64,000 nucleotides of DNA, from NCBI RefSeq assembly GCF_000761215.1, contig NZ_CP009438.1, positions 3,985,001 to 4,049,000 of the forward strand, in the 5' to 3' direction. The notes under the pieces are model-generated. The model was not told where the DNA came from. It worked only from the letters and a program-made list of their open reading frames with translations, and did not search any database. Origin of the DNA: Streptomyces glaucescens. GTDB taxonomy: Bacteria > Actinomycetota > Actinomycetes > Streptomycetales > Streptomycetaceae. Positions 1 through 64,000 of this stretch are shown one piece after another. Each line of letters opens with the position of its first letter. The first letter of the stretch is position 1. The position numbers and the translations under genes are program-made.

Positions 1-446
1 CGGTGGAGTTCCGCGACGTCGTCTACTTCGACCTCGCGCTCGACTACCGCAGGGCGACCCGGATCGCCCTGTCCGCGTCGCAGGACACCTCCCCGCGGAC
101 CCTCGCCGAGGCCACCGGCCTGTTCCAGGCGCTCGGGAAGAAGGTCAGCGTCATCGGTGACGTCCCCGGCATGATCGTGGCCCGCGCGGTGGCCCGGATC
201 ATCGACCTGGCGTACGACGCCGTCGCCAAGGGCGTGGCCACCGAGGAGGACGTCGACACCGCGATGCGGCTCGGCGTGAACTACCCCCTCGGCCCCTTCG
301 AGTGGAACCGCCGGCTCGGCCGCGGCTGGGCCTACGCCCTCCTCGACGACCTGCATCTGCGCGACCCCTCCGGCCGGTACGCGCCGTCCCTCGCGCTCTA
401 CCGTCACGCGTACGCCACCGACAAGCGGGAGGGCAGCACGTCATGA
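1..446 (+). CDS. 3-hydroxyacyl-CoA dehydrogenase, C-terminal part (cut by window edge)
   Basis: Only the last ~147 residues are present and the reading frame is open to the left edge. The segment VIGDVPGMIVARAV, then EEDVDTAMRLG and YPLGPFEW, is the signature of the C-terminal 3HCDH domain (PF00725), which forms the dimer and closes over the acyl-CoA. The NAD-binding Rossmann half must lie upstream of the window. The enzyme family oxidises L-3-hydroxyacyl-CoA in fatty-acid, phenylacetate or butyrate-type pathways; which one cannot be decided from this part. The stop codon overlaps the ATG of the following TetR gene (ATGA), so the two are very probably co-transcribed and translationally coupled. 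Confidence 0.85.
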   Translation, partial: VEFRDVVYFDLALDYRRATRIALSASQDTSPRTLAEATGLFQALGKKVSVIGDVPGMIVARAVARIIDLAYDAVAKGVATEEDVDTAMRLGVNYPLGPFEWNRRLGRGWAYALLDDLHLRDPSGRYAPSLALYRHAYATDKREGSTS

Positions 447-1033
447 CCACGGCCAAGCGCGACACGTACACCCCGGAGACCCTGCTGACGGTCGCCGTGC
501 GGGTCTTCAACGAGCGCGGCTACGACGGCACCTCCATGGAGCACCTGTCCAAGGCGGCGGGCATCTCCAAGTCGTCGATCTACCACCACGTCGCCGGCAA
601 GGAGGAGCTGCTGCGACGGGCGGTCAGCCGGGCGCTGGACGGGCTGTTCGGGATCCTCGACGAGGAGCACGCGCGCGTGGGGCGCGCCGCCGACCGCCTG
701 GAGTACGTGGTGCGGCGCATGGTCGAGGTGCTGATAGCCGAGCTGCCCTACGTGACCCTGCTGCTGCGGGTGCGCGGCAACACCGGCACCGAGCGCTGGG
801 CGCTGGAGCGCCGCCGGGACTTCGACCACCGGGTCGCCGAGCTGCTGAGGGCCGCGGCGGCCGACGGGGACGTGCGCGACGACGTGGAGTTCCGGCTGGC
901 GACCCGGCTGGTCTTCGGCATGATCAACTCGATCGTGGAGTGGTACCGGCCGGACGGGCGCGGCATGGGCGAGCGCGAGGTCGGCGACGCGGTGGCGCGG
1001 CTCGTCTTCGAAGGGCTGCGCCGCGCGGGCTGA
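443..1033 (+). CDS. TetR/AcrR-family transcriptional regulator
   Basis: A 196-residue protein. The N-terminal ~55 residues form a typical TetR helix-turn-helix: TLLTVAVRVFNERGYDGTSM, then AAGISKSSIYHHV and GKEELL. The remaining ~140 residues are the helical ligand-binding and dimerisation domain. The start is the ATG that overlaps the stop of the acyl-CoA dehydrogenase gene. Regulators placed like this downstream of a beta-oxidation gene often sense acyl- or aryl-CoA esters, but no ligand can be read from the sequence. The gene is followed by a repeat-rich intergenic stretch rather than another co-oriented operon gene. Confidence 0.9.
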   Translation: MTTAKRDTYTPETLLTVAVRVFNERGYDGTSMEHLSKAAGISKSSIYHHVAGKEELLRRAVSRALDGLFGILDEEHARVGRAADRLEYVVRRMVEVLIAELPYVTLLLRVRGNTGTERWALERRRDFDHRVAELLRAAAADGDVRDDVEFRLATRLVFGMINSIVEWYRPDGRGMGEREVGDAVARLVFEGLRRAG

Positions 1034-1054
1034 CGATGGCGGCGCATCGCGCAC

Positions 1055-1268
1055 GCGCGCCGGGGTCGGTCCTTCGGTGGGTCCGCGCGCCGGGGCGGTC
1101 CTGCGGTGGGACCGCGCGCCGGGGTGGCCCGTACGCCGATACACGCGCCGGAGTGGCGTGGTGCGTTCGCGCGCCGGGGTGACCCCGCGGTGCGTTCGCG
1201 CGCCGGGGTGGCCCCGTGGTGCGTACCGCGCGCCGGGGTGGCCGCGCCGTGAGTACGCGTGCCGGGGC
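1055..1268. repeat. Degenerate tandem repeat, ~29-bp period, eight copies
   Basis: The core GCGCGCCGGGGT or a close variant recurs at 1055, 1085, 1114, 1143, 1169, 1198, 1228 and 1257, giving steps of 30, 29, 29, 26, 29, 30 and 29 bases. Between cores a looser GGCCCCGTGGTGCGT-type segment is shared. The array fills the gap between the TetR gene and the small membrane-protein gene. Open frames across it are by-products of the repeat. No function is evident. Confidence 0.85.
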
Positions 1269-1324
1269 GGGCTGAGTACCCGTCCCCATGCCGCCGCCGG
1301 TCCCCCGGTGATGGCATGGGGCGT

Positions 1325-1636
1325 ATGTCCGACACCGACGCGCCGTCCTCCTCCGCCGCTCACCTGACGTGGTGGCGGGCGCCCCTCGTGGCGTCCGCGC
1401 CGGGTCTGCCGCTGATCGTGCTGGACCACTTCTGGTTCGCGTCCCACGGTGGCCCCGGCCCCTTCGGGGGCGTCCTTCACTGGGCGATCGGCCTCCTCGT
1501 CCTCGCCTGGGTGCTGCCGCACCGCCGCTCCCTGCGCGGACTGCGCATCGCGGCGGCCGGGGCCGGGCTCGCGTGTGCGCTGTTCCCGCCGGGCTTCGCG
1601 CTGCTGCTGGGCCTGGCCTGGTCGGCCTCGACCTGA
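1325..1636 (+). CDS. Small integral membrane protein, unknown function
   Basis: About 103 residues from the ATG reading MSDTDAPSS; an in-frame ATG at 1316 is an alternative start. The protein has a short polar N-terminus, then about three hydrophobic stretches around PLVASAPGLPLIVLDHFWF, VLHWAIGLLVLAWVL and IAAAGAGLACALFPPGF, with a basic loop (HRRSLRGLR) between the last two. No enzymatic motif is visible. It is transcribed toward the Lrp-type regulator gene on the other strand, with a repeat-like GC-rich gap of ~140 bases between the two stop codons. It looks real because the membrane periodicity is clear, but the family is not recognised. Confidence 0.6.
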   Translation: MSDTDAPSSSAAHLTWWRAPLVASAPGLPLIVLDHFWFASHGGPGPFGGVLHWAIGLLVLAWVLPHRRSLRGLRIAAAGAGLACALFPPGFALLLGLAWSAST

Positions 1637-1780
1637 CGGCCGCGGGCGCCGCTCCCGGCCCCACGGCCCGCCGGCCCTCCCGCTCCACTCCCCGCGCCCA
1701 CCGCCGCCGGCTCACCGCGCACCGCGGCGCCCCGCTCGCGCACCGCGGCGACTCGCTGCTCACCGCCGCGGCCCGCCCGC

Positions 1781-2281
1781 TCACCCCTGCGGGTCCAGGT
1801 CCTCCTCCTCGAACACCAGCAGCGTGCGGGTGCTGAGCACCTCGGGGATCGCCTGGAGCCGGGTGAGCACCAGTTCGCGCAGGGCCCGGTTGTCCGGGGT
1901 GTGCACCAGCAGCAGGACGTCGAAGTCGCCGCCCACCAGGGCGATGTGCGACGCGCCGGGCAGCTGCCGCAGCTGTTCGCGGACCGTGCGCCAGGAGTTC
2001 TGCACGATCTTGAGCGTGATGTACGCGGACGTGCCGTGCCCGGCGCGTTCGTGGTCGACGCGGGCCCCGAATCCGCGGATCACCCCGTCCTCGACGAGCC
2101 GGTTGATGCGTGCGTAGGCGTTGGCGCGCGAGACGTGCACCCGCTCGGCGACCGACCGTATGGAGGCGCGGCCGTCCGCCTGGAGCATCCGCAGGATGTC
2201 CTGGTCGATGGCGTCGAGCGGGCGGGGCGGCGGCAGATCGGCACCGGTGTCGGCGGCCTCGGCCATTTGTTCAGGTGCCAT
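1781..2281 (-). CDS. bkdR: Lrp/AsnC-family regulator of the bkd operon (BkdR-like)
   Basis: A 166-residue Lrp/AsnC protein. The N-terminal winged HTH reads LDAIDQDILRMLQADGR, then SVAERVHVSRANAYARINRL and GVIRGF. The C-terminal RAM domain includes GGDFDVLLLVHT and ends in an acidic tail (VFEEEDLDPQG). I chose the ATG at 2281 (MAPEQM) because a purine-rich AGGAAGG-type site precedes it; the ATG at 2302 lacks one and lies inside a palindrome. The gene is divergent from bkdA2. Streptomyces BkdR proteins are Lrp-type regulators that act on the adjacent branched-chain 2-oxo acid dehydrogenase genes and on polyketide precursor supply; control here is inferred from position and from the inverted repeats in the shared intergenic region. 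Confidence 0.88.
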   Translation of the reverse strand: MAPEQMAEAADTGADLPPPRPLDAIDQDILRMLQADGRASIRSVAERVHVSRANAYARINRLVEDGVIRGFGARVDHERAGHGTSAYITLKIVQNSWRTVREQLRQLPGASHIALVGGDFDVLLLVHTPDNRALRELVLTRLQAIPEVLSTRTLLVFEEEDLDPQG

Positions 2282-2300
2282 GTCCCCCCGCCTTCCTGCC

Positions 2301-2319
2301 ATGGACGTACTGCGTCCAT
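2301..2319. promoter_or_regulatory. Candidate BkdR operator 1: ATGGACG-N5-CGTCCAT
   Basis: A perfect inverted repeat with 7-base arms and a 5-base centre, 20 bases upstream of the chosen bkdR start and in the bkdR-bkdA2 intergenic region. Size and symmetry fit the ~15-19-bp sites of Lrp-family dimers. Binding is inferred. Confidence 0.5.
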
Positions 2320-2323
2320 CTCA

Positions 2324-2351
2324 GGCTGTGCAGAACCGTTTGTCCACAGCC
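2324..2351. promoter_or_regulatory. Candidate BkdR operator 2: GGCTGTG-N14-CACAGCC
   Basis: Perfect 7-base arms, only five bases after operator 1. Closely spaced palindromes in one divergent region are what an Lrp-type octamer that wraps DNA would use. This is an inference from symmetry only. Confidence 0.45.
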
Positions 2352-2382
2352 TCGACCCGCCTGTAGCCAAAATGCCCCGTCG

Positions 2383-2396
2383 ACCGAACAATCGGT
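2383..2396. promoter_or_regulatory. Inverted repeat ACCGA-N4-TCGGT upstream of bkdA2
   Basis: Perfect 5-base arms in the divergent bkdR-bkdA2 region. It is the third palindrome in ~100 bases and may overlap the bkdA2 promoter. Confidence 0.35.
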
Positions 2397-2400
2397 AGGT

Positions 2401-2464
2401 GAGGCGCGTCACAGACGCCGCGCCTCTCGAAGCCGCTCCCACGAGGAGCCGCTCCCACGAGGAG
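2401..2464 (+). promoter_or_regulatory. bkdA2 leader: GAGGCGCG/CGCGCCTC hairpin and duplicated SD segment
   Basis: GAGGCGCG at 2401-2408 pairs perfectly with CGCGCCTC at 2419-2426. A 16-base segment (GCCGCTCCCACGAGGA) follows twice in direct tandem, at 2432-2447 and 2448-2463, so that the GAGGAG Shine-Dalgarno-like core occurs twice. Only the second copy is at normal distance from the ATG at 2473. Confidence 0.55.
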
Positions 2465-2472
2465 GTGCCGTC

Positions 2473-3609
2473 ATGACGGTCATGGAGCAGCGGGGCGCGT
2501 ACCGGCCCACACCGCCGCCCGCCTGGCAGCCCCGAACCGACCCCGCGCCGCTGCTGCCCGACGCGGAGCCGTACCGCGTCCTCGGCACCGAGACAGCCGC
2601 GAAGGCCGACCCCGAGCTGCTGCGCACGCTCTACGCCCAGCTGGTCCGCGGCCGCCGCTACAACGCGCAGGCCACCGCCCTCACCAAGCAGGGCCGGCTC
2701 GCCGTGTACCCGTCCAGCACCGGCCAGGAGGCCTGCGAGGTCGCCGCCGCGCTCGCCCTCGAGGAGCGCGACTGGCTCTTCCCCAGCTACCGCGACACTC
2801 TCGCCGCCGTCGCCCGCGGCGTGGACCCGGTCGAGGCGCTGACCCTGCTGCGCGGCGACTGGCACACCGGCTACGACCCGTACGAGCACCGCGTGGCCCC
2901 CCTGTGCACCCCGCTCGCCACCCAGCTCCCGCACGCCGTCGGCCTCGCCCACGCCGCCCGCCTCAAGGGCGACGACGTCGTCGCGCTGGCCATGGTCGGC
3001 GACGGCGGCACCAGCGAGGGCGACTTCCACGAGGCGCTGAACTTCGCCGCCGTCTGGCAGGCACCGGTCGTCTTCCTGGTCCAGAACAACGGCTTCGCGA
3101 TCTCCGTGCCGCTCGCCAAGCAGACCGCCGCCCCGACCCTGGCCCACAAGGCCGTCGGGTACGGCGTACCGGGCCGCCTGGTCGACGGCAACGACGCCGC
3201 GGCCGTGCACGAGGTGCTGACCGACGCCGTACGGCGGGCCCGCGCGGGCGGCGGCCCCACTCTCGTCGAGGCCGTGACGTACCGCGTCGACGCCCACACC
3301 AACGCCGACGACGCCACCCGCTACCGCACCGACGACGAGGTCGAGACCTGGCGCGCCCACGACCCGATCCGGCTGCTGGAGCGGGAACTGACCGACCGCG
3401 GCCTGCTCGACGAGGCCGCGATCCAGGCCGCACGGGACGACGCCGAGACCATGGCCGCCGACCTGCGCGCCCGGATGAACGCGGACGCGGAACTCGACCC
3501 CATGGACCTGTTCGCCCACGTCTACGCCGAGCCCACCCCGCAGCTGCGCGAGCAGCAGGCCCAGCTGCGGGCGGAGCTGGCGGCCGGCCAGGAAGGGGCC
3601 CACCGATGA
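2473..3609 (+). CDS. bkdA2: Branched-chain 2-oxo acid dehydrogenase E1 alpha subunit (second paralogue)
   Basis: A 378-residue thiamine-diphosphate enzyme subunit. E1 decarboxylates 2-oxo acids from Val, Leu and Ile and passes the acyl group to the E2 lipoyl arm, feeding branched starter units for fatty acids and polyketides. The TPP motif starts GDGGTSEGD at ~176 and ends with QNN at ~204-206; other E1alpha landmarks are STGQEA, PSYRD and YRVDAHTNADDATRY. The ATG at 2473 follows GGAGG. The stop overlaps the ATG of the E1beta gene (ATGA). The protein is clearly distinct from its paralogue at 21126, which has a longer Lys/Thr-rich N-terminus. The symbol follows S. coelicolor usage and is inferred from synteny with the neighbouring Lrp gene. 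Confidence 0.93.
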   Translation: MTVMEQRGAYRPTPPPAWQPRTDPAPLLPDAEPYRVLGTETAAKADPELLRTLYAQLVRGRRYNAQATALTKQGRLAVYPSSTGQEACEVAAALALEERDWLFPSYRDTLAAVARGVDPVEALTLLRGDWHTGYDPYEHRVAPLCTPLATQLPHAVGLAHAARLKGDDVVALAMVGDGGTSEGDFHEALNFAAVWQAPVVFLVQNNGFAISVPLAKQTAAPTLAHKAVGYGVPGRLVDGNDAAAVHEVLTDAVRRARAGGGPTLVEAVTYRVDAHTNADDATRYRTDDEVETWRAHDPIRLLERELTDRGLLDEAAIQAARDDAETMAADLRARMNADAELDPMDLFAHVYAEPTPQLREQQAQLRAELAAGQEGAHR

Positions 3610-4610
3610 CCACCGTCGCCGTCAAGCCGGCCACCATGGCGCAGGCCCTCACGCGCGCGATGCGCGACGCCATGGCCGCCGACCCGGCCGTGCACGTCCT
3701 CGGCGAGGACGTCGGCACGCTCGGCGGCGTCTTCCGCGTCACCGACGGACTCGCCAAGGAGTTCGGCGAGGACCGCTGCACCGACACCCCGCTCGCCGAG
3801 GCCGGCATCCTCGGCACCGCCGTCGGCATGGCCATGTACGGGCTGCGCCCGGTGGTCGAGATGCAGTTCGACGCCTTCGCCTACCCCGCCTTCGAACAGC
3901 TCCTGTCGCACGTCGCGAAGATGCGCAACCGCACCCGCGGCGCGATGCCCCTCCCGATCACCATCCGCGTGCCCTACGGCGGCGGCATCGGCGGCGTCGA
4001 GCACCACAGCGACTCCTCCGAGGCGTACTACATGGCGACTCCGGGACTCCATGTCGTCACGCCCGCCACCGTCGCCGACGCCTACGGCCTGCTGCGCGCC
4101 GCCATCGCCTCCGACGACCCGGTGGTCTTCCTCGAGCCCAAGCGGCTGTACTGGTCGAAGGACTCCTGGAACCCGGAGCAGCCCCAGCACGTCGACCCCA
4201 TCGGCCGCGCGGTCGTGCGGCGCTCCGGCCGCAGCGCCACGCTGATCACGTACGGTCCGTCGGTGCCCGTGTGCCTCGAAGCCGCCGAGGCCGCGCGGGC
4301 CGAGGGGTGGGACCTCGAAGTCGTCGACCTTCGCTCCCTGGTGCCGTTCGACGACGAGACGGTCTGCGCCTCGGTGCGGCGGACCGGGCGGGCGGTCGTC
4401 GTCCACGAGTCCACCGGGTTCGGCGGGCCGGGCGGAGAGATCGCCTCCCGGGTCACCGAGCGCTGCTTCCACCACCTGGAGGCGCCGGTGCTGCGCGTGG
4501 CCGGATTCGACATCCCCTATCCGCCGCCCATGCTGGAGCGGCATCATCTGCCCGGCGTCGACCGGATCCTGGACGCCGTGGCGCGTCTGCAATGGGAGGC
4601 CGAGAGCTGA
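3606..4610 (+). CDS. bkdB2: Branched-chain 2-oxo acid dehydrogenase E1 beta subunit (second paralogue)
   Basis: A 334-residue transketolase-like pyrimidine-binding subunit that pairs with the preceding E1alpha in an alpha2beta2 heterotetramer. Diagnostic segments are GEDVGTLGGVFRVT, DTPLAEAGILG, EMQFDAFAYPAF, PYGGGIGGVEHHS and, in the C-terminal transketolase domain, DLRSLVPFD and VVVHES. The ATG overlaps the stop of bkdA2, and its own stop overlaps the ATG of the E2 gene, so the three subunits are translationally coupled. It resembles the second copy at 22318 along its whole length but differs at many positions, which argues for an old rather than a recent duplication. Confidence 0.93.
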   Translation: MTTVAVKPATMAQALTRAMRDAMAADPAVHVLGEDVGTLGGVFRVTDGLAKEFGEDRCTDTPLAEAGILGTAVGMAMYGLRPVVEMQFDAFAYPAFEQLLSHVAKMRNRTRGAMPLPITIRVPYGGGIGGVEHHSDSSEAYYMATPGLHVVTPATVADAYGLLRAAIASDDPVVFLEPKRLYWSKDSWNPEQPQHVDPIGRAVVRRSGRSATLITYGPSVPVCLEAAEAARAEGWDLEVVDLRSLVPFDDETVCASVRRTGRAVVVHESTGFGGPGGEIASRVTERCFHHLEAPVLRVAGFDIPYPPPMLERHHLPGVDRILDAVARLQWEAES

Positions 4611-6076
4611 TGGCACAGGTGCTGGAGTTCAAGCTCCCCGACCTCGGCGAGGGGCTCACCGAGGCGGAGATCGTGCGCTGGCTGGTCCAGGTCGGCGACG
4701 TCGTCGCCGTCGACCAGCCGGTCGTCGAGGTCGAGACGGCCAAGGCGATGGTCGAGGTCCCCTGCCCCTACGGCGGTGTGGTCACCGCCCGCTTCGGCGA
4801 GGAGGGCACCGAGCTGCCCGTCGGGGCGCCCCTGATCACGGTCGCGGTCGGCGCCCCGGCCTCCGGTGCGGACACCGCCGCCCAGGCCGGCTCCCGGACC
4901 GCCGCGCGCCCGGCCGGGGACACGGCCGCGGCACCGGAGGCGAGCGAGGGCTCCGGCAACGTCCTCGTGGGTTATGGAACGGGAGCACCCCCGGCGCGCC
5001 GCCCGCGGGTGCGGCCCCAGCCGCCGGGCGCCACACCGCCCCCGCCGGCCTCCGGCTCCGCGCCGGCCGCGCCGGCTCAGGACACGCCCCGGGCCGCTCC
5101 CGCCGGGGGTACCCGGGCCGGCGGGGACACCCCGGTCAACGGCGACGGACCGGTCCCCGTGATCTCCCCGCTCGTGCGCCGCCTCGCCCGCGAGAACGGG
5201 CTCGACCTGCGGGAGCTGACCGGCTCCGGTCCCGACGGGCTGATCCTGCGCGCGGACGTCGAGTACGCGTTGCGTGCCGCCGCCGCCCAGGGCGGCCGTA
5301 CGACCGCCCCGCACCCCGAACCGCAGGCGCGCGCGGCCGCCCGGCCCGAGGGCTCCGCCCAGGCACCCGCCTCCACCGCCGTCGGCGGGGGCACGCGTGT
5401 CCCGCTCAAGGGCGTGCGCGGCGCGGTCGCCGACAAGCTGTCCCGCAGCCGGCGCGAGATCCCGGACGCCACCTGCTGGGTGGACGCCGACGCCACCGAG
5501 CTCATGCGGGCCAGGGCCGCGATGAACGCGGCCGGCGGGCCGAAGATCTCCCTGCTCGCCCTGCTGGCCCGGATCTGCACCGCCGCACTCGCCCGCTACC
5601 CCGAGCTGAACTCCACCGTCGACCTCGCCGCCCGGGAGGTCGTCCGGCTCGACCAGGTCCACCTCGGGTTCGCCGCGCAGACCGAACGGGGCCTCGTCGT
5701 CCCGGTCGTCAGGGACGCGCACGCCCGCGACGCCGAGGGCCTGACCGCGGAGTTCGCCCGGCTGACCGAGGCGGCCCGGGCCGGGAGGCTGACGCCCGGG
5801 GAGCTGACCGGCGGCACCTTCACGCTGAACAACTACGGCGTGTTCGGCGTCGACGGCTCCACCCCGATCATCAACCACCCCGAGGCCGCCATGCTCGGCG
5901 TCGGCCGGATCGTCCCCAAGCCGTGGGTGCACGAGGGCGAGCTGGCCGTCCGCCAGGTCGTCCAGCTCTCGCTCACGTTCGACCACCGCGTCTGCGACGG
6001 CGGCACTGCCGGCGGCTTCCTGCGCTACGTCGCCGACTGCGTCGAACAGCCGGCGGTGCTGCTGCGCACCCTGTGA
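4610..6076 (+). CDS. bkdC2: Branched-chain 2-oxo acid dehydrogenase E2, dihydrolipoyl acyltransferase (second paralogue)
   Basis: A 488-residue E2 core subunit. It has an N-terminal lipoyl domain with the modified lysine at ~45 in VETAKAMVEV, then a long Ala/Pro/Gly-rich flexible linker (~85-180). The peripheral subunit-binding domain lies around VISPLVRRLARENGLDL (~185-220). A second linker leads to the C-terminal acyltransferase domain with the catalytic HxxxD as DHRVCDG (His ~459, Asp ~463). The acyl group moves from E1 via the lipoyl arm to CoA. The expected E3 (lipoamide dehydrogenase) gene is not adjacent and must be supplied from elsewhere. The start ATG overlaps the bkdB2 stop. Confidence 0.92.
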   Translation: MAQVLEFKLPDLGEGLTEAEIVRWLVQVGDVVAVDQPVVEVETAKAMVEVPCPYGGVVTARFGEEGTELPVGAPLITVAVGAPASGADTAAQAGSRTAARPAGDTAAAPEASEGSGNVLVGYGTGAPPARRPRVRPQPPGATPPPPASGSAPAAPAQDTPRAAPAGGTRAGGDTPVNGDGPVPVISPLVRRLARENGLDLRELTGSGPDGLILRADVEYALRAAAAQGGRTTAPHPEPQARAAARPEGSAQAPASTAVGGGTRVPLKGVRGAVADKLSRSRREIPDATCWVDADATELMRARAAMNAAGGPKISLLALLARICTAALARYPELNSTVDLAAREVVRLDQVHLGFAAQTERGLVVPVVRDAHARDAEGLTAEFARLTEAARAGRLTPGELTGGTFTLNNYGVFGVDGSTPIINHPEAAMLGVGRIVPKPWVHEGELAVRQVVQLSLTFDHRVCDGGTAGGFLRYVADCVEQPAVLLRTL

Positions 6077-6093
6077 CGCGTCCGCCCGTCGGG

Positions 6094-6128
6094 GCCACCC
6101 CTGTCCACATGCTGTGCACGGGGGTGGC
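6094..6128 (+). terminator. Possible terminator or operator hairpin between bkdC2 and mobA
   Basis: GCCACCCC at 6094-6101 pairs perfectly with GGGGTGGC at 6121-6128, with partial pairing inside. It follows the bkdC2 stop by 18 bases and precedes the mobA ATG. There is no clear T tract, so termination is uncertain. Confidence 0.4.
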
Positions 6129-6158
6129 AACGATCTTCCCGGCGCCCATACTCGGGGC

Positions 6159-7076
6159 ATGACCTCGCGCTCCGCCCCTTCCGCCCCCGGCGTCCCGTAC
6201 GGCGGCGTCCCGTACGACGCCGTGGTGCTCGCGGGCGGGGCCGCGCGGCGGCTCGGCGGCGCCGACAAGCCCGCCGTGCGGGTGGGCGGCCGGTCCCTGC
6301 TCGACCGGGTCCTCGCCGCCTGCGCCGGGGCCCGCGCCACCGTCGTGGTCGCCGCCCCGCGCCCCACCGCGCGGCCGGTGACCTGGGCCCGCGAGGACCC
6401 GCCCGGCGGAGGTCCGCTCGCCGCCCTCGACGCAGGACTGCGGCACACCACCGCCGGGCACGTCGTGGTGCTCTCCGCGGACCTGCCGTTCCTCGACGAC
6501 GGCACGGTACGGCGGCTGCGCGCCGCCCTGACCGCCGCGCGGGACGCCGACGGCGCCCTGCTCGCCGACGCCGACGGCCGCGACCAGCCGCTCGTCGCCG
6601 CCTACCGCGCCGCCGCGCTGCGCCGCGAGCTGGCCGCGCTCACCGCCGCGCACGGCACGCTCACCGGACTGCCGCTGCGCCGGCTGACCGGCGCGCTCGA
6701 CCTCGTCCGCGTCCCGGATCCCGTCGCCTCCTTCGACTGCGACACCTGGGACGACATCGCCACCGCCAGGGCACGCATCAGGGAGCATGGGCACGTGTTG
6801 GATGAATGGATCTCCGCAGTCAAGGACGAGCTGGGCATCGACCTCGACGTCGACACCGGTGCGCTGCTCGACCTGGCCCGTGACGCCGCCCACGGTGTGG
6901 CGCGCCCGGCCGCGCCGCTGACCACCTTCCTCGTCGGCTATGCCGCCGCCCATGCGGGCGGCGGACCGCAGGCCGTCGCCGAGGCCACCCGCAAGGCCGC
7001 CGCGCTGGCCCGGCGGTGGGCGGAGGAGGCGGACGAGGCAGCCCCCGGATCCGGCACGCGCCCGGACGCCGGATGA
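6159..7076 (+). CDS. mobA: Molybdenum cofactor guanylyltransferase (MobA-like) with C-terminal extra domain
   Basis: About 305 residues. The first ~200 are a MobA-type nucleotidyltransferase: LAGGAARRLGGADKP is the glycine-rich nucleotide site, SADLPFLD the metal-binding acidic motif, and FDCDTWDD the usual end of the fold. MobA joins GMP to molybdopterin to give the bis-MGD cofactor. A ~90-residue tail starting near HVLDEWISAVKDELGIDLDVDTG resembles the actinobacterial DUF6457 domain, normally a small separate protein; this is a fusion, and the family number is from memory. The ATG at 6159 is the first in-frame ATG before the conserved core. The stop overlaps the moeA ATG (ATGA), linking two steps of cofactor maturation. 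Confidence 0.85.
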   Translation: MTSRSAPSAPGVPYGGVPYDAVVLAGGAARRLGGADKPAVRVGGRSLLDRVLAACAGARATVVVAAPRPTARPVTWAREDPPGGGPLAALDAGLRHTTAGHVVVLSADLPFLDDGTVRRLRAALTAARDADGALLADADGRDQPLVAAYRAAALRRELAALTAAHGTLTGLPLRRLTGALDLVRVPDPVASFDCDTWDDIATARARIREHGHVLDEWISAVKDELGIDLDVDTGALLDLARDAAHGVARPAAPLTTFLVGYAAAHAGGGPQAVAEATRKAAALARRWAEEADEAAPGSGTRPDAG

Positions 7077-8518
7077 CCGCCCCCGGCGTCCGGGCCGGCG
7101 AGGACGCCCACGACCTCGATGTCGAGGAGGCCCTGGCCCTCGTGAAACGCCCCGACGGCCGCGCTCCCGGCGAGCAGGCCCCCGGCGACCCCGGTGACCA
7201 GGACGCGCGGTCCGCGACCCGGCGCACCGCACCGGCGGCCCCCCGGCGGGACGCCCAGCACCGCGCCACCCCCTGGCCGCGGGCCCGGGCCACCGCGGAA
7301 CGGGCCGGCCGCGCCGCCCGTGCGACCGCCGAGCGAGCCGGCCGGACGAGCCGTACGGCGGACGGAACGGCCGCTCCCGGCCGCTCCCCCGCCTCCGTGC
7401 CCCTGGACGCCGCCCTGGGCCTGGTGCTGGCCGCCCCCCTGGCCGCGCTCACCGACCTGCCCTCCTTCGACACCTCCGCGATGGACGGCTGGGCCGTCGC
7501 GGGCCCCGGACCGTGGGCGCTGCGGGCCGAGGGCGTGCTCGCCGGGCACGGGGAACCGGCACGGCTCGCCGACGGCGAGGCGGTGCGCATCGCCACCGGA
7601 GCCAGGATCCCGCAGGACACCACGGCGGTGCTGCGCAGCGAGCACGGCCGCACGGACGACAAGGGCCGCCTCCACCCCACCAGGGACGTCGGCCACGGCC
7701 AGGACATCCGCCCGCGCGCCCAGGAGTGCCGCACCGGCGACCAGCTCCTGCCGGCCGGCACGCTCGTCACCCCGGCCGTCCTCGGCCTCGCCGCGGCGGC
7801 CGGCTACGACACCCTCCCCGTGGTGCCCCGTCCGCGCGTCGACGTGCTCGTCCTGGGCGACGAACTCCTCACGGAGGGCCTGCCCCACGACGGTCTGATC
7901 CGGGACGCCCTCGGCCCGATGCTGCCGCCCTGGCTCCGGGCGCTCGGTGCGGAGGTCACGTCGGTCCGGCGGCTCGGTGACGAGGCGGCGGCACTGCACC
8001 GGGCCGTCACCGCAAGCGAGGCCGACCTCGTCGTCACCACGGGAGGCACCGCGTCGGGGCCGGTCGACCACGTCCACCCCACGTTGCGCCGCATCGGCGC
8101 GGAGCTGCTCGTCGACGGCGTCGAGGTGCGGCCGGGCCACCCCATGCTGCTGGCCCGCATCCGGGAGGACCAGCACCTCGTCGGCCTGCCCGGCAACCCG
8201 CTCGCGGCCGTCTCCGGGCTGCTCACCCTGGCCGAGCCGCTGCTGCGTGCTCTCGCCGGCCACCCGGCCACGGAGCGGTACGCCCTGCCGCTGAAGGACG
8301 GGGCGCCCGGACACCCGTACGACACCCGTCTCGTGCCCGTCGCCCTGCGCGGTGACCGGGCGGTGCCGCTGCACTACAACGGCCCCGCCATGCTGCGCGG
8401 GGTCGCGGCGGCCGATGCCCTGGCCGTCGTCCCGCCCGGCGGCGCCGGGCCGGGGCAGGAGACGGAGATCCTGGAGCTGCCGTGGGCGATGGCAGGCATC
8501 GGCGCGTGTTTCACGTGA
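7073..8518 (+). CDS. moeA: Molybdopterin molybdenumtransferase MoeA
   Basis: A 481-residue MoeA, which inserts molybdate into adenylylated molybdopterin. Conserved segments run in order: LPSFDTSAMDGWAV, ATGARIPQDTTAVLR, TTGGTASGPVDHV and GLPGNPLAAVSG. The first ~100 residues are an Ala/Arg-rich extension not needed by the family and of low complexity. The gene overlaps mobA by four bases. Its last codons lie inside a perfect 28-base palindrome that contains the ParB site, and the TGA stop sits in the right arm, so the C-terminal sequence is constrained by the DNA element. Confidence 0.92.
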   Translation: MTAPGVRAGEDAHDLDVEEALALVKRPDGRAPGEQAPGDPGDQDARSATRRTAPAAPRRDAQHRATPWPRARATAERAGRAARATAERAGRTSRTADGTAAPGRSPASVPLDAALGLVLAAPLAALTDLPSFDTSAMDGWAVAGPGPWALRAEGVLAGHGEPARLADGEAVRIATGARIPQDTTAVLRSEHGRTDDKGRLHPTRDVGHGQDIRPRAQECRTGDQLLPAGTLVTPAVLGLAAAAGYDTLPVVPRPRVDVLVLGDELLTEGLPHDGLIRDALGPMLPPWLRALGAEVTSVRRLGDEAAALHRAVTASEADLVVTTGGTASGPVDHVHPTLRRIGAELLVDGVEVRPGHPMLLARIREDQHLVGLPGNPLAAVSGLLTLAEPLLRALAGHPATERYALPLKDGAPGHPYDTRLVPVALRGDRAVPLHYNGPAMLRGVAAADALAVVPPGGAGPGQETEILELPWAMAGIGACFT

Positions 8519-8528
8519 AACACGCGCC
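8501..8528. other. parS centromere site (ParB-binding), 28-bp perfect palindrome
   Basis: The 14-base core GTTTCACGTGAAAC is the published Streptomyces parS consensus. It is extended symmetrically by GGCGCGT and its complement to a perfect 28-base palindrome, 14 bases each side of the centre between 8514 and 8515. Streptomyces chromosomes carry some twenty such sites around oriC, bound by ParB during sporulation segregation. The site overlaps the moeA stop codon. Confidence 0.93.
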
Positions 8529-8533
8529 CACCT

Positions 8534-8574
8534 CGCCCGTCCCCGGGGCATGTCGCCCGCCCGTCCCCGGGGCA
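8534..8574. repeat. 17-bp direct repeat next to parS
   Basis: CGCCCGTCCCCGGGGCA occurs at 8534-8550 and 8558-8574. The repeat lies between parS and the stop codon of the convergent channel gene, and its CCCCGGGG core is itself palindromic. Confidence 0.7.
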
Positions 8575-8615
8575 CGCCGTCCGCCCGCGGCCGGGGCGCA
8601 CCGCCCCGGCCGGGC

Positions 8616-9734
8616 CTACTCCGCCGCCGCCTCCGACACCGGCCGGCTCACGGTGATCACCCGGTCCCCGGCCCGCAGCTCGGTGCGCCAGCCGACCGCG
8701 TAGTCCAGCCGCTTGCGGTCGCGGATGACGGCCAGCACCAGGTCGCCGCATTCGCGGGGAGTGCGGCCGACCTCCTCGGAGGCGACGGGCCGCTCGATGA
8801 GGTCCAGGCCGCTGCCCAGGGTCATCAGATCCTCCAGGGTCCGGGCCGCGGGCGGACTGGCCATGAACGTGCCCAGCAGCCGGCCGGCCGAGCTGGAACT
8901 CGTGACCACCGTGTCGGCACCGCTCTGCTTGAGCAGCGGCACGTTCTCGTCCTCCCGGACGGCCACCACGATCGTGGCGCGCCGGTTCAGCTGGCGGGCG
9001 GTCAGGGTGATCAGCGTGGCCGTCTCGTCCCGCTGCGGGGCGACGATCACCTGGGAGGCGCGGTGCAGTTCCGCCTTGAGCAGGGTCTCGGAGAGTGTGG
9101 CGTCCCCGTTGATCGCCACGAGCCCGTCGTCGCCGGCCGCGGTCACCGCCTTCTGCTGGGCGTCCACGACCACGATCCGGTCCTTGTCGATCCCCTGCCC
9201 GACCAGGGTCCGCACGGCGTGCTGCCCCTTGGTGCCGTAGCCGATCAGCACGATGTGGTTCCGGGTCCGGGAACGCCAGCGGTGGATGCGGACCTGCTGG
9301 CGCGTGCGCTCGGTGAGGACTTCGAGGGTGGTGCCGACCAGGATGATCAGGAACAGCACGCGCAGCGGGGTGATGACGAAGATGTTGGTGAGCCGGGCGG
9401 CGTCGCTGACCGGCGTGATGTCGCCGTATCCCGTGGTGGAGAGGGTGACGGTCGCGTAGTACGCCGCGTCGATGAGGTCGACGGAGCCGTCGGAGTTGTC
9501 GTTGTACCCCTCGCGGTCGAAGTAGACGATGACCACGGTGACGATCAGCACCACCATCGCGATGACCAGGCGCTTGATCACCTGCTGAAGGGGCGGTACG
9601 ACGCTCTGCGTGGGCATCGTGATGGAACGGCCCGCCTCGGCGTCGTCCCGTGCCTCCTTGCGCGAGCGGTACCAGAGGGACCGCAGCAGAGGCATTCCCC
9701 TCTGGTGGAGCTGCGGCCGTTGGTCGCCCTTCAT
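8616..9734 (-). CDS. Two-TM potassium channel with C-terminal RCK (TrkA-N) domain
   Basis: A 372-residue ion channel. The first transmembrane helix is at ~53-71 (KRLVIAMVVLIVTVVIVYF). The pore loop with selectivity filter TTGYGD is at ~100-105, and the second helix at ~117-138. From ~160 a Rossmann RCK domain begins (HIVLIGYGTKG, GDATLSETLLKAELHRA, LLKQSGADTVV), followed by a TrkA-C-like end. The architecture matches prokaryotic MthK-type ligand-gated K+ channels. I chose the ATG at 9734 because AGGGGG lies upstream; an earlier in-frame ATG lacks a ribosome site. It is divergent from an RCK-only paralogue 92 bases away, the likely source of a second set of RCK subunits. Confidence 0.9.
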   Translation of the reverse strand: MKGDQRPQLHQRGMPLLRSLWYRSRKEARDDAEAGRSITMPTQSVVPPLQQVIKRLVIAMVVLIVTVVIVYFDREGYNDNSDGSVDLIDAAYYATVTLSTTGYGDITPVSDAARLTNIFVITPLRVLFLIILVGTTLEVLTERTRQQVRIHRWRSRTRNHIVLIGYGTKGQHAVRTLVGQGIDKDRIVVVDAQQKAVTAAGDDGLVAINGDATLSETLLKAELHRASQVIVAPQRDETATLITLTARQLNRRATIVVAVREDENVPLLKQSGADTVVTSSSSAGRLLGTFMASPPAARTLEDLMTLGSGLDLIERPVASEEVGRTPRECGDLVLAVIRDRKRLDYAVGWRTELRAGDRVITVSRPVSEAAAE

Positions 9735-9826
9735 CGTGTGCCCCCTGTGACGCTGAACCGGACAGTCGGCACCATGGTTCCCGACGCGCACCCGTACGTC
9801 ACAACCCACACGCCTGGAGGCATGTC

Positions 9827-10504
9827 TTGCGGGACCACACCGTCGTCGTCGGCTTCGGTACGAAGGGCCGGTCGGCGATCCGCGCCGTCTGCGCCACCGG
9901 GCTGAGCAAGGAGCGGGTCGTCGTGGTCGACCCCAGCGGCAAGGCGATCGACGCGGCGACGGCCGAGGGCTATGCCGCCGTGCTGGGCGACGCGACCCGC
10001 AGCGAGGTGCTCAAGCGCGCCGAGATCCAGCGGGCGGGCCAGATCATCATCGCCACCCAGCGCGACGACACGGCCGTGCTGGTGGCGCTGACGGCCCGGC
10101 AGCTCAACGCGCGGGCGAAGATCGTGGCCGCGGTCCGCGAGGAGGAGAACGGGCCGCTGCTGAAGCAGTCCGGCGCGGACGAGGTGATCACCAGCGCGGG
10201 CGCGGCCGGACGGCTGCTGGGCCTGTCCGTGCTGAGCCCGGCGGCGGGTCTGGTGATGGAGGACCTGATCCGGCAGGGCAGCGGCCTCGACGTGGTGGAG
10301 CGGCCGGTCACCCGGGCCGAGGTCGGCCTGCGCCCGCGGGAAACGCCCGACCTGGTGGTGAGCGTCCTGCGCGGGCACCGGGTACTCGGTTACGACGATC
10401 CGGCCGTGGGACGGCTGGAACTGACGGACCGGGTGATCACGATCGTCCCGGCGGCCGAACCGGAGACGGGACGCAAGGGCCTGCCCCCCGCCATGGGCCA
10501 CTGA
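9827..10504 (+). CDS. Soluble RCK/TrkA-N domain protein, paralogue of the adjacent channel
   Basis: About 225 residues. From its fourth residue it aligns without gaps to residues ~160 onward of the neighbouring channel (HTVVVGFGTKG against HIVLIGYGTKG; both share LTARQLN, LLKQSGAD and AGRLLG), with roughly half the positions identical by eye. There is no pore or membrane segment. No ATG or GTG fits the frame near the domain boundary; the best start is the TTG at 9827, six bases after GGAGG, and it places the protein start exactly at the RCK border. In MthK the octameric gating ring uses four channel-attached and four free RCK domains; this gene could supply the free ones. That role is inferred. 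Confidence 0.82.
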   Translation: MRDHTVVVGFGTKGRSAIRAVCATGLSKERVVVVDPSGKAIDAATAEGYAAVLGDATRSEVLKRAEIQRAGQIIIATQRDDTAVLVALTARQLNARAKIVAAVREEENGPLLKQSGADEVITSAGAAGRLLGLSVLSPAAGLVMEDLIRQGSGLDVVERPVTRAEVGLRPRETPDLVVSVLRGHRVLGYDDPAVGRLELTDRVITIVPAAEPETGRKGLPPAMGH

Positions 10505-10847
10505 GCGGCCCCCTCCCGCGGCACCGGGCGGGCTGCCGGGACCACCGCACCGCACCCCACGGCTGCGGCCCGGCCCGCTCGCGCCGTGCCCGGCCCGCTC
10601 GCGCCGTGCCCGGCCCGCTCGCGCCGTGCCCGGCCCCGCCCGACGTGCCCCGGGGCCGGCCGCCGCCGTCGCGACCTCCGCCGCCGTTGCGACCAGGGCC
10701 CGCCGCCATGGCCGAGCCCCCGCCACCCAGTGGAGCCGCCCCGCCCGGCCCTGTGACCCACGCCCACCAAGAACCGGTCCCGCGCCTCAAGACCCGGTCC
10801 CGCACCCGGGCCCACCTGGACCCGGGCCCGCACCCGGGCCCCCGCGG
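10505..10847. other. Gene-free GC-rich interval with short repeats
   Basis: This interval lies between the convergent RCK gene and ABC permease gene. It holds a 3 x 20-base perfect tandem repeat (10571-10630) and looser CCCGGGCCCGCA-type repeats near 10800-10845. No coding sequence with Streptomyces codon statistics is supportable, and no clear terminator hairpin is seen. Confidence 0.6.
10571..10630. repeat. Three perfect tandem copies of a 20-bp unit
   Basis: The unit CGGCCCGCTCGCGCCGTGCC is repeated exactly at 10571, 10591 and 10611, followed by a broken fourth copy. It is intergenic and between convergent genes. Perfect identity suggests recent expansion by slippage. Confidence 0.9.
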
Positions 10848-11696
10848 CTACTTGCGGTTGTAGAGCCGCATCGTGATCGGCCCGAAGACCACCAGGAACA
10901 GCGCCGCCCACCCCAGCGTCCAGGCGATCTCGTCGGCCGGCCAGTCGCCCGCCATCAGGCCCCGCACCGCGGAGGCCAGATGCGTGACCGGGCTGTTGTT
11001 GACGAACGCCTGGAGCCAGCCCGGCATGGTCCGCGGGTCGACGAAGACGTTGGACAGGAAGGTCAACGGGAAGATCACCATCATGCTGACGCCCATCACC
11101 GACTTCTCCGTGCGCAGCATCAGCCCGAACATGGTCCAGATCCACGAGAACGCGAACGAGAAGACGATCAGCAGCGCAATCCCGGCGGCGACCCCGACGA
11201 CTCCGCCGTCCGGCCGGTAGCCGAGGACGATGCCGACGGTGAGCATCACCACGGAGGCGATGGTGTAGCGCAGGGCGTCACCGAGGAGGTAGCCGACCAT
11301 CGTCGACGGCCGCCAGATGGGCAGGGACCGGAACCGGTCGAAGACGCCCTTCTCGATGTCCGTGTTGACCGAGACCCCGGTGTACATGGTGATCATCACG
11401 ACGGACATCACCAGGATCCCGGGCAGCAGGAACTGGATGTACTCCTTCGGCGACCCGGCCAGCGCACCCCCGAACAGGTACGTGTACATCAGCACCATCA
11501 TGATCGGGAACGCGGTGACGTCGAACAGCTGCTCCGGCACGTGCTTGATCTTCAGCACGGCCCGCCAGCCGAAGGTCAGCGAGGCCGACCACGCGCTGGG
11601 CCGCGGCGGCCGTTCCTTCGCCACCAGCAGCGCGGCCAGCGATTCCGCGCTGACGGGGGCGAGTTCCCTGGTCTCCGTGGTCGTCGCGGTGCTCAT
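10848..11696 (-). CDS. ABC-2 type transporter permease (DrrB-like)
   Basis: A 282-residue membrane protein with six predicted helices. The first follows a ~60-residue cytoplasmic N-terminus (segments [53 protein letters not shown]). It carries the ABC-2 family features of daunorubicin-resistance DrrB proteins, including [20 protein letters not shown] after the second helix and [21 protein letters not shown] before the last. The start ATG overlaps the stop of the ATPase gene (ATGA), so the two form one exporter. The substrate is unknown; such pairs commonly export hydrophobic compounds or natural products. Confidence 0.9.
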
Positions 11697-12718
11697 GCCG
11701 CCACCTCGTCCTTCGAAGCAGTCGTGGCCGTCGCGGCCTGCGAGTCCTGGGTGTCGTGCCCGGTCAGGGCGAGGAAGACCTCGTCCAGGCTGGGCTGGCC
11801 CAGCGAGAAGTTGTCGACGGTGATCCCGGAGCGGGCCAGCTCGCCGAGCGCCCGCGCGGCCTGCCCGGCGGCACTGTCGTCGCTTGCCGCCGCCCCGAGC
11901 CGGGCGGTCAGCGCCACCGGATCGGGCTCCAGCTGCACCCGCGCGTCGAGCGTCCGGCTCAGCACCTGTGCCGCCTGCGGCCGCTGCTCGGCGTCGCGCA
12001 GCCGCAGATGGACGGATCCGGCGCCGACGGACGCCTTCAGCTCGCCCTTGGTGCCCTCGGCGATCACCCTGCCCCGGTCGATGACGGCGATCCGGGACGC
12101 CAGCTGGTCCGCCTCGTCCAGGTACTGCGTGGTCAGCAGCACGGTGGTGCCCTGGGCGACGACCGCGCGGACGATGTCCCACACCTGGTTGCGGCTGCGC
12201 GGGTCGAGGCCGGTGGTCGGCTCGTCGAGGAACAGCAGGTCGGGCGTGTTCAGGATGGACGCGGCGATGTCGATCCGCCGCCGCATGCCGCCGGAGTAGT
12301 TCTTGATCTGCTTGCCGGCCGCCTCGGTCAGCCCGAAGGCCTCCAGGAGCTGCGCGGCCCGCTCCCGGGCGGCCTTCTTGCCGTGTCCGAGCAGCCGGCC
12401 CAGCAGGACCAGGTTCTCGGTGCCGGTCAGGTCCTCGTCCACCGACGCGTACTGCCCGGTCAGGCTCACCCGGCCGCGCACGTCGTCCGCCTCGTGGACC
12501 ACGTCGTGCCCGAAGACGCGGGCCTCGCCGCCGTCCGGCCGCAGCAGGGTGGCGAGCATCTTCACGGTGGTCGTCTTCCCGGCGCCGTTGGGACCGAGGA
12601 CGCCGTAGACCGTGCCGGTGGGGACGGCGAGGTCGACGCCGTCCACGGCCCGGGTCTCGCCGAACGTCTTCACCAGGCCCACGGTCTCGATGGCCAGGCC
12701 GGCGGTGTGCTGGCTCAT
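11693..12718 (-). CDS. ABC transporter ATP-binding protein (DrrA-like)
   Basis: A 341-residue ATPase of the daunorubicin-resistance type. The Walker A is GPNGAGKTT (~43-51), the Q loop lies near [14 protein letters not shown], the signature is YSGGMRRR, the Walker B is [10 protein letters not shown], and the switch histidine position is occupied by [10 protein letters not shown], as is usual in this family. The C-terminal ~110 residues contain the family-specific regulatory region ending near [12 protein letters not shown]. It drives the overlapping permease. The ATG at 12718 opens a 145-base interval shared with the divergent quinone oxidoreductase gene. Confidence 0.93.
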
Positions 12719-12863
12719 GGGTTGTCCTTCCGCGTACTCGGATTACGCAGGGGAAGACCTCCACGGTCGCGCAAACTCATCGCTCCCGCACACGAATTCG
12801 CACCGGCTTCCGCCCGAAGTCCCCGTCCCCTCCGACCCCGGACCGAGGAGTAGCGTCCCTTCC

Positions 12864-13844
12864 ATGCATGCGATCACGATTCCCGAACCCGGCGGTCCCG
12901 AGGCGCTGACCTGGACCGAGGTCCCGGACCCGGAGCCCGGCGAGGGCGAGGTCCTGGTCGAGGTGGTGGCGAGCGCCGTCAACCGCGCCGACATCCTCCA
13001 GCGGCAGGGCCACTACGCGCCGCCGCCCGGCGCCTCCCCCTATCCCGGGCTGGAGTGCTCCGGGCGGATCGCCGCCCTCGGTCCCGGCGTCGGCGGCTGG
13101 TCGGTCGGCGACGAGGTGTGCGCCCTGCTCGCGGGCGGCGGTTACGCCGAGAAGGTGGCCGTCCCGGCCGGGCAGCTGCTGCCGGTGCCCAAGGGGGTGG
13201 GCCTGCGCGAGGCCGCCGCGCTGCCCGAGGTGACCTGCACGGTCTGGTCCAACGTGTTCATGGTCGCCCATCTGCGGCCGGGCGAGACGCTGCTGGTGCA
13301 CGGCGGGTCCAGCGGCATCGGCACCATGGCGATCCAGCTCGCCAAGGCCGTCGGCGCCAGGGTCGCGGTCACCGCGGGCACCCGCGAGAAGCTCGACAGG
13401 TGCGCGGAGCTGGGCGCCGACATCCTGATCAACTACCGGGAGCAGGACTTCGTCGCGGAGATCCGGGAGGCCACCGGCGGCGCGGGCGCCGACGTCATCC
13501 TCGACAACATGGGGGCCAAGTACCTCGACCGCAACGTCAGGGCGCTCGCCGTCAACGGCCGGCTGGCGATCATCGGCATGCAGGGCGGGGTCAAGGGCGA
13601 GCTGAACATCGGCGCCCTGCTCGCCAAGCGCGCCGCGATCACCGCGACCTCGCTGCGGGCCCGTCCGCTCGCCGAGAAGGCGTCCATCGTGGCGGCCGTC
13701 CGGGAGCACGTCTGGCCGTTGTTCGGCGGCGGCCGCATCCGGCCGGTGGTGGACCGCGAGGTGCCGATGAGCGAGGCGCCGGCGGGGCACCGGCTGTTGG
13801 AGGAGAGCGGTCACATCGGGAAGGTGCTGCTGGTCACCGGGTGA
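12864..13844 (+). CDS. NAD(P)H-quinone oxidoreductase, zinc-independent MDR superfamily (PIG3-like)
   Basis: A 326-residue medium-chain reductase. It has the GroES-like N-terminal domain (VNRADILQRQGHYAPPPGA, YPGLECSGRIAALG) and a Rossmann domain with the NADPH motif LLVHGGSSGIGTMAIQLAKA. It lacks the zinc-ligand cysteines and histidine of alcohol dehydrogenases, as expected for quinone reductases of the PIG3/TIGR02824 type. It probably carries out NADPH-dependent one- or two-electron reduction of quinones or enones. The ATG at 12864 gives MHAITIPEPGG, the standard family start. It is convergent with the repeat-protein gene that follows. Confidence 0.9.
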   Translation: MHAITIPEPGGPEALTWTEVPDPEPGEGEVLVEVVASAVNRADILQRQGHYAPPPGASPYPGLECSGRIAALGPGVGGWSVGDEVCALLAGGGYAEKVAVPAGQLLPVPKGVGLREAAALPEVTCTVWSNVFMVAHLRPGETLLVHGGSSGIGTMAIQLAKAVGARVAVTAGTREKLDRCAELGADILINYREQDFVAEIREATGGAGADVILDNMGAKYLDRNVRALAVNGRLAIIGMQGGVKGELNIGALLAKRAAITATSLRARPLAEKASIVAAVREHVWPLFGGGRIRPVVDREVPMSEAPAGHRLLEESGHIGKVLLVTG

Positions 13845-13871
13845 TCCGGCCGGCGGGTGCGGCCCGGCGGG

Positions 13872-14714
13872 TCAGATCTGCCCGCGCCGCACCCGCAGCC
13901 CGAGGAAGGCCAGCGCGAAGCCCAGCCCGATGAGCACCATGCCCGAGCCGAGCGGCAGGATCCGCAGGACGGGCTCGCGGGTCCGCTCCCGGTCGGCCAC
14001 GACGGCCTCCGCGGGCTCGGCCTCCGGCGGCCCGACGGGCGCCCGGGTCGGCGGCCGGGCCGTCGTGGGCTCCGCCCGCGGCGCCTCCTTCCGCCCCGGC
14101 CGCTCCCGTCCCTCACCCGCCGGGTTCCCGGCGCGGCTGCGCGCGGGATCCGGCGCGGGCGCGGGCGCGCGGGCGCCGGAGAGGGGAGTGCGAGGGTCGT
14201 ACGTCGGTACGGTGCCGTGTGCCGAAGGGCCCTGCGTCGAAGGGCCCAGCGCCGAAGGGCCCTGCGCCGACGGCCTGTGTGCCGAAGGGCCCTGCGCCGA
14301 AGGGCCCTGCGCCGACGGTCCGTGTGCCGAGGGCCTGTGTGGCGAAGGGCGCTGCGCCGAGGGCCTGTGTGGCGAAGGGCCCTGTGCCGAGGGCCCGTGT
14401 GCCGACGGTCCGTGTGCCGAGGGCCCGTGTGGCGAAGGGCCCTGTGCCGACGGCCCGTGCGCCGACGGCCCGTGTGCCGGACGCTCGTGCGCCCGATGCC
14501 CGTACGGGGAAACGCCCGCGTACGGCGACACGGGCGCGGACGGTACCGATCCCGGTACGGGCGCGGCCCCCGCCCCGAAGGACGCGGCCCCGAAGGACGC
14601 GGCCCCGAAGGACGCGGCCCCGAAGGACGCACCGCCCCCCGGCAGGACCAGCGCACCGCCCAGTCCCGCCGCGCACAGTGTCCGCAGCCATGGAGTCACG
14701 TCAGCCAGCGTCAC
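13872..14714 (-). CDS. Exported membrane-anchored protein with GPSAH-type pentapeptide repeats
   Basis: About 280 residues. The N-terminus resembles a signal segment (LRTLCAAGLGGALVLPGG). Four ASFGA units come next, then a disordered region with about 17 consecutive pentapeptides of the type GPSAH, GPSAQ, GPSPH or RPSAQ. A Pro/Arg-rich stretch follows, then a C-terminal helix (LPLGSGMVLIGLGFALAFLGL) and a basic RVRRGQ tail, as in wall-spanning anchored proteins. I propose the GTG at 14714, but the GTG at 14699 or the ATG at 14735 are possible. The repeats are almost perfect at DNA level, so copy number probably varies. The function is unknown; the topology suggests a spacer across the cell wall. 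Confidence 0.6.
   Translation of the reverse strand: MTLADVTPWLRTLCAAGLGGALVLPGGGASFGAASFGAASFGAASFGAGAAPVPGSVPSAPVSPYAGVSPYGHRAHERPAHGPSAHGPSAQGPSPHGPSAHGPSAHGPSAQGPSPHRPSAQRPSPHRPSAHGPSAQGPSAQGPSAHRPSAQGPSALGPSTQGPSAHGTVPTYDPRTPLSGARAPAPAPDPARSRAGNPAGEGRERPGRKEAPRAEPTTARPPTRAPVGPPEAEPAEAVVADRERTREPVLRILPLGSGMVLIGLGFALAFLGLRVRRGQI
14219..14475. repeat. 15-bp coding tandem repeat (GPSAH pentapeptides)
   Basis: About 17 head-to-tail 15-base units of the form GCCGAAGGGCCCTGC with few substitutions. The minus strand reads them as pentapeptide repeats. The plus strand is also open but would give an implausible Cys-rich protein. Confidence 0.85.
14568..14630. repeat. Four copies of GCGGCCCCGAAGGAC (ASFGA units)
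   Basis: A second 15-base tandem array in the same gene, nearly perfect. On the minus strand it encodes ASFGA four times, directly before the pentapeptide region. Confidence 0.85.
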
Positions 14715-14807
14715 ATCTCCGGCACACCCCGGCATTCCGGATGCCGCCAGGCGGCTGGTGGGGCCGGGGCGATTCAGCGCACATCCCGGGTGGGAGAGAA
14801 TGGCCGT

Positions 14808-15350
14808 ATGGAGATGCCGAGGAACGAGAGGTCGCCTGAGAACTCCCAGCGGATCCTGGTCGTGGGCCAGGACGGCATGGCGCTCGGCGGCGGTGGAGAC
14901 GACGACTCCCATGAGACCCCGGTGACCGACCAGGTCGAGCAGCCGGCGAAGGTCATGCGCATCGGCAGCATGATCAAGCAGCTGCTGGAGGAGGTGCGGG
15001 CGGCGCCTCTGGACGAGGCCAGCCGGGTGCGGCTCAAGGAGATCCACGCCAGCTCGGTGAAGGAGCTGGAGGACGGTCTGGCGCCGGAGCTGGTCGAGGA
15101 ACTGGAGCGGCTCTCCCTGCCGTTCACGGACGACGCGACGCCGTCCGACGCGGAGCTGCGCATCGCGCAGGCCCAGCTGGTGGGCTGGCTGGAGGGCCTG
15201 TTCCACGGGATCCAGACGACCCTGTTCGCCCAGCAGATGGCCGCGCGGGCCCAGCTCGAGCAGATGCGCCGCGCGCTGCCGCCGGGCGTGGTGCACGAGG
15301 GCCAGGACGACCCCCGCGCGGGCGGCCGTCAGGGCGGCCCGTACCTGTAG
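14808..15350 (+). CDS. bpa: Bacterial proteasome activator (Bpa/PafE family)
   Basis: About 180 residues. The central helical region VMRIGSMIKQLLEEVRAAPLD to AARAQLEQMRRALPPG is the conserved Bpa core, which in Mycobacterium forms a twelve-membered ring that opens the 20S proteasome gate without ATP. The last four residues, GPYL, resemble the GQYL C-terminal docking motif of the mycobacterial protein (HbYX-like). The ~40 N-terminal residues are variable and Gly/Asp-rich. The ATG at 14808 follows GGGAGAG; the ATG at 14814 is an alternative. The proteasome genes are not in this window. A strong bidirectional terminator follows. Confidence 0.88.
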   Translation: MEMPRNERSPENSQRILVVGQDGMALGGGGDDDSHETPVTDQVEQPAKVMRIGSMIKQLLEEVRAAPLDEASRVRLKEIHASSVKELEDGLAPELVEELERLSLPFTDDATPSDAELRIAQAQLVGWLEGLFHGIQTTLFAQQMAARAQLEQMRRALPPGVVHEGQDDPRAGGRQGGPYL

Positions 15351-15367
15351 CGCCGTACCGCGTCGAG

Positions 15368-15393
15368 AAAGGCCCGGCGTCCGCCGGGCCTTT
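15368..15393. terminator. Bidirectional terminator between bpa and the PASTA kinase gene
   Basis: AAAGGCCCGGC-GTCC-GCCGGGCCTTT is a perfect 11-base stem with A and T runs at the ends. It is placed between two convergent stop codons. Confidence 0.9.
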
Positions 15394-15407
15394 CCGCGTG
15401 CCGGGGG

Positions 15408-17051
15408 TCAGGACGGCGGGTTCCCCGTGGAGACGTTCAGCTGGATGACGATCTTCTCGGTGGGGTCGATGTCCGTGCCCGCGGCCGGGAACTGGCTCAT
15501 CACGGTTCCGTCGCCGTAGGTGTTCTCGTCCTGGTACTTGATTTCCTTCTGCCAGCCCGCGGACTGCAGACACTCCTGGACCGACGTGATGTTCTTGAAC
15601 TGGAAGTCCGGGATCTTGACCTTGTCCGGGTCGTTGTACGACTCCTCGGGCTCGCTGCACTCGGTGGAGTCGATCGTGCGGGAGGTGTCCGGCCCGCGGT
15701 AGCCCGGCTTCTTCGAGTCCGTGGCCGTGGCCGTCGGCGTCGAGGCGCCGCCCCTGCCCTGGTCGTCCTTCTCGCCGCCGTTCAGGGTCAGCGCGGCGAC
15801 CAGGCCGCCGACCGCCAGCACCGCGACGACGGCCGAGCCCGCGACGACCGCCTTGTTGCTCCTGCCGCCGGAGCCCGAGGCGCGCGCGGGGGCCTGCGGC
15901 GCGATGGTGTACGGCGGCGGCGTGGACGGCGTCTGCTGGGCCGCGTACGGCGACGGGGTCGGGTAGCCGCCCTGCTGCGGATAGCCGTACGACGGCTGGG
16001 GCGCCGGCGTCGGCGTGCCGTACGGGTTCGGGGCCGGCGCCGGCTGGTACGGCGTCTGGACGCCGCTCACGGGCGCCGGGGTGCTCTGGTCGACCGGCGG
16101 GAAGACGGCGGAGCCGACGCCCGCGCCGCTCTGCGCCGGGCTGCCCGCCACGATGCTCGGCGGGGCGGGCTGGAAGGAGGCGGCGACCCGCAGGCACTCG
16201 TCGCGCATGGCGACGGCGGTCGGGAAGCGCTCGTTGGGGTTCTTCTTCAGGGCGCGCGCGACCAGCGCGTCCACGGCCGGCGGCAGAGCGCGGTTGATCG
16301 CCGAGGGGGCGACCGGCTCCTCCTGCACATGCGCGTAGGCGATCGCCAGCGGCGAGTCGGCGTCGAACGGCAGCCGCCCGGTGACGAGCTGGAACAGCAT
16401 GATGCCGACCGAGTACAGATCGGAGCGGGCGTCCACGCCGCGGCCGAGGGCCTGCTCGGGGGAGAGGTACTGGGGGGTGCCGACCACCATGCCGGTCTGG
16501 GTCATCGAGGTCACGCCGGACTGCATGGCACGCGCGATGCCGAAGTCCATCACCTTGACGACGTTCCGCTTCGTCACCATCACGTTGCCCGGCTTGATGT
16601 CCCGGTGGACCAGCCCCATCTCGTGGCTGATCTCCAGGGCCGCCAGCACGTCCGCGGTGACCTTGAGGGCCTGGTCGGCGGGCATGGCGCCGAACCGGCG
16701 GATGTCCTCCTCCAGCACCGAGCCCAGCGGGCGGCCCTCGACGTACTCCATGACGATGTACGGCGTGGTCATGCCGTCCACGTCGTCCTCGCCGGTGTCG
16801 AAGACGGAGACGATGTTGGTGTGCGTGAGCTTCGCCACGGCCTGGGCCTCGCGGCGGAACCGCTCGCGGAAGGCCTGCTCGCGGCCCAGCTCGGTGTGCA
16901 GCGTCTTGATCGCGACCTGCCGGTCGAGGACGCTGTCGTAGGCGAGGTGGACGGAGGCCATGCCGCCCTGGCCGAGCAGATCACGCAGCTGGTAGCGGCC
17001 GCCGGCGAGCGAACGCCCCGCGTACCGGTCCTGTGCGCCGTCCTGGCTCAT
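15408..17051 (-). CDS. Membrane Ser/Thr protein kinase with PASTA domain (PknB-like)
   Basis: A 547-residue Hanks-type kinase. It has the glycine loop GQGGMASV (~28-35), catalytic Lys ~49 in AIKTL, HRDIKPGN (~149-156) and DFG (~169-171). The activation loop has several Ser/Thr (SGVTSMTQTGMVVGTPQYLSPE split by short gaps). A Pro/Tyr/Gln-rich juxtamembrane linker (~290-390) leads to one transmembrane helix (VVAGSAVVAVLAVGGLVAAL). The extracellular part ends in a single PASTA-like domain (IPDFQFKNITSVQECLQSAGW), which in PknB relatives senses muropeptide or lipid II. The start ATG at 17051 follows GGGGGATACGG. It is divergent from a second kinase gene. Confidence 0.93.
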   Translation of the reverse strand: MSQDGAQDRYAGRSLAGGRYQLRDLLGQGGMASVHLAYDSVLDRQVAIKTLHTELGREQAFRERFRREAQAVAKLTHTNIVSVFDTGEDDVDGMTTPYIVMEYVEGRPLGSVLEEDIRRFGAMPADQALKVTADVLAALEISHEMGLVHRDIKPGNVMVTKRNVVKVMDFGIARAMQSGVTSMTQTGMVVGTPQYLSPEQALGRGVDARSDLYSVGIMLFQLVTGRLPFDADSPLAIAYAHVQEEPVAPSAINRALPPAVDALVARALKKNPNERFPTAVAMRDECLRVAASFQPAPPSIVAGSPAQSGAGVGSAVFPPVDQSTPAPVSGVQTPYQPAPAPNPYGTPTPAPQPSYGYPQQGGYPTPSPYAAQQTPSTPPPYTIAPQAPARASGSGGRSNKAVVAGSAVVAVLAVGGLVAALTLNGGEKDDQGRGGASTPTATATDSKKPGYRGPDTSRTIDSTECSEPEESYNDPDKVKIPDFQFKNITSVQECLQSAGWQKEIKYQDENTYGDGTVMSQFPAAGTDIDPTEKIVIQLNVSTGNPPS

Positions 17052-17378
17052 GATCCGTATCCCCCGCTGTGGGCCTTCAGGCGCCGTTGATCGAAAGTGC
17101 TATTCCCGGCCAAGTCTGCCCCAGGGCACTGACACGTCAAGCTCGGTGCCCGTTCCGTGACCGTACGCGAAAGAAGCGTCGCGGAAGCGTTACAGCGGCC
17201 GTACGGCCGGTACACAGGATTTGCACGACCGCGCGGGGGCACGGTTTCATGACCGGTCCGTCTCGTGCCGGTCGCGGCGCCCGTCTCGGACCGGAGGCTT
17301 GCGCGGAGGCTGTAGCGTGGCCGACGGAGACCGTAACAACACCGCGCGCACCGCGGGCAGAAACGACGGCGAGGACTG
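17052..17378. promoter_or_regulatory. Divergent promoter region of the two kinase genes
   Basis: These 327 bases lie between divergent starts. A perfect 14-base palindrome CGGCCGTACGGCCG lies at 17196-17209, near the middle, and could be a shared operator. TAGCGT at 17313-17318 resembles a -10 box for the plus-strand kinase gene. No coding sequence is evident. Confidence 0.55.
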
Positions 17379-19016
17379 ATGGCACAGCAGCAGCGCGCTC
17401 AGGGCCCGTCCGACCCCGAGGCGACTGGCGGCGGGATGTCAGATGCGCCGGAATCGTGGGGTAACGGCGGGCTGGTCGGGGACGGCCGGTATCGGCTGAC
17501 CCACCGGCTCGGCCGGGGCGGCATGGCCGAGGTGTTCGCGGCGGAGGACGTACGGCTGGGACGCACCGTGGCGGTGAAGCTGCTGCGTGCCGATCTCGCC
17601 GAGGACCCGGTCTCCAAGGCCCGCTTCACGCGCGAGGCGCAGTCCGTGGCCGGCCTCAACCACCACGCGATCGTCGCCGTGTACGACTCCGGCGAGGACG
17701 TCGTGGGCGGCCAGTCCGTGCCGTACATCGTGATGGAGCTGGTCGAGGGCCGCACCATCCGCGACCTGCTGCACAACGCCGAGGCGCCCGGACCGGAGCA
17801 GGCGCTGATCATCGTGTCCGGCGTCCTGGAGGCGCTGGCCTACTCGCACCAGCACGGCATCGTGCACCGCGACATCAAGCCCGCCAACGTCATCATCACG
17901 CACAACGGCGCCGTGAAGGTGATGGACTTCGGCATCGCGCGCGCCCTGCACGGCGCGTCCACGACGATGACGCAGACCGGCATGGTCATGGGCACCCCGC
18001 AGTACCTCTCCCCGGAGCAGGCGCTCGGCAAGGCCGTCGACCACCGCTCCGACCTGTACGCGACCGGCTGCCTGCTCTACGAACTGCTCGCGCTGCGCCC
18101 GCCGTTCGTCGGCGAGACCCCGCTGTCGGTGGTGTACCAGCACGTCCAGGACATCCCGACGCCGCCGTCCGAGGTCTCCGACGGTGCCCCGCCGGAGCTG
18201 GACGGCCTGGTCATGCGCTCGCTCGCCAAGGAGCCCGACGACCGGTTCCAGACCGCGGAGGAGATGCGCGGCCTGGTGCAGTACGCCCTCCAGATGCTGT
18301 ACGAGCAGGGCAGCCACACGGGCACCTGGAACACCGGCCCCGTGGAGACGCACGACGGCCGGCACACCCCGGCGGCGGGCATGGCCGGTACGGCCGTGCT
18401 GCCGCACCCCGTGGACGCCTCCGGCACCTCCCAGATCCCGCAGCAGGTCATGCCGAACTACGGCGGGGGCCGGGACGACGGCGGTTTCGAGGGCCACGGC
18501 AACCGGGGCAGCGGCCGCGGCAAGCTGTGGATCCTCGCCGTCCTCGCGGTGATCGCCATCGCGGCGGGCGTCGCGCTCGCCCTCAACGGCGAGAAGACGA
18601 AGGAGCCGGGCACCGACAAGAGCCCGACCCCGACGGTCACCAAGAGCACCGGCAAGGAGACGGCCGAGGAGACGCCGAGCGACGACGCGACCCAGGAGAC
18701 CCCGGACACCTCCACGGGCGACGGCTCGGGCAGCGGGGGCGGCTGGGGCGGCTGGGACCCGACGCCGACCCCGTCGTGGAGCCCGTCGCCGTCCTGGTCC
18801 GAGGACCCGACGGACCCGCCGACCGACACCCCGCCGACCGGCACCGGCGGCACCGACACGGGCGGTACCGACACGGGTGGCACCGACACGGGTGGCACGG
18901 AGGACGGCGGGACCGAGAACGGCGGCACGGAGAACGGCGGGACCGAGAACGGCGGCACGGAGAACGGCGGTGCCGACGCGGGGGTCGTCAGCGGCGCCGA
19001 CGGCGGCGGCGTCTGA
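17379..19016 (+). CDS. Membrane Ser/Thr protein kinase with Gly-Thr-rich repeat tail
   Basis: A 545-residue Hanks-type kinase. It has the glycine loop GRGGMAEV (~46-53), Lys ~67 in AVKLL, HRDIKPAN (~163-170), DFG (~183-185), and an activation loop STTMTQTGMVMGTPQYL. A linker of ~80 residues leads to one transmembrane helix (LWILAVLAVIAIAAGVALAL). Unlike the divergent kinase it has no PASTA domain. The outside part is Thr/Ser/Pro-rich and ends in three GGTDT and four GGTEN units plus Gly-rich residues, a likely disordered wall spacer. The start ATG at 17379 follows GGCGAGGA. The catalytic domain is closely related to that of the divergent gene, suggesting an old duplication. Confidence 0.92.
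   Translation: MAQQQRAQGPSDPEATGGGMSDAPESWGNGGLVGDGRYRLTHRLGRGGMAEVFAAEDVRLGRTVAVKLLRADLAEDPVSKARFTREAQSVAGLNHHAIVAVYDSGEDVVGGQSVPYIVMELVEGRTIRDLLHNAEAPGPEQALIIVSGVLEALAYSHQHGIVHRDIKPANVIITHNGAVKVMDFGIARALHGASTTMTQTGMVMGTPQYLSPEQALGKAVDHRSDLYATGCLLYELLALRPPFVGETPLSVVYQHVQDIPTPPSEVSDGAPPELDGLVMRSLAKEPDDRFQTAEEMRGLVQYALQMLYEQGSHTGTWNTGPVETHDGRHTPAAGMAGTAVLPHPVDASGTSQIPQQVMPNYGGGRDDGGFEGHGNRGSGRGKLWILAVLAVIAIAAGVALALNGEKTKEPGTDKSPTPTVTKSTGKETAEETPSDDATQETPDTSTGDGSGSGGGWGGWDPTPTPSWSPSPSWSEDPTDPPTDTPPTGTGGTDTGGTDTGGTDTGGTEDGGTENGGTENGGTENGGTENGGADAGVVSGADGGGV
18838..18975 (+). repeat. 15-bp coding repeats in the kinase gene (GGTDT and GGTEN units)
   Basis: Units such as GGCGGTACCGACACG and GGCACGGAGAACGGC recur head to tail, three and four times respectively. 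The pentapeptide period is the same as in the repeat protein at 13872-14714, but the sequence is unrelated. Confidence 0.85.
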
Positions 19017-19101
19017 GTCCACGGCGCGCCCGCCCGGCCGCAGCGTGAGCGGCGGCGTCCGAGCCCACGCCGCCGCGGCGCCGGAGGCGGCGTCCGAGCC
19101 C
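19005..19101. repeat. Repeated GGCGGCGTCCGAGCCC spanning the kinase stop codon; terminator-like stem
   Basis: Copies are at 19005-19020 (with TGA, the stop), 19051-19066 and 19086-19101. GCGGCGGCGT at 19049-19058 also pairs perfectly with ACGCCGCCGC at 19067-19076, a 10-base stem that could end transcription although it has no T tract. The copies with CGA instead of TGA look like duplications of the 3' end. Confidence 0.6.
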
Positions 19102-19162
19102 CCGGCGCGCCCGCCGCACGCGCCCGCCGGCCGCAGCGCGGGCGGCGCCCCGCCGCGGGCGT

Positions 19163-20206
19163 TCAGTCCGCGAACGCCCCGCACACCGCGTCGTACTCCC
19201 GGGTCCACCACACGGCCAGCGCCGAGGCGGCCGGGAACTGGGGGTCCGCGCGGGTGTCGCCGCGCTCGTAGCGCCAGCGCAGCATCCAGAAGTCGTTGAG
19301 GCGTTCCCACCACACCCGGTGCACGGCCGCGGCCAGCTCGGACGGCGTCGCCTCGGCGGCCCGCCGGTACGCGCGCGCGTACGCCCGCACCTTGGGCAGG
19401 TCCAGGGTGCCCGCGGGCTGCACGAAGAAGATCGCGGCGGCGCGCACCGCCTCCTCCGCGCGGGGCTGGACGCCGAGCCGGTCCCAGTCGACGATCGCGG
19501 CCGGGGCGTCGCCCCGGTAGAGCACGTTGAACGGGTGGAAGTCCCCGTGCACCCAGCCCACCGAGCCGCCCCGCGGGGGCCGGCGGTCCGCGTGCCGCTC
19601 CAGCAGCGCGCGCCGCTCCAGGAGCCGGTGCCGGGCCAGTTCGTCGAAGGAGTCGGCGGGCCGGCGCCGGCGCACGCGCGCGAGGAGATCGTCGATGAGG
19701 CCGAAGGTGTCGGCGGGGTCGGCGCTGCGCACGGGGTGCGGGTGCTCGGCCGGGGCCGTGCGGCCCTTGGGGGGCATCACCCGCTCCAGGGTCGCGTGCA
19801 CGGCGCCCAGCAGGGACCCGAGCCTGCCGCACTGGCCGGGGGAGAGCTGGCCGCCGTGGCGGTGCCGGCCGTCGATCCAGGGGTGCAGCGCGTACGCGTG
19901 CCCGCCGACCACCGCCACGGTGCGCCCGTCGCGTCCGGCCAGCGGCGGGGCGACCGGCACGCCCAGGTCGGCCAGCCGCTGGGTGGCGCGGTGCCGGCGC
20001 TCGATGGCCGCGGGGTCGGCGGTGTCGGGGTCGAAGTGGTGCTTGAGGAAGTAGCGGCCGCGGGTCGTGCACAGCCGGTAACCGCGGTTCAGCAGCCCCT
20101 GGTCGACCGGGTCGCAGGCGAGGGCGGAGCCCGCGCCGTACTGACGGAGGAGGGCGTTCAGCGGGGGCGTGAGGGGCAGGAGGGGTGGTACACAGGGGCG
20201 CGGCAC
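19163..20206 (-). CDS. APH-fold phosphotransferase (aminoglycoside or choline kinase-like)
   Basis: A 347-residue protein of the APH/homoserine-kinase-II fold. The kinase-like catalytic motif is WVHGDFHPFNVLY (~215-227), the metal-binding Asp follows in AIVDWDRLG, and the N-terminal lobe has FLKHHF as the likely ATP-binding lysine region. The substrate cannot be predicted; relatives phosphorylate small hydroxylated metabolites and only some are antibiotic kinases. The only reasonable start is the GTG at 20206, without a convincing ribosome site. The gene is convergent with the kinase gene and divergent from the long bkdA1 upstream region. Confidence 0.82.
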   Translation of the reverse strand: MPRPCVPPLLPLTPPLNALLRQYGAGSALACDPVDQGLLNRGYRLCTTRGRYFLKHHFDPDTADPAAIERRHRATQRLADLGVPVAPPLAGRDGRTVAVVGGHAYALHPWIDGRHRHGGQLSPGQCGRLGSLLGAVHATLERVMPPKGRTAPAEHPHPVRSADPADTFGLIDDLLARVRRRRPADSFDELARHRLLERRALLERHADRRPPRGGSVGWVHGDFHPFNVLYRGDAPAAIVDWDRLGVQPRAEEAVRAAAIFFVQPAGTLDLPKVRAYARAYRRAAEATPSELAAAVHRVWWERLNDFWMLRWRYERGDTRADPQFPAASALAVWWTREYDAVCGAFAD

Positions 20207-20741
20207 GCGCCAGATGCTAGGGCACCGGAAGGGGCCCGTGAGCTGCGCGTTGTCACAGCCAGTCGTGGGCGATCACTTCCGGTCGTGCCGTGCCATTTCC
20301 TCAGGAGACGGCGGATGTGAATCGCGGTCAGTATTTCTCCGTCCGCTTTCGCGCCCCCCTGTGCGGCTGCCGGGGCGTGCCACCGCATGCCGGGTTTCCG
20401 TGAGCGCACGGAAACGCAATTTCTTGATCGTCTTTTCGCGGGACGTGGCCCTCCGCCGATCCGCCCGCTGGCCGGCCCCTCACCGATCACGCACCGATCA
20501 GGTCCGGAATCCATCGTTCCTGTTCTGTCCGATGCGTGCATTGGTCCTGGTCCCGGCCGTTCCCGCCCGCACGGTGGCGCCGGCTGCCGCGCGCCGCGTC
20601 CGGGCGCCGGAGCCGTCCGGGCGCCGCGTCGAGCCCGGCGCATCGGGACGGGTGGCCGAAAAGCGCACCGGCGCGCCGGCGGCCGTCCCCGCCTCGCCGA
20701 CCGCCCCGGCGCCGTCCGCACCGGACGGCGTTCCGTGCGTG

Positions 20742-20762
20742 TCACGACGGACGACGTCGTGA
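20742..20762. promoter_or_regulatory. Inverted repeat TCACGAC-N7-GTCGTGA
   Basis: Perfect 7-base arms at the border between the GC-rich and A/T-rich parts of the bkdA1 upstream region. It is a candidate operator. Confidence 0.45.
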
Positions 20763-20909
20763 TCATCGAGGGGAAATACTCTGATTTTTCCGTCTTCACG
20801 CACGCGATCAGTCTCACACGAAACTCTTCCCGTGACCTGGGTGGCCGGGATAACGTGCCGGTGTTCCGGCCGCCTGCAACGCTGTGACCAGGGTTCCTTC
20901 CCGGCTTTT

Positions 20910-20938
20910 CGATTTACTTGGATTTCCAAGCAAAATCG
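20910..20938. promoter_or_regulatory. Extended palindrome centred on CTTGGATTTCCAAG
   Basis: CTTGGA-TT-TCCAAG is perfect (20917-20930). It is flanked by CGATTT on the left and AAATCG on the right, so the symmetry extends over ~29 bases with a one-base offset. A/T-rich symmetric sites of this length suit an Lrp-type regulator such as the BkdR encoded at 1781; this is inferred. Confidence 0.5.
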
Positions 20939-21125
20939 CAGGTCAGGAGGGGTTTCACAGAAATGTGGAGCACTGGGTAACGTAATCGTTGCAGGGCGCT
21001 CGCCGGGGCACCTGTCACGCCTGTTCCCGGTCGAGTGGCACCCACCCCGTGCCCGGTGGTCGGAACAGGTGAGCCGCACTGGCCTTACCGGCGAACCCGG
21101 GGGCCGGACCGACGGAGGAGCACAC

Positions 21126-22316
21126 GTGACCGTGGAGAGCACTGCCGCGCGCACACCGCGACGCAGCGCCAGTACGAAGAGCACGGCCGGCAAGCGCACG
21201 ACCGCAAGGAAGGGCACCGGCGCCGCACCGGGCACCGACCCCCAGCTCGTGCAGCTGCTGACGCCCGAGGGCGAGCGCGTCAAGAACGCCGAGTACGACA
21301 AGTACGTCGCCGCCATCACCCCCGAGGAGCTGCGCGGTCTGTACCGCGACATGGTGCTCACCCGCCGCTTCGACGCCGAGGCGACCGCCCTCCAGCGCCA
21401 GGGCGAGCTGGGCCTGTGGGCGTCGCTGCTCGGCCAGGAGGCCGCCCAGATCGGCTCCGGCCGGGCCCTGCGCGACGACGACTACGTCTTCCCGACCTAC
21501 CGCGAGCACGGCGTCGCCTGGTGCCGCGGGGTCGACCCGACCAACCTGCTCGGCATGTTCCGCGGCGTCAACAACGGCGGCTGGGACCCGAACGGCAACA
21601 ACTTCCACCTGTACACGATCGTCATCGGCTCCCAGACGCTGCACGCCACCGGCTACGCGATGGGCATCGCCAAGGACGGCGCGGACAGCGCGGTCATCGC
21701 CTACTTCGGCGACGGCGCCTCCAGCCAGGGCGACGTCGCCGAGTCCTTCACGTTCTCCGCCGTCTACAACGCCCCCGTGGTGTTCTTCTGCCAGAACAAC
21801 CAGTGGGCGATCTCCGAGCCCACCGAGAAGCAGACCCGCGTCCCGCTCTACCAGCGCGCCCAGGGCTTCGGCTTCCCCGGCGTCCGGGTCGACGGCAACG
21901 ACGTGCTGGCCTGCCTCGCCGTGACCAAGTGGGCCCTGGAGCGGGCCCGCCTCGGCGAGGGCCCCACCCTCGTCGAGGCGTACACCTACCGCATGGGCGC
22001 CCACACCACCTCCGACGACCCCTCCCGCTACCGGGGCGACGAGGAACGCCTGGCCTGGGAGGCGAAGGACCCGATCCTGCGCCTGCGCCGCCACCTGGAG
22101 GCCTCGAACCACGCGGACGAGGCGTTCTTCGCGGAACTGGAGACCGAGAGCGAGACGTTGGGCAGGCGAGTGCGCGAGGCGGTCCGCGCCATGCCGGACC
22201 CGGACCACTTCGCCATCTTCGAGAACGTGTACGCGGACGGGCACGCGCTCGTCGACGAGGAGCGCGCGCAGTTCGCCGCCTACCAGGCGTCGTTCGCGGA
22301 CGGACAGGGGGACTGA
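21126..22316 (+). CDS. bkdA1: Branched-chain 2-oxo acid dehydrogenase E1 alpha subunit (first paralogue)
   Basis: A 396-residue E1alpha. The first ~38 residues are basic and Thr/Ala-rich (TPRRSASTKSTAGKRTTARK) and are absent from the other copy. The thiamine-diphosphate motif starts GDGASSQGD at ~195 and ends at QNN ~223-225. Other family segments are LGQEAAQIGSG, FPTYREHG and YRMGAHTTSDDPSRY. The GTG at 21126 follows GGAGGAG directly and gives the expected N-terminus. E1beta begins one base after the stop. It forms the alpha2beta2 E1 with BkdB1; which 2-oxo acids each paralogous complex prefers cannot be read from the sequence. Confidence 0.94.
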   Translation: MTVESTAARTPRRSASTKSTAGKRTTARKGTGAAPGTDPQLVQLLTPEGERVKNAEYDKYVAAITPEELRGLYRDMVLTRRFDAEATALQRQGELGLWASLLGQEAAQIGSGRALRDDDYVFPTYREHGVAWCRGVDPTNLLGMFRGVNNGGWDPNGNNFHLYTIVIGSQTLHATGYAMGIAKDGADSAVIAYFGDGASSQGDVAESFTFSAVYNAPVVFFCQNNQWAISEPTEKQTRVPLYQRAQGFGFPGVRVDGNDVLACLAVTKWALERARLGEGPTLVEAYTYRMGAHTTSDDPSRYRGDEERLAWEAKDPILRLRRHLEASNHADEAFFAELETESETLGRRVREAVRAMPDPDHFAIFENVYADGHALVDEERAQFAAYQASFADGQGD

Positions 22317-22317
22317 C

Positions 22318-23298
22318 ATGGCAGCGGAGAAGATGGCCCTGGCCAAGGCGATCAACGAGTCGCTGCGCCGCGCCCTGGAGTCGGACCCCAAGGTCCTCGT
22401 CATGGGCGAGGACGTCGGCAAGCTCGGCGGCGTGTTCCGGGTGACCGACGGCCTCCAGAAGGACTTCGGCGAGAGCCGTGTCATCGACACCCCCCTCGCC
22501 GAGTCCGGCATCGTCGGCACGGCGATCGGCCTCGCCCTGCGCGGCTACCGGCCGGTGGTGGAGATCCAGTTCGACGGCTTCGTCTTCCCGGCGTACGACC
22601 AGATCGTCACGCAGCTCGCGAAGATGCACGCCCGGTCCCTGGGCAAGGTCAAGATGCCCGTCGTCGTGCGCATCCCCTACGGCGGCGGCATCGGCGCGGT
22701 CGAGCACCACTCGGAGTCCCCCGAGGCGCTGTTCGCCCACGTGGCGGGCCTCAAGATCGTCAGCCCCTCCAACGCCTCCGACGCGTACTGGATGATGCAG
22801 CAGGCCATCCAGAGCGACGATCCGGTGATCTTCTTCGAGCCGAAGCGGCGCTACTGGGACAAGGGCGAGGTCAACCCCGAGGCCATCCCGGGCCCGCTGC
22901 ACACGGCGCGGGTGGTCCGCGAGGGCACCGACCTCACCCTGGCCGCCTACGGCCCGATGGTGAAGACCTGCCTGGAGGTCGCCGGGGCGGCCGCCGAGGA
23001 GGGCCGGAACCTGGAGGTCCTGGACCTGCGCTCGGTCTCCCCGATCGACTTCGACGCCATCCAGGCGTCGGTGGAGAAGACCCGCCGGCTCGTCGTGGTC
23101 CACGAGGCGCCGGTGTTCTTCGGCTCCGGCGCGGAGATCGCCGCGCGGATCACCGAGCGCTGCTTCTACCACCTGGAGGCCCCGGTGCTCCGGGTCGGCG
23201 GCTACCACGCCCCGTACCCGCCGGCGCGCCTGGAGGAGGAGTACCTGCCGGGCCTGGACCGGGTGCTCGACGCCGTCGACCGTGCCCTGGCGTACTGA
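22318..23298 (+). CDS. bkdB1: Branched-chain 2-oxo acid dehydrogenase E1 beta subunit (first paralogue)
   Basis: A 326-residue E1beta subunit with GEDVGKLGGVFRVT, DTPLAESGIVG, EIQFDGFVFPAY, PYGGGIGAVEHHSES and, in the C-terminal transketolase domain, LDLRSVSPIDFD and VVVHEA. It starts one base after the E1alpha stop with GGAC-type purines upstream and precedes E2 by 10 bases. It is somewhat shorter than the copy at 3606. It binds the pyrimidine side of thiamine diphosphate together with BkdA1. Confidence 0.94.
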   Translation: MAAEKMALAKAINESLRRALESDPKVLVMGEDVGKLGGVFRVTDGLQKDFGESRVIDTPLAESGIVGTAIGLALRGYRPVVEIQFDGFVFPAYDQIVTQLAKMHARSLGKVKMPVVVRIPYGGGIGAVEHHSESPEALFAHVAGLKIVSPSNASDAYWMMQQAIQSDDPVIFFEPKRRYWDKGEVNPEAIPGPLHTARVVREGTDLTLAAYGPMVKTCLEVAGAAAEEGRNLEVLDLRSVSPIDFDAIQASVEKTRRLVVVHEAPVFFGSGAEIAARITERCFYHLEAPVLRVGGYHAPYPPARLEEEYLPGLDRVLDAVDRALAY

Positions 23299-23308
23299 GG
23301 AGAGGGTC

Positions 23309-24754
23309 GTGACGACGATGACGGAAGCGTCCGTACGCGAGTTCAAGATGCCGGACGTGGGCGAGGGCCTGACCGAGGCCGAGATCCTCAAGTGGTACGT
23401 CCAGCCCGGCGACACGGTCACCGACGGCCAGATCGTCTGCGAGGTGGAGACGGCCAAGGCCGCCGTCGAGCTGCCCATCCCGTACGACGGCGTGGTGCGC
23501 GCCCTGCACTTCCCCGAGGGCACGACGGTCGACGTGGGCACGTCGATCATCGCGGTCGAGGTGGGCGGCGCCCCCGGCAGCGAGCCGCAGGCACCCCAGG
23601 CGACCCAGGCACCGCAGGCCGCCGGCGCCCCGCAGGCGCCCGCGGCGGAGGAGGCCGAGCCGCAGGGCCGCCAGCCGGTGTTGGTCGGCTACGGCGTGGC
23701 CGCCACGTCCACCAAGCGCCGCCCCCGCAAGGGCGCCGGGACGCCGGCCCAGCCGGCCGCGACGGCCGTCCAGGCGGAGCTGAACGGCCACGCCCCGCAG
23801 GCCGCCGCGCCCGCCCCGGCGCAGCCCGCCGCCTCGCAGCAGCGCCCGCTGGCCAAGCCGCCGGTGCGCAAGCTGGCCAAGGACCTGGGCGTCGACCTGG
23901 CCACGGTCACCCCGACCGGCCCGGACGGCATCATCACCCGCGAGGACGTGCACGCGGCGGCGGCGCCGCAGGCTCCGGCCGCCGTCCCGGCCCCCGCCGC
24001 CGCCCCGGCAGCCCCCCAGGCCGCCGCGGCCCCCGCCGCCGGATCCGACGCGGCGCGCGAGACCCGGATCCCGGTCAAGGGCGTCCGCAAGGCCACGGCC
24101 GCGGCGATGGTCGGCTCGGCGTTCACCGCGCCGCACGTCACGGAGTTCGTGACGGTGGACGTCACGCGCACCATGAAGCTGGTGGAGGAGCTGAAGCAGG
24201 ACAAGGAGTTCAGCGGTCTGCGGGTGAACCCGCTGCTGCTGATCGCCAAGGCGCTGCTGGTCGCCGTCCGGCGCAACCCGGACATCAACGCGTCCTGGGA
24301 CGAGGCGGCCCAGGAGATCGTGGTCAAGCACTACGTCAACCTGGGCATCGCGGCGGCCACCCCGCGCGGCCTGATCGTGCCGAACATCAAGGACGCGCAC
24401 ACCAAGACCCTGCCGGAGCTGGCCGAGTCGCTGGGCGAGCTGGTCGGCACGGCACGCGAGGGCAGGACGTCCCCGGCGGCCATGCAGGGCGGCACGATCA
24501 CCATCACCAATGTCGGCGTCTTCGGCGTCGACACCGGCACGCCGATCCTCAACCCCGGCGAGTCCGCGATCCTCGCGGTGGGCGCGATCAAGCTCCAGCC
24601 GTGGGTGCACAAGGGAAAGGTGAAGCCCCGTCAGGTCACCACGCTGGCGCTTTCCTTCGACCACCGCCTGGTCGACGGCGAGCTGGGCTCCAAGGTGCTG
24701 GCCGACGTGGCGGCCGTCCTGGAGCAGCCCAAGCGGCTGATCACCTGGGCGTGA
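23309..24754 (+). CDS. bkdC1: Branched-chain 2-oxo acid dehydrogenase E2 (first paralogue)
   Basis: A 481-residue E2. The lipoyl domain has its modified lysine at ~50 (CEVETAKAAVELP). An Ala/Pro/Gln-rich linker follows, then the subunit-binding domain at PPVRKLAKDLGVDLATV, a second Ala/Pro linker, and the acyltransferase domain with DHRLVDG (His ~452, Asp ~456). I chose the GTG at 23309 because GAGGAGAGG precedes it; the ATG at 23318 is possible. As in the other operon no E3 gene follows. The linkers are richer in Gln-Ala-Pro than those of BkdC2, so the two E2 cores differ most in their swinging arms. Confidence 0.93.
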   Translation: MTTMTEASVREFKMPDVGEGLTEAEILKWYVQPGDTVTDGQIVCEVETAKAAVELPIPYDGVVRALHFPEGTTVDVGTSIIAVEVGGAPGSEPQAPQATQAPQAAGAPQAPAAEEAEPQGRQPVLVGYGVAATSTKRRPRKGAGTPAQPAATAVQAELNGHAPQAAAPAPAQPAASQQRPLAKPPVRKLAKDLGVDLATVTPTGPDGIITREDVHAAAAPQAPAAVPAPAAAPAAPQAAAAPAAGSDAARETRIPVKGVRKATAAAMVGSAFTAPHVTEFVTVDVTRTMKLVEELKQDKEFSGLRVNPLLLIAKALLVAVRRNPDINASWDEAAQEIVVKHYVNLGIAAATPRGLIVPNIKDAHTKTLPELAESLGELVGTAREGRTSPAAMQGGTITITNVGVFGVDTGTPILNPGESAILAVGAIKLQPWVHKGKVKPRQVTTLALSFDHRLVDGELGSKVLADVAAVLEQPKRLITWA

Positions 24755-24776
24755 GCCGGTAGCGGCACATGAGGAA

Positions 24777-24807
24777 GGGGCCCGTCGCCGGGGAGGCGGC
24801 GGGCCCC
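24777..24807. terminator. Terminator after the first bkd operon
   Basis: GGGGCCCGTCGCC at 24777-24789 pairs with GGCGGCGGGCCCC at 24795-24807 (13 pairs, one G-U type). It lies between the bkdC1 stop and the stop of the convergent DD-peptidase gene. Confidence 0.88.
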
Positions 24808-24834
24808 TGTGCCGTGCGTGCGGCGCCGGGCGCG

Positions 24835-25731
24835 TCAGCTGATGCGGGCGTAGCCGTAGTTGATCAGCTTCTTCACGTCGGCGGTGCGGTAGGCCTCCGA
24901 CGAGGAGGACAGGACGGTGCCCATCACCTGCTCGCCGTTGAGCGTGGCGGCGAAGACCAGGCAGTACTTGGCCTCGGGACCGGAGCCGGTCTTGATGCCG
25001 AGCGTGCCGTTCCAGCCGAGCAGCGTGTTGGTGTTGGCCCAGGGCGCCATCGTCCGGATGGCCCCGGTCTTGGTGATCGTCTTGGCCGTGTACGACTTCG
25101 TCTTCACCACGGCCCGGAACGTGCTGCTCTTCATCGTGCTGCGCGCGAGCTTCGTCAGGTCGCGCGGCGTCGAGTAGTTGGAGCCGTTGCTGATGCCGTC
25201 GAACGAGTCGAAGTGCGTGTTGGTCATGCCCAGGCTCTTGGCCATGGTGTTCATCTTGCCGATGAAGTTGGCGGTGCGGGCCTTGACCGAGGTGCCGGTG
25301 CCGAACTTGTCGGCGAGGGCCATCGCGGCGTCGCAGCCGGACGGCAGCATCATGCCGTAGAGGAGCTGACGGACGGTGACCTTGTCACCGACGATCAGGC
25401 GCGCCGACGAGGCGCCCTTGGAGACGATGTAGTCGCTGATCTCCTTCCGGATCGTCACCTTGGTGTCCAGGTTCAGGTTCGGCTGCGAGAGCACGACCTT
25501 GGCGGTCATGATCTTCGTGGTGGAGGCCGTGAGCCGCTTGGTGTCGCCGGACTTCGTGTACAGGGTCGCGCCGGTCGCGCCGTTCATCACGAAGGCGCCC
25601 TTGGCGGTGACGGTGGGCACCGTGAGGGCCTGCGCGGGGGCGGCGACGACCGCACCCGTGGTGATCATGGCGCCGGTGGCGAGCCCGACCGTGATGGCTC
25701 TGCGGACCCGAACGCCCGAAATGCTGCTCAT
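24835..25731 (-). CDS. D-alanyl-D-alanine peptidase/transpeptidase of the Streptomyces K15 type
   Basis: A 298-residue secreted serine peptidase (family S11, low-molecular-mass penicillin-binding protein). The signal peptide spans ~1-36 with hydrophobic core AITVGLATGAMITTGAVVAA and cleavage after PAQA. Catalytic motifs are STTK (Ser70, Lys73), SGC (131-133) and KTG (247-249). The well-studied Streptomyces K15 DD-transpeptidase has the same unusual Ser-Gly-Cys in place of SxN, with the same 61-residue spacing from the nucleophile. It trims or cross-links peptidoglycan stem peptides outside the membrane. The ATG at 25731 is preferred; a TTG directly before it is less likely. The ribosome site is weak. 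Confidence 0.92.
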   Translation of the reverse strand: MSSISGVRVRRAITVGLATGAMITTGAVVAAPAQALTVPTVTAKGAFVMNGATGATLYTKSGDTKRLTASTTKIMTAKVVLSQPNLNLDTKVTIRKEISDYIVSKGASSARLIVGDKVTVRQLLYGMMLPSGCDAAMALADKFGTGTSVKARTANFIGKMNTMAKSLGMTNTHFDSFDGISNGSNYSTPRDLTKLARSTMKSSTFRAVVKTKSYTAKTITKTGAIRTMAPWANTNTLLGWNGTLGIKTGSGPEAKYCLVFAATLNGEQVMGTVLSSSSEAYRTADVKKLINYGYARIS

Positions 25732-25977
25732 CAAGAGAAATACCCCGAACTAATCGATAAGTCCCGTTTGTTGTGGCCGAGTTGAGAGGGGGCGCAACAG
25801 GGCCGCACAGGTGAGACAGCTGGGGGCGGGGAATGGTTGTACCGCGAATCCCGGGGCATTCGGCCGGTGTTCCGGCCGGCCTCCCGGCGGTGTTCCGTCC
25901 GCCGTTCCGGCCGGTGTCCCGGGTCCGCATCCTGGACGGCCGCCCCCATGCGTACGTGATGTATCTATCCTGTCGGC

Positions 25978-26631
25978 ATGACCTTGGCAGCCGTGAAGCA
26001 ACCGCCCGCCGCCGACCGCGTCTACACCCACGTCAAACAAGGGGTCCTGGACCGCCGCTACGAGGGCGGAACGCTCCTCACCGAGGGCGAGCTGGCCGAG
26101 GCCGTGGGGGTCTCGCGCACCCCCGTGCGCGAGGCACTGCTGCGGCTGGAGGCCGAGGGACTGCTCAAGCTGTACCCGAAGAAGGGCGCCCTGGTGCTGC
26201 CGGTCTCCGCGCAGGAGATCGCCGACGTCGTCGAGACCCGTCTGCTGGTCGAGGAGCACGCCGCCCGCAAGGCCGTCCCCGCCCCGCCCGCGCTGATCAC
26301 CCGCCTGGAGGAGCTGCTCGCCCAGCAGCGGGAGCAGGCCGCCGCCGGGGACCTGGCCGCCGTCGCGGTCACCGACCGCTGCTTCCACGCCGAGATCGTC
26401 CGCAGCGGCGGCAACGGCATCCTCTCCCGCCTCTACGACCAGCTCCGCGACCGCCAGCTGCGGATGGGCGTCGCCGTGATGCACTCCCACCCCGACCGCA
26501 TCGCCAAGAACCTGGACGAGCACCACGAGATCCTGGACGCGCTGCGCTCAGGCGACGCCGAGGCCGCCGTCGCCGCCGTCCACCGGCACGTCGGCTGGTT
26601 CTCGCACCTGGCGCGGGGTGAGGTCCGGTGA
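25978..26631 (+). CDS. GntR-family regulator (FadR/FCD subgroup)
   Basis: A 217-residue regulator. The GntR winged helix spans ~12-75 (DRVYTHVKQGVLDRRYEGG, LAEAVGVSRTPVREALLRLEAEGLL). The FCD helical sensor follows (EIADVVETRLLVEEHAARKA, RCFHAEIVRSGGN, HHEILDALRSGDAEAAVAAV), with the Asp/His residues that often bind a metal and a carboxylate ligand. The GTG of the following MFS transporter overlaps the stop, so the regulator and transporter form one operon and the regulator probably controls it in response to the transported substrate. The ATG at 25978 has no clear ribosome site upstream. Confidence 0.9.
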   Translation: MTLAAVKQPPAADRVYTHVKQGVLDRRYEGGTLLTEGELAEAVGVSRTPVREALLRLEAEGLLKLYPKKGALVLPVSAQEIADVVETRLLVEEHAARKAVPAPPALITRLEELLAQQREQAAAGDLAAVAVTDRCFHAEIVRSGGNGILSRLYDQLRDRQLRMGVAVMHSHPDRIAKNLDEHHEILDALRSGDAEAAVAAVHRHVGWFSHLARGEVR

Positions 26632-27929
26632 GCGCGCCGTCGATATCCCTGCCCGGCGATCCACCCGGCGGCCGGCGGGCGGTCGCCGTGTGGTCGATCG
26701 GCGTCGCCGTCTACTTCGTCGCCGTCATCTTCCGCACCTCGCTGGGCGTCGCCGGCCTCGACGCCGCCGACCGCTTCCACGTGAACGCCTCCGCGCTGTC
26801 CACGTTCTCCATCCTCCAGCTCCTCGTGTACGCCGGGATGCAGATCCCCGTCGGCCTGCTGGTCGACCGGCTCGGCACCAGGAAGGTGCTGGCCATCGGG
26901 GTGGTCCTGTTCACGGCCGGCCAGCTCGGCTTCGCCTTCTCCCCGTCGTACGGCATGGCGCTCGCCTCGCGCGCCCTGCTGGGCTGCGGTGACGCGATGA
27001 CCTTCATCAGCGTGCTGCGGCTCGGCAGCCGCTGGTTCCCGGCCCGGCGCGGACCGCTGGTCGCACAGCTCGCCGGGCTCGCCGGCATGGCGGGCAACCT
27101 GGTGTCCACCCTGGTCCTCGCCCGGCTGCTGCACGGCATCGGCTGGACGCAGGCCTTCGCCGGCAGCGCCCTCGCCGGCGTGGTCGTCCTGGTCCTGCTG
27201 CTGCTCTTCCTGAAGGACCACCCCGAGGGCCACGAGCCGGAACCGGTCTCGCACCGGGGAACGGCCTACGTCCGGCGGCAGATCGCCGAGTCCTGGCGGG
27301 AGCCCGGCACCCGGCTCGGCCTGTGGGTGCACTTCACCACGCAGTTCCCCGCGATGGTGTTCCTGCTGCTGTGGGGCATGCCGTTCCTGGTCGAGGCGCA
27401 GGGCCTGAGCCGGGCCACCGCGGGTGAGCTGCTGACCCTGGTCGTGCTGTCCAACATGGCGATCGGCCTGGTCTACGGCCAGATCGTGGCCCGGCACCAC
27501 GGGGCGCGGCTGCCGCTCGCGCTCGGCACGATCGCGGCGACGGCGCTGCTGTGGGCGACCACGCTGGCCTGGCCCGGCGCGCGGGCGCCGATGTGGCTGC
27601 TGGTCGCGCTGTGCGCGGTGCTCGGCGCCTGCGGGCCCGCCTCCATGATCGGCTTCGATTTCGCCCGCCCGGCGAACCCGCCGGAGCGCCAGGGCACGGC
27701 GTCCGGCATCACCAACATGGGCGGGTTCGTCGCCTCGATGACGACCCTGTTCGCGGTCGGGGTGCTGCTGGACGCCACCGGGGACGACTACACCGTCGCC
27801 TTCTCCTCCGTCTTCCTGCTCCAGGCCCTCGGTGTCGGCCAGATCCTGCGGCTGCGCGGGCGGGCGGCGCGCCGGGAGCGGGAGCGGCTGGTGACGAGCC
27901 GGGTGGAGGCGGTGCACGTGCCGGCGTGA
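26628..27929 (+). CDS. MFS transporter
   Basis: A 433-residue major facilitator with about 12 hydrophobic segments. The loop 2-3 motif is VGLLVDRLGTRKVL, matching the MFS motif A (GxLaDrxGrkxxl). A central cytoplasmic loop near EGHEPEPVSHRGTAYVRRQIAE separates the two halves. It starts at a GTG that overlaps the GntR stop. The substrate is unknown; pairing with an FCD-type GntR suggests an organic acid or related carboxylate. The C-terminus is basic and cytoplasmic. The stop lies ten bases from the convergent methyltransferase stop. Confidence 0.88.
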   Translation: MSAPSISLPGDPPGGRRAVAVWSIGVAVYFVAVIFRTSLGVAGLDAADRFHVNASALSTFSILQLLVYAGMQIPVGLLVDRLGTRKVLAIGVVLFTAGQLGFAFSPSYGMALASRALLGCGDAMTFISVLRLGSRWFPARRGPLVAQLAGLAGMAGNLVSTLVLARLLHGIGWTQAFAGSALAGVVVLVLLLLFLKDHPEGHEPEPVSHRGTAYVRRQIAESWREPGTRLGLWVHFTTQFPAMVFLLLWGMPFLVEAQGLSRATAGELLTLVVLSNMAIGLVYGQIVARHHGARLPLALGTIAATALLWATTLAWPGARAPMWLLVALCAVLGACGPASMIGFDFARPANPPERQGTASGITNMGGFVASMTTLFAVGVLLDATGDDYTVAFSSVFLLQALGVGQILRLRGRAARRERERLVTSRVEAVHVPA

Positions 27930-27939
27930 ACCGGCAGCG

Positions 27940-28767
27940 TCAGCGCGCCACCGGGACCAGCGTGAGGTAGGCCAGGCCCAGCACCCCGCGGTAGTGCATC
28001 CACCGGGAGCGGTGCCGGTCGGCCCGCTCGCGGGTCCCGGCCGCCAGCGGATGTCCCGGATTGCGGGCCAGCCACACCTCCACGTCCGCCTGGTACGCCG
28101 ACTCGAACTCCTCCCACTCCTCCGTGCTCGCCGTCTCCGTCCACTCCGGACGGAACCCCGCCTCGACGGCCAGATCGAGCAGCGTCGCCAGGTCGGTGTG
28201 GTCGGCGGCGGTGGCGTGCGGCCACATCCCCGCGAGTTCGCCGGGCGCCGGGGTCCGCTGCCAGAATCCCTCGCCGAGCAGCACCCGCCCGTCGTCGGTG
28301 ACCAGGCCGCGCAGGGCGCGCAGGGCCCGCGGCAGGTGCTCGGGCGGCTCCACGGTGGTCAGGGCCTGGCTGGAGCCGACGCACAGCACCAGATCGGCGG
28401 GCCCGCGCCCGGTGTCCACGGCGGTCTCCTCGGCGAACGTCACCCGCTCGGCGAGCCCCCGTTCGCGCGCGGCGCGGCGGGCCCGGGCGAGGTCGTCACC
28501 GTCGAGGTCGACACCGGTGCCGGTGGCCCCGGGGACGGCGGCGAGGACGCGCAGCAGCAGCTCGGCCCAGCCGCAGCCGACGTCCAGGACGCTCGCCGGA
28601 GCGTTCGCGGCCAGCCGCCGTACGAGCGCGTCCGCCCGCCGCTCGGAGAGGGGGCCGTGGAAGACGAGCCGGGTCAGCCGTGGCGGACCCGCCACCGGGG
28701 GGACGGGGACCGCGGGGGAGGACGCCGCACCGGGCGAGGACGTATCGGGCGAGGGGGTATCGGGCAT
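27940..28767 (-). CDS. SAM-dependent methyltransferase, class I
   Basis: A 275-residue class I methyltransferase. Motif I is VLDVGCGWAELLLR, motif II region GTGVDLDGDDLARAR, and motif IV ADLVLCVGSSQAL. The ~30 N-terminal residues are Pro/Ser-rich and disordered. The C-terminus (WMHYRGVLGLAYLTLVPV) is hydrophobic. The acceptor cannot be deduced. It is transcribed toward the MFS gene and lies 70 bases downstream of the co-oriented isomerase-like gene. Confidence 0.85.
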   Translation of the reverse strand: MPDTPSPDTSSPGAASSPAVPVPPVAGPPRLTRLVFHGPLSERRADALVRRLAANAPASVLDVGCGWAELLLRVLAAVPGATGTGVDLDGDDLARARRAARERGLAERVTFAEETAVDTGRGPADLVLCVGSSQALTTVEPPEHLPRALRALRGLVTDDGRVLLGEGFWQRTPAPGELAGMWPHATAADHTDLATLLDLAVEAGFRPEWTETASTEEWEEFESAYQADVEVWLARNPGHPLAAGTRERADRHRSRWMHYRGVLGLAYLTLVPVAR

Positions 28768-28837
28768 GGCCCGGACGCTACGGTGCGCGGACGGCGACCG
28801 GTAGCGGATATCCGCCCGGCGGCACCGCGCACCCGCG

Positions 28838-29662
28838 CTACGGCGTCACCGCGAAGTGCCGCAGGATGGCCGCGGTCAGGTCCGGGTCCCCCTCCTGCTT
28901 CACCCGGTCCCCGGCCGCCGTCGGACTCACCCGGCCGCAGGCCAGCCGCACGTACGTCTCCCAGTCGAGGCTGAGGGTGGCCGCGGGGCCCAGCGCGGGG
29001 ACCGTCTCCAGGGTGCCGCGGCCCTGGATGTCGACGCGGACGGTGCGCAGGAACTCCACGGGCCCGTGCACGTCGAAGACGACCGCCGAGCTGCGCGGCG
29101 CCTGCGCCTTCACCGCGACCACGTCCGGCAGCGCGTCGAGCAGCACGTCGCGGGCGACGTGGGCGCCCGGCGAGTCCAGGTTGCCGGGGCGGCCGAGGGC
29201 GGTGCGCAGGTCCTGCTCGTGCACCCACACGTCGAACGCGTGCCGGCGCATCGACTCCTCCAGCGTCAGCTCCGTGCCGAGCGGGCCGCGCACCTTGGTC
29301 CCCGGATCGCGGGATTCGTTGCGCAGTTGCCGGTTGCGGCGGATGACCATGTATTCCAGCTCGGCGGTCATCTCCGGCGCCGTGTGGTGGCGGCGGACGT
29401 CGACCTGCATCTCCATGTACCGCTGGTGGTCGGTGGTCACGTGGAACAGGTCGCGCGGGAGGGTGTGGATGGGCCGCGGGTCGCCCAGCATCTCGGAGTC
29501 CAGGCCGATGACGTGGGACACGACGTCGCGCACCGACCAGGCCGGGCAGGGCGTGCGCCGGTTCCAGTCGGCCTCCACCAGGTGCTGCACCAGCTCGGAT
29601 ATCGCTTCGATGGAGTGGGTCCAGGCGTCGGCGTAGGGCTGGAGGGTGGGATGCAGACTCAC
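28838..29662 (-). CDS. Maleylpyruvate isomerase/mycothiol-dependent enzyme family protein (DinB-like fold)
   Basis: A 274-residue protein. The N-terminal helical bundle has the family start (WNRRTPCPAWSVRDVVSHVIGLD) including the His of the DinB/MDMPI metal site. Further ligands come near SMRRHAFDVWVHEQDLR. The C-terminal ~90 residues are an SCP2-like MDMPI_C region ending in GDPDLTAAILRHFAVTP. Such proteins use mycothiol in isomerisation or detoxification in actinobacteria; the substrate here is unknown. The ATG at 29662 opens a 205-base interval shared with the divergent amidase gene. Confidence 0.85.
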   Translation of the reverse strand: MSLHPTLQPYADAWTHSIEAISELVQHLVEADWNRRTPCPAWSVRDVVSHVIGLDSEMLGDPRPIHTLPRDLFHVTTDHQRYMEMQVDVRRHHTAPEMTAELEYMVIRRNRQLRNESRDPGTKVRGPLGTELTLEESMRRHAFDVWVHEQDLRTALGRPGNLDSPGAHVARDVLLDALPDVVAVKAQAPRSSAVVFDVHGPVEFLRTVRVDIQGRGTLETVPALGPAATLSLDWETYVRLACGRVSPTAAGDRVKQEGDPDLTAAILRHFAVTP

Positions 29663-29867
29663 GGAACGGGACCCCTCGGCGGTCGGTACACGGGCAGGTG
29701 GTGGCGGCGTTGCCAGTGGAAGGCGGTGGCTGACGGCGGGTGTCTTGCCCGCTAAGTTACGCTGCTGGAAGGCACCCCGGCAGGCCTTTCGTGTGACGAT
29801 CGTAGGCCGGAGTGGATACCGGTGTGGACGCTCGTGCGGACGGCTCGATGGCCAGGACGGTGGTACT

Positions 29868-30662
29868 GTGCGCGCCTCTCTGATTCAGATCGCCGTGGAC
29901 GAGGGCGAACCGGTCGAAACCCGGCGACGCCGGGTCTCCTCCCTGGTCCGTGAGCAGGCGGGGGCCGACCTGGTCGTCCTGCCGGAGCTCTGGACCACCG
30001 GGGCGTTCGCCTACGAGGATTTCGGCCGCGAGGCCGAGCCGCTGGACGGCCCGACGCACGAGGCGATGGCCAAGGCGGCGAGCGACACGGGCGTCTGGCT
30101 GCACGCGGGCTCCATCCCCGAACGGGACCCGGACGGCACCCTCTACAACACCTCCCTGGTCTTCTCCCCGGCCGGAGAACTGGCCGCCGCCTACCGCAAG
30201 ATCCACCGGTTCGGCTTCGACGAGGGCGAGGCCGTGCTGATGGGCGCGGGACGGCACCCGGTGACGGTCCGTCTGCCCGGGACGACCCTGGGCGTGGCCA
30301 CCTGCTACGACCTCCGTTTCCCCGAACTCTTCCGCCGGCTCGTGGACGCCGGCGCCGAGACCCTGGTCGTCCCCGCGGGCTGGCCGGAACGCCGCCGCTC
30401 CCACTGGACGCTCCTCGCCCGGGCCCGGGCGGTGGAGAACCAGGCCTTCGTCCTCGCCTGCGGAACGGCCGGGACCCACGCCGGAGTTCCCCAGGCCGGT
30501 CACTCGATCGTGGTCGATCCCTGGGGTGAGGTGCTGGCCGAGGCGGGCCCCGGCGAGCAGGTGCTCACCGTGGACTTCGACCCCGGCCGGGTCGCCGTGA
30601 CCCGGGATCAGTTCCCCGCGCTGAAGGACCGGGTGCTGGGCCTGGAGCCGCCGCGCCGCTGA
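29868..30662 (+). CDS. Carbon-nitrogen hydrolase (nitrilase superfamily, omega-amidase-like)
   Basis: A 264-residue amidase. The catalytic triad is visible: Glu in VVLPELWTT, Lys in YRKIHRFG and Cys in ATCYDLRFPE. Length and motif context resemble the Nit2/YafV branch, which hydrolyses 2-oxoglutaramate-type omega-amides for metabolite repair. The GTG at 29868 follows AGGACGG and begins the conserved sequence; no in-frame ATG is available. It is divergent from the mycothiol-isomerase-like gene. Confidence 0.9.
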   Translation: MRASLIQIAVDEGEPVETRRRRVSSLVREQAGADLVVLPELWTTGAFAYEDFGREAEPLDGPTHEAMAKAASDTGVWLHAGSIPERDPDGTLYNTSLVFSPAGELAAAYRKIHRFGFDEGEAVLMGAGRHPVTVRLPGTTLGVATCYDLRFPELFRRLVDAGAETLVVPAGWPERRRSHWTLLARARAVENQAFVLACGTAGTHAGVPQAGHSIVVDPWGEVLAEAGPGEQVLTVDFDPGRVAVTRDQFPALKDRVLGLEPPRR

Positions 30663-30688
30663 CCGCCCGCCGCCCGGGAGGGCCCCCG

Positions 30689-31183
30689 TCAGTCCTCCTC
30701 GCCCTCCCGCTCCGCCAGGTGGATGACGCACACCGCCACCGCGATCAGCAGCGCCGGATCCGCGTCCTCGCGGACCACGTCGACGCCGTAGGTCTCCCGC
30801 AGGTGCAGCCGGCGGCGCGAGACGACGGCGAGGAGCTCCCCGTCGTACTCGACGGCGAACTCCCGGTCCAGGATCCTGCCGCTGACGTCCAGTGCGGTGC
30901 CGTCGACCAGCGTCACCCGGTAGTGGTTGCGCAGCAGCGACAGCCGTTTGCGGCGGATGCTCGCCAGGGCTTCGCCGTCCCGCTCGATGAGCAGGGTGTC
31001 CCGCAGGGCGAGCATCTTCTCCCGGATGTCGATGAGCACCCGCCCCTCGGCATCCTTCAGCTCGAAGGTGTCCCGCAGCCGCATGGCCTTGCCGTCGACG
31101 AGGAACGCCTTGTCGCCGTGCTCGTCCTCGATCCAGTAGTCGTCGCCGAAGCCCAGCAGCCGGTCGCGCACGAGGTATCTCAT
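30689..31183 (-). CDS. LURP-one-related (Tubby-like fold) protein
   Basis: A 164-residue protein matching the LOR/DUF567 family: MRYLVRDRLLGFGDDYWIED, then DKAFLVDGKAMRLRDTF, IREKMLALRDTLLIE, YRVTLVDGTALDVSG and EFAVEYDGELLAVVSRR. The fold is a 12-stranded barrel around a central helix, related to phospholipid scramblases and Tubby. Bacterial roles are poorly known. The ATG overlaps the stop of the upstream AraC-type gene (ATGA), so the two are co-transcribed. The C-terminal helix is hydrophobic (ALLIAVAVCVIHLA), as in many family members. Confidence 0.88.
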   Translation of the reverse strand: MRYLVRDRLLGFGDDYWIEDEHGDKAFLVDGKAMRLRDTFELKDAEGRVLIDIREKMLALRDTLLIERDGEALASIRRKRLSLLRNHYRVTLVDGTALDVSGRILDREFAVEYDGELLAVVSRRRLHLRETYGVDVVREDADPALLIAVAVCVIHLAEREGEED

Positions 31184-32181
31184 GTCACCAGCGCTTCCCC
31201 GGCGGCCGTCCCGAAACGCCGCCGGTAGGCCGACGGGCTGAGCCCGGTCTCCCGGCGCAGCCGCGCCCGCAGGTTCGCCGCGGTGCCCAGGCCGCTGCGC
31301 GCGGCCACCACGTCCAGCCGTTCCTCCCCCCGCTCGATCAGCCGGCAGGCCAGCGCCACCCGCTCGCCCGTCAGCCACGCCAGCGGGGTGGTGCCGAGCT
31401 GGGCGCGGAACCGGCGGTGCAGGGTCGCCGGGGAGACCGCCGCGCGGGCCGCCAGGCCGGCCACCGTCAGGGGCTCCGCCAGCCGCTCCTGCGCCCACTC
31501 CAGCAGCGGCCCCAGCGACTCGTCCCGTACGTCCGGCACCGGCCGTTCCACGAACTGCCGCTGCCCGCCGTCGCGGTGGGCGGCGAACACCAGCCGCCGG
31601 GAGACCGCGTTGGCGATCTCGGCGCCGTGGTCCCGCCGCACCAGATGCAGGCCCAGGTCGAGCGCCGAGGCACTGCCGGAGGCGGTGAGGATGTCGCCGT
31701 CGTCCACGAAGAGCACGTCGGGCTCCAGCCGCACGCGCGGGAAACGGGCCCGGAACGACTCCGCCCACATCCAGTGGCAGGCGGCGGGCCGGCCGTCCAG
31801 CAGTCCGGCCTCCGCGAGCGTGAACGCGCCGGAGCAGAACCCGACCAGCCGCGCCCCGCGCGCGTGGGCGCGGCGGACGGCGTCCAGGACGACCCGGGCC
31901 CGCGGCACGTCGGTGTCCGGCCGGTTCGGCACGATCAGCGTGTCGCCCTCCGCCAGCGCGTCCACCGCGTCCAGCCCGGCGACCCCGGTGAGGGTGAAGA
32001 ACCCGTCGCGCATCCGGGTGTGCGGTGCGGCCGCGCACAGCCGGAAGTCGTACAGCTCACGTCCCAGCTCGGGACGGGGCAGTCCGAAGATCTCGATGGC
32101 GCAGCTCATCTCGAACGGGTTGGAGTTCTCGTCGACGACGAGTACCACGCGGGGCGGCGACTGAGAGGATCCTTGCGGCAT
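31180..32181 (-). CDS. GlxA-type regulator: DJ-1/PfpI domain plus AraC HTH
   Basis: A 333-residue protein. The N-terminal DJ-1/PfpI-like amidotransferase fold spans ~10-200, with the nucleophile-elbow region ARLVGFCSGAFTLAEAGLLDG. The C-terminal AraC domain spans ~225-325: LTVAGLAARAAVSPATLHRRF and VAARSGLGTAANLRARLRRETG. A Cys sits at the elbow as in the family, though these regulators are not known enzymes. It overlaps the LURP-one gene by four bases and is divergent from the cupin gene. Confidence 0.9.
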   Translation of the reverse strand: MPQGSSQSPPRVVLVVDENSNPFEMSCAIEIFGLPRPELGRELYDFRLCAAAPHTRMRDGFFTLTGVAGLDAVDALAEGDTLIVPNRPDTDVPRARVVLDAVRRAHARGARLVGFCSGAFTLAEAGLLDGRPAACHWMWAESFRARFPRVRLEPDVLFVDDGDILTASGSASALDLGLHLVRRDHGAEIANAVSRRLVFAAHRDGGQRQFVERPVPDVRDESLGPLLEWAQERLAEPLTVAGLAARAAVSPATLHRRFRAQLGTTPLAWLTGERVALACRLIERGEERLDVVAARSGLGTAANLRARLRRETGLSPSAYRRRFGTAAGEALVT

Positions 32182-32233
32182 GTGCGATTCCTAGCACTCG
32201 TGGCGCGGTACCGCCACGGCCCACGATGGCCGC

Positions 32234-32620
32234 ATGGAACCCATCTCACTCACCACCGCGCTGGCCTCCTTCAGCGAACGGTGGAGCCCCCGCATCGTCA
32301 CCGCCGTCAACGACTACGACGTCCGGGTCGCGAAGGTCGAGGGCGAGCACGTCTGGCACGTCCACGACCACACCGACGAGTTCTTCCTGGTGCTCAGCGG
32401 CGAACTCCGCATCGGCCTGCGCGGACCGTCCGGCGAGCGCACGGTCGTACTCCCGAGGGGTTCCGTGTTCACCGTCCCCCGCGGCACCGAGCACAAGCCG
32501 TACGCCCCGGTCCCCACGGAGATCCTGCTGTTCGAGCCGACCGGCACGCTCACGGTCGGGGATCGCCACGACCCGGTTCCGGACCACGTGGACGCGACGA
32601 CGGGTCACACGCTGGCCTAG
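32234..32620 (+). CDS. Small cupin-domain protein
   Basis: A 128-residue single-cupin protein. Motif 1 reads HVHDHTDEFFLVLSGELRI, giving the His-x-His and Glu metal ligands. Motif 2 reads GSVFTVPRGTEHKP, giving the final His. A mononuclear metal enzyme or sensor is expected. It is divergent from the DJ-1/AraC regulator gene with ~50 bases between starts, so that regulator may control it. The substrate is unknown. Confidence 0.88.
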   Translation: MEPISLTTALASFSERWSPRIVTAVNDYDVRVAKVEGEHVWHVHDHTDEFFLVLSGELRIGLRGPSGERTVVLPRGSVFTVPRGTEHKPYAPVPTEILLFEPTGTLTVGDRHDPVPDHVDATTGHTLA

Positions 32621-32638
32621 AACCGGGCCGGGAAGCGG

Positions 32639-32896
32639 CTATACGCCGTAGCCGTCGCTGTAACCGTCGCGCCGCTGGTGGAGGTGCGGAGCCTGCTCGT
32701 CGACGACCGGCGTGGTGGGCGGCACCACGACCCGCCGGCGGCGGGCGATGCTGCTGAACGTCGACACGCCGATCAACCCGACGATCATCAGGATGATCCC
32801 GACCAGGTCGAGGTTGACCCCCTGCATGTCCCAGTCGGTCGCGAAGGTGAGGATGGCTCCCACGGCGATGAGGATGATGCACCCGCCGAGGCCCAT
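32639..32896 (-). CDS. Small two-TM membrane protein (DUF6458-like)
   Basis: An 85-residue protein with two helices, IILIAVGAILTFATDW and VGIILMIVGLIGVSTFSSI, then a basic RRRR stop-transfer segment and a polar tail with HQRRDGYSDGYGV. It corresponds to a small family common in actinobacteria (DUF6458, number from memory). GGAGG lies just upstream of the ATG. The function is unknown. Confidence 0.78.
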   Translation of the reverse strand: MGLGGCIILIAVGAILTFATDWDMQGVNLDLVGIILMIVGLIGVSTFSSIARRRRVVVPPTTPVVDEQAPHLHQRRDGYSDGYGV

Positions 32897-33001
32897 GAGT
32901 TGTCGCCTCCTGTCCGGTCCGGTGTCTCCGGTGGTTCCGGTGGGTGACGGGTACCCACGGGCCGCGCACGCACGCCCCCCTTGTCGCCCGACGCCGTCGA
33001 A

Positions 33002-34306
33002 CTAGCCCTCCAGGAAGGCCACCAGGGCGTTCGCCAGCAGGTACGGGTCCTTGGCGCCGCACAGTTCGCGGGCGCTGTGCATGGACAGGATCGCCACGCC
33101 GATGTCGACCGTGCGGATGCCGTGCCGGGCGGCGGTGATCGGGCCGATGGTGGTGCCGCACGGCATGGAGTTGTTGGAGACGAACGACTGGAAGGGCACG
33201 CCCGCCTTCTCACAGGCGGCGGCGAACACGGCCCGGCCCGAACCGTCGGTGGCGTAGCGGTTGTTGACGTTGACCTTGAGGATCGGTCCGCCGTCGACAC
33301 GCGGGTGGTGCGTCGGGTCGTGCCGTTCCGCGTAGTTGGGGTGGACGGCGTGCCCGGTGTCGGAGGAGACGCAGACCGTGCCGGCGAAGGCGCGCGCCCG
33401 GTCCTCGTACGAGCCGCCGCGCGCGAACACCGACCGCTCCAGCACGTTGCCGAGGAGCGGGCCGTCGGCGCCGGTGTCCGACTGGGAGCCGTTCTCCTCG
33501 TGGTCGAAGGCGGCCAGCACCGGCACGTACGGCAGCCGGGCGGCGTCCGGTCCGGTCGCCACCGCGGCGAGCGCCGCCGCGCCCGCGTGCACGGACAGCA
33601 GGTTGTCCATCCGCGGTCCCGCGACGAGTTCCTGGTCGCGGCCGAGGTACGCGGGCGGCTCCACCGAGTGGGTCATCAGGTCCCAGCCGGTCACCTCGCC
33701 CGCGGACAGTCCCGCGGCCTCCTCCAGGAAGGCGATGAGGTCGCCGTCGCGGACGTCGTCGCCGAGTCCCCAGACGGGCTGCATGTGCCGCTGCTTGTCG
33801 AGCTTGAGGCCCTCCGCGGAGACCGCGCGGTCCAGGTGGATGGCGAGCTGGGGGACGCGCAGCAGCGGGCGGTCGATGTTGACCAGGCGGGTGGTGCCGT
33901 CCCGCAGGGTGAGCCGGCCGGCCAGGCCGAGGTCGCGGTCGAGCCAGGAGTTCATCAGCGGGCCGCCGTAGATCTCCACCGCCACCTGGCGCCAGCCGTG
34001 GGCGCCGGTGTCGGGGAGCGGCTTGACGCGCAGGTTGGGGGAGTCGGTGTGCGCGCCGACGATGCGGAACGGGGTGTGCGGCTCGGCGTCCTCGGGGACG
34101 TACCAGGCCACGATCGCGCCGCCGCGCAGCACGTACTTGCCGCCGCTCGTCCCGTCCCAGGCGTCCGTCTCCGCGACCTGCCGGAAACCTGCCTTCTCCA
34201 GCCGCTGGGCGGTGTTCGCCACCGCGTGGTACGGCGACGGGCTGGCCGCCAGGAAGGACATCAGGTCGTCGGTGTGGCCGCGGTGGAAGCGGGAGGGTTC
34301 GCTCAT
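33002..34306 (-). CDS. M18-family aminopeptidase
   Basis: A 434-residue metallo-aminopeptidase of the aspartyl-aminopeptidase/ApeB family. It has the first metal His-Asp in VGAHTDSPNLRVKP, bridging-Asp region AGPRMDNLLSV, the catalytic Glu-Glu in FDHEENGSQSDTGA, CVSSDTGHAVHPNY, and the last His in ILSMHSARE. It removes N-terminal residues from peptides in the cytoplasm. The ATG at 34306 follows AAGGTG. A stem-loop lies only 26 bases upstream, so transcription from the acyl-CoA dehydrogenase gene is probably stopped or attenuated there. Confidence 0.92.
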   Translation of the reverse strand: MSEPSRFHRGHTDDLMSFLAASPSPYHAVANTAQRLEKAGFRQVAETDAWDGTSGGKYVLRGGAIVAWYVPEDAEPHTPFRIVGAHTDSPNLRVKPLPDTGAHGWRQVAVEIYGGPLMNSWLDRDLGLAGRLTLRDGTTRLVNIDRPLLRVPQLAIHLDRAVSAEGLKLDKQRHMQPVWGLGDDVRDGDLIAFLEEAAGLSAGEVTGWDLMTHSVEPPAYLGRDQELVAGPRMDNLLSVHAGAAALAAVATGPDAARLPYVPVLAAFDHEENGSQSDTGADGPLLGNVLERSVFARGGSYEDRARAFAGTVCVSSDTGHAVHPNYAERHDPTHHPRVDGGPILKVNVNNRYATDGSGRAVFAAACEKAGVPFQSFVSNNSMPCGTTIGPITAARHGIRTVDIGVAILSMHSARELCGAKDPYLLANALVAFLEG

Positions 34307-34331
34307 GAGGTTCACCTTAACGACGGGCGAA

Positions 34332-34359
34332 AGCCCGCTCCCGGTGAAGGGAGCGGGCT
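34332..34359 (-). terminator. Hairpin between acyl-CoA dehydrogenase and aminopeptidase genes
   Basis: AGCCCGCTCCC-N6-GGGAGCGGGCT, a perfect 11-base stem. On the minus strand it is followed by TTTCG. It ends the acyl-CoA dehydrogenase transcript, or acts as an attenuator for the aminopeptidase gene that begins 26 bases further on. Confidence 0.8.
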
Positions 34360-34406
34360 GACGTGAGGACGGTGTGGAGTTCCGTGCAGCTTCCGGGAAC
34401 GGTGTC

Positions 34407-36233
34407 CTAGAACGCGGCCTCGTCCAGCTCCATGACCTCGAGGTCCACGTTCTCCGAGACCTTGCGGGCCAGGGTGACGCCGGGCAGGACGTTGGCTGCG
34501 AAGAACTTCGCCGCGGCGATCTTGCCGGTGTAGAACGCCTTGTCCTTGGCGGAGGCCGTCTGGAGCTTCTCGGCGGCGATCGCGGCGCCCTTGAGCAGCA
34601 GGTAGCCGACGACGACGTCACCGGAGGCCATCAGCAGGCGGGTGGTGTTCAGACCCACCTTGTAGATGTTCTTGACGTCCTTCTCGGTGGCCGCGAGGTC
34701 GGTCAGCATGACGCCGACGATGGCCTCCAGCTCGACGGCGGCCTTCGCCAGGTGCTCACGGGCGCCGGCCAGCTCCTCGCCGCCGGTGCCGAGGGCGAGG
34801 AACTTCTTGATGTCCTCGGCGAGCGAGTTCAGCGCGGCGCCCTGGTTGCGGACGATCTTGCGGAAGAAGAAGTCCTGCCCCTGGATGGCCGTGGTGCCCT
34901 CGTAGAGGGTGTCGATCTTGGAGTCCCGGATGTACTGCTCGATCGGGTACTCCTGGAGGAAGCCGGAGCCGCCGAAGGTCTGGAGCGACTGGGCGAGCTG
35001 CTCGTAGCCCTTCTCGGAGCCGTAGCCCTTGACGATCGGCAGCAGCAGGTCGTTCAGCGCGTGCTCGGTGGAGGCGTCCTCGCCCGCGGCCTCCTTGATC
35101 TGGATCGCGTCCTGGATCGAGGCGGTGTAGAGGACGAGGGCGCGCATGCCCTCCGCGTACGCCTTCTGCGTCATCAGCGAGCGGCGCACGTCCGGGTGGT
35201 GCGTGATGGTGACCTTGGGCGCCGTCTTGTCCATGAAGTTGGCCAGATCCGGGCCCTGGACGCGCTCCTTGGCGTACTCCAGCGCGTTCAGGTAGCCGGT
35301 GGACAGCGTGGAGATCGCCTTCGTGCCGACCATCATGCGGGCAGCCTCGATGATGCGGAACATCTGGCGGATGCCGTCGTGCTTGTCGCCGATCAGCCAG
35401 CCCTTGGCGGGGTGCCTGTCGCCGAAGGTCATCTCGCACGTGTTGGACGCCTTCAGGCCCATCTTGTGCTCGACGTTCGTGGCGTACACGCCGTTGCGCT
35501 CGCCCAGCTCGCCGGTCTCGAAGTCGAAGAGGTACTTGGGCACGAGGAAGAGGGAGAGCCCCTTGGTGCCGGGGCCGGCGCCCTCGGGGCGGGCCAGCAC
35601 GTAGTGGAGGATGTTCTCCGACATGTCGTGCTCACCGGAGGTGATGAACCGCTTCACGCCCTCGATGTGCCAGGAGCCGTCCTCCTGCTGGACCGCCTTG
35701 GTGCGGCCGGCGCCCACGTCCGAGCCGGCGTCCGGCTCGGTGAGGACCATGGTGGAGCCCCACTGCTTCTCGGTGGCGATCTTGGCTATGTGCTTCTGGA
35801 CCTCGTTGCCCTCCTCGAAGAGGATGGTGGCGAAGGCCGGGCCCGAGGAGTACATCCACACGGCCGGGTTGGCGCCCAGGACCAGCTCGGCGTAGGCCCA
35901 GATGAGGGAGCGCGGCGCGGTGGTGCCGCCGATCTCCTCGGGCACGCCGAGCCGCCAGTACTCGGAGTCCATGAAGGCCTGGTAGCTCTTCTTGAAGGAC
36001 GCCGGGACGGGCGCAGTGTTGGTCTCCGGGTCGAAGACGGGCGGGTTGCGGTCGGCGTCCGCGAAGGACTCCGCCAGCTCGTTCTCGGAGAGGCGGGTCA
36101 GCTCCTCCAGGACGCTCTTGGCGGTCTCGACGTCCATCTCCTCGAACAGGCCGGTGCCGTACACCTTGTCGCGCCCGAGTACTTCGAAGAGGTTGAACTC
36201 GATGTCGCGGAGATTCGACTTGTAGTGCCCCAT
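34407..36233 (-). CDS. Acyl-CoA dehydrogenase with extended C-terminus (FadE5-like)
   Basis: A 608-residue FAD enzyme, much longer than the usual ~380 residues. The FAD/acyl signatures are [28 protein letters not shown] and [22 protein letters not shown], with the catalytic base expected in [11 protein letters not shown] (Glu). The last ~130 residues are the extra helical domain of the ACAD_C/DUF4423-like long-chain dehydrogenases such as mycobacterial FadE5 and E. coli AidB relatives. It introduces the trans-2 double bond in beta-oxidation. The ATG at 36233 (MGHYK) follows CGGAG; an upstream in-frame ATG is less likely. Confidence 0.93.
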
Positions 36234-36391
36234 GGCGACGGCTCCGTAGAGAGATCGGCGAGGCACTGGATCCTCGCGCTAGTTCACGTACCAACAAGTA
36301 GACCCCAATATGCTACCCGTCAGTAATAAGGCGCAAGCCCGATCCGGCCATCTGTGACCCAGCCCTCTGCGGCGCTCGATACCCTTGCCGC

Positions 36392-36865
36392 ATGTACGGC
36401 TACGACCAGAGCGCCGGAGCGCAGCAGCAGTACGCCCCGCCGCAGCAGCAGATGCCCGGCGCCGGGGGTTACGGGCAGCAGCCGCCGCTGTATCCGGAGC
36501 CGTCCCCGCCCTCGCTCGCCGACGCGGTGCGCTCCTTCACCACCGGACAGCTCACCGCCGAGGACTTCCAGCAGATCTTCGCCACCTCCAAGGTCTACTG
36601 CCCCCGCGGCGACACCCCCGGCTTCCTCGCCCTGCACAACACCCAGCAGCCGGTGATCCCCATGTTCACCTCGCTGAAGGAACTGCGCCGCTACGCGGGC
36701 AAGGAGTCCAAGTACTTCGTCATCACCGGCGCGGAGGTCATCGACCTGCTCCCCACCGGCTACGGCTTCGTCCTCGACATGGAGGGCGAACACCGCATCG
36801 TCTTCGACGCGAAGGCGGTCGAGGAGATGGTCGACTTCGCGATGCGGCGGATGTACGGGGGCTGA
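36392..36865 (+). CDS. SseB-family protein with Gln-rich N-terminus
   Basis: A 157-residue protein. The first ~40 residues are Gln/Pro/Gly/Tyr-rich and disordered. From ~45 it matches the SseB N-terminal domain (YCPRGDTPGFLALHNTQ, PMFTSLKELRRYAGKESKYFV, GAEVIDLLPTGYGFVLD). In Streptomyces these are small cytoplasmic proteins of unknown role. The gene is divergent from the acyl-CoA dehydrogenase gene and followed by a 135-base interval before the Bro-N gene. Confidence 0.85.
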   Translation: MYGYDQSAGAQQQYAPPQQQMPGAGGYGQQPPLYPEPSPPSLADAVRSFTTGQLTAEDFQQIFATSKVYCPRGDTPGFLALHNTQQPVIPMFTSLKELRRYAGKESKYFVITGAEVIDLLPTGYGFVLDMEGEHRIVFDAKAVEEMVDFAMRRMYGG

Positions 36866-36917
36866 GGCGGTAACAGGGCGCACGGCTTGCCCGGCGGGCC
36901 GCAGAATCGTTGCTTTA

Positions 36918-36935
36918 GTTCACTATCGGGTGAAC
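36918..36935. promoter_or_regulatory. Operator candidate GTTCAC-N6-GTGAAC upstream of the Bro-N gene
   Basis: Perfect 6-base inverted repeat in the Bro-N promoter region, in locally A/T-richer DNA. It may be an autoregulatory site. Confidence 0.5.
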
Positions 36936-36994
36936 ATGCTTGCTATCGAGCGTGTGCCCTGATGCCTCTTCCCTAGCTTCCGGGGCGGAGGTGA

Positions 36995-37011
36995 TGCTCG
37001 ATGTACGAGCA
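36995..37011. promoter_or_regulatory. Palindrome TGCTCG-N5-CGAGCA over the Bro-N start codon
   Basis: Perfect 6-base arms with the ATG as the centre. It can act as a DNA operator or as an mRNA hairpin at the ribosome site (GGAGG at 36987-36992). Confidence 0.4.
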
Positions 37012-37900
37012 GAACAACATGCCGTCGGATGAGCCGACGGCACGCAAGCAGGACGCGGTCGACATCAACGACTTCGTGTTCGCGGCCACGGGGGCGCGGG
37101 TGCGGAGGCTGACGATGCCGGACGGCACGCACTGGTTCCCGGCGGTCGACGTATGCAGGCACCTGGGGTACACCACCCCTCGTAAGGCGCTGCTCGATCA
37201 TGTCCCGGAAGAGCACCGAGACTTTCTCGAGACAGTGACTGGAAGTCACTCTCTCAGCGTTCCCGCAGGTCGAGAGTGGCGACGAGACATGAATCTCGTC
37301 AATCTCCAAGGCCTGATCCGCTTGGTCAACGGTTGCACCAAGCGAGAGTGTGAGCCCTTCAAGGCCTGGGTCACCGAGGTGATCGCCACGATCCAGCGCG
37401 ACGGTTCCTACTCTCTCGAACCGGCATCCGTGCAGCCCGCTCCCGCCGGCGGCGTCGCGTACGCCGTGCCCCAGAAGGTCGCCGACGCGATCGTCCGGCT
37501 GGAGGAGCGGAACACCCGGATGGAGGAGCTGCTCGCGGCCCAGCAGGAGCGGACCGGTCTGCTGCGGGAGATCAGCGGCAGTCTCCGCGACATCGCCGAC
37601 GCGCTCCGCCGGCCCGGCGGGGTGCCTGCGCGGCCCGTCGTCGAACTGAACCCGAAGGATCTTCTCGCCGCCTGGCGGCGGAAGAACCTCGTCGTCACCG
37701 ACGACGTCCACGCCGTCGCCGCCTACCTGGCTCCGGCGCTGGTCCGTGGCGGGGCGCGGCATCGGGTGGAGGAGATCGCCACCCGTACGGGTCTGCCCCA
37801 CGACCGGGTGCACGACTGTCTGCGGATGCTGCTGAAGCGCGGGTGCGTGCGTCAGGCGGGCTGCACGGAGGACGGGGCGCCGGTGTACGTGCTGCCGTAG
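37001..37900 (+). CDS. Bro-N domain (phage antirepressor-type) regulator with C-terminal winged helix
   Basis: A 299-residue protein. Residues ~20-135 form a Bro-N/antirepressor domain: WFPAVDVCRHLGYTTPRKAL, LVNLQGLIRLVNGCTKRECEPFKAWVTEVI. Residues ~165-205 are a coiled coil (VRLEERNTRMEELLAAQQER). The last ~70 residues look like a winged helix (RVEEIATRTGLPHDRVHDCLRMLLKRG). The part at 37190-37330 uses codons rare in the neighbours (TTT, ACA, AGT, TCT, CAA, TTG, CGA), while the 3' half has normal high GC3, so the gene is a compositional mosaic. GGCGGAGG precedes the ATG. No other phage gene is nearby; the role is probably host gene regulation, but this is inferred. Confidence 0.82.
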   Translation: MYEQNNMPSDEPTARKQDAVDINDFVFAATGARVRRLTMPDGTHWFPAVDVCRHLGYTTPRKALLDHVPEEHRDFLETVTGSHSLSVPAGREWRRDMNLVNLQGLIRLVNGCTKRECEPFKAWVTEVIATIQRDGSYSLEPASVQPAPAGGVAYAVPQKVADAIVRLEERNTRMEELLAAQQERTGLLREISGSLRDIADALRRPGGVPARPVVELNPKDLLAAWRRKNLVVTDDVHAVAAYLAPALVRGGARHRVEEIATRTGLPHDRVHDCLRMLLKRGCVRQAGCTEDGAPVYVLP

Positions 37901-37925
37901 CGGCGGCGCAGGTCCCGGACGGCAA

Positions 37926-37964
37926 AGGCCCGAAGCCGCAATACCAGCTTGCGGCTTCGGGCCT
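37926..37964. terminator. Bidirectional terminator between Bro-N and pirin genes
   Basis: AGGCCCGAAGCCGCA-N9-TGCGGCTTCGGGCCT, a perfect 15-base stem followed by CTTCGT, between convergent stop codons. Confidence 0.93.
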
Positions 37965-37984
37965 CTTCGTACCCTAGCGGGTTC

Positions 37985-38962
37985 TCAGCCCTGCGGGCCC
38001 TCTTCGGTCATTCCGTGGACCGCGGGGACCGTGCCCAGGCGGCCCTTCTGGAAGTCCTCGAACGCCTGCATGAGCTCGTCCTTGGTGTTCATGACGAACG
38101 GGCCGTAGTGGGCCATGGGCTCGCGGATGGGGCGGCCGCCGAGGAGGACGATCTCCAGGTCGGGGGTGTGGGAGTCCTGCTTCTCGTCCGCGCGGACGGT
38201 GAGCGAGGAGCCGGCGCCGAAGACCGCCGTCTGGCCGGAGTGGACCGGTCGGCGCTCGGTGCCCACCGCGCCCTTGCCGGCGAGGACGTAGGCGAGGCCG
38301 TTGAAGTCCTCCCGCCAGGGCAGGGTGATCTCCGCGCCGGGGGCGAGCGTCGCGTGGATCATGGTGATGGGGGTGTGGGTGATGCCGGGGCCCTCGTGGC
38401 CGCCGAGCTCGCCCGCGATGACCCGCAGCAGCGCGCCGCCGTCGGGGGAGGTGAGCAACTGGACGCTGCCCGCGCGGATGTCCTGGTAGCGGGGGGCCAT
38501 CATCTTGTCCTTGGCGGGGAGGTTCACCCACAGCTGGAGGCCGTGGAAGAGCCCGCCGGAGACGACGAGGTGCTCGGGCGGGGCCTCGATGTGGAGGAGC
38601 CCGGAGCCGGCGGTCATCCACTGGGTGTCGCCGTTGGTGATGGTGCCGCCGCCGCCGTGGGAGTCCTGGTGGTCGAAGATGCCGTCGATGATGTAGGTGA
38701 CGGTCTCGAAGCCGCGGTGGGGGTGCCAGGGGGTGCCCTTGGGCTCTCCGGGCGCGTACTCCACCTCGCCCATCTGGTCCATCATGATGAACGGGTCGAG
38801 GTGGCGGTAGTTGATCCCGGCGAACGCGCGGCGCACCGGGAAGCCCTCGCCCTCGAAGCCGCTCGGCGCGGTGGTGACGGCCAGCACGGGACGGGCCACG
38901 GCGTCTGCGGGTGCGGTGACGCGGGGCAGCGTCAGCGGGTTCTCGACGGTCACTGCGGGCAT
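37985..38962 (-). CDS. Pirin family protein
   Basis: A 325-residue bicupin. The N-terminal pirin metal motif is WHPHRGFETVTYIIDG with FDHQDSHGGGG, giving the His ligands, and HIEAPPEH gives the Glu; the C-terminal cupin lacks a complete metal site, as usual. Pirins are iron-binding redox sensors or quercetinase-like dioxygenases; Streptomyces pirins have been linked to central metabolism. The ATG at 38962 follows GAGGAGGAAC. Its upstream region has TTGAGCGTTGAA, two TTGA elements that could be part of a regulator site. Confidence 0.92.
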   Translation of the reverse strand: MPAVTVENPLTLPRVTAPADAVARPVLAVTTAPSGFEGEGFPVRRAFAGINYRHLDPFIMMDQMGEVEYAPGEPKGTPWHPHRGFETVTYIIDGIFDHQDSHGGGGTITNGDTQWMTAGSGLLHIEAPPEHLVVSGGLFHGLQLWVNLPAKDKMMAPRYQDIRAGSVQLLTSPDGGALLRVIAGELGGHEGPGITHTPITMIHATLAPGAEITLPWREDFNGLAYVLAGKGAVGTERRPVHSGQTAVFGAGSSLTVRADEKQDSHTPDLEIVLLGGRPIREPMAHYGPFVMNTKDELMQAFEDFQKGRLGTVPAVHGMTEEGPQG

Positions 38963-39107
38963 GGTCGGTTCCTCCTCGGGCGACGTACGTCCCAGTTTAG
39001 TTGAGCGTTGAACTTTCTGCCACCTGCAACCGGGGCGGGCCACGCGGCATTCCCCCGCCTGGACGCCCGCGCGGGACAGCCCGCACGTCGCGTGATCCGC
39101 TGGAGAC

Positions 39108-40154
39108 GTGCAGCTCCTCCCCCTCCCCGTCCGCCGGCTCGCCGCCTGGTGCGCCGTCGCGCTGCTCGTCGCGGGAGTCGGCTACGTCGCCGTCCGGCTG
39201 TGCGCACAGTTCCGTACGGCCGTCGTGCCGGTGCTGCTCGCGCTGCTGGGCACGGCACTGCTGGGCCCGTTCCACCGGCGGCTGGTGAAGGCCGGCGTCA
39301 ACCGGTCCGTGGCCGCCGGGCTGACCTGCGTCGCCGTGGTCTGCGTGGTCGGCGGCGCCGTGTACATCGTCGTCGCCGCGCTCATCGACAGCGGCGAGCA
39401 GATCGTCACCTCGCTGCGGCGCGCGGCGCAGGGGATCGCCGAGCACTTCGGGGCCGCCGGGACCTCGCTGGACGATCTCGCCGCCAACGCGCGGGAACTG
39501 CTCGGCAGGTTCGGCGGCACCGCCGCCTCCGGCGTGATCAGCGGGGTGAGCGTGGTCGGCGAGACCCTCGCCATGGCCGTGCTCGCGCTGCTGCTCGTCT
39601 TCTTCTTCCTGCGCGACTCCCACCGCGCCACCGGCATCCTGCGCTCCCTCTCCCCGCACGGCGCCGCCGACTCCGTGGAGGCCATGGCGCGGCGCGCCTA
39701 CCAGGCGGTGGAGGGGTTCATGCGCGGGACCACCTTCATCGCCCTCATCGACGCGCTCTGCATCACCGTCGGCCTGCTCGTCCTGGAGGTCCCCGGCGCC
39801 GTCGGACTGGGCGCGCTGGTCTTCGTCGGCGCCTACATCCCCTACCTCGGCGCCTTCGTGTCCGGCGCGGTCGCGGTGCTGGTCGCGCTCGCCGACCGTG
39901 GCTTCGTGATCGCGCTGTGGGCGCTCGGCGCGGTGCTGGCCGTGCAGCTGCTGGAGGGGCACGTGCTCCAGCCGGTCATCCAGAGCCGCACCGTGCAGAT
40001 GCATCCGGCGGTGGTGATGGTCACGATCACCGCGGGCGCGTCCGTCGCCGGGATCCTCGGGATGCTGCTCGCCGTACCGCTGACCGCGGCCGCGTTCGGA
40101 GTCGTCCACGAGCTGCGGGACCGCTACGCCGCCTCCGCCCCCTCGGACTCGTAG
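39108..40154 (+). CDS. AI-2E family transporter
   Basis: A 348-residue membrane protein of the AI-2E/PerM family. It has about eight helices and the typical large soluble segment after the third helix (SGEQIVTSLRRAAQGIAEHF to ARELLGRF). The C-terminal half carries the family signature GALVFVGAYIPYLGAFVSGA and LLEGHVLQPVIQSRTVQMHP. Some members export autoinducer-2 or Na+/H+; the substrate here is unknown. The GTG at 39108 follows CTGGAGAC. The 3' end overlaps the convergent phosphatase gene by 31 bases. Confidence 0.88.
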   Translation: MQLLPLPVRRLAAWCAVALLVAGVGYVAVRLCAQFRTAVVPVLLALLGTALLGPFHRRLVKAGVNRSVAAGLTCVAVVCVVGGAVYIVVAALIDSGEQIVTSLRRAAQGIAEHFGAAGTSLDDLAANARELLGRFGGTAASGVISGVSVVGETLAMAVLALLLVFFFLRDSHRATGILRSLSPHGAADSVEAMARRAYQAVEGFMRGTTFIALIDALCITVGLLVLEVPGAVGLGALVFVGAYIPYLGAFVSGAVAVLVALADRGFVIALWALGAVLAVQLLEGHVLQPVIQSRTVQMHPAVVMVTITAGASVAGILGMLLAVPLTAAAFGVVHELRDRYAASAPSDS

Positions 40155-42244
40155 AGCTCGAACCAGATGCTCTTGCCCTCGCCGCGCGGGTCGACGCCCC
40201 AGGCGTGCGCCAGCAGTTCGATCAGCATCAGACCGCGCCCGGAGGACGCCAGCTCGCCGGGCCGCCGCTTGTGCGGCAGGTCGTCGCCGGCGTCGGTGAC
40301 CTCGACCCGCATCCGCCGGTCGCCGCCCTCCCCGGTGACCTCGGCGACCAGCAGCGCGTCGGCGTCGGTGTGCACGAGGACGTTGGTCAGCATCTCGGAC
40401 AGCAGCAGCACCGCCGAGTCGACCTGGTCGGCCGACGCCCAGTCGTGGAGGAGTTCGCGCAGCAGCCGGCGGGCGGCGGCGACCTTCTCCGGCTCGGCCT
40501 GGGCGACGGTCAGCATGGTGCGCCGTACCGTCGGGCGGGCGGTGACCGGGCCGCCGCAGCCCTCGCCCGGCCGGCACAGCAGCAGGACGGCGATGTCGTC
40601 CTCCCGGCGGTCGGCGAGCGGGCCGGGGGTGTGGTGGGAGGAGGGGCCGTGCACCGCCTGGACCAGGGCGTCGGCCAGTTCCTCCAGGTCGCCGGTGTGC
40701 TGCTCCAGGGTGGCGCGGATGCGTTTCCAGCCGGTCTCCAGGTCGTGGCCGCCGGTCTCGATCAGCCCGTCGGTGCAGATCAGCATGGTCTCACCGGGTT
40801 CCAGGACGAGCCGGGTGGTGGGGTAGTCGGCGTCCGGGTCGATGCCGAGCGGCAGCCCGCCGGCGGTGGGCCGGGTGAGGACCGTGCCGTCGGCCATCCG
40901 GATCGCCGGGTCGGGGTGCCCGGCACGGGCGATCTCCAGCACCCCGGACAGCGGGTCCGCCTCGACGTAGAGGCAGGTCGCGAAGCGCAGCTCGCCGGGA
41001 TCGTCGGCCGCCGCGCACATGCCGTGCAGGAAGCGGGAGGCGCGGGAGAGGACCGCGTCGGGCCGGTGGCCCTCCGAGGCGTAGGCGCGCAGCGCTATCC
41101 GCAGCTGGCCCATCAGGCCGGCCGCGCGCACATCGTGCCCCTGCACGTCGCCGATGGTCAGCGCGAACCGGCCGGACGGCAGCGGGATCATGTCGTACCA
41201 GTCGCCGCCGACCTGGAGCCCGCCGCCGGTCGGCACATAGCGGGCGGCCAGCCTCATGCCGGGAATCTCGGGGCCCAGCGTGGGCAGCATGGAGCGCTGG
41301 AGGCCGTCGGTCAGCTCCCGCTGGGTCTCGGCGGCACCGGCCCGGGACAGGGCCTGGGCGAGCATCCGGGCCACGGTGGTCAGCACCGACCGCTCGTCGG
41401 GGGTGAACCGCACCGGGTAGGCGAACCCCGCCATCCAGGCGCCCATGGTGCGCCCGGCCACGGTCAGCGGCAGGAACGCCCACGACCGGCGGCCGAACTG
41501 CTCGGCGAGCGGCCAGGTGAGCGGGTAGCGCTCCTTGTACTGCTGGGGCGAGGACAGGTAGACCGCGCGGCCGGTGCGCACCACCTCCGCCGCCGGGTAG
41601 TCGGTGTCGAGGGACATGTCCGTGAAGCGGCTCTCGTCGCCCGGCTCGTGCCCGTGGTGGCCGATGATCGTCAGCCGGTCGCCCTGCACGCCGAAGACGG
41701 CCAGCCCGTCCGGCGAGAAGCCCGGCATGGCCAGTCCGGCGGCGACCCGCAGCACCTCCTCGGTGGACCGCGCCTCGGCCAGCGCCCGGCCCGCGTCCAG
41801 CAGGAACGCCTCCCGGGAGCGCCGCCAGTCGCCGGTGACCGCGTTGCGCCCCGCGGGGGTGCCCGGGGAGGGCTCGGTCACCTCCTGGAGGGTGCCGATC
41901 AGCTCGTAGGCCCGGCGCTCGGGGTCGAAGGACGGCCTCATCCGGCTGCGGGTCAGCCGGATGACCCGGCCGCGCTCGTCCATGATCCGTACCCGCACCT
42001 CGGCGAGGGTGCCCTCCGCGGTGGCCAGGCCGACGACGCTGACGATCTCGTTCCAGTCGACCGGGTGCAGCCGGGAGCGCACCTGGGCCTCCGTGAGGGT
42101 GACCGGTTCCGGGGGCAGCCCGAGCAGCCGAGCGGCCTCGGCGTCCACCGTGACCCTGCTCGTGTCCGTGTCCCACTGCCACAGGCCGGTCGCGAGGGCG
42201 GCGAGGACCTGTCCCACGGCGGGCAGCGGCTCAGCAGTGCGCAT
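40124..42244 (-). CDS. PAS-GAF-SpoIIE (PP2C) phosphatase with C-terminal anti-sigma-type HATPase
   Basis: A 706-residue signalling protein. PAS-like ~10-115 (WQWDTDTSRVTVDAEAARLLG), GAF ~150-315, SpoIIE/RsbU PP2C ~330-550 (QVGGDWYDMIPLPSGRFALTIGDVQG, METAL-type Asp residues in LICTDGLIE and REDDIAVL), HATPase ~575-700 (LLLSEMLTNVLVHT, GRGLMLIELLAHAWG). The phosphatase would act on a phosphorylated STAS anti-anti-sigma factor and the HATPase could rephosphorylate it, so both arms of a partner-switch are in one chain. No partner gene is adjacent. The start is the ATG at 42244. Confidence 0.9.
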   Translation of the reverse strand: MRTAEPLPAVGQVLAALATGLWQWDTDTSRVTVDAEAARLLGLPPEPVTLTEAQVRSRLHPVDWNEIVSVVGLATAEGTLAEVRVRIMDERGRVIRLTRSRMRPSFDPERRAYELIGTLQEVTEPSPGTPAGRNAVTGDWRRSREAFLLDAGRALAEARSTEEVLRVAAGLAMPGFSPDGLAVFGVQGDRLTIIGHHGHEPGDESRFTDMSLDTDYPAAEVVRTGRAVYLSSPQQYKERYPLTWPLAEQFGRRSWAFLPLTVAGRTMGAWMAGFAYPVRFTPDERSVLTTVARMLAQALSRAGAAETQRELTDGLQRSMLPTLGPEIPGMRLAARYVPTGGGLQVGGDWYDMIPLPSGRFALTIGDVQGHDVRAAGLMGQLRIALRAYASEGHRPDAVLSRASRFLHGMCAAADDPGELRFATCLYVEADPLSGVLEIARAGHPDPAIRMADGTVLTRPTAGGLPLGIDPDADYPTTRLVLEPGETMLICTDGLIETGGHDLETGWKRIRATLEQHTGDLEELADALVQAVHGPSSHHTPGPLADRREDDIAVLLLCRPGEGCGGPVTARPTVRRTMLTVAQAEPEKVAAARRLLRELLHDWASADQVDSAVLLLSEMLTNVLVHTDADALLVAEVTGEGGDRRMRVEVTDAGDDLPHKRRPGELASSGRGLMLIELLAHAWGVDPRGEGKSIWFELYESEGAEAA

Positions 42245-42394
42245 TGCCCCACTTTAGGAAAAGGTGTTCGGAACGTGCCACCGATGGACGGCGCCGGCAA
42301 TCGGGCCGGGCGATCCCGGCATGGCCGGTACCCTGGGAAAGTCCGGGCACCGGGCCCCGGAGATTCCCGATCCGCGAAGACTGGATGAACGACG

Positions 42395-44158
42395 ATGCAT
42401 CGGTACAGGTCCCACACCTGCGGCGAGCTCCGCGCCTCTGACGTCGGCACCGACGTCCGGCTGAGTGGCTGGCTGCACAATCGGCGCGACCTGGGCGGCA
42501 TCCTCTTCATCGACCTGCGCGACCACTACGGCATCACGCAGCTGGTCGCCCGTCCCGGCACCCCCGCCTACGAGGCGCTGGACAAGGTCTCCAAGGAGTC
42601 CACGGTCCGCGTCGACGGCAAGGTCGTCTCACGCGGCACCGAGAACGTGAACCCGGACCTGCCCACCGGTGAGGTCGAGGTCGAGGTCGGCGAGGTCGAG
42701 CTGCTCGGCGCCGCCGCCCCGCTGCCCTTCACGATCAACACCGAGGACGGCGTCAACGAGGAGCGCCGCCTGGAGCACCGCTTCCTCGACCTGCGGCGCG
42801 AGCGCATGCACCGCAACATCATGCTGCGCACGGCGGTCATCTCCGCCATCCGGCACAAGATGACCGCGCTGGGCTTCAACGAGATGGCGACGCCGATCCT
42901 GTCCGCGACCTCCCCCGAGGGCGCCCGCGACTTCGTCGTCCCCTCCCGCCTGCACCCGGGCAAGTTCTACGCCCTCCCGCAGGCGCCCCAGCAGTTCAAG
43001 CAGCTGCTGATGATCTCCGGCTTCGACCGCTACTTCCAGATCGCGCCCTGCTTCCGCGACGAGGACGCCCGCGCCGACCGCTCGCCGGGCGAGTTCTACC
43101 AGCTCGACGTCGAGATGAGCTTCGTCGAGCAGGAGGACGTCTTCCAGCCGATCGAGAAGCTCATGACCGAGCTGTTCACCGAGTTCGGCGGGGGCCGTGA
43201 GGTCACCTCCCCGTTCCCGCGGATCCCGTTCCGCGAGGCGATGCTGAAGTACGGCTCCGACAAGCCGGACCTGCGCGCCAAGCTGGAGCTGGTCGACATC
43301 ACGGACGTCTTCGAGGCGTCCGAGTTCAAGGCGTTCGCCGGCAAGCACGTGCGCGCGCTGCCGGTCCCGGCCGTCCAGGACCAGCCCCGGAAGTTCTTCG
43401 ACCAGCTCGGCGACTTCGCGGTGACGCTCGGCGCCAAGGGCCTGGCCTGGGTGCGCGTGGGCGAGGACGGCCAGCTCTCCGGCCCGATCGCCAAGTTCCT
43501 CACCGAGGAGAACGTCAAGGTCCTCACCGAGCGCCTCGGCCTGGAGGCCGGTCACGCCGTGTTCTTCGGCGCCGGCGAGTTCGACGAGGTCTCCAAGATC
43601 ATGGGCGCGGTGCGGGTCGAGGCCGCCAAGCGGGCCGGGCACTTCGAGGAGAACGTCTTCCGCTTCTGCTGGATCGTCGACTTCCCGATGTACGAGAAGG
43701 ACGAGGAGACCGGCGCGATCGACTTCTCGCACAACCCGTTCTCCATGCCGCAGGGCGGCCTGGAGGCCCTGGAGACCCAGGACCCGCTGGACATCCTCGG
43801 CTGGCAGTACGACATCGTCTGCAACGGTGTCGAGCTGTCCTCCGGCGCGATCCGCAACCACGACCCGGAGATCATGCTCAAGGCCTTCGAGATCGCGGGC
43901 TACGACCGGGACACCGTGGAGGAGAAGTTCGCGGGCATGCTCCGCGCCTTCCGCTTCGGCGCCCCGCCGCACGGCGGCATCGCCCCGGGCGTCGACCGCA
44001 TCGTCATGCTCCTCGCGGACGAGCCCAACATCCGCGAGACCATCGCCTTCCCGCTCAACGGCAACGCCCAGGACCTGATGATGGGCGCGCCGACCGAGCT
44101 GGAGGAGGCGCGGCTGAAGGAGCTGCACCTGTCGGTGCGCAAGCCGCAGCCCAAGTAG
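42395..44158 (+). CDS. aspS: Aspartyl-tRNA synthetase
   Basis: A 587-residue class IIb synthetase of the bacterial long type. It has the N-terminal OB-fold anticodon-binding domain ([21 protein letters not shown]) and motif 2 ([23 protein letters not shown] split across the loop). The bacterial GAD insertion spans ~300-420 ([22 protein letters not shown]), and motif 3 is [12 protein letters not shown]. It charges tRNA-Asp, and possibly also tRNA-Asn in a non-discriminating organism; the sequence alone does not settle this. The ATG at 42395 begins [12 protein letters not shown], the standard start. A strong terminator follows. Confidence 0.96.
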
Positions 44159-44168
44159 TCCGTCCGAC

Positions 44169-44206
44169 GGAAGGGCCCGGAACCGAGCGAGGTTCCGGGC
44201 CCTTCC
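44169..44206. terminator. Terminator after aspS
   Basis: GGAAGGGCCCGGAACC-GAGCGA-GGTTCCGGGCCCTTCC, a perfect 16-base stem, eight bases after the aspS stop. It also faces the stop of the convergent FG-GAP gene 1. Confidence 0.95.
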
Positions 44207-44234
44207 GTGTGTGCGGCGGTGCCGCCGGTCCGTG

Positions 44235-45653
44235 TCAGAGGAGCCTGAGCAGGCCCTTGCCGCCCAGCCAGCCGTCGGTTTGTGCCATGCCGAGTGTTTC
44301 CAGGGTGAAGACGCGGCTGCCGGTGCCGGTCGGGCGGGAGGTGCCGCCGGGCAGTGTGAAGACTGCGCCGTTGCCGTTGTTCTCGCCGGCCGCGCCGATG
44401 ATGAGTTCCGGCCTGCCGTCGCGGTTCAGGTCGCCGGCGGAGAGCGTGGTGCCGAAGAAGTCGCCGGTCTCGTTGCTGCTGGGGATGGCGGTGGTGTCCT
44501 GGTGGTAGGAGTAGCCGCCGGTGCCGAGGGCGCCCGAGCGGCGGCCGGGGATCACGGTGACGGTGCCGGTGCGTTCCGCCGTGCCGACGGCCTCGTACGG
44601 TGCGCCGATCACGATCTCGGCGGCGCCGTCCCGGTTGAGGTCGGCCACGGTGAGGGCGGCGCCGAAGGTGTCGCCCTTCTCGCCGGTGCCGGGGACGCCC
44701 GTGGTTTCCTGGGTGATCACTTCGGGGATCTGCGTGTGGGTGATGCCGTTCTTCGAGCCGCGGTAGACGAGCACGCGTCCGCCGGTCTCGCCGTCGATGC
44801 CCGGTGTCACGGGTTCCAGGGGGTCGCCGACCACGAGGTCGGCGTAGCCGTCGCCGTTGACGTCTCCGGTGGCGGCGATCAGCCCGTTGCCGTTCTTCAG
44901 CGGCCCGGTCCACGTCGCGGTGCCGCCGTGGTTGACCATGATCGGGCTGCCGCTCAGCTCGGGCCGGAGCGCGCCGAAAGCCACCTGGTCGGGGCTGCCG
45001 CTGCGGTTGAAGTCACCGAGCGCAACCGAGCCGACGGCGTTGTCGGTCCGGGTTTGGACCTGTGAACCGACGGAACCGCCGCTGGTGAACGGGCCCTTGA
45101 AGACGGTCGTCCACCGGGCGCCGCCGATGAGGATCTTGGTCTTCGAGCCCGACCCCATGCTGAGCGCGGCCACGTCGAGGCCGTTGTCGTCCTCGTACGA
45201 CGACGACAGCGGCAGCCTGGTGCCCTTCGCCAGACCGTTCCTGCTTCCCCAGATCACGGTGACCTGCCGCTCCGCGATGCTGTCCGGTGAGCCGACGACC
45301 AGGTCGGCGTATCCGTCACGGTTCAGGTCGGCCGTCGCCGTGGTGGTGCCGAACCGGTCCCGCTCGAACGGGTGCCCGGGGATACTGGGCGTCGCCTCCG
45401 TGATCGTCTGCCGCCGGCTCTTCGCCGAGACGCCGTTCGCCGAGCCGTACAGCACGACGACGGCCCCCGCCTGCGGGGCGTTGCCGTACTCCTCGACAGC
45501 GGCCCCCGGCACCGGCAGCACCAGGTCGCGGTAGCCGTCGCCGTTGAAGTCCCCCGGTACCGCTCCGTGCACGGCGGCGGCCGGCGCGGCGGGCAGCAGC
45601 GTTCCCGCGATCACCGCGGCGGCCGCGACCACTGCCGCACTCCCTCTGCGCAT
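44235..45653 (-). CDS. Secreted FG-GAP (integrin-alpha-type beta-propeller) protein 1
   Basis: A 472-residue exported protein. The signal peptide spans ~1-28 (basic MRRG, then AAVVAAAAVIAGTLLPAAPAAA). About six to seven FG-GAP blades follow, each with a calcium loop of the type DFNGDGYRDL, DLNRDGYADL, DVNGDGYADL or DLNRDGAAEI. Blades of this kind build a beta-propeller for ligand or surface binding. The start ATG at 45653 follows GGAAGGGGAC, which is paired in a leader hairpin. The last ~265 residues are almost identical to those of gene 3 (47186), while the first ~200 differ. Last of three tandem paralogues. Confidence 0.9.
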   Translation of the reverse strand: MRRGSAAVVAAAAVIAGTLLPAAPAAAVHGAVPGDFNGDGYRDLVLPVPGAAVEEYGNAPQAGAVVVLYGSANGVSAKSRRQTITEATPSIPGHPFERDRFGTTTATADLNRDGYADLVVGSPDSIAERQVTVIWGSRNGLAKGTRLPLSSSYEDDNGLDVAALSMGSGSKTKILIGGARWTTVFKGPFTSGGSVGSQVQTRTDNAVGSVALGDFNRSGSPDQVAFGALRPELSGSPIMVNHGGTATWTGPLKNGNGLIAATGDVNGDGYADLVVGDPLEPVTPGIDGETGGRVLVYRGSKNGITHTQIPEVITQETTGVPGTGEKGDTFGAALTVADLNRDGAAEIVIGAPYEAVGTAERTGTVTVIPGRRSGALGTGGYSYHQDTTAIPSSNETGDFFGTTLSAGDLNRDGRPELIIGAAGENNGNGAVFTLPGGTSRPTGTGSRVFTLETLGMAQTDGWLGGKGLLRLL

Positions 45654-45720
45654 GTAAGTCCCCTTCCTCGACACACGGTCGAAGAAGGGGACCTCTCAGC
45701 ACCGCGCAGGGTTGTAGCCC
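45654..45720 (-). promoter_or_regulatory. Leader element of FG-GAP gene 1: SD-masking hairpin
   Basis: On the coding strand TACAACC (45716-45710) is followed after 17 bases by GTCCCCTT (45692-45685), a loop with inner stem TCGAC/GTCGA, and AAGGGGAC (45665-45658), the Shine-Dalgarno site. The 8-base outer stem is perfect and would hide the ribosome site. Confidence 0.75.
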
Positions 45721-45725
45721 TCGGG

Positions 45726-47135
45726 TCAGATGATCCAGAACAGTCCGAAGCCGCCCAGCCAGCCCTCGTACCACTGGGGCATGCCCAGCGAGTCCAGAGT
45801 GAAGGCGCGGCTGCCGGTCCCGGTGGGCCGCTTGCTGCCGCCGGGCATCATGAACACCGCGCCGTTGTAGTGGTTCTCGCAGGCCGCGCCGATGAACAGC
45901 TCCGGCCTGCCGTCCCGGTTCACGTCCCCGGCCGACACGGTCGCACCGAAGCAGTCCCGGGTCTCGTTCACGCTGGGCACGCCGGGGGTGTCCTGGTGGA
46001 AGGTGTACCCGCCCGCGCCGAGCGGGCCCGAGCGGCGGCCGGGTATCACGGTGACCATGCCCGTACGCCGCACCTCGCCGACCGCCTCGTAGGGCGCGCC
46101 GACGACGAGGTCCGCGAGGCCGTCCCGGTTCAGGTCGGCGACCGCGAGGCCCGCGCCGAAGGTGTCGCCCTTCTCGCCCGTGCCGGGCACGCCCGCGGTG
46201 TCCTGGCTGATCACCTCGGGCTGCGCGTCCGGCGTGATGCCGTGCGCGGAGCCGCGCCAGATCAGCACCCGGCCGCCCAGTTCGCCGTCGACGCCCGGGG
46301 TCCAGGGCGTCAGCGGGTCGCCCACCACCAGGTCGGTGTAGCCGTCGCCGTTGACGTCACCGGTCGCGGCGATGAAGCCGTTGCCCTTCTCCAGCACCGT
46401 CCCGGTGGGGGCACCGGTCTGGTTCAGCCGGATGTCGCTGCCGGTGACGTCGGTCCGGCGGGCGCCGAAGTCCACCTGGTCGGGCGTGCCGTCCCGGTCG
46501 AAGTCGCCCAGGGCCACCGATCCGACCAGGCCGTACTCGTGCGGGGTCTGCACCGCCGAGCCGTAGCTGCCGGAGCTGCTGAAGGGACCCCTGAAGACGA
46601 CGGTCCCGAGGTCCGAGCCGACCATCACCTGGGTCTTCGCGCCGGGTCCGGTGCTGAGCGCCGCCACGTCCGTGCCGTAGGACTCGGTGTAGGACGGCGC
46701 GGCCAGCAGGGTGCCCTTGCGCAGGCCGTCCTTGCTGCCCCACATCACCGTGACGGTCCCCGCGCGGGAGCCGCCCCAGGGGGCGCTGATCACCAGGTCG
46801 GCGTAGCCGTCGCGGTTGAGGTCGGCGGTGGCGGTGGAGGTGCCGAAGCCGCGCGAGTTGTCGACCGGCGCCGGGACGCCGGGCGAGTTCTGGCTGATGA
46901 CCTGGCGCCGGCTCCCCGACACCCCGGACGAGGAGCCGTACAGCACGACGACGGCGCCCGCCCGGTGCTTGTCACCGAGGTCCGCGCCGGGTATCGGCAG
47001 TACCGCGTCGCGGTAGCCGTCCCCGTTGAAGTCGCCGGGTGCCGCCGCGTGGACGGCCGTGGCGGGGGCGGCCGGTGCCAGCAGCCCCGCGATCAGTCCG
47101 GCGGCCACCAGGGCGGCCGCCTTCCATCTGCCCAT
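45726..47135 (-). CDS. Secreted FG-GAP (integrin-alpha-type beta-propeller) protein 2
   Basis: A 469-residue exported protein with the same architecture as its neighbours. The signal peptide is MGRWKAAALVAAGLIAGLLA to PATA, followed by calcium-loop blades DFNGDGYRDA, DLNRDGYADL, DFDRDGTPDQ, DVNGDGYTDL, DLNRDGLADL and DVNRDGRPEL. It is the most divergent of the three throughout its length (for example unique Cys residues in RDCFGATVS and AACENHYNG that could form a disulfide). It starts 50 bases after the gene 3 stop. Secreted propeller proteins of this kind are abundant in Streptomyces and poorly characterised. Confidence 0.9.
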   Translation of the reverse strand: MGRWKAAALVAAGLIAGLLAPAAPATAVHAAAPGDFNGDGYRDAVLPIPGADLGDKHRAGAVVVLYGSSSGVSGSRRQVISQNSPGVPAPVDNSRGFGTSTATADLNRDGYADLVISAPWGGSRAGTVTVMWGSKDGLRKGTLLAAPSYTESYGTDVAALSTGPGAKTQVMVGSDLGTVVFRGPFSSSGSYGSAVQTPHEYGLVGSVALGDFDRDGTPDQVDFGARRTDVTGSDIRLNQTGAPTGTVLEKGNGFIAATGDVNGDGYTDLVVGDPLTPWTPGVDGELGGRVLIWRGSAHGITPDAQPEVISQDTAGVPGTGEKGDTFGAGLAVADLNRDGLADLVVGAPYEAVGEVRRTGMVTVIPGRRSGPLGAGGYTFHQDTPGVPSVNETRDCFGATVSAGDVNRDGRPELFIGAACENHYNGAVFMMPGGSKRPTGTGSRAFTLDSLGMPQWYEGWLGGFGLFWII

Positions 47136-47198
47136 GTCTGTCCCCTTTCCCCACGCACTGTTGGAGAAGGGGACATGTCACGGCCTCAGTTGGTTGTA
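47136..47198 (-). promoter_or_regulatory. Leader element of FG-GAP gene 2: SD-masking hairpin
   Basis: TACAACC (47198-47192) lies in the last codons of gene 3. GTCCCCTT (47174-47167) follows after exactly 17 bases, and pairs with AAGGGGAC (47147-47140), the ribosome site. The inner stem differs from that of gene 1 (CCA/TGG instead of TCGAC/GTCGA), which suggests pairing rather than sequence is kept. Confidence 0.75.
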
Positions 47199-48616
47199 CC
47201 GTCACCGGCGTCGAGGAGCCTGAGCAGGCCCTTGCCGCCCAGCCAGCCGTCGGTCTGGGCCATGCCGAGTGTTTCCAGGGTGAAGACGCGGCTGCCGGTG
47301 CCGGTCGGGCGGGAGGTGCCGCCGGGCAGTGTGAAGACTGCGCCGTTGCCGTTGTTCTCGCCGGCCGCGCCGATGATGAGTTCCGGCCTGCCGTCGCGGT
47401 TCAGGTCGCCGGCGGAGAGCGTGGTGCCGAAGAAGTCGCCGGTCTCGTTGCTGCTGGGGATGGCGGTGGTGTCCTGGTGGTAGGAGTAGCCGCCGGTGCC
47501 GAGGGCGCCCGAGCGCCGGCCGGGGATCACGGTGACGGTGCCGGTGCGCTCGGTCGTGCCGACGGCCTCGTACGGCGCGCCGATCACGATCTCGGCGGCG
47601 CCGTCCCGGTTGAGGTCGGCCACGGTGAGGGCGGCGCCGAAGGTGTCGCCCTTCTCGCCGGTGCCGGGGACGCCCGTGGTTTCCTGGGTGATCACTTCGG
47701 GGATCTGCGTGTGGGTGATGCCGTTCTTCGAGCCGCGGTAGACGAGCACGCGGCCTCCGGTCTCGCCGTCGATGCCCGGTGTCACGGGTTCGAGCGGGTC
47801 GCCGACCACGAGGTCGGTGTAGCCGTCGCCGTTGACGTCTCCGGTGGCGGCGATCAGTCCGTTGCCGTTCTTCAGCGGCCCGGTCCACGTCGCGGTGCCG
47901 CCGTGGTTGACCATGATCGGGCTGCCGCTCAGCTCGGGCCGGAGCGCTCCGAAGGCCACCTGGTCGGGGCTGCCGCTGCGGTTGAAGTCACCGAGCGCCA
48001 CCGAGCCGACGGAGCCGTCGGTCCGGGTCTCGACGCTCGATCCGAACGAGCCGTCCTTGGCGAACGGGCCCTTGTAGACGGTCGTCCACACGTCGGCGCC
48101 GACCAGGATCTTGGTCCTGGAGCCGGCTCCCAGGCCGGCCGCGGCCAGGTCGAGGCCGTAGTCGCCCTGGTGCAGGTTCTGCGGCAGCCGGGTGCCCTTG
48201 GTCAGGCCGTCCCTGCTTCCCCAGAGGACCGTGACCTGCTCGTGCGCTTCGCTGTGCGGGGAGCCTACGACCAGGTCGGCGTATCCGTCGCGGTTCAGGT
48301 CGGCCGTCGCCGTGGTGGTGCCGAACCGGTCCCAGGCGTCCAGGCGCCCGGGAACGCCGGGCGAGTCCTCGGTGATGGTCTGTCGCCGGCTGACCGAGGA
48401 GACACCCCGGGACGAGCCGTACACCACGACGACGGCACCCGCCCATTGGGCGCCCTGGAGGCTCGCACCCGGCACCGGCAGCACCAGGTCCCGGTACCCG
48501 TCGCCGTTGAAGTCCCCCGGTACCGCCCCGTGCACGGCGGCGGCCGGCATGGCCGGCACCATCGTCCCCGCGATCACCGCGGCGGCCACGACCGCGGCCG
48601 CGCTCCCTCTGCGCAT
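47186..48616 (-). CDS. Secreted FG-GAP (integrin-alpha-type beta-propeller) protein 3
   Basis: A 476-residue exported protein, first of the three in transcription order. The signal peptide runs MRRGSAAAVVAAAVIAG to MPAAA; the blades have the loops DFNGDGYRDL, DLNRDGYADL, DFNRSGSPDQ, DVNGDGYTDL, DLNRDGAAEI and DLNRDGRPEL. It carries eight extra C-terminal residues (DAGDGTTN) that coincide with the TACAACC element of gene 2's leader. Near-identity with gene 1 begins around VGSVALGDFN and continues to GKGLLRLL, including most silent positions. The ATG at 48616 follows GAAGGGGGAC. Confidence 0.9.
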   Translation of the reverse strand: MRRGSAAAVVAAAVIAGTMVPAMPAAAVHGAVPGDFNGDGYRDLVLPVPGASLQGAQWAGAVVVVYGSSRGVSSVSRRQTITEDSPGVPGRLDAWDRFGTTTATADLNRDGYADLVVGSPHSEAHEQVTVLWGSRDGLTKGTRLPQNLHQGDYGLDLAAAGLGAGSRTKILVGADVWTTVYKGPFAKDGSFGSSVETRTDGSVGSVALGDFNRSGSPDQVAFGALRPELSGSPIMVNHGGTATWTGPLKNGNGLIAATGDVNGDGYTDLVVGDPLEPVTPGIDGETGGRVLVYRGSKNGITHTQIPEVITQETTGVPGTGEKGDTFGAALTVADLNRDGAAEIVIGAPYEAVGTTERTGTVTVIPGRRSGALGTGGYSYHQDTTAIPSSNETGDFFGTTLSAGDLNRDGRPELIIGAAGENNGNGAVFTLPGGTSRPTGTGSRVFTLETLGMAQTDGWLGGKGLLRLLDAGDGTTN

Positions 48617-48680
48617 GGGTGTCCCCCTTCGTCGACGCATGATCGAGAAAGGGGACCACTCAGCGTCCCGGAGGGTTGTA
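48617..48680 (-). promoter_or_regulatory. Leader element of FG-GAP gene 3: SD-masking hairpin
   Basis: TACAACC (48680-48674) is followed after 17 bases by GTCCCC (48656-48651), which pairs with GGGGAC (48626-48621) next to the ribosome site; an inner TCGA/TCGA stem is present and one arm has a single-base bulge. It has the same layout as the other two leaders. Confidence 0.72.
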
Positions 48681-48699
48681 CGGGCTCACAGCGCGCCGC

Positions 48700-49065
48700 T
48701 CAGCGGGCGACGAACTGGGTGAGGATCGCCTGGACCTCGTAGATGTCGACGCCCTTGGTGAAGGTCTTGGTGATCGGCATCTGGCTGCCGGAGAGCCAGA
48801 TCTTCAGCTCGGCGTCGAGGTCGAAGGTGCCGGCGGTCTCCACCGCGAAGTGGGTGATGCTGCGGTAGGGGATCGAGTGGTACTCGGTCTTCTTGCCGGT
48901 GATGCCCTGCTTGTCGACCAGGATCAGCCGGCGGTCGGTGAACAGGATGGTGTCGCGGATCAGCAGGTAGGCGGCGTGCACCTGCTCGCCGTGGCCCAGC
49001 AGCCGGGCGTAGTCCTGGGACGCCTGCGCCGGGTCGATGGCGTGCGCGTTGCCGAAAAGAGCCAT
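48700..49065 (-). CDS. Bacterial PH-domain protein (YvbH-like)
   Basis: A 121-residue protein covering a single bacterial pleckstrin-homology domain (LLGHGEQVHAAYLLIRDTILFTDRRLILVDKQ, YHSIPYRSITHFAVETAGTFDLDAELKIWL), ending in a helix VDIYEVQAILTQFV. The fold is known from structural genomics in the Bacteroides/Bacillus family; the ligand is unknown. There is no signal or membrane segment. GTGGGGGG lies before the ATG. It lies directly upstream of the FG-GAP genes but is separated from gene 3 by that gene's own leader. Confidence 0.87.
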   Translation of the reverse strand: MALFGNAHAIDPAQASQDYARLLGHGEQVHAAYLLIRDTILFTDRRLILVDKQGITGKKTEYHSIPYRSITHFAVETAGTFDLDAELKIWLSGSQMPITKTFTKGVDIYEVQAILTQFVAR

Positions 49066-49156
49066 GAAAGTGGACCCCCCACTCGGATGTCACACGAAGG
49101 GCTTCATGTGATCTTGGCCAGATATACCTGGTGAGTGAGGGGTCCGAGAAGGGCTG

Positions 49157-50884
49157 TTACGCGGCTGTTTCCCCGCCGAAGCGCTCCTTGTACGCGGCCA
49201 GGTCGTCATCCGTCAGCTTGGCGAACAGGACCGGCGGGACGGTGAAGGGCGTGCCGGCCGGGACCGAGGCCAGCGCCTTCGCCTCCTCCTGGGCGACCCA
49301 GGTGGCGGTGTCGCCGGTGAGGGAGAAGGCCTGGCGCATCGCCGCGGAGGTGGCCGGGATGAAGGGCTCGGAGACCACCGCGTACAGGTGGATGAGGTTC
49401 ATCGCCGTGCGCAGGGTGAGCGCCGCGCCGTCCTTGTTCGTCTTGATCTCCAGCCAGGGGGCCTTCTCCTCCAGGTAGGAGTTGCCCGCGGACCACAGGG
49501 CGCGCAGCGCGGCGGCGGCCTTGCGGAACTGGAGGGCCTCCATCTGCTGCTCGTACTCGGCGAGCAGCCGGGCGATCTCCTCGCCGAGGCGCGCCTCCGC
49601 CTCGCCGGGCTCGCCGCCCGCCGGGACCTCCTCGCCGAAGCGCTTCCTGGAGAAGGACAGGACGCGGTTGACGAAGTTGCCGAGGGTGTCGGCGAGGTCC
49701 TTGTTCACCGTGGCGGTGAAGTGCTCCCAGGTGAACGAGGAGTCGTCGGACTCGGGGGCGTTGGCGATCAGGAAGTAGCGCCAGTAGTCGGCCGGGAGGA
49801 TGTCCAGCGCCTGGTCGGTGAAGACGCCGCGCTTCTGCGAGGTGGAGAACTTCCCGCCGTAGTACGTCAGCCAGTTGAAGGCCTTGACGTAGTCGACCAT
49901 CTTCCACGGCTCGCGCACGCCGAGCTCGGTCGCCGGGAACATCACCGTGTGGAACGGGACGTTGTCCTTCGCCATGAACTCGGTGTAGCGGACGGGGTTC
50001 TCACCGGAGTCCGCCTCGTACCACCACGACTTCCAGTCCCGGTTCTCCGGGTCCTGGTCCGCCCACTCCTTCGTCGCGCCGATGTACTCGATCGGGGCGT
50101 CGAACCAGACGTAGAAGACCTTGCCCTCCGCCGCCAGCTCCGGCCAGGTGTCCGCCGGGACCGGGACACCCCAGTCCAGGTCACGGGTGATGGCGCGGTC
50201 GTGCAGGCCCTCGTTCAGCCACTTGCGGGCGATGGAGGAGGCGAGCTGCGGCCAGTCGTCCTCGTGGCGGGCCACCCAGGCCTCGACCTCGTGCTGGAGC
50301 TTGGACTGGAGGAGGAAGAGGTGCTTGGTCTCGCGGACCTCCAGGTCCGTGGAGCCGGAGATCGCGGAGCGGGGGTTCAGCAGGTCGGTGGGGTCGAGGA
50401 CCCGGGTGCAGTTCTCGCACTGGTCGCCGCGCGCCTTGTCGTAGCCGCAGTGCGGGCAGGTGCCCTCGACGTAGCGGTCGGGGAGGAAGCGGCCGTCGGC
50501 GGGCGAGTACACCTGGCGGATCGCCCGCTCCTCGATGAAGCCGTTCTCGTTCAGCTTGCGGGCGAAGTGCTGGGTGATCTCGACGTTCTGCTTGCTGGAG
50601 CTGCGGCCGAAGTAATCGAACGCGAGTGCGAAACCGTCGTAGACGGCCTTCTGGGCGTCATGGGCCTGCGCGCAGAACTCCGCCACCGGCAGGCCCTGCT
50701 CCTTGGCCGCCAGCTCCGCCGGGGTGCCGTGCTCGTCCGTCGCGCAGATGTACAGGACGTCGTGGCCGCGCTGGCGGAGGTACCGGGAGTACACGTCCGC
50801 CGGGAGCATGGACCCCACCATGTTGCCCAGGTGCTTGATCCCGTTGATGTACGGAAGGGCGCTGGTGATGAGGTGTCGAGCCAT
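49157..50884 (-). CDS. metG: Methionyl-tRNA synthetase
   Basis: A 575-residue class Ia synthetase. The HIGH box is [13 protein letters not shown] and the single zinc knuckle is [17 protein letters not shown]. The catalytic domain has [15 protein letters not shown]. The KMSKS loop reads [11 protein letters not shown], with Thr at the position of the second Lys. The helical anticodon domain follows, without the C-terminal tRNA-binding extension of longer MetRS. It charges tRNA-Met and initiator tRNA. The ATG at 50884 gives [12 protein letters not shown]. It is followed 90 bases on by the PH-domain gene. Confidence 0.95.
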
Positions 50885-51003
50885 GGCTTGGCTGCTCCCG
50901 GGTCGGTTGTTTTGCGAACCTTGAAATCGTAGCCGAGACGGGTGGGCCGCCCGCTTCCCGTTCTGAGGGGTGGGAAGGGGCGGCCCGTCCGTTCAGTCAC
51001 TCC

Positions 51004-52563
51004 CTACGGGCGCCAGTTCGCCAGGACGCCCTCGTACAGCTCGGTGTCCGTCAGCTCGCGCGGGGTCGGGCCCGCGTGGAAGAAGGACGTGTTGTCGCCC
51101 TTCAGCTTGCGGAGGTAGTCGAACGCCTTGTTGTCATGCTCGCCGAAGGCGACGAAGGCGAAGTGGACGTGGGGGTGGGTCTCCGCGGCCGAGGCCAGCG
51201 CCTGGGTGGCCGGGGTCTTCGCGTCCGGGGCCCCGTCCGTCTGGAAGACCACCAGGGCCGGGGTGCCCGGGGCGGCCGTCCTGTCGTGGTGCGCGAGGAC
51301 CTCCTCCACGGCCACGTGGTAACTGGTACGGCCCATGCGGCCGAGCGTGGCGTGCAGCTCGTCGATCTTGTTCTCGTGGTCGGCGAGGGTCAGCTCGCCG
51401 GTGCCGTCCAGCTCCGTGGAGAAGAACGTCACGTGGACCGTGGCCTCGGGGTCGAGGTGCGCCGCGAGGGCGAGGGTCTGCTCGGCGAGGGCCTGGGCGG
51501 AGCCGTCCTTGTAGTACGGGCGCATGGACGCGGAGCGGTCCAGGACCAGGTAGAGCCTGGCCCGGGTGCCGGTGAGGCCGGCTTTTCTCAAGGTGGTGGT
51601 CGCGGCCTTGTAGGCCGTGGTGAGGCCGGGGGCGCGGGACTTCACCCGGGTGAGGGGGATCGCGGGGGCGGGCTTGGCCTCGGCGTCCGCGTTGCCGCGG
51701 GGGGTGTCGGCGGCTGAGGGTGCGGCCTCGGCGTCCGCGCTGCCGCGGGCTGAGGGTGCGGCCTCGGCTTCGCCTTCGACCGGGGTGTTCCCACCCGCAC
51801 CACCCGTGCCGCTTTCGTCGTCGGGTGCGGGTGGCCCCTGTGGGGGTTCCTCGCCGTCGGCGGCCGCGGGCTCCGGGGTGGCGGCCACCTCCGGCTCCGG
51901 CTCGGGCTCGGCCTCTGCCTCCGGCTGCGCCTCGGCCTTCGCCGTGGGCGTCGCTTCAGGTTCGGGGGTCGGCTCGGGCTCGGGCTCGGAGGCGGTGTCG
52001 GTTTCCGCCTCTGCCTTCGGCTCCGTCTCCGTCTCCGGTTCCGATGCAGTCTGCTCCACCGGCTCGGGCTCGGGCTCGGGCTCGGACTCCGTTGCCTGGG
52101 CCGGCTCCGGGTCGGGCTTCGCCTCCTGCTCGGGGGCGGGCTCCGGCTCGGGGGCGGGCTTCGCCTCCGGCTCCTGCTCGCGGTCCGGCTCGGGCTTCGC
52201 CTCCGGCTTCGGTTCCGGGTCGGGGGCCTGCTCGGTCGGACGCTCGGTCTCTGGACGCGGCTCGGCCTTCGCCTGCGGCTCTTCCTCGGGGGACGGGGCT
52301 TCGGGGGCGCCGGCCTGGGTGGGGACCGTGACCTTGTCGAAGGCCGCGGTGACCAGGTCGTGTTCGTCGGGCGTGGCGGGGCGGGGGGACGGGACGGTGT
52401 CCTGGGCCGGGGGCTCCGTCCGTTCCGGCGTGGCGGGGCGGCTGGACGGGGCGGGTTCCTGGGGTTCCGTCCCGGTCTGCTGGGGGGCGGCATCCTCCGG
52501 GTCGGTCTGGCGTGACTTCCGGGACCTGCCGAACGCGTTCCGCAGGAGAGAGAGAATGCCCAT
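51004..52563 (-). CDS. VWA-domain protein (TerF-like) with long Glu-Pro spacer
   Basis: A 519-residue protein. A short basic N-terminal segment ([18 protein letters not shown]) is followed by ~260 residues of Glu/Pro/Ala low complexity with EPEPEP-type runs, then a von Willebrand A domain (~320-510). The domain has MIDAS residues DRSAS in [17 protein letters not shown], the Thr near MGRTSYH and the Asp in [10 protein letters not shown]. The VWA part matches those associated with tellurite/TerD stress proteins. The N-terminal amphipathic start may bind membrane. The ATG at 52563 is chosen because the conserved start MGILSLLR follows it. It is divergent from the phoX-type gene. Confidence 0.85.
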
Positions 52564-52706
52564 GTGCGCAACCCTTCGAAGTGAGTTGTAGCCCGTCGAT
52601 CCCTGGCCAGGACGGACACGTAAGGTTAGCGGGCCCCGCGGCGGAGCCGGTGAACGTGTCAAGCGCCCTTTGAGGCAGAGAGCCCGGACACAGGTGGCTA
52701 CCCCGG

Positions 52707-52728
52707 GTTCACTCCTCGTTCACACGCC
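52707..52728 (+). promoter_or_regulatory. PHO box (PhoP site) upstream of the PhoX gene
   Basis: Two direct repeats of GTTCAC at 52707-52712 and 52718-52723, exactly 11 bases apart, match the Streptomyces PhoP direct-repeat-unit pattern (GTTCACC, 11-base period). A TAGCGT at 52756-52761 may be the -10 box. An inverted half-match (GGTGAAC) lies at 52649-52655. Confidence 0.8.
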
Positions 52729-52806
52729 GGCCCCGCTCCCGCACACACGTGCTCCTAGCGTCCGTGGCGCTGACAAACATGGGGAAGCCAGGGGAGAAGA
52801 ATCAAC

Positions 52807-54870
52807 GTGCGTCGCATCACGCTGCCCGTCATCCGGACCTCGTCCGACTCGCATCCCGGCGGACGTTCCGCCCTGACCTGCCGTTTCCGGTGTGGTGACG
52901 CCTGCTTCCACGAGGTGCCGAACACCACCGCCAACCCGTACGTCGGCGACGTCATCGCCACCGCGCTGAGCCGCCGTTCCGTGATGCGCGCCGCCGCCGT
53001 GGTGACCGCGACCGCCGCCGTGGGCGCCGCCGGTGCCGCCGCCTCCCCGGAGGCGAGCGCGGCCACCCGCCGCAAGCCCTCCGCCGGCAAGGGCGCCCGT
53101 GGGCTGCGGTTCAGCCCCGTGGCGCCCAACACGAACGACGCCGTCACCGTGCCCGAGGGATATGGCCAGAATGTGGTCATCCGTTGGGGTGAGCCCATTC
53201 TGCGCGGTGCGCCCGCCTTCGACCCGGAGAAGCAGACGGCGAAGGCGCAGTCCGGGCAGTTCGGCTACAACAACGACTTCCTCGCGCTGCTGCCGCTGCC
53301 GGGCGAGCGCGGCCGGCAGATCCTCGTCGCGAATCACGAGTACACCGACGAGGTGCTCATGTTCCGCGGGTACGACCCCGAGAACCCGACCCGTGAGCAG
53401 GTGGAGATCGCCTGGGCCGCGCACGGGCTGTCGGCCGTCGTCGTGGAGGGGGAGCGGCGGACCGGCAAGCTCGTCGCCGTGCCGCGGCACCCGCTGAACC
53501 GGCGTGTCACCGCCACCACCGAGTTCCGGCTGACCGGGCCGGCGGCCGGGTCGGACCTGCTGAGGACGTCCGCCGACCCGTCGGGCACCAAGGTGCTCGG
53601 CACGCTCAACAACTGCTCCGGCGGCACCACCCCGTGGGGCACGACGCTGCACGGCGAGGAGAACTTCAACCAGTACTTCGCCAACGCGAGCAGGGCCACC
53701 GACAAGCGGTACGGGCTCGGCAGCGGTGCCACCGAGCGGAAGTGGGAGCGTTTCGACAAGCGGTTCGACGTGGCGCAAGAGCCCAACGAGCCGCACCGGT
53801 TCGGTTACGTCGTCGAGCTGGACCCGTACGACCCGGACTCCACGCCCCGCAAGCACACCGCGCTCGGCCGGTTCAAGCACGAGGGCGCGACCGTGCGGCT
53901 GACCGAGGACGGGCGGCCCGTCGTGTACTCGGGCGACGACGAGCGGTTCGACTACTTCTACAAGTTCGTCGGCAGCAAGCGGATGCGGAAGGGGTCGGGC
54001 CGGGCGGTGCGCGAGCACAACCTGTCGCTGCTCGACGAGGGGACGCTGTACGTCGCCCGGCTCACCGGTGACTCGCCGTCGATCGAGATCGACGGCACCG
54101 GCAGGCTGCCGGCCGACGGGGAGTTCGACGGCAGCGGCGAGTGGATCCCGCTGGCGACGGCCACCGCCGACGGCGCCGTCTCGCACGTCGAGGGCATGAC
54201 CGCGGAGGAGGTGTTCGTCTTCACGCGCCTCGCCGGCGACAAGGTCGGCGCGACGAAGATGGACCGGCCCGAGGACATCGAGCCCAACCCGCACACCGGC
54301 AAGGTGTACGTGGCCCTCACCAACAACAGCAACCGGGGCAGGACCGGGTACGCCGGCGCCGACGAGGCGAACCCGCGCAACCTCAACAAGCACGGGCAGG
54401 TCCTGGAGCTGACCGAGCGCTGGAACCGCGCCGACAGCCGGACGTTCGCCTGGTCGCTGTTCCTGGTCGCCGGTGACCCGAACGACCCCGCCACCTACTT
54501 CGCCGGGTTCCCGAAGGACCAGGTCAGCCCGATCTCCTGCCCGGACAACGTGGCGTTCGACCCGCACGGCAACCTGTGGATCTCCACGGACGGCAACCAG
54601 CTCGGCTCGCACGACGGGCTCTTCGGCGTGGCCACCCGCGGGGAGCGGCGCGGTGAGCTGAAGCAGTTCGCGACGATGCCGAACGGTGCGGAGACCTGCG
54701 GCCCGGTGATCCAGGACCGGCGCGTGCTGGTGGCCGTCCAGCACCCGGGCGAGGTCGACGGGGCGAGCGTGGACAAGCCCGCGTCCACGTGGCCCGACGG
54801 TCCCGGGCGGATCGTCCGGCCGGCCGTGGTCGCCGTGTGGCGTGAGGACGGCTGCGACATCGGGGTCTGA
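52807..54870 (+). CDS. phoX: PhoX-family secreted phosphatase (DUF839), Tat-exported
   Basis: A 687-residue protein with an unusually long leader. A twin-arginine segment LSRRSVMRAAAVVTATAAVG lies at ~54-75, a Tat signal, as in characterised PhoX enzymes. The body is the DUF839 fold (FSPVAPNTNDAVTVPEGYG, NNDFLALLPLPG, LNNCSGGTTPWGTTLHGEENFN, KMDRPEDIE, DPHGNLWISTD). PhoX is a calcium/iron-dependent monoesterase that releases phosphate from organic esters outside the cell. The GTG at 52807 starts the frame. The PHO box ~80-100 bases upstream implies induction by PhoR-PhoP on phosphate starvation. Confidence 0.9.
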   Translation: MRRITLPVIRTSSDSHPGGRSALTCRFRCGDACFHEVPNTTANPYVGDVIATALSRRSVMRAAAVVTATAAVGAAGAAASPEASAATRRKPSAGKGARGLRFSPVAPNTNDAVTVPEGYGQNVVIRWGEPILRGAPAFDPEKQTAKAQSGQFGYNNDFLALLPLPGERGRQILVANHEYTDEVLMFRGYDPENPTREQVEIAWAAHGLSAVVVEGERRTGKLVAVPRHPLNRRVTATTEFRLTGPAAGSDLLRTSADPSGTKVLGTLNNCSGGTTPWGTTLHGEENFNQYFANASRATDKRYGLGSGATERKWERFDKRFDVAQEPNEPHRFGYVVELDPYDPDSTPRKHTALGRFKHEGATVRLTEDGRPVVYSGDDERFDYFYKFVGSKRMRKGSGRAVREHNLSLLDEGTLYVARLTGDSPSIEIDGTGRLPADGEFDGSGEWIPLATATADGAVSHVEGMTAEEVFVFTRLAGDKVGATKMDRPEDIEPNPHTGKVYVALTNNSNRGRTGYAGADEANPRNLNKHGQVLELTERWNRADSRTFAWSLFLVAGDPNDPATYFAGFPKDQVSPISCPDNVAFDPHGNLWISTDGNQLGSHDGLFGVATRGERRGELKQFATMPNGAETCGPVIQDRRVLVAVQHPGEVDGASVDKPASTWPDGPGRIVRPAVVAVWREDGCDIGV

Positions 54871-54940
54871 CCGGCCCGTCCCGGAAGTGCCGGGGGTCAC
54901 CGCGCCCGCCGCGCCCGCCGCACCGGCGGGCACGGCGCGT

Positions 54941-56890
54941 TCAGTGCGGTGACGCGATCGCCCGGGCCGCCGCCACCTCCTGGCGCAGCGGCTCCAGCAC
55001 GCTGCCCGGCGGCCCGGTGAGGTCGGTGCGCACGGCGATGAGGGTGTCCGCCTCGCGGACACCCTCCGCCAGTTCCCGCAGTTGCAGGACGACCTGGGAG
55101 ACCTCCGCCGTGGACGGCGGGGCCGCGCCCTGCTTCACCCGGACCCGGGCCGCGGTCGTCGCGTCGACGATGCGTTCCACGGCGACGACCAGCGGCCACC
55201 AGGCCGCCGCGCGGCGGCCGGTCGGCGGGGGCTCGGTCAGGGCGCGCTGGAACTCGGTGCGGATGACCGACAGGTCCCGGTAGAGGCGGCGGCGCATCCG
55301 GGCGCGAGCCGCGGTGTCCGTGCCCTGCGCGCCGCCCCCGAAGGCGCACTCCACGTAGCGGGCGGTGTCGGCGACCGCGTCCGCGAGGCGGTCGCCGACC
55401 CGGGTGTGCCAGCTCTCCGGCCACAGCAGATAGCCGGCGACGAGCGCGATGGCGCAGCCGGCGAGGGAGTCGACCAGGCGGGGCAGCAGCAGGGCGGTGC
55501 CCTCGCGGTTGAGGACGTCGGAGAGCAGCAGGATCACGGGGGTGATGGCGGCCGTCTGGTGGCCGTAGCCCCGTGGGGTGAGGGCGGGGATCAGCGGGGC
55601 GAGGAGGAACAGGACCGCGACGTCCCACCAGCCGCGCGGTACCTGGGACAGGACGGCCGCCGCGACGACCAGGCCCGCGACGGTGCCGAGGGCACGCAGC
55701 AGGGCGCGGGAGAACACCGAGCCGAAGTCGGGCTTGAGGACGAAGGTGATGGTGAGGGCGACCCAGTAGGAGCGCGGGACGGGGACGATGGAGACCAGGA
55801 CCTGGGCGAGGCCGATGCACAGGGCGAGGCGCAGGCCGTAGCGCCAGGAGGCGGCCGACAGCAGGACGTTGCGGGTGGCGAGGGCCGCGCGGGTGCGCAG
55901 GGCGCCGGGGTGGCCGAGGCGGTCGAGGATGCCGGTGGGGTCGACGTCCGGCTCGCTGACGACGTCGGCGGCGTGCCGCAGTGCCTGGTCCACGGCGCGG
56001 CCGGTCTCGGTCAGCGGCAGGGGCAGGCGCAGCCCTATCGGGCCGGAGTAGCCGGTGTCGACGGCATCCGCGAGGTGCCGGACGGCCTGCGGGATCTCGG
56101 GCGGCAGCGCGCGGCCGGCGAGGTGGGCGGCGGGGGCGGCCTCGATGACCGGGATGACCGCGTTGAGCTGGGCGAGCAGTCGGGTGAGGTCCCGGCTGCG
56201 GCTGTGGTAGCGGGAGCGGCGGGCGAGGACGACGTCGTACGACTGGTTGAGCGCCTGGGTGGCGGCGTGCCGGGCCGTGTCGTAGGTCTCGGTGTCCGCG
56301 CCGCACGCGTCGAGCAGACCGGCGACGGCCCGGTAGGCCCCGGCGACGGCCGTGCGTTCGGGTACGCCGGAGCGCAGCGGCCAGGACAGCAGGGCCAGGA
56401 CGAGGACGAGCAGTCCGCCGCCGGTCATCAGCAGCGGGGCGAGCCACCAGTCGCCGGGCATGGGCAGGCCGGCGCCGACGACGGCGTTCAGCAGCAGGAG
56501 CAGGCCGGAGACGGAGGAGACCGCGCCGATGGTGGAGATCATCCCGGAGACGAGGGCGATGCCGGTGAGGACGGCGACCGCGATCCAGCCGTGGCCGAAG
56601 GCGAGGGAGCCGAGGGTGACGCCGACCGCGCCGAGCAGTTGCGGGACGGCGATGTTGAGGATGCGCAGCCGGTAGGCGTCGGCGGTGTCGCCGATGACGC
56701 CGGAGAGGGCGCCCATGGCGGCGAGCGCGCCGTACTCGGGGCGGCCGGCGGCGAGTCCGACGGCGAGCGGGAGGGACAGGGCGACGGCGGCCCGGGCGAC
56801 GGCGGCCCGGTTGACGGGCGCCTGCTGGGATCGAAGGTTCCGGACCAGCCAGTCGGGAGGGGTGAGGCCGATGGGGAACTCTCGCGACAT
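54941..56890 (-). CDS. FUSC-family (aromatic acid exporter-type) membrane protein
   Basis: A 649-residue protein with two blocks of ~5-6 helices: ~30-175 (including IAVAVLTGIALVSGMISTIG) and ~370-500 (including YWVALTITFVLKPDFGSVFSRALLRALGTVAG, split here), each followed by a long soluble helical part. This duplicated plan is the FUSC/ArAE family that includes E. coli YccS and AaeB, exporters of aromatic carboxylates. The ATG at 56890 is directly preceded by a perfect 17-base palindrome and no normal ribosome site, so expression is probably regulated there or leaderless. Confidence 0.87.
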   Translation of the reverse strand: MSREFPIGLTPPDWLVRNLRSQQAPVNRAAVARAAVALSLPLAVGLAAGRPEYGALAAMGALSGVIGDTADAYRLRILNIAVPQLLGAVGVTLGSLAFGHGWIAVAVLTGIALVSGMISTIGAVSSVSGLLLLLNAVVGAGLPMPGDWWLAPLLMTGGGLLVLVLALLSWPLRSGVPERTAVAGAYRAVAGLLDACGADTETYDTARHAATQALNQSYDVVLARRSRYHSRSRDLTRLLAQLNAVIPVIEAAPAAHLAGRALPPEIPQAVRHLADAVDTGYSGPIGLRLPLPLTETGRAVDQALRHAADVVSEPDVDPTGILDRLGHPGALRTRAALATRNVLLSAASWRYGLRLALCIGLAQVLVSIVPVPRSYWVALTITFVLKPDFGSVFSRALLRALGTVAGLVVAAAVLSQVPRGWWDVAVLFLLAPLIPALTPRGYGHQTAAITPVILLLSDVLNREGTALLLPRLVDSLAGCAIALVAGYLLWPESWHTRVGDRLADAVADTARYVECAFGGGAQGTDTAARARMRRRLYRDLSVIRTEFQRALTEPPPTGRRAAAWWPLVVAVERIVDATTAARVRVKQGAAPPSTAEVSQVVLQLRELAEGVREADTLIAVRTDLTGPPGSVLEPLRQEVAAARAIASPH

Positions 56891-56907
56891 GCGCCCATTA
56901 TGGGCGC
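56891..56907. promoter_or_regulatory. Palindrome GCGCCCAT-N-ATGGGCGC abutting the FUSC start codon
   Basis: Perfect 8-base arms around one base, occupying -1 to -17 of the FUSC gene. A repressor operator or leaderless-promoter control site is plausible. Confidence 0.5.
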
Positions 56908-57109
56908 CTTGCCCGAAGCGCCGGGGCGGGGCCGGGACCGACGCGCGCGCCCCCGGCGAACGGCCGCCCGGCGCCCGGGCCGCGGACCCCGGCGCGACGC
57001 GCGCACGGCCCGGCCCGGCGCGCGCACGGCCCGGCGCCGGCGCGCGCGGACCCGTGCCGGACCCGGCGGCGCGGGGACGATCCGAGCGGCGTTCCCCGCC
57101 CGTCACCCC

Positions 57110-57886
57110 CTAGCCGGGGACGCGGGCCAGGAAGGCGGCCAGCGCCGCGTCGAACTCCCGTGGGCGTTCCAGGTTGGGCATGTGGGCGGCGCCCGCGACG
57201 ACGTGCAGGGTGGAGTCGGGGAGGAGGGCGTGCAGGGTCTCGGCGACCGCGACGGGGGTGTACTCGTCGTCCTCGCCGACCACCACCAGCGCCGGGACGG
57301 TGACGCGGGCCAGCAGGGGGCGGTAGTCGGGGCGTTCGGCGCGTCCGCGCAGGGCCGCGGCGGCACCCTCGGGCGGGGCGGCGGTCATCATGCGGTGGAC
57401 GTGGGCCTGGACGTCCGGGTCGGCGTGGGCGGCGACCATCTTGTGCAGGACCTCGTCGGCGTAGCCGCGCATGCCCTCGCGCAGCAGCCGGTCGGCCATG
57501 GCGTTGCGGGCGCGCCGGCCCTCGGGGGTCTCGGGTTCGGCGAAGGTGTCGGCGAGGACGAGTCCGCGGACGCGGTCGCCGAAGCGGGCGTAGCACTCCA
57601 TGGCGATCTGACCGCCCATGGACAGCCCGGCGAGGACCACGGACTCCAGTCCCAGCGCGTCGAGCAGGGCCTCCAGGTCGGCGGCGAAGGCGGCGAGCGG
57701 GGTGGTGCCGGGCACCACCGGGGAGGCGCCGTAGCCGCGCAGGTCGGGGGCGACGACCCGGCGGTGCGGGGCGAACGCCTCGATCTGCGGGGCCCACATG
57801 GTGCGGTCGAAGGGGTGGCCGTGGACGAGCAGCAGCGGGACGCCGGTTCCGGTGCCCTTGTCCTCGTACGCGAGGGAGACGGTCAT
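57110..57886 (-). CDS. Alpha/beta hydrolase
   Basis: A 258-residue hydrolase. The oxyanion motif is LLVHGHPFDRTMW, the nucleophile elbow is LAGLSMGGQIAM (Ser), the acid Asp is near VVVGEDDEYTP, and the His is in VVAGAAHMPNLERP. It resembles the 3-oxoadipate enol-lactonase/peroxidase-like subgroup, but the substrate is unknown. The ATG at 57886 (MTVSLAYEDK) is preferred over an ATG 66 bases upstream because the conserved fold starts there. It is divergent from the MocR regulator, its likely controller. Confidence 0.87.
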   Translation of the reverse strand: MTVSLAYEDKGTGTGVPLLLVHGHPFDRTMWAPQIEAFAPHRRVVAPDLRGYGASPVVPGTTPLAAFAADLEALLDALGLESVVLAGLSMGGQIAMECYARFGDRVRGLVLADTFAEPETPEGRRARNAMADRLLREGMRGYADEVLHKMVAAHADPDVQAHVHRMMTAAPPEGAAAALRGRAERPDYRPLLARVTVPALVVVGEDDEYTPVAVAETLHALLPDSTLHVVAGAAHMPNLERPREFDAALAAFLARVPG

Positions 57887-57917
57887 GGAGCCGACCGTAC
57901 GGCGCCCCAACTCGTCC

Positions 57918-57947
57918 GTGCAATAAAATCTTTGCGCTCGGTGCAAT
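57918..57947. promoter_or_regulatory. Direct repeat GTGCAAT (23 bp apart) in the MocR intergenic region
   Basis: GTGCAAT occurs at 57918-57924 and 57941-57947, with an inverted half (TTTGC) between, in an A/T-rich island. MocR regulators commonly bind direct repeats ~2 helical turns apart in their own divergent promoter. Confidence 0.6.
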
Positions 57948-57965
57948 GCCAACGAGGGGGCCGCT

Positions 57966-59309
57966 GTGGACGATTACCTCCGTCTCGCCGACCGGATCGC
58001 GGCCGACATCGCCTCCGGCCGCCTCAGGCCCGGCCAGCGGCTGCTCCCGCAGCGGACGTTCGCACGGCGGCGCGGCATCGCCGCCTCCACGGCCGGACGG
58101 GTCTACGGCGAACTGGTGCGGCGCGGACTGGTCGTCGGCGAGGTCGGCCGGGGCACCTTCGTGCGGGCCGCCCCGCCCGCGCCCGGCGACGGCCGCGCCC
58201 TCACCGAACCGCCGCACCCCGGCACGGCCGCGCCCGCGCTCGTCAACCTGGAGCTGAACTACCCCACGGCCGCCGGCCAGTCCGCCCTGCTCACCCCCGC
58301 CCTCACCGCCCTCCTCGGCGACCCCGCCGCCCTCACCGCCACCCTCGGCCCGGCCGCCGCGACCGGCACCCCCGAGGCCCGCGCCGCCGCCGCCCGGCTG
58401 CTCGCCGCCCCCGGCTGGCGCCCCGCCCCCGCCCAGGTGCTCTTCACCGGCAACGCCCGCCAGTCCATCGCCGCCGCGCTGGCCTCCCTGGTCCGCCCCG
58501 GCGGCCGCGTCGGTGTCGAGCCACTGACGTATCCACTGGTGAAGGAGATCGCGGCGCGCCTCGGCGTCACTCTGGTCCCGCTGGCCGCCGACGACGACGG
58601 GCCGCTCCCGGAGTCCGTGGCCGCCGCCCACCGCACGGCCCCGCTCTCCGCCCTCTACCTCCAGCCGACCCTGCACAACCCGACGTCCCTCACCACCCCC
58701 GGGCCGCGCCGGGAGGCCCTCGCCCGGACCGTCACGGCCCTCGGCGTGCCGGTCGTCGAGGACCGCATCTGGTCCTTCCTGCGCCCCGGACCACCGCTGG
58801 CCGCCCTCGCCCCCGGCCTCACCCACGTCGTCGACGGCCTGTCCAAGCGGGTCGCGCCGGGGCTCACCGTGGGCCTCCTGGCCGTACCCGGGGAGCGGGT
58901 GCCCGCCGTGGCCGCCGCGATCCGCTCCGGCGGGTGGAGCGCGGGCGGGTTCGCGCTGGCGGCGGCCGTGCGGTGGATCGAGGACGGCACGGTGGACCGG
59001 CTGGTGGCCGCCAAGCGCGCCGAGGCGGCGCGCCGTCAGCGGCTGCTCGCCACCCGGCTGCGGGGTTTCGCCGTACGGTCCGACCCGTACGCCTGCTACG
59101 CCTGGTGGGAGCTGCCCGCTCCGTGGCGCGCCGACACCTTCACCGCGACCGCCGCCGCCCACGGCATCGCCGTCACCCCGGGCCCGTCCTTCGCCGTCGA
59201 CCCCGCCCGCACCCCGGACGCGGTCCGCCTCGGCCTCGCCTCGGCGCCGGAACCGGAGCTGGAACGGGCCCTGCGCACCCTGGCGGAACTGGCCCACCGG
59301 GGACCCTGA
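57966..59309 (+). CDS. MocR-family regulator (GntR winged helix plus aminotransferase-like domain)
   Basis: A 447-residue protein. The GntR-type winged helix spans ~1-70 (LADRIAADIASGRLRPGQRLLPQRTFARRRGIAASTAGRVYGEL split in two here). A fold-type I PLP-binding domain follows, with TGNARQSIAAALASL, LYLQPTLHNPTSLTTP and the PLP lysine in DGLSKRVAPGL. PLP-bound MocR proteins sense vitamin B6 or amino compounds. The GTG at 57966 follows CGAGGGGG. The divergent alpha/beta hydrolase gene shares the operator region. Confidence 0.92.
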   Translation: MDDYLRLADRIAADIASGRLRPGQRLLPQRTFARRRGIAASTAGRVYGELVRRGLVVGEVGRGTFVRAAPPAPGDGRALTEPPHPGTAAPALVNLELNYPTAAGQSALLTPALTALLGDPAALTATLGPAAATGTPEARAAAARLLAAPGWRPAPAQVLFTGNARQSIAAALASLVRPGGRVGVEPLTYPLVKEIAARLGVTLVPLAADDDGPLPESVAAAHRTAPLSALYLQPTLHNPTSLTTPGPRREALARTVTALGVPVVEDRIWSFLRPGPPLAALAPGLTHVVDGLSKRVAPGLTVGLLAVPGERVPAVAAAIRSGGWSAGGFALAAAVRWIEDGTVDRLVAAKRAEAARRQRLLATRLRGFAVRSDPYACYAWWELPAPWRADTFTATAAAHGIAVTPGPSFAVDPARTPDAVRLGLASAPEPELERALRTLAELAHRGP

Positions 59310-59322
59310 CCGGCCCCCTCCG

Positions 59323-60252
59323 TTAGGCCCGGGTCCCGGTCGCCTCCGGCGCTCCGCCGGGACCGGCCGGCGCGCGGGCGGGGCCGGGGCGCGCGCCGCG
59401 GCCGTGACGGCCGGTCAGCCAGGTGGCGACGGCCGCGGTGAGACCGAGCGCCAGCAGCAGCCAGGACGTGGTGCGCAGGGTGGCGGTCAGCGCGTCGTAG
59501 ACGGCCGCGGCGGCCGGGCGGTGCAGGCCGGCGGGGAGGCCGCTGAGGGTCAGGTGCCGCCCCACGGCGATCGCCAGGGCGAGCAGCGCCCCGCCGAGCG
59601 CGGTGCCCAGCGCGGTCGCGGTGACCGCGCGGCGGCGGCAGGCGGCGACCGCGATGCCGGTGGCGGCGAGGGCGACGGCGGCCGACGGGAGCCAGAATCC
59701 GGTCACTTCGAGCACGGCGTATCCCTTGCGCAGGCGGTCCGCCTCCGGGGCGGGCAGTACGGCGACCCGGGTGTGCGGCACCGGGACGCGGTGCGCGAAC
59801 GGGACGTTGCCGGCGGCGAGCCGGCGTTTGACCTCGGCGGCGACGGGGGCGACGTCGACGGTGACGGGCCGCCCCGCGGTGCCCTGCCGCGCGGCGTGCA
59901 GCAGGGCGGTGTGGGTGACCCGGTTCGCGGTGTCCCAGCCGGCGCGGAAGGCGTCGGTACGGGTGAAGGAGCGGGCCGCGTCCCGCACGAACGGGCCCGC
60001 CGCCCTCCGCAGCCGCGGCTCCAGCCGGCCGGTCAGCTCCGTGCCGACGGTGTCCGCGAAGGCGTCCCGCACGGCGGGGTCGCCGGCCAGCGGGGCCATG
60101 GCGCGCACGTACCGTCCGGTGTCCGTGAGGCCGTACGCCGCCCAGGCCGCCAGCGCGCCGCACGGCAGCAGCAGGCAGGCCAGCGCGATCAGCGCGGCCG
60201 ACAGGCCGTCACGGACGCGGGGCGGCGTACGGGGGGACAGGCGGGGGGACAC
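59323..60252 (-). CDS. Membrane protein with large extracytoplasmic loop, unknown function
   Basis: About 309 residues. One N-terminal helix is ALIALACLLLPCGALAAWAAYGL; a ~130-residue loop follows with helical character (VRDAFADTVGTELTGRLEPRLRR, VDVAPVAAEVKRRLAAGNVPF). Three C-terminal helices come last (FWLPSAAVALAATGIAVAA, ALGTALGGALLALAIAVG, SWLLLALGLTAAVATWL), then a Pro/Gly/Arg tail. The plan resembles actinobacterial membrane proteins of unknown role. The GTG at 60252 is used; a TTG at 60264 is possible and neither has a good ribosome site. It is convergent with MocR. Confidence 0.68.
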   Translation of the reverse strand: MSPRLSPRTPPRVRDGLSAALIALACLLLPCGALAAWAAYGLTDTGRYVRAMAPLAGDPAVRDAFADTVGTELTGRLEPRLRRAAGPFVRDAARSFTRTDAFRAGWDTANRVTHTALLHAARQGTAGRPVTVDVAPVAAEVKRRLAAGNVPFAHRVPVPHTRVAVLPAPEADRLRKGYAVLEVTGFWLPSAAVALAATGIAVAACRRRAVTATALGTALGGALLALAIAVGRHLTLSGLPAGLHRPAAAAVYDALTATLRTTSWLLLALGLTAAVATWLTGRHGRGARPGPARAPAGPGGAPEATGTRA

Positions 60253-60704
60253 GCTTCCAGGCAACGGCGCGGCCGGGTACGGCGCGAGGCGGGGGCCGCC
60301 GTACGGGTGGGACCCCCGTGGACCCGCCTCGCGCCCACCGCCCGGAGCTGCGGGTTCCGTGCTCCGGTGGAGCGTTCACCCGAACGGGTGTTTCCTGGAG
60401 TGGGGAACGGCGCCGCGCCGGCGCTTCCGGACCTCGTCGGGCGACCGGGGACCGCTGCCCGTCGTCCGGTGAGTGGAGGGATGAGGGAGACGCGCGGGCC
60501 CCGGCCCGTACGGCCGCGGCCCGCGCGCCCTCGTGCGGCCGGGGCCTTTCGTTCGGATCATCCCGGCGTCGCGGGGGCCCGGCACGCACAGCCGCCGCGT
60601 GGTCGTCACTCGCCGAAGCCCCGTGCAGCCGCACGTACCGGAGCCCGCCCGGCTCGGCCGGAAGGCGCCGCACCGCACAGCCGGCCTGATCCGAACGACG
60701 GGCG
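60253..60704. other. ~450-base interval without a supportable gene
   Basis: Overlapping open frames occur on both strands but none shows a family, a ribosome site or consistent codon bias. No strong palindrome or terminator is seen. It probably holds the upstream region of the 59323-60252 gene and the 3' flank of the next minus-strand gene. Confidence 0.5.
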
Positions 60705-61307
60705 CTAGCCGGCCGTACGGCCGCCGGTGGCGCCGTCGTCGAGGGCGCGGCCGCCGGTGGCCCGGCCGTCGGCACCGGGTTCGCCGAGCACACGGTCACC
60801 GAAGCCGGGATCGCCGGGCATCCGGTCGCCCCGGGGGCGGTCGGCGGAGACGCGGTCGTCGGGCGCACGGCCCTCGGCGTCCTCCCGTGTGTAGTAGTGG
60901 TAGAAGAGCATCACGAACACGCCCGCCGCGACCGGCAGCGACCTGCCGACGGCGCCGAGCACGGTGCCGCTGGGCGCCTGGACGTACAGGAAGCCGACCG
61001 CGCTGCCCACGAACGCCGCCCACATCAGGGCGTGCAGCTCCCGCCGGGACCGCCGGCCCAGCTCGCGCAGAGCCAGGTACAGCGCGACGAACACCAGCGC
61101 CGTGACGAACCCGAACAGCAGGTTCCAGCCGGTGACGGGCCCGCCGTTGCGGCGGATGGCCGCCCCCCAGTAGCCGTACACCAGACCGGCCGTGACCGGC
61201 CACGCCCAGCTCGCGACGCGATGGGCGCGCGCCGAGAAGACGTCGGGTGTGCGGGTGTCCCGGGTGCCGACGCGGGTCCTGCGGTGGACCGGTGCCGCAT
61301 GAGCCAT
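60705..61307 (-). CDS. Small multi-TM membrane protein with charged tail
   Basis: A 200-residue protein with four hydrophobic segments (WAWPVTAGLVYGYWGAAI, LLFGFVTALVFVALYLAL, LMWAAFVGSAVGFLYV, LPVAAGVFVMLFYHYY) and a ~55-residue Asp/Arg/Gly-rich tail. The ATG at 61307 follows AGGAGATC; the GGAGATCTCC palindrome covers the ribosome site. The family is not recognised. It is divergent from the PP2C phosphatase gene and may share its promoter region. Confidence 0.7.
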   Translation of the reverse strand: MAHAAPVHRRTRVGTRDTRTPDVFSARAHRVASWAWPVTAGLVYGYWGAAIRRNGGPVTGWNLLFGFVTALVFVALYLALRELGRRSRRELHALMWAAFVGSAVGFLYVQAPSGTVLGAVGRSLPVAAGVFVMLFYHYYTREDAEGRAPDDRVSADRPRGDRMPGDPGFGDRVLGEPGADGRATGGRALDDGATGGRTAG

Positions 61308-61450
61308 GGGAGATCTCCTCTCTCCTCGCCCCGTCTTCCAGGGCACACCGGGCCACCGGCCCCGGCAAGTCGGCCGGTCGCACGCCAGTTCGCGCCGGGT
61401 CCGGACGGGACCGGATGCGGGACGCCCGGCCGCGTGTTTCGCTGGGGCCC

Positions 61451-62674
61451 ATGGAGTCCGTGACCGCGCGCGACGGCCGAGGCGGCGGCCGGCGCCTGCG
61501 TGAGCGGTACCCGCAGGCCGCGCGCCGGGCGGTGCCGTACCGGCAGCAGGTGCTGCGGGTGCGCGGGCGCAGTGTCGCCTGGGTGCCGCCGCTGGTGCTG
61601 CTGGCGGTGATCGCGCTGGCCGACGTGAACACCGGGGCGGACTTCCGGATCGTCTCCTGGATCGTGCTGGTGCCCGGCATCGCCGCCGCCATCTGCGGGG
61701 TGTGGGGCACGGCCGTGTTCGCCGTGCTGTCCGTCGTGACGTACGTCGCCGTGGACAGCCTGTGGCCGGACGCCTACCAGGCCGGGCTGCCCGACTTCAT
61801 CCTCGTCACCGTGGGCGGCGTCCTCGCCACGCTCGCCTGCGTGGTGCGGGTGCGCGGCCAGGAGCGGGTCCTGCGCATGCAGAACACCGCCGACACCATC
61901 CGCGCCACCGTGCTGCGCCCGCTGCCCCCCGGCTGGGGCGGCCTGGAGCACGCGGCCGTCTACCTGCCCGCCGACGTCGAGGCCCGGGTCGGCGGCGACT
62001 TCTACGACATCCAGCCCGGCCCGCACGGCACCCGGGTCCTCCTCGGTGACGTGCAGGGCAAGGGCCTGGGCGCGGTGGAGATGGCGGCGGCGCTGCTCGG
62101 CACCTTCCGCGAGGCGGGGTACCACGAGCCGGAGCTCAGGACGGTCGCCGAGCGGCTGGAGACCCGGGTGCGCCGGCACCGGCAGCACATCGCCGACATG
62201 GGCCGGGGCGGCCAGGACACCGACCGGTTCGCGACGGCGGTGCTGCTCGGCTTCCCGCCGGACACCCCCGACGCGGTGGACCTGGTGAGCTTCGGCCATG
62301 AACCGCCGCTCGTCGCGGGCCCGTGCGGGGTGCGCGTCCTGCCGCCCGGCGACGGCCTGCCCCTCGGCCTCGGCGAACTGATGACCGCGGGTGCCGCCCC
62401 GCCCGCCCCGCCCGCCGTGCGCCGCTTCCCGCTCGCCGCCGGCGAGACCCTGCTGCTCACCACCGACGGCGTCACCGAGGCCCGGGACGGCGCCGGCGCG
62501 TTCTACCCGCTGGCCACGGCGGTGACCCGTGCGCTCGCCGCCGACCCCGCCGCGGCCGTGCCCCGCCGGCTGGTGGCGCTGGTCCGGGACGGGGTGCTGC
62601 GCCACAGCCGGGGCCGCCTGGAGGACGACACGACGATGTTCGCGGTGCGGCGCGGCGACGGCGGCGGGCTTTGA
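61451..62674 (+). CDS. Membrane-bound SpoIIE/RsbU-type PP2C phosphatase
   Basis: A 407-residue protein. A basic N-terminus (~1-45) leads to four helices ~48-135 (SVAWVPPLVLLAVIALADV, IVSWIVLVPGIAAAICGVW, AVFAVLSVVTYVAVD, FILVTVGGVLATLACVV). The PP2C domain spans ~165-400 (ARVGGDFYDIQPG, VLLGDVQGKGLGAVEM, LLTTDGVTEARD, LEDDTTMFAV), which supplies the Asp metal ligands. It is predicted to dephosphorylate an anti-anti-sigma factor in response to a membrane signal. The ATG at 61451 lacks a strong ribosome site. The partner switch proteins are not in the window. Confidence 0.9.
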   Translation: MESVTARDGRGGGRRLRERYPQAARRAVPYRQQVLRVRGRSVAWVPPLVLLAVIALADVNTGADFRIVSWIVLVPGIAAAICGVWGTAVFAVLSVVTYVAVDSLWPDAYQAGLPDFILVTVGGVLATLACVVRVRGQERVLRMQNTADTIRATVLRPLPPGWGGLEHAAVYLPADVEARVGGDFYDIQPGPHGTRVLLGDVQGKGLGAVEMAAALLGTFREAGYHEPELRTVAERLETRVRRHRQHIADMGRGGQDTDRFATAVLLGFPPDTPDAVDLVSFGHEPPLVAGPCGVRVLPPGDGLPLGLGELMTAGAAPPAPPAVRRFPLAAGETLLLTTDGVTEARDGAGAFYPLATAVTRALAADPAAAVPRRLVALVRDGVLRHSRGRLEDDTTMFAVRRGDGGGL

Positions 62675-62760
62675 GAGCGGCCCGCGCGGCCCCCGGCCAC
62701 CGGTTACGGTGCTTTGCGTACGTGATCGACAGTGCGCGTACGGAAACGACAGGGGGACCG

Positions 62761-63843
62761 ATGCCCGGAACCGTGCTGATGCTCGCCGCCGCGCCCGTGG
62801 GCCGGGGCAGGCTGGTGGACGCCGCGGCCGTACTCCCGGTGCTCGCGGCCGTCGACCCCGCCGTGCTGTCCGGCACCGACACCGCGAACGTCGTCGAACT
62901 CGCCGACCCCGTGGAACCCCAGGCCGTCCTCACCCGGCTGCGCGCCGCGTCCACCGCCCCCGGCCCGCTCACCGTGTACGTCACCGGCCAGCTCCAGCTC
63001 GACCGACGCCAGCGGCTGCCCCACCTGGCGCTGGCCCGCACCACGCCGGCCACGGTCCGCTACACGGCCTTCCCCTGGCACTGGTTCCGCGAGGAGCTGC
63101 GCCTGCGCGCCCCCGGCACCACCACCCTCTTCGCCGACCTGCACGCCGACGCCGACACCTGGGAGCTGCTGCGCACCGCCCCCCTCGACACCGGCCGCGC
63201 CACCGCCGTCTACGGCCGGATCGCGCCCCCGCCGGGCCGGCGCGGCACCCCCGCCGCGCCCGCCTACATGAAGGCGCTCGCGACCATACTGCGCAGCGGC
63301 CACCGGCCCCCGCTCGGCCGGCTGCACGAACTGGCCCTGGCCCGCACCGAGGACACGGCCGGCCACCTCGTCCTCGCGGCGGCACCCCCCTCGGCACCGG
63401 ACGACCCGCACGCGGTGATCACCGCCGCCGTCCGGGCGGGCCGCCACAGCCACGCCGACGCCCTCGCCGCCCAGTGGGAGCAGGCCGCCGTACGCGACCA
63501 CGGGCCAGGCTCCGAGGAGGCGCTGCACTGGGCGGAGGTCCGCGCCGACCTGGCCATGTTCGCCGGGGACCCGGCCCGCAGCTGCCGCACCTGGCTGGCG
63601 GTCGCCGCGGCCCGGCTGGCCGCCGGACAACCCGCCGACGCGCCCGCCGTCGAAGCGGCCGCCGACCGGGCCCACCACCAGTGGAGCGAGATCACCGCAC
63701 CGGCCGCCGCCCGCGAACTGGGCACCGCCCTGGCCGCACTGCGCGCGCGGGTGCCGGGCCGCCGGGCGGGGGCCCTGGACCACGTCCGGCGGCGGCTGCG
63801 GCGACTGGAGCTGCAGCAGGCCCAGGCACAGGCCCAGGTCTGA
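62761..63843 (+). CDS. Conserved Streptomyces-type protein of unknown function
   Basis: A 360-residue soluble protein. The N-terminal ~200 residues form an alpha/beta-looking region (GTVLMLAAAPVGRGRLVDAA, LTVYVTGQLQLDRRQRLPHL, TTLFADLHADADTWELL). The C-terminal ~130 are helical with tetratricopeptide-like periodicity (AVITAAVRAGRHSHADALAAQWEQ, ALHWAEVRADLAMFAGDPARSC). I recall close relatives across Streptomyces but no function. The ATG follows CAGGGGGACC. It is 86 bases after the PP2C gene on the same strand and may be co-transcribed. Confidence 0.75.
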   Translation: MPGTVLMLAAAPVGRGRLVDAAAVLPVLAAVDPAVLSGTDTANVVELADPVEPQAVLTRLRAASTAPGPLTVYVTGQLQLDRRQRLPHLALARTTPATVRYTAFPWHWFREELRLRAPGTTTLFADLHADADTWELLRTAPLDTGRATAVYGRIAPPPGRRGTPAAPAYMKALATILRSGHRPPLGRLHELALARTEDTAGHLVLAAAPPSAPDDPHAVITAAVRAGRHSHADALAAQWEQAAVRDHGPGSEEALHWAEVRADLAMFAGDPARSCRTWLAVAAARLAAGQPADAPAVEAAADRAHHQWSEITAPAAARELGTALAALRARVPGRRAGALDHVRRRLRRLELQQAQAQAQV

Positions 63844-63899
63844 GGGGTTCCGGCCGGAGCCTCGTCCTCGCGGCCGGCCCGGAGCCGGTCCCGGCGCGT

Positions 63900-64000
63900 T
63901 CAGAGCGGGGGCCGGGCGGGTGCCGGGCCGAGGGTGGTGGTGCCGGGGGCGGTGCGGTGGCCGAGTCCGGTGCGGTAGGCGTCGAGGGCGGCCTCGACCC
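63900..64000 (-). CDS. C-terminal end of a minus-strand gene (cut by window edge)
   Basis: Reading leftward from the edge, the frame VEAALDAYRTGLGHRTAPG ends in PARPPL and a stop at 63900. Codon bias is typical of Streptomyces. Only ~33 residues are visible and the family cannot be named. Confidence 0.5.
   Translation of the reverse strand, partial: VEAALDAYRTGLGHRTAPGTTTLGPAPARPPL

Follow-up and report, generated by a model that had tools for sequence, protein, structure and literature searches.

A hairpin shared by an ECF-type promoter and the ribosome site precedes tandem FG-GAP genes of Streptomyces glaucescens and may guard them against read-through

Results

The analysed window is a 64,000-nt stretch of the Streptomyces glaucescens genome, and the locus within it consists of three tandem FG-GAP genes on the minus strand. 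Gene 3, the first of the tandem (47186-48616), is an open reading frame for an FG-GAP beta-propeller of 476 aa (Pfam PF01839, E 5.4e-45), whose product is probably secreted, judging by eye from its signal-peptide-like N terminus. It is followed by gene 2 (45726-47135; 469 aa; PF01839, E 1.1e-44), for which integrin alpha chains made up all of the 60 matches listed among solved structures, and by gene 1, the last of the tandem (44235-45653; 472 aa; PF01839, E 3.7e-43). The start codons lie at 48616, 47135 and 45653, respectively. Directly upstream of gene 3 and co-directional with it is a bacterial PH-domain gene (48700-49065, minus strand; PF08000, E 1e-47). Its stop codon is located about 20 nt before the -35 box of gene 3, and it is a possible source of read-through into that gene.

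Direct reading of the minus strand confirmed the original prediction that each FG-GAP gene is preceded by TACAACC, exactly 17 bases and GTCCCC. In the promoters defined by this spacer-locked family motif (48654-48680 for gene 3, 47172-47198 for gene 2 and 45690-45716 for gene 1), the -35 element TACAACC occupies 48674-48680, 47192-47198 and 45710-45716, and the -10 element GTC occupies 48654-48656, 47172-47174 and 45690-45692. The -35 box of gene 2 lies within the final codons of gene 3, into which the element had been said to reach. Folding placed a hairpin of 35-36 nt in each leader, namely GTCCCCTTTCTCGA..TCGACGAAGGGGGAC at 48621-48656 (gene 3), GTCCCCTTCTCCA..TGGGGAAAGGGGAC at 47140-47174 (gene 2) and GTCCCCTTCTTCGAC..GTCGAGGAAGGGGAC at 45658-45692 (gene 1), all on the minus strand. 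The -10 box forms the beginning of the 5' arm, and the Shine-Dalgarno (SD) site is part of the 3' arm. The outer stem is perfect over 8 pairs in both gene 1 and gene 2 and has a single bulged G in gene 3, and the inner stems are TCGAC/GTCGA, TCGA/TCGA and CCA/TGG, both as described earlier. TACAACC-N17-GTCCCC had 3 matches in the 7.62 Mb genome, all at these FG-GAP genes, and the reversed motif had none. In the window, TACAACC-N17-GTC occurred 4 times versus 0.02 expected; the fourth site (25815-25841, minus strand), without GTCCCC, lies upstream of a D,D-carboxypeptidase (Peptidase_S11) gene (24835-25734).

The spacing of the two boxes was compared across FG-GAP loci, sampled as the best 80 of 314 relatives and a further set of at most 30. 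From 189 gene hits, 34 were removed (hit start beyond residue 60, fewer than 150 nt of upstream sequence, or a 120-nt upstream sequence already represented), leaving 155 distinct upstream regions, with start codons of the relatives estimated from alignments. ACAACC-N17-GTC was present in 41 of these regions; each other spacer from 8 to 29 gave 0-2, and on the opposite strand the motif was found in one region in all. With two regions excluded because their loci had been fetched through the motif, the count was 39 of 153. The hairpin arm GTCCCCTT was absent from 33 of the 41 motif-bearing regions (sister promoters), all of them from the best 80 of 314 relatives. The motif also precedes an ECF sigma gene in 30/30 fetched loci, and in each of them GTC is followed at a distance of exactly 8 nt by a GTG that is in frame without a stop. 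Two boxes at a fixed spacing thus stand upstream of a set of genes, as in ECF-sigma promoters, and these N17-locked boxes before FG-GAP and ECF sigma genes strongly support the sigma-factor promoter that had been one of two readings offered originally. Judged by motif and spacing, TACAACC...GTC is an ECF-type promoter with -35 ACAACC, a 17-nt spacer and -10 GTC.

Because its GTG lies 8 nt after GTC and in frame, the ECF sigma message is probably leaderless, with its first base 9 nt past the -10 box. With an offset of 9-11 nt after GTC borrowed from this other gene, the predicted transcription starts of the FG-GAP genes fall inside the hairpins, at 48643-48645 (gene 3), 47161-47163 (gene 2) and 45679-45681 (gene 1) on the minus strand. 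Since the -10 element opens GTCCCC, the gene's own transcript should begin within the hairpin and lack the left arm. An orthologue of the sigma gene was found in 40 of 41 genus genomes. The best candidate for the acting factor is an ECF sigma with its coding gene immediately past 4,175,604 of contig 1. This gene has the same promoter, and we take it to be probably S. coelicolor SCO3613; the presence of the motif there suggests this TIGR02983-type sigma as a candidate for the FG-GAP promoters.

We then computed how the hairpin would affect access to the SD site. Folding z-scores were -2.48 for gene 3, -3.51 for gene 2 and -4.38 for gene 1, with 3, 0 and 0 of 200 shuffles, respectively, folding at least as well. 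The computed cost of opening the SD site in read-through RNA versus the gene's own RNA (start offsets 9-11) was 16.6 versus 5.9 kcal/mol for gene 3, 15.1 versus 1.3 kcal/mol for gene 2 and 16.8 versus 0.8-1.0 kcal/mol for gene 1. Across nine leaders, the computed costs were 11.0-20.1 kcal/mol in read-through RNA and 0.1-5.9 kcal/mol in own RNA at the same offsets. The difference between the two was 11.0-20.8 in 8 hairpin leaders versus -2.8 to 5.8 in the 33 sister promoters (Mann-Whitney p 7.5e-6 with no phylogenetic correction, a value on which we do not rely). These results indicate that the leader would mask the ribosome site, as first proposed, in RNA reading in from upstream and not in the gene's own RNA. 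For the latter, the start predicted from the -10 comparison fits what the original prediction had itself named as evidence against masking, a start inside the hairpin with the left arm untranscribed.

All 8 leaders tested follow a gene of the same orientation, whose end falls within an interval reaching from 45 nt before the first base of the -35 box to 12 nt beyond it; for the ninth leader (G172_a), no such neighbour was clear at close range upstream. Gene context discriminates poorly, because the same method also placed 24 of the 33 hairpin-less sister promoters behind a gene of their own orientation, at 45 nt or less in 6 cases.

Pairing was assessed in the nine leaders, which come from three genomes and belong to two paralogous types; independent covariation events are accordingly few. 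In total, 92.5% of cells were paired, and sliding the partner by 1-3 positions gave 52.6-66.9%. The covariation called for by the original prediction is present and thin: pairs 35-49 (UA/CG) and 37-47 (GC/AU) are altered on both sides, giving 2 doubly changed pairs of 15 versus a column-shuffle mean of 2.2. The observed values were reached by 395 of 500 shuffles for doubly changed pairs (2), 75 for doubly changed cells (6) and 481 for further pair types (9).

A covariance model (R1) gave strong full-length matches (E 6.2e-16 or better) solely at its nine source leaders, in 3 of 392 genus genomes, and the covariation therefore rests on these nine. Among 120 relatives of genome G172 (E up to 1e-4), R1 matched G172, G017 and, weakly, a single locus in G035 (E 1.7e-6). 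The G035 locus and 27 loci with weaker matches were viewed, and by eye most were terminator-like palindromes. The related pattern TACAACC-N16/18-GTCCCC matched 64 of 295 genus genomes; many matches lay inside open frames, and among 29 loci viewed an SD hairpin was seen by eye in two only. FG-GAP relatives of about 50-60% identity were considered as carriers of the same element and set aside, since by eye they mostly had other upstream boxes; in many of their leaders a hairpin adjoins but excludes the SD site. Several relatives of about 47% identity had, by eye, CCCCCA..TGGGGG around the SD site. Among the open-access literature matches listed, a scope with most subscription journals outside it, the element was absent from titles and abstracts.

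Four of the weaker R1 loci led to leaders of luciferase-like monooxygenase genes (PF00296) in other Streptomyces. In 10 distinct leaders, a TA[AGC][CG]GT box abuts a TCCCCTTCGCC..GGCGAAGGGGA hairpin, which holds the SD site before the ATG. These leaders differ from those of the FG-GAP genes in having another promoter-like box, with a CTGAC/GTCAG-type palindrome, before an unrelated gene. The predicted relief is less complete than in the FG-GAP leaders, with opening costs of 2.7-9.2 kcal/mol in own RNA versus 18.5-22.8 kcal/mol in read-through RNA.

Discussion

We propose, with a probability of roughly 60%, that the tandem FG-GAP element is a translational guard against read-through, built like the leaders of T4 gene e and I-TevI. 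Each gene would have its own ECF-sigma promoter, whose -10 box and following bases double as the 5' arm of the hairpin. RNA from this promoter would begin about 9-11 nt after GTC, lack the 5' arm, have a freer SD site and be translated. RNA from the PH-domain gene or from the preceding FG-GAP gene would contain both arms, form a hairpin of 13-15 bp that hides the SD site, and remain untranslated. The guard would make the tandem genes answer to their sigma factor alone. Its observed basis is the hairpin, the promoter motif with its spacing, the computed opening costs and the pairing kept in nine leaders; the start site, the existence of read-through RNA, the translation outcome and the acting sigma are what we infer. 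Against the guard, the own RNA of gene 3 still has to spend its computed 5.9 kcal/mol, and the full element is rare in the genus.

In IS10 and IS50, translation of transposase from read-through RNA is inhibited, with the ribosome site hidden there and free in own-promoter RNA. Their hairpin arm is supplied by the inverted repeat of the mobile element, and that of the FG-GAP leaders by the -10 box instead. Passages of PMC3014915 and PMC2988022 describe leaders of T4 gene e (lysozyme) and I-TevI in which a late promoter lies within a hairpin that sequesters the SD site. As there, long upstream-started RNA forms a hairpin over the ribosome site, here by computation and in all nine leaders. No sequence relation is claimed, and the phage late promoters differ from the present chromosomal ECF-type promoter, which is repeated before each tandem paralogue. 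T4 e also has mapped 5' ends, whereas the FG-GAP starts are predicted from sequence only. The phage device, a promoter nested in an SD-hiding hairpin, would appear here, on sequence grounds so far, in ordinary bacterial genes.

The promoter geometry also resembles that of S. coelicolor sigma-E, since AAC, 18 nt and GTC recur in many promoters of Table 1 in PMC6767563, a source in which about half of the listed target genes concern the cell envelope. Many of those promoters read GGAAC, unlike the ACAACC of the FG-GAP motif, which is carried by another ECF sigma gene, of the TIGR02983 type. The terms 'FG-GAP' and 'SCO3794' are absent from the main text of that paper.

Other explanations were weighed against the guard. 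The hairpin could be a terminator or mRNA 3' end stabiliser of the upstream gene that masks the SD site merely by position, which would also stop read-through, at the level of RNA polymerase. It does lie just past the upstream stop codon, and many hairpin-only model matches elsewhere resemble terminators by eye; however, it has no T run, 44100-49200 contained 0 terminator-like sites (GC stem and T run) versus a shuffle mean of 1.9, and the 3' arm is the SD site, 5-6 nt from the start codon, in 9/9 leaders. We consider this explanation unlikely, and terminator and SD-guard functions could coexist. An RNA switch on the gene's own transcript, starting upstream of GTCCCC, masked by default and opened by a signal, protein or temperature, would account for a stable SD-masking hairpin with conserved pairing, and a start at the G of GTC would give a computed opening cost of 3.7-16.6 kcal/mol. 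Yet GTC is the -10 element by the spacer-locked comparison, so the 5' arm should stay untranscribed; a cost of 11-20 kcal/mol would be high for a thermometer, and only 1 of 5 loop columns (column 43) is invariant. When 44000-49400 was scanned against Rfam, 6 matches with E values of up to 5 were obtained, all short of the gathering score; the best by E-value scored 21.8 bits versus 36 and lay within gene 2, on the opposite strand. With strong full-length model matches confined to the source leaders, a ligand-type switch gains no support, and a switch of any of these kinds is improbable.

A DNA operator, with a dimeric repressor bound to the palindrome that spans the -10 box and start site, would fit the nearly invariant outer arms GTCCCCTT/AAGGGGAC and their overlap with the promoter core. 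The inner arms, however, change and still pair, through G-U in 12 cells versus A-C in 2 (binomial p 0.013, relatedness uncorrected), an asymmetry that would be expected for coding-strand RNA and not for a DNA palindrome; the half-site centres are also separated by about 27 bp, which does not correspond to an integral number of helical turns, and we give the operator little credence. The pairing might also be a by-product, the -10 consensus GTC(T/C)CC complementing a GGGGA-type SD site by chance and being copied by tandem duplication. The restriction to three genomes and the duplication of leaders along with genes agree with this, but comparable pairing is lacking in the 33 sister promoters, and a stem of 13-15 pairs with its inner pairing kept makes chance a very remote explanation.

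It is conceivable, and we offer it only tentatively, that leaders with a start inside the hairpin are a general means by which Streptomyces insulates chromosomal genes from read-through. They would then have arisen at least 2 times, with an ECF-sigma promoter in the tandem FG-GAP genes and, separately, with a vegetative-looking promoter that bears a palindrome in the luciferase-like monooxygenase genes, and further genes with differently sequenced SD hairpins would await finding. Where a genome is compact and GC-rich and tandem genes have no clear terminators, transcription of one gene should run on into the next, and a -10 box doubling as an anti-SD arm would leave a gene under the control of its own sigma factor and no other. 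Through the motif, a candidate ECF regulon can be delimited that comprises secreted and cell-wall proteins; it is directly testable because the sigma gene orthologue is present in nearly all of the genomes compared and carries the motif in every sigma locus fetched.

A leader element ahead of three FG-GAP genes

Three tandem FG-GAP propeller genes (Pfam PF01839) lie on the minus strand downstream of a PH-domain gene, in a genome of 7,623,774 bases in two contigs (contig 1, 7,453,200 bases). They are transcribed in the order gene 3, gene 2, gene 1, with start codons at 48616, 47135 and 45653. The best named match of gene 2 was from S. glaucescens NRRL B-2706 (94% protein identity; records very similar to that of the window may be missing from the set compared), and among the 60 matches listed for gene 2 against solved structures, integrin alpha chains appeared throughout (best E 4.3e-11).

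The leader element is genuine and well delimited. The sequence was read directly, and TACAACC, 17 bases, GTCCCC and a hairpin holding the Shine-Dalgarno (SD) site were all present where the original prediction had placed them. The three hairpins folded better than shuffled sequence, the weakest being that of gene 3 (3 of 200 shuffles equally good). TACAACC-N17-GTCCCC had 3 matches in the whole genome, all at these genes, and the reversed pattern had 0. The complete element occurred in 3 of 392 genus genomes.

Across the nine hairpin leaders of these three genomes, 92.5% of cells were paired, compared with 52.6-66.9% when the partner was slid, and 6 of 500 shuffles paired at least as well. For covariation, 11 of 500 shuffles equalled or exceeded the leaders' score of 0.224, while the six double-changed cells, two double-changed pairs and nine further pair types were reached by 75, 395 and 481 of 500, respectively. 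Leader stems held 12 G-U versus 2 A-C cells. The pairing data thinly favour a hairpin acting as coding-strand RNA; covariation support is thin because the leaders fall into two related types.

An ECF-type promoter and a candidate sigma factor

ACAACC-N17-GTC was found in 41 of 155 distinct FG-GAP upstream regions of the fetched loci (39 of 153 when two regions from motif-fetched loci were excluded), and each other spacer length between 8 and 29 turned up in no more than 2 of 155. This single locked spacer length led us to read ACAACC and GTC as a -35/-10 pair, almost certainly an ECF-type promoter. Passages of PMC6767563 (Table 1) give AAC-18 nt-GTC as the geometry of many S. coelicolor sigma-E promoters, which often show GGAAC where FG-GAP promoters show ACAAC. 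Eight of the 41 regions were hairpin leaders like the window's, and 33 (31 loci), here called sister promoters, lacked the hairpin arm; in 32 aligned cases the latter run on as GTCtCctg.tcgcc.

TACAACC-N17-GTC had 18 matches in the window's genome, versus 7 for the reversed pattern. Read by eye, three belonged to the FG-GAP genes, eight lay in or across open frames, and seven, some also overlapping mechanical open frames, lay 35-107 nt ahead of a likely gene start. The seven products were lipoprotein-like, beta-lactamase-like, a D,D-carboxypeptidase, two fibronectin-like secreted proteins, L,D-transpeptidase-like and an ECF sigma factor; the D,D-carboxypeptidase, the sigma factor and the latter's semialdehyde dehydrogenase neighbour were profile-tested, and the remaining labels were assigned by eye. 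The D,D-carboxypeptidase gene (24835-25734, minus strand; Peptidase_S11, PF00768, E 2.9e-43) is preceded by the same ECF-type motif at 25815-25841 (minus strand), without the GTCCCC arm. At five other loci (L009, L016, L021, L023, L028), TACAACC-N17/18-GTCCCC stood ahead of LytR-CpsA-Psr-like products, by eye with no SD hairpin.

The ECF sigma gene (TIGR02983, E 2.6e-56; L154:1500-2219, motif at contig 1 4,175,604) had an orthologue in 40 of 41 genus genomes. In all 30 fetched loci the motif lay directly upstream, with a GTG exactly 8 nt past GTC, stop-free and in frame with the conserved domain. Because 8 nt is too short for an SD, the message would most simply be leaderless, starting at the G of GTG, 9 nt after the -10 box, making this a candidate autoregulated leaderless sigma gene. 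It is probably S. coelicolor SCO3613, a gene that lies beside asd. The passages of PMC9739823 and PMC12175524 mention SCO3613 merely as a sigma factor of varying abundance and varying expression, respectively. The following gene encodes a long acidic repeat-rich protein, membrane-anchored in appearance by eye and an anti-sigma candidate, with 0 matches in Pfam and NCBIfam.

A possible guard against read-through

Applied to the FG-GAP genes, the start offset suggested by the sigma gene (9-11 nt after GTC) puts the predicted starts at 45679-45681 (gene 1), 47161-47163 (gene 2) and 48643-48645 (gene 3), all on the minus strand and past the outer 5' arm. If the structure matters as RNA and RNA from the gene's own promoter lacks that arm, the relevant molecule would be read-through RNA entering from the upstream gene. 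The element of the original prediction is real, but one key point was misread there: its masking would concern read-through RNA.

SD opening cost was computed for the nine leaders, both for read-through RNA and for own RNA begun at several offsets. Opening cost 11.0-20.1 kcal/mol in read-through RNA and 0.1-5.9 kcal/mol in own RNA at offsets 9-11, the maximum being gene 3. A start only 4 nt past GTC gave 0.0-5.9 kcal/mol, and a hypothetical start at the G of GTC 3.7-16.6 kcal/mol. In the same kind of calculation, the read-through minus own difference was -2.8 to 5.8 (median 0.2) for the 33 sister promoters versus 11.0-20.8 for eight hairpin leaders, the ninth, G172_a, lying outside that set.

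With gene calls by codon-position G+C, a co-directional gene ended no more than 45 nt short of the first base of the -35 box and no more than 12 nt beyond it in 8 of 8 hairpin leaders tested; G172_a had no clear co-directional gene close upstream. Such a gene also precedes 24 of the 33 hairpin-free sister promoters (6 within 45 nt), so this context is not exclusive to hairpin leaders. A terminator search found no T-run terminator in the window's FG-GAP region. We consider it somewhat probable (about 60%) that the hairpin and nested promoter form a guard against read-through: the own promoter would start RNA past the outer 5' arm, leaving the SD cheap to open, while read-through RNA would carry both arms and hide it.

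Similar layouts and a phage precedent

The pattern TCCCCTT..AAGGGGA before ATG, which misses the bulged stem of gene 3, matched 23 sites spread over 17 of 295 genomes (reversed pattern, 5). Apart from FG-GAP leaders, ten distinct luciferase-like monooxygenase leaders (PF00296, E 9.6e-42 for one, the others by similarity seen by eye; L211, L230, L232, L236, L239, L241, L244, L245, L246 and L250, near position 1500) carried, in this order, a palindrome of the CTGAC/GTCAG type, the box TA[AGC][CG]GT and an SD-masking hairpin. The box may be a -10 element, a guess from its consensus; with a start 6-9 nt past it, computed SD opening dropped from 18.5-22.8 to 2.7-9.2 kcal/mol. The nested layout is like that of the FG-GAP leaders but the promoter-like box differs, and these leaders would be an independent instance.

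Among FG-GAP relatives of about 50-60% identity (L116-L133), many had, upstream of the gene, a TTTACACT-like box together with a hairpin (GGCGCAC/GTGCGCC and variants) that ended shortly before the SD and left it outside. In several of another subgroup (L135-L142), CCCCCA..TGGGGG, directly after a GAATAC-like box, could pair with the SD region.

For T4 gene e and I-TevI, passages of PMC3014915 and PMC2988022 give a description in the same terms as the proposed guard: RNA begun upstream folds and hides the site, and a late promoter embedded in the sequence encoding the 5' strand of the hairpin yields RNA without that strand. The FG-GAP leaders, in contrast, belong to chromosomal actinobacterial genes with a highly probable ECF-type promoter. 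The FG-GAP element would be a phage-style nested-promoter hairpin, new in being chromosomal, actinobacterial and under an ECF-type promoter.
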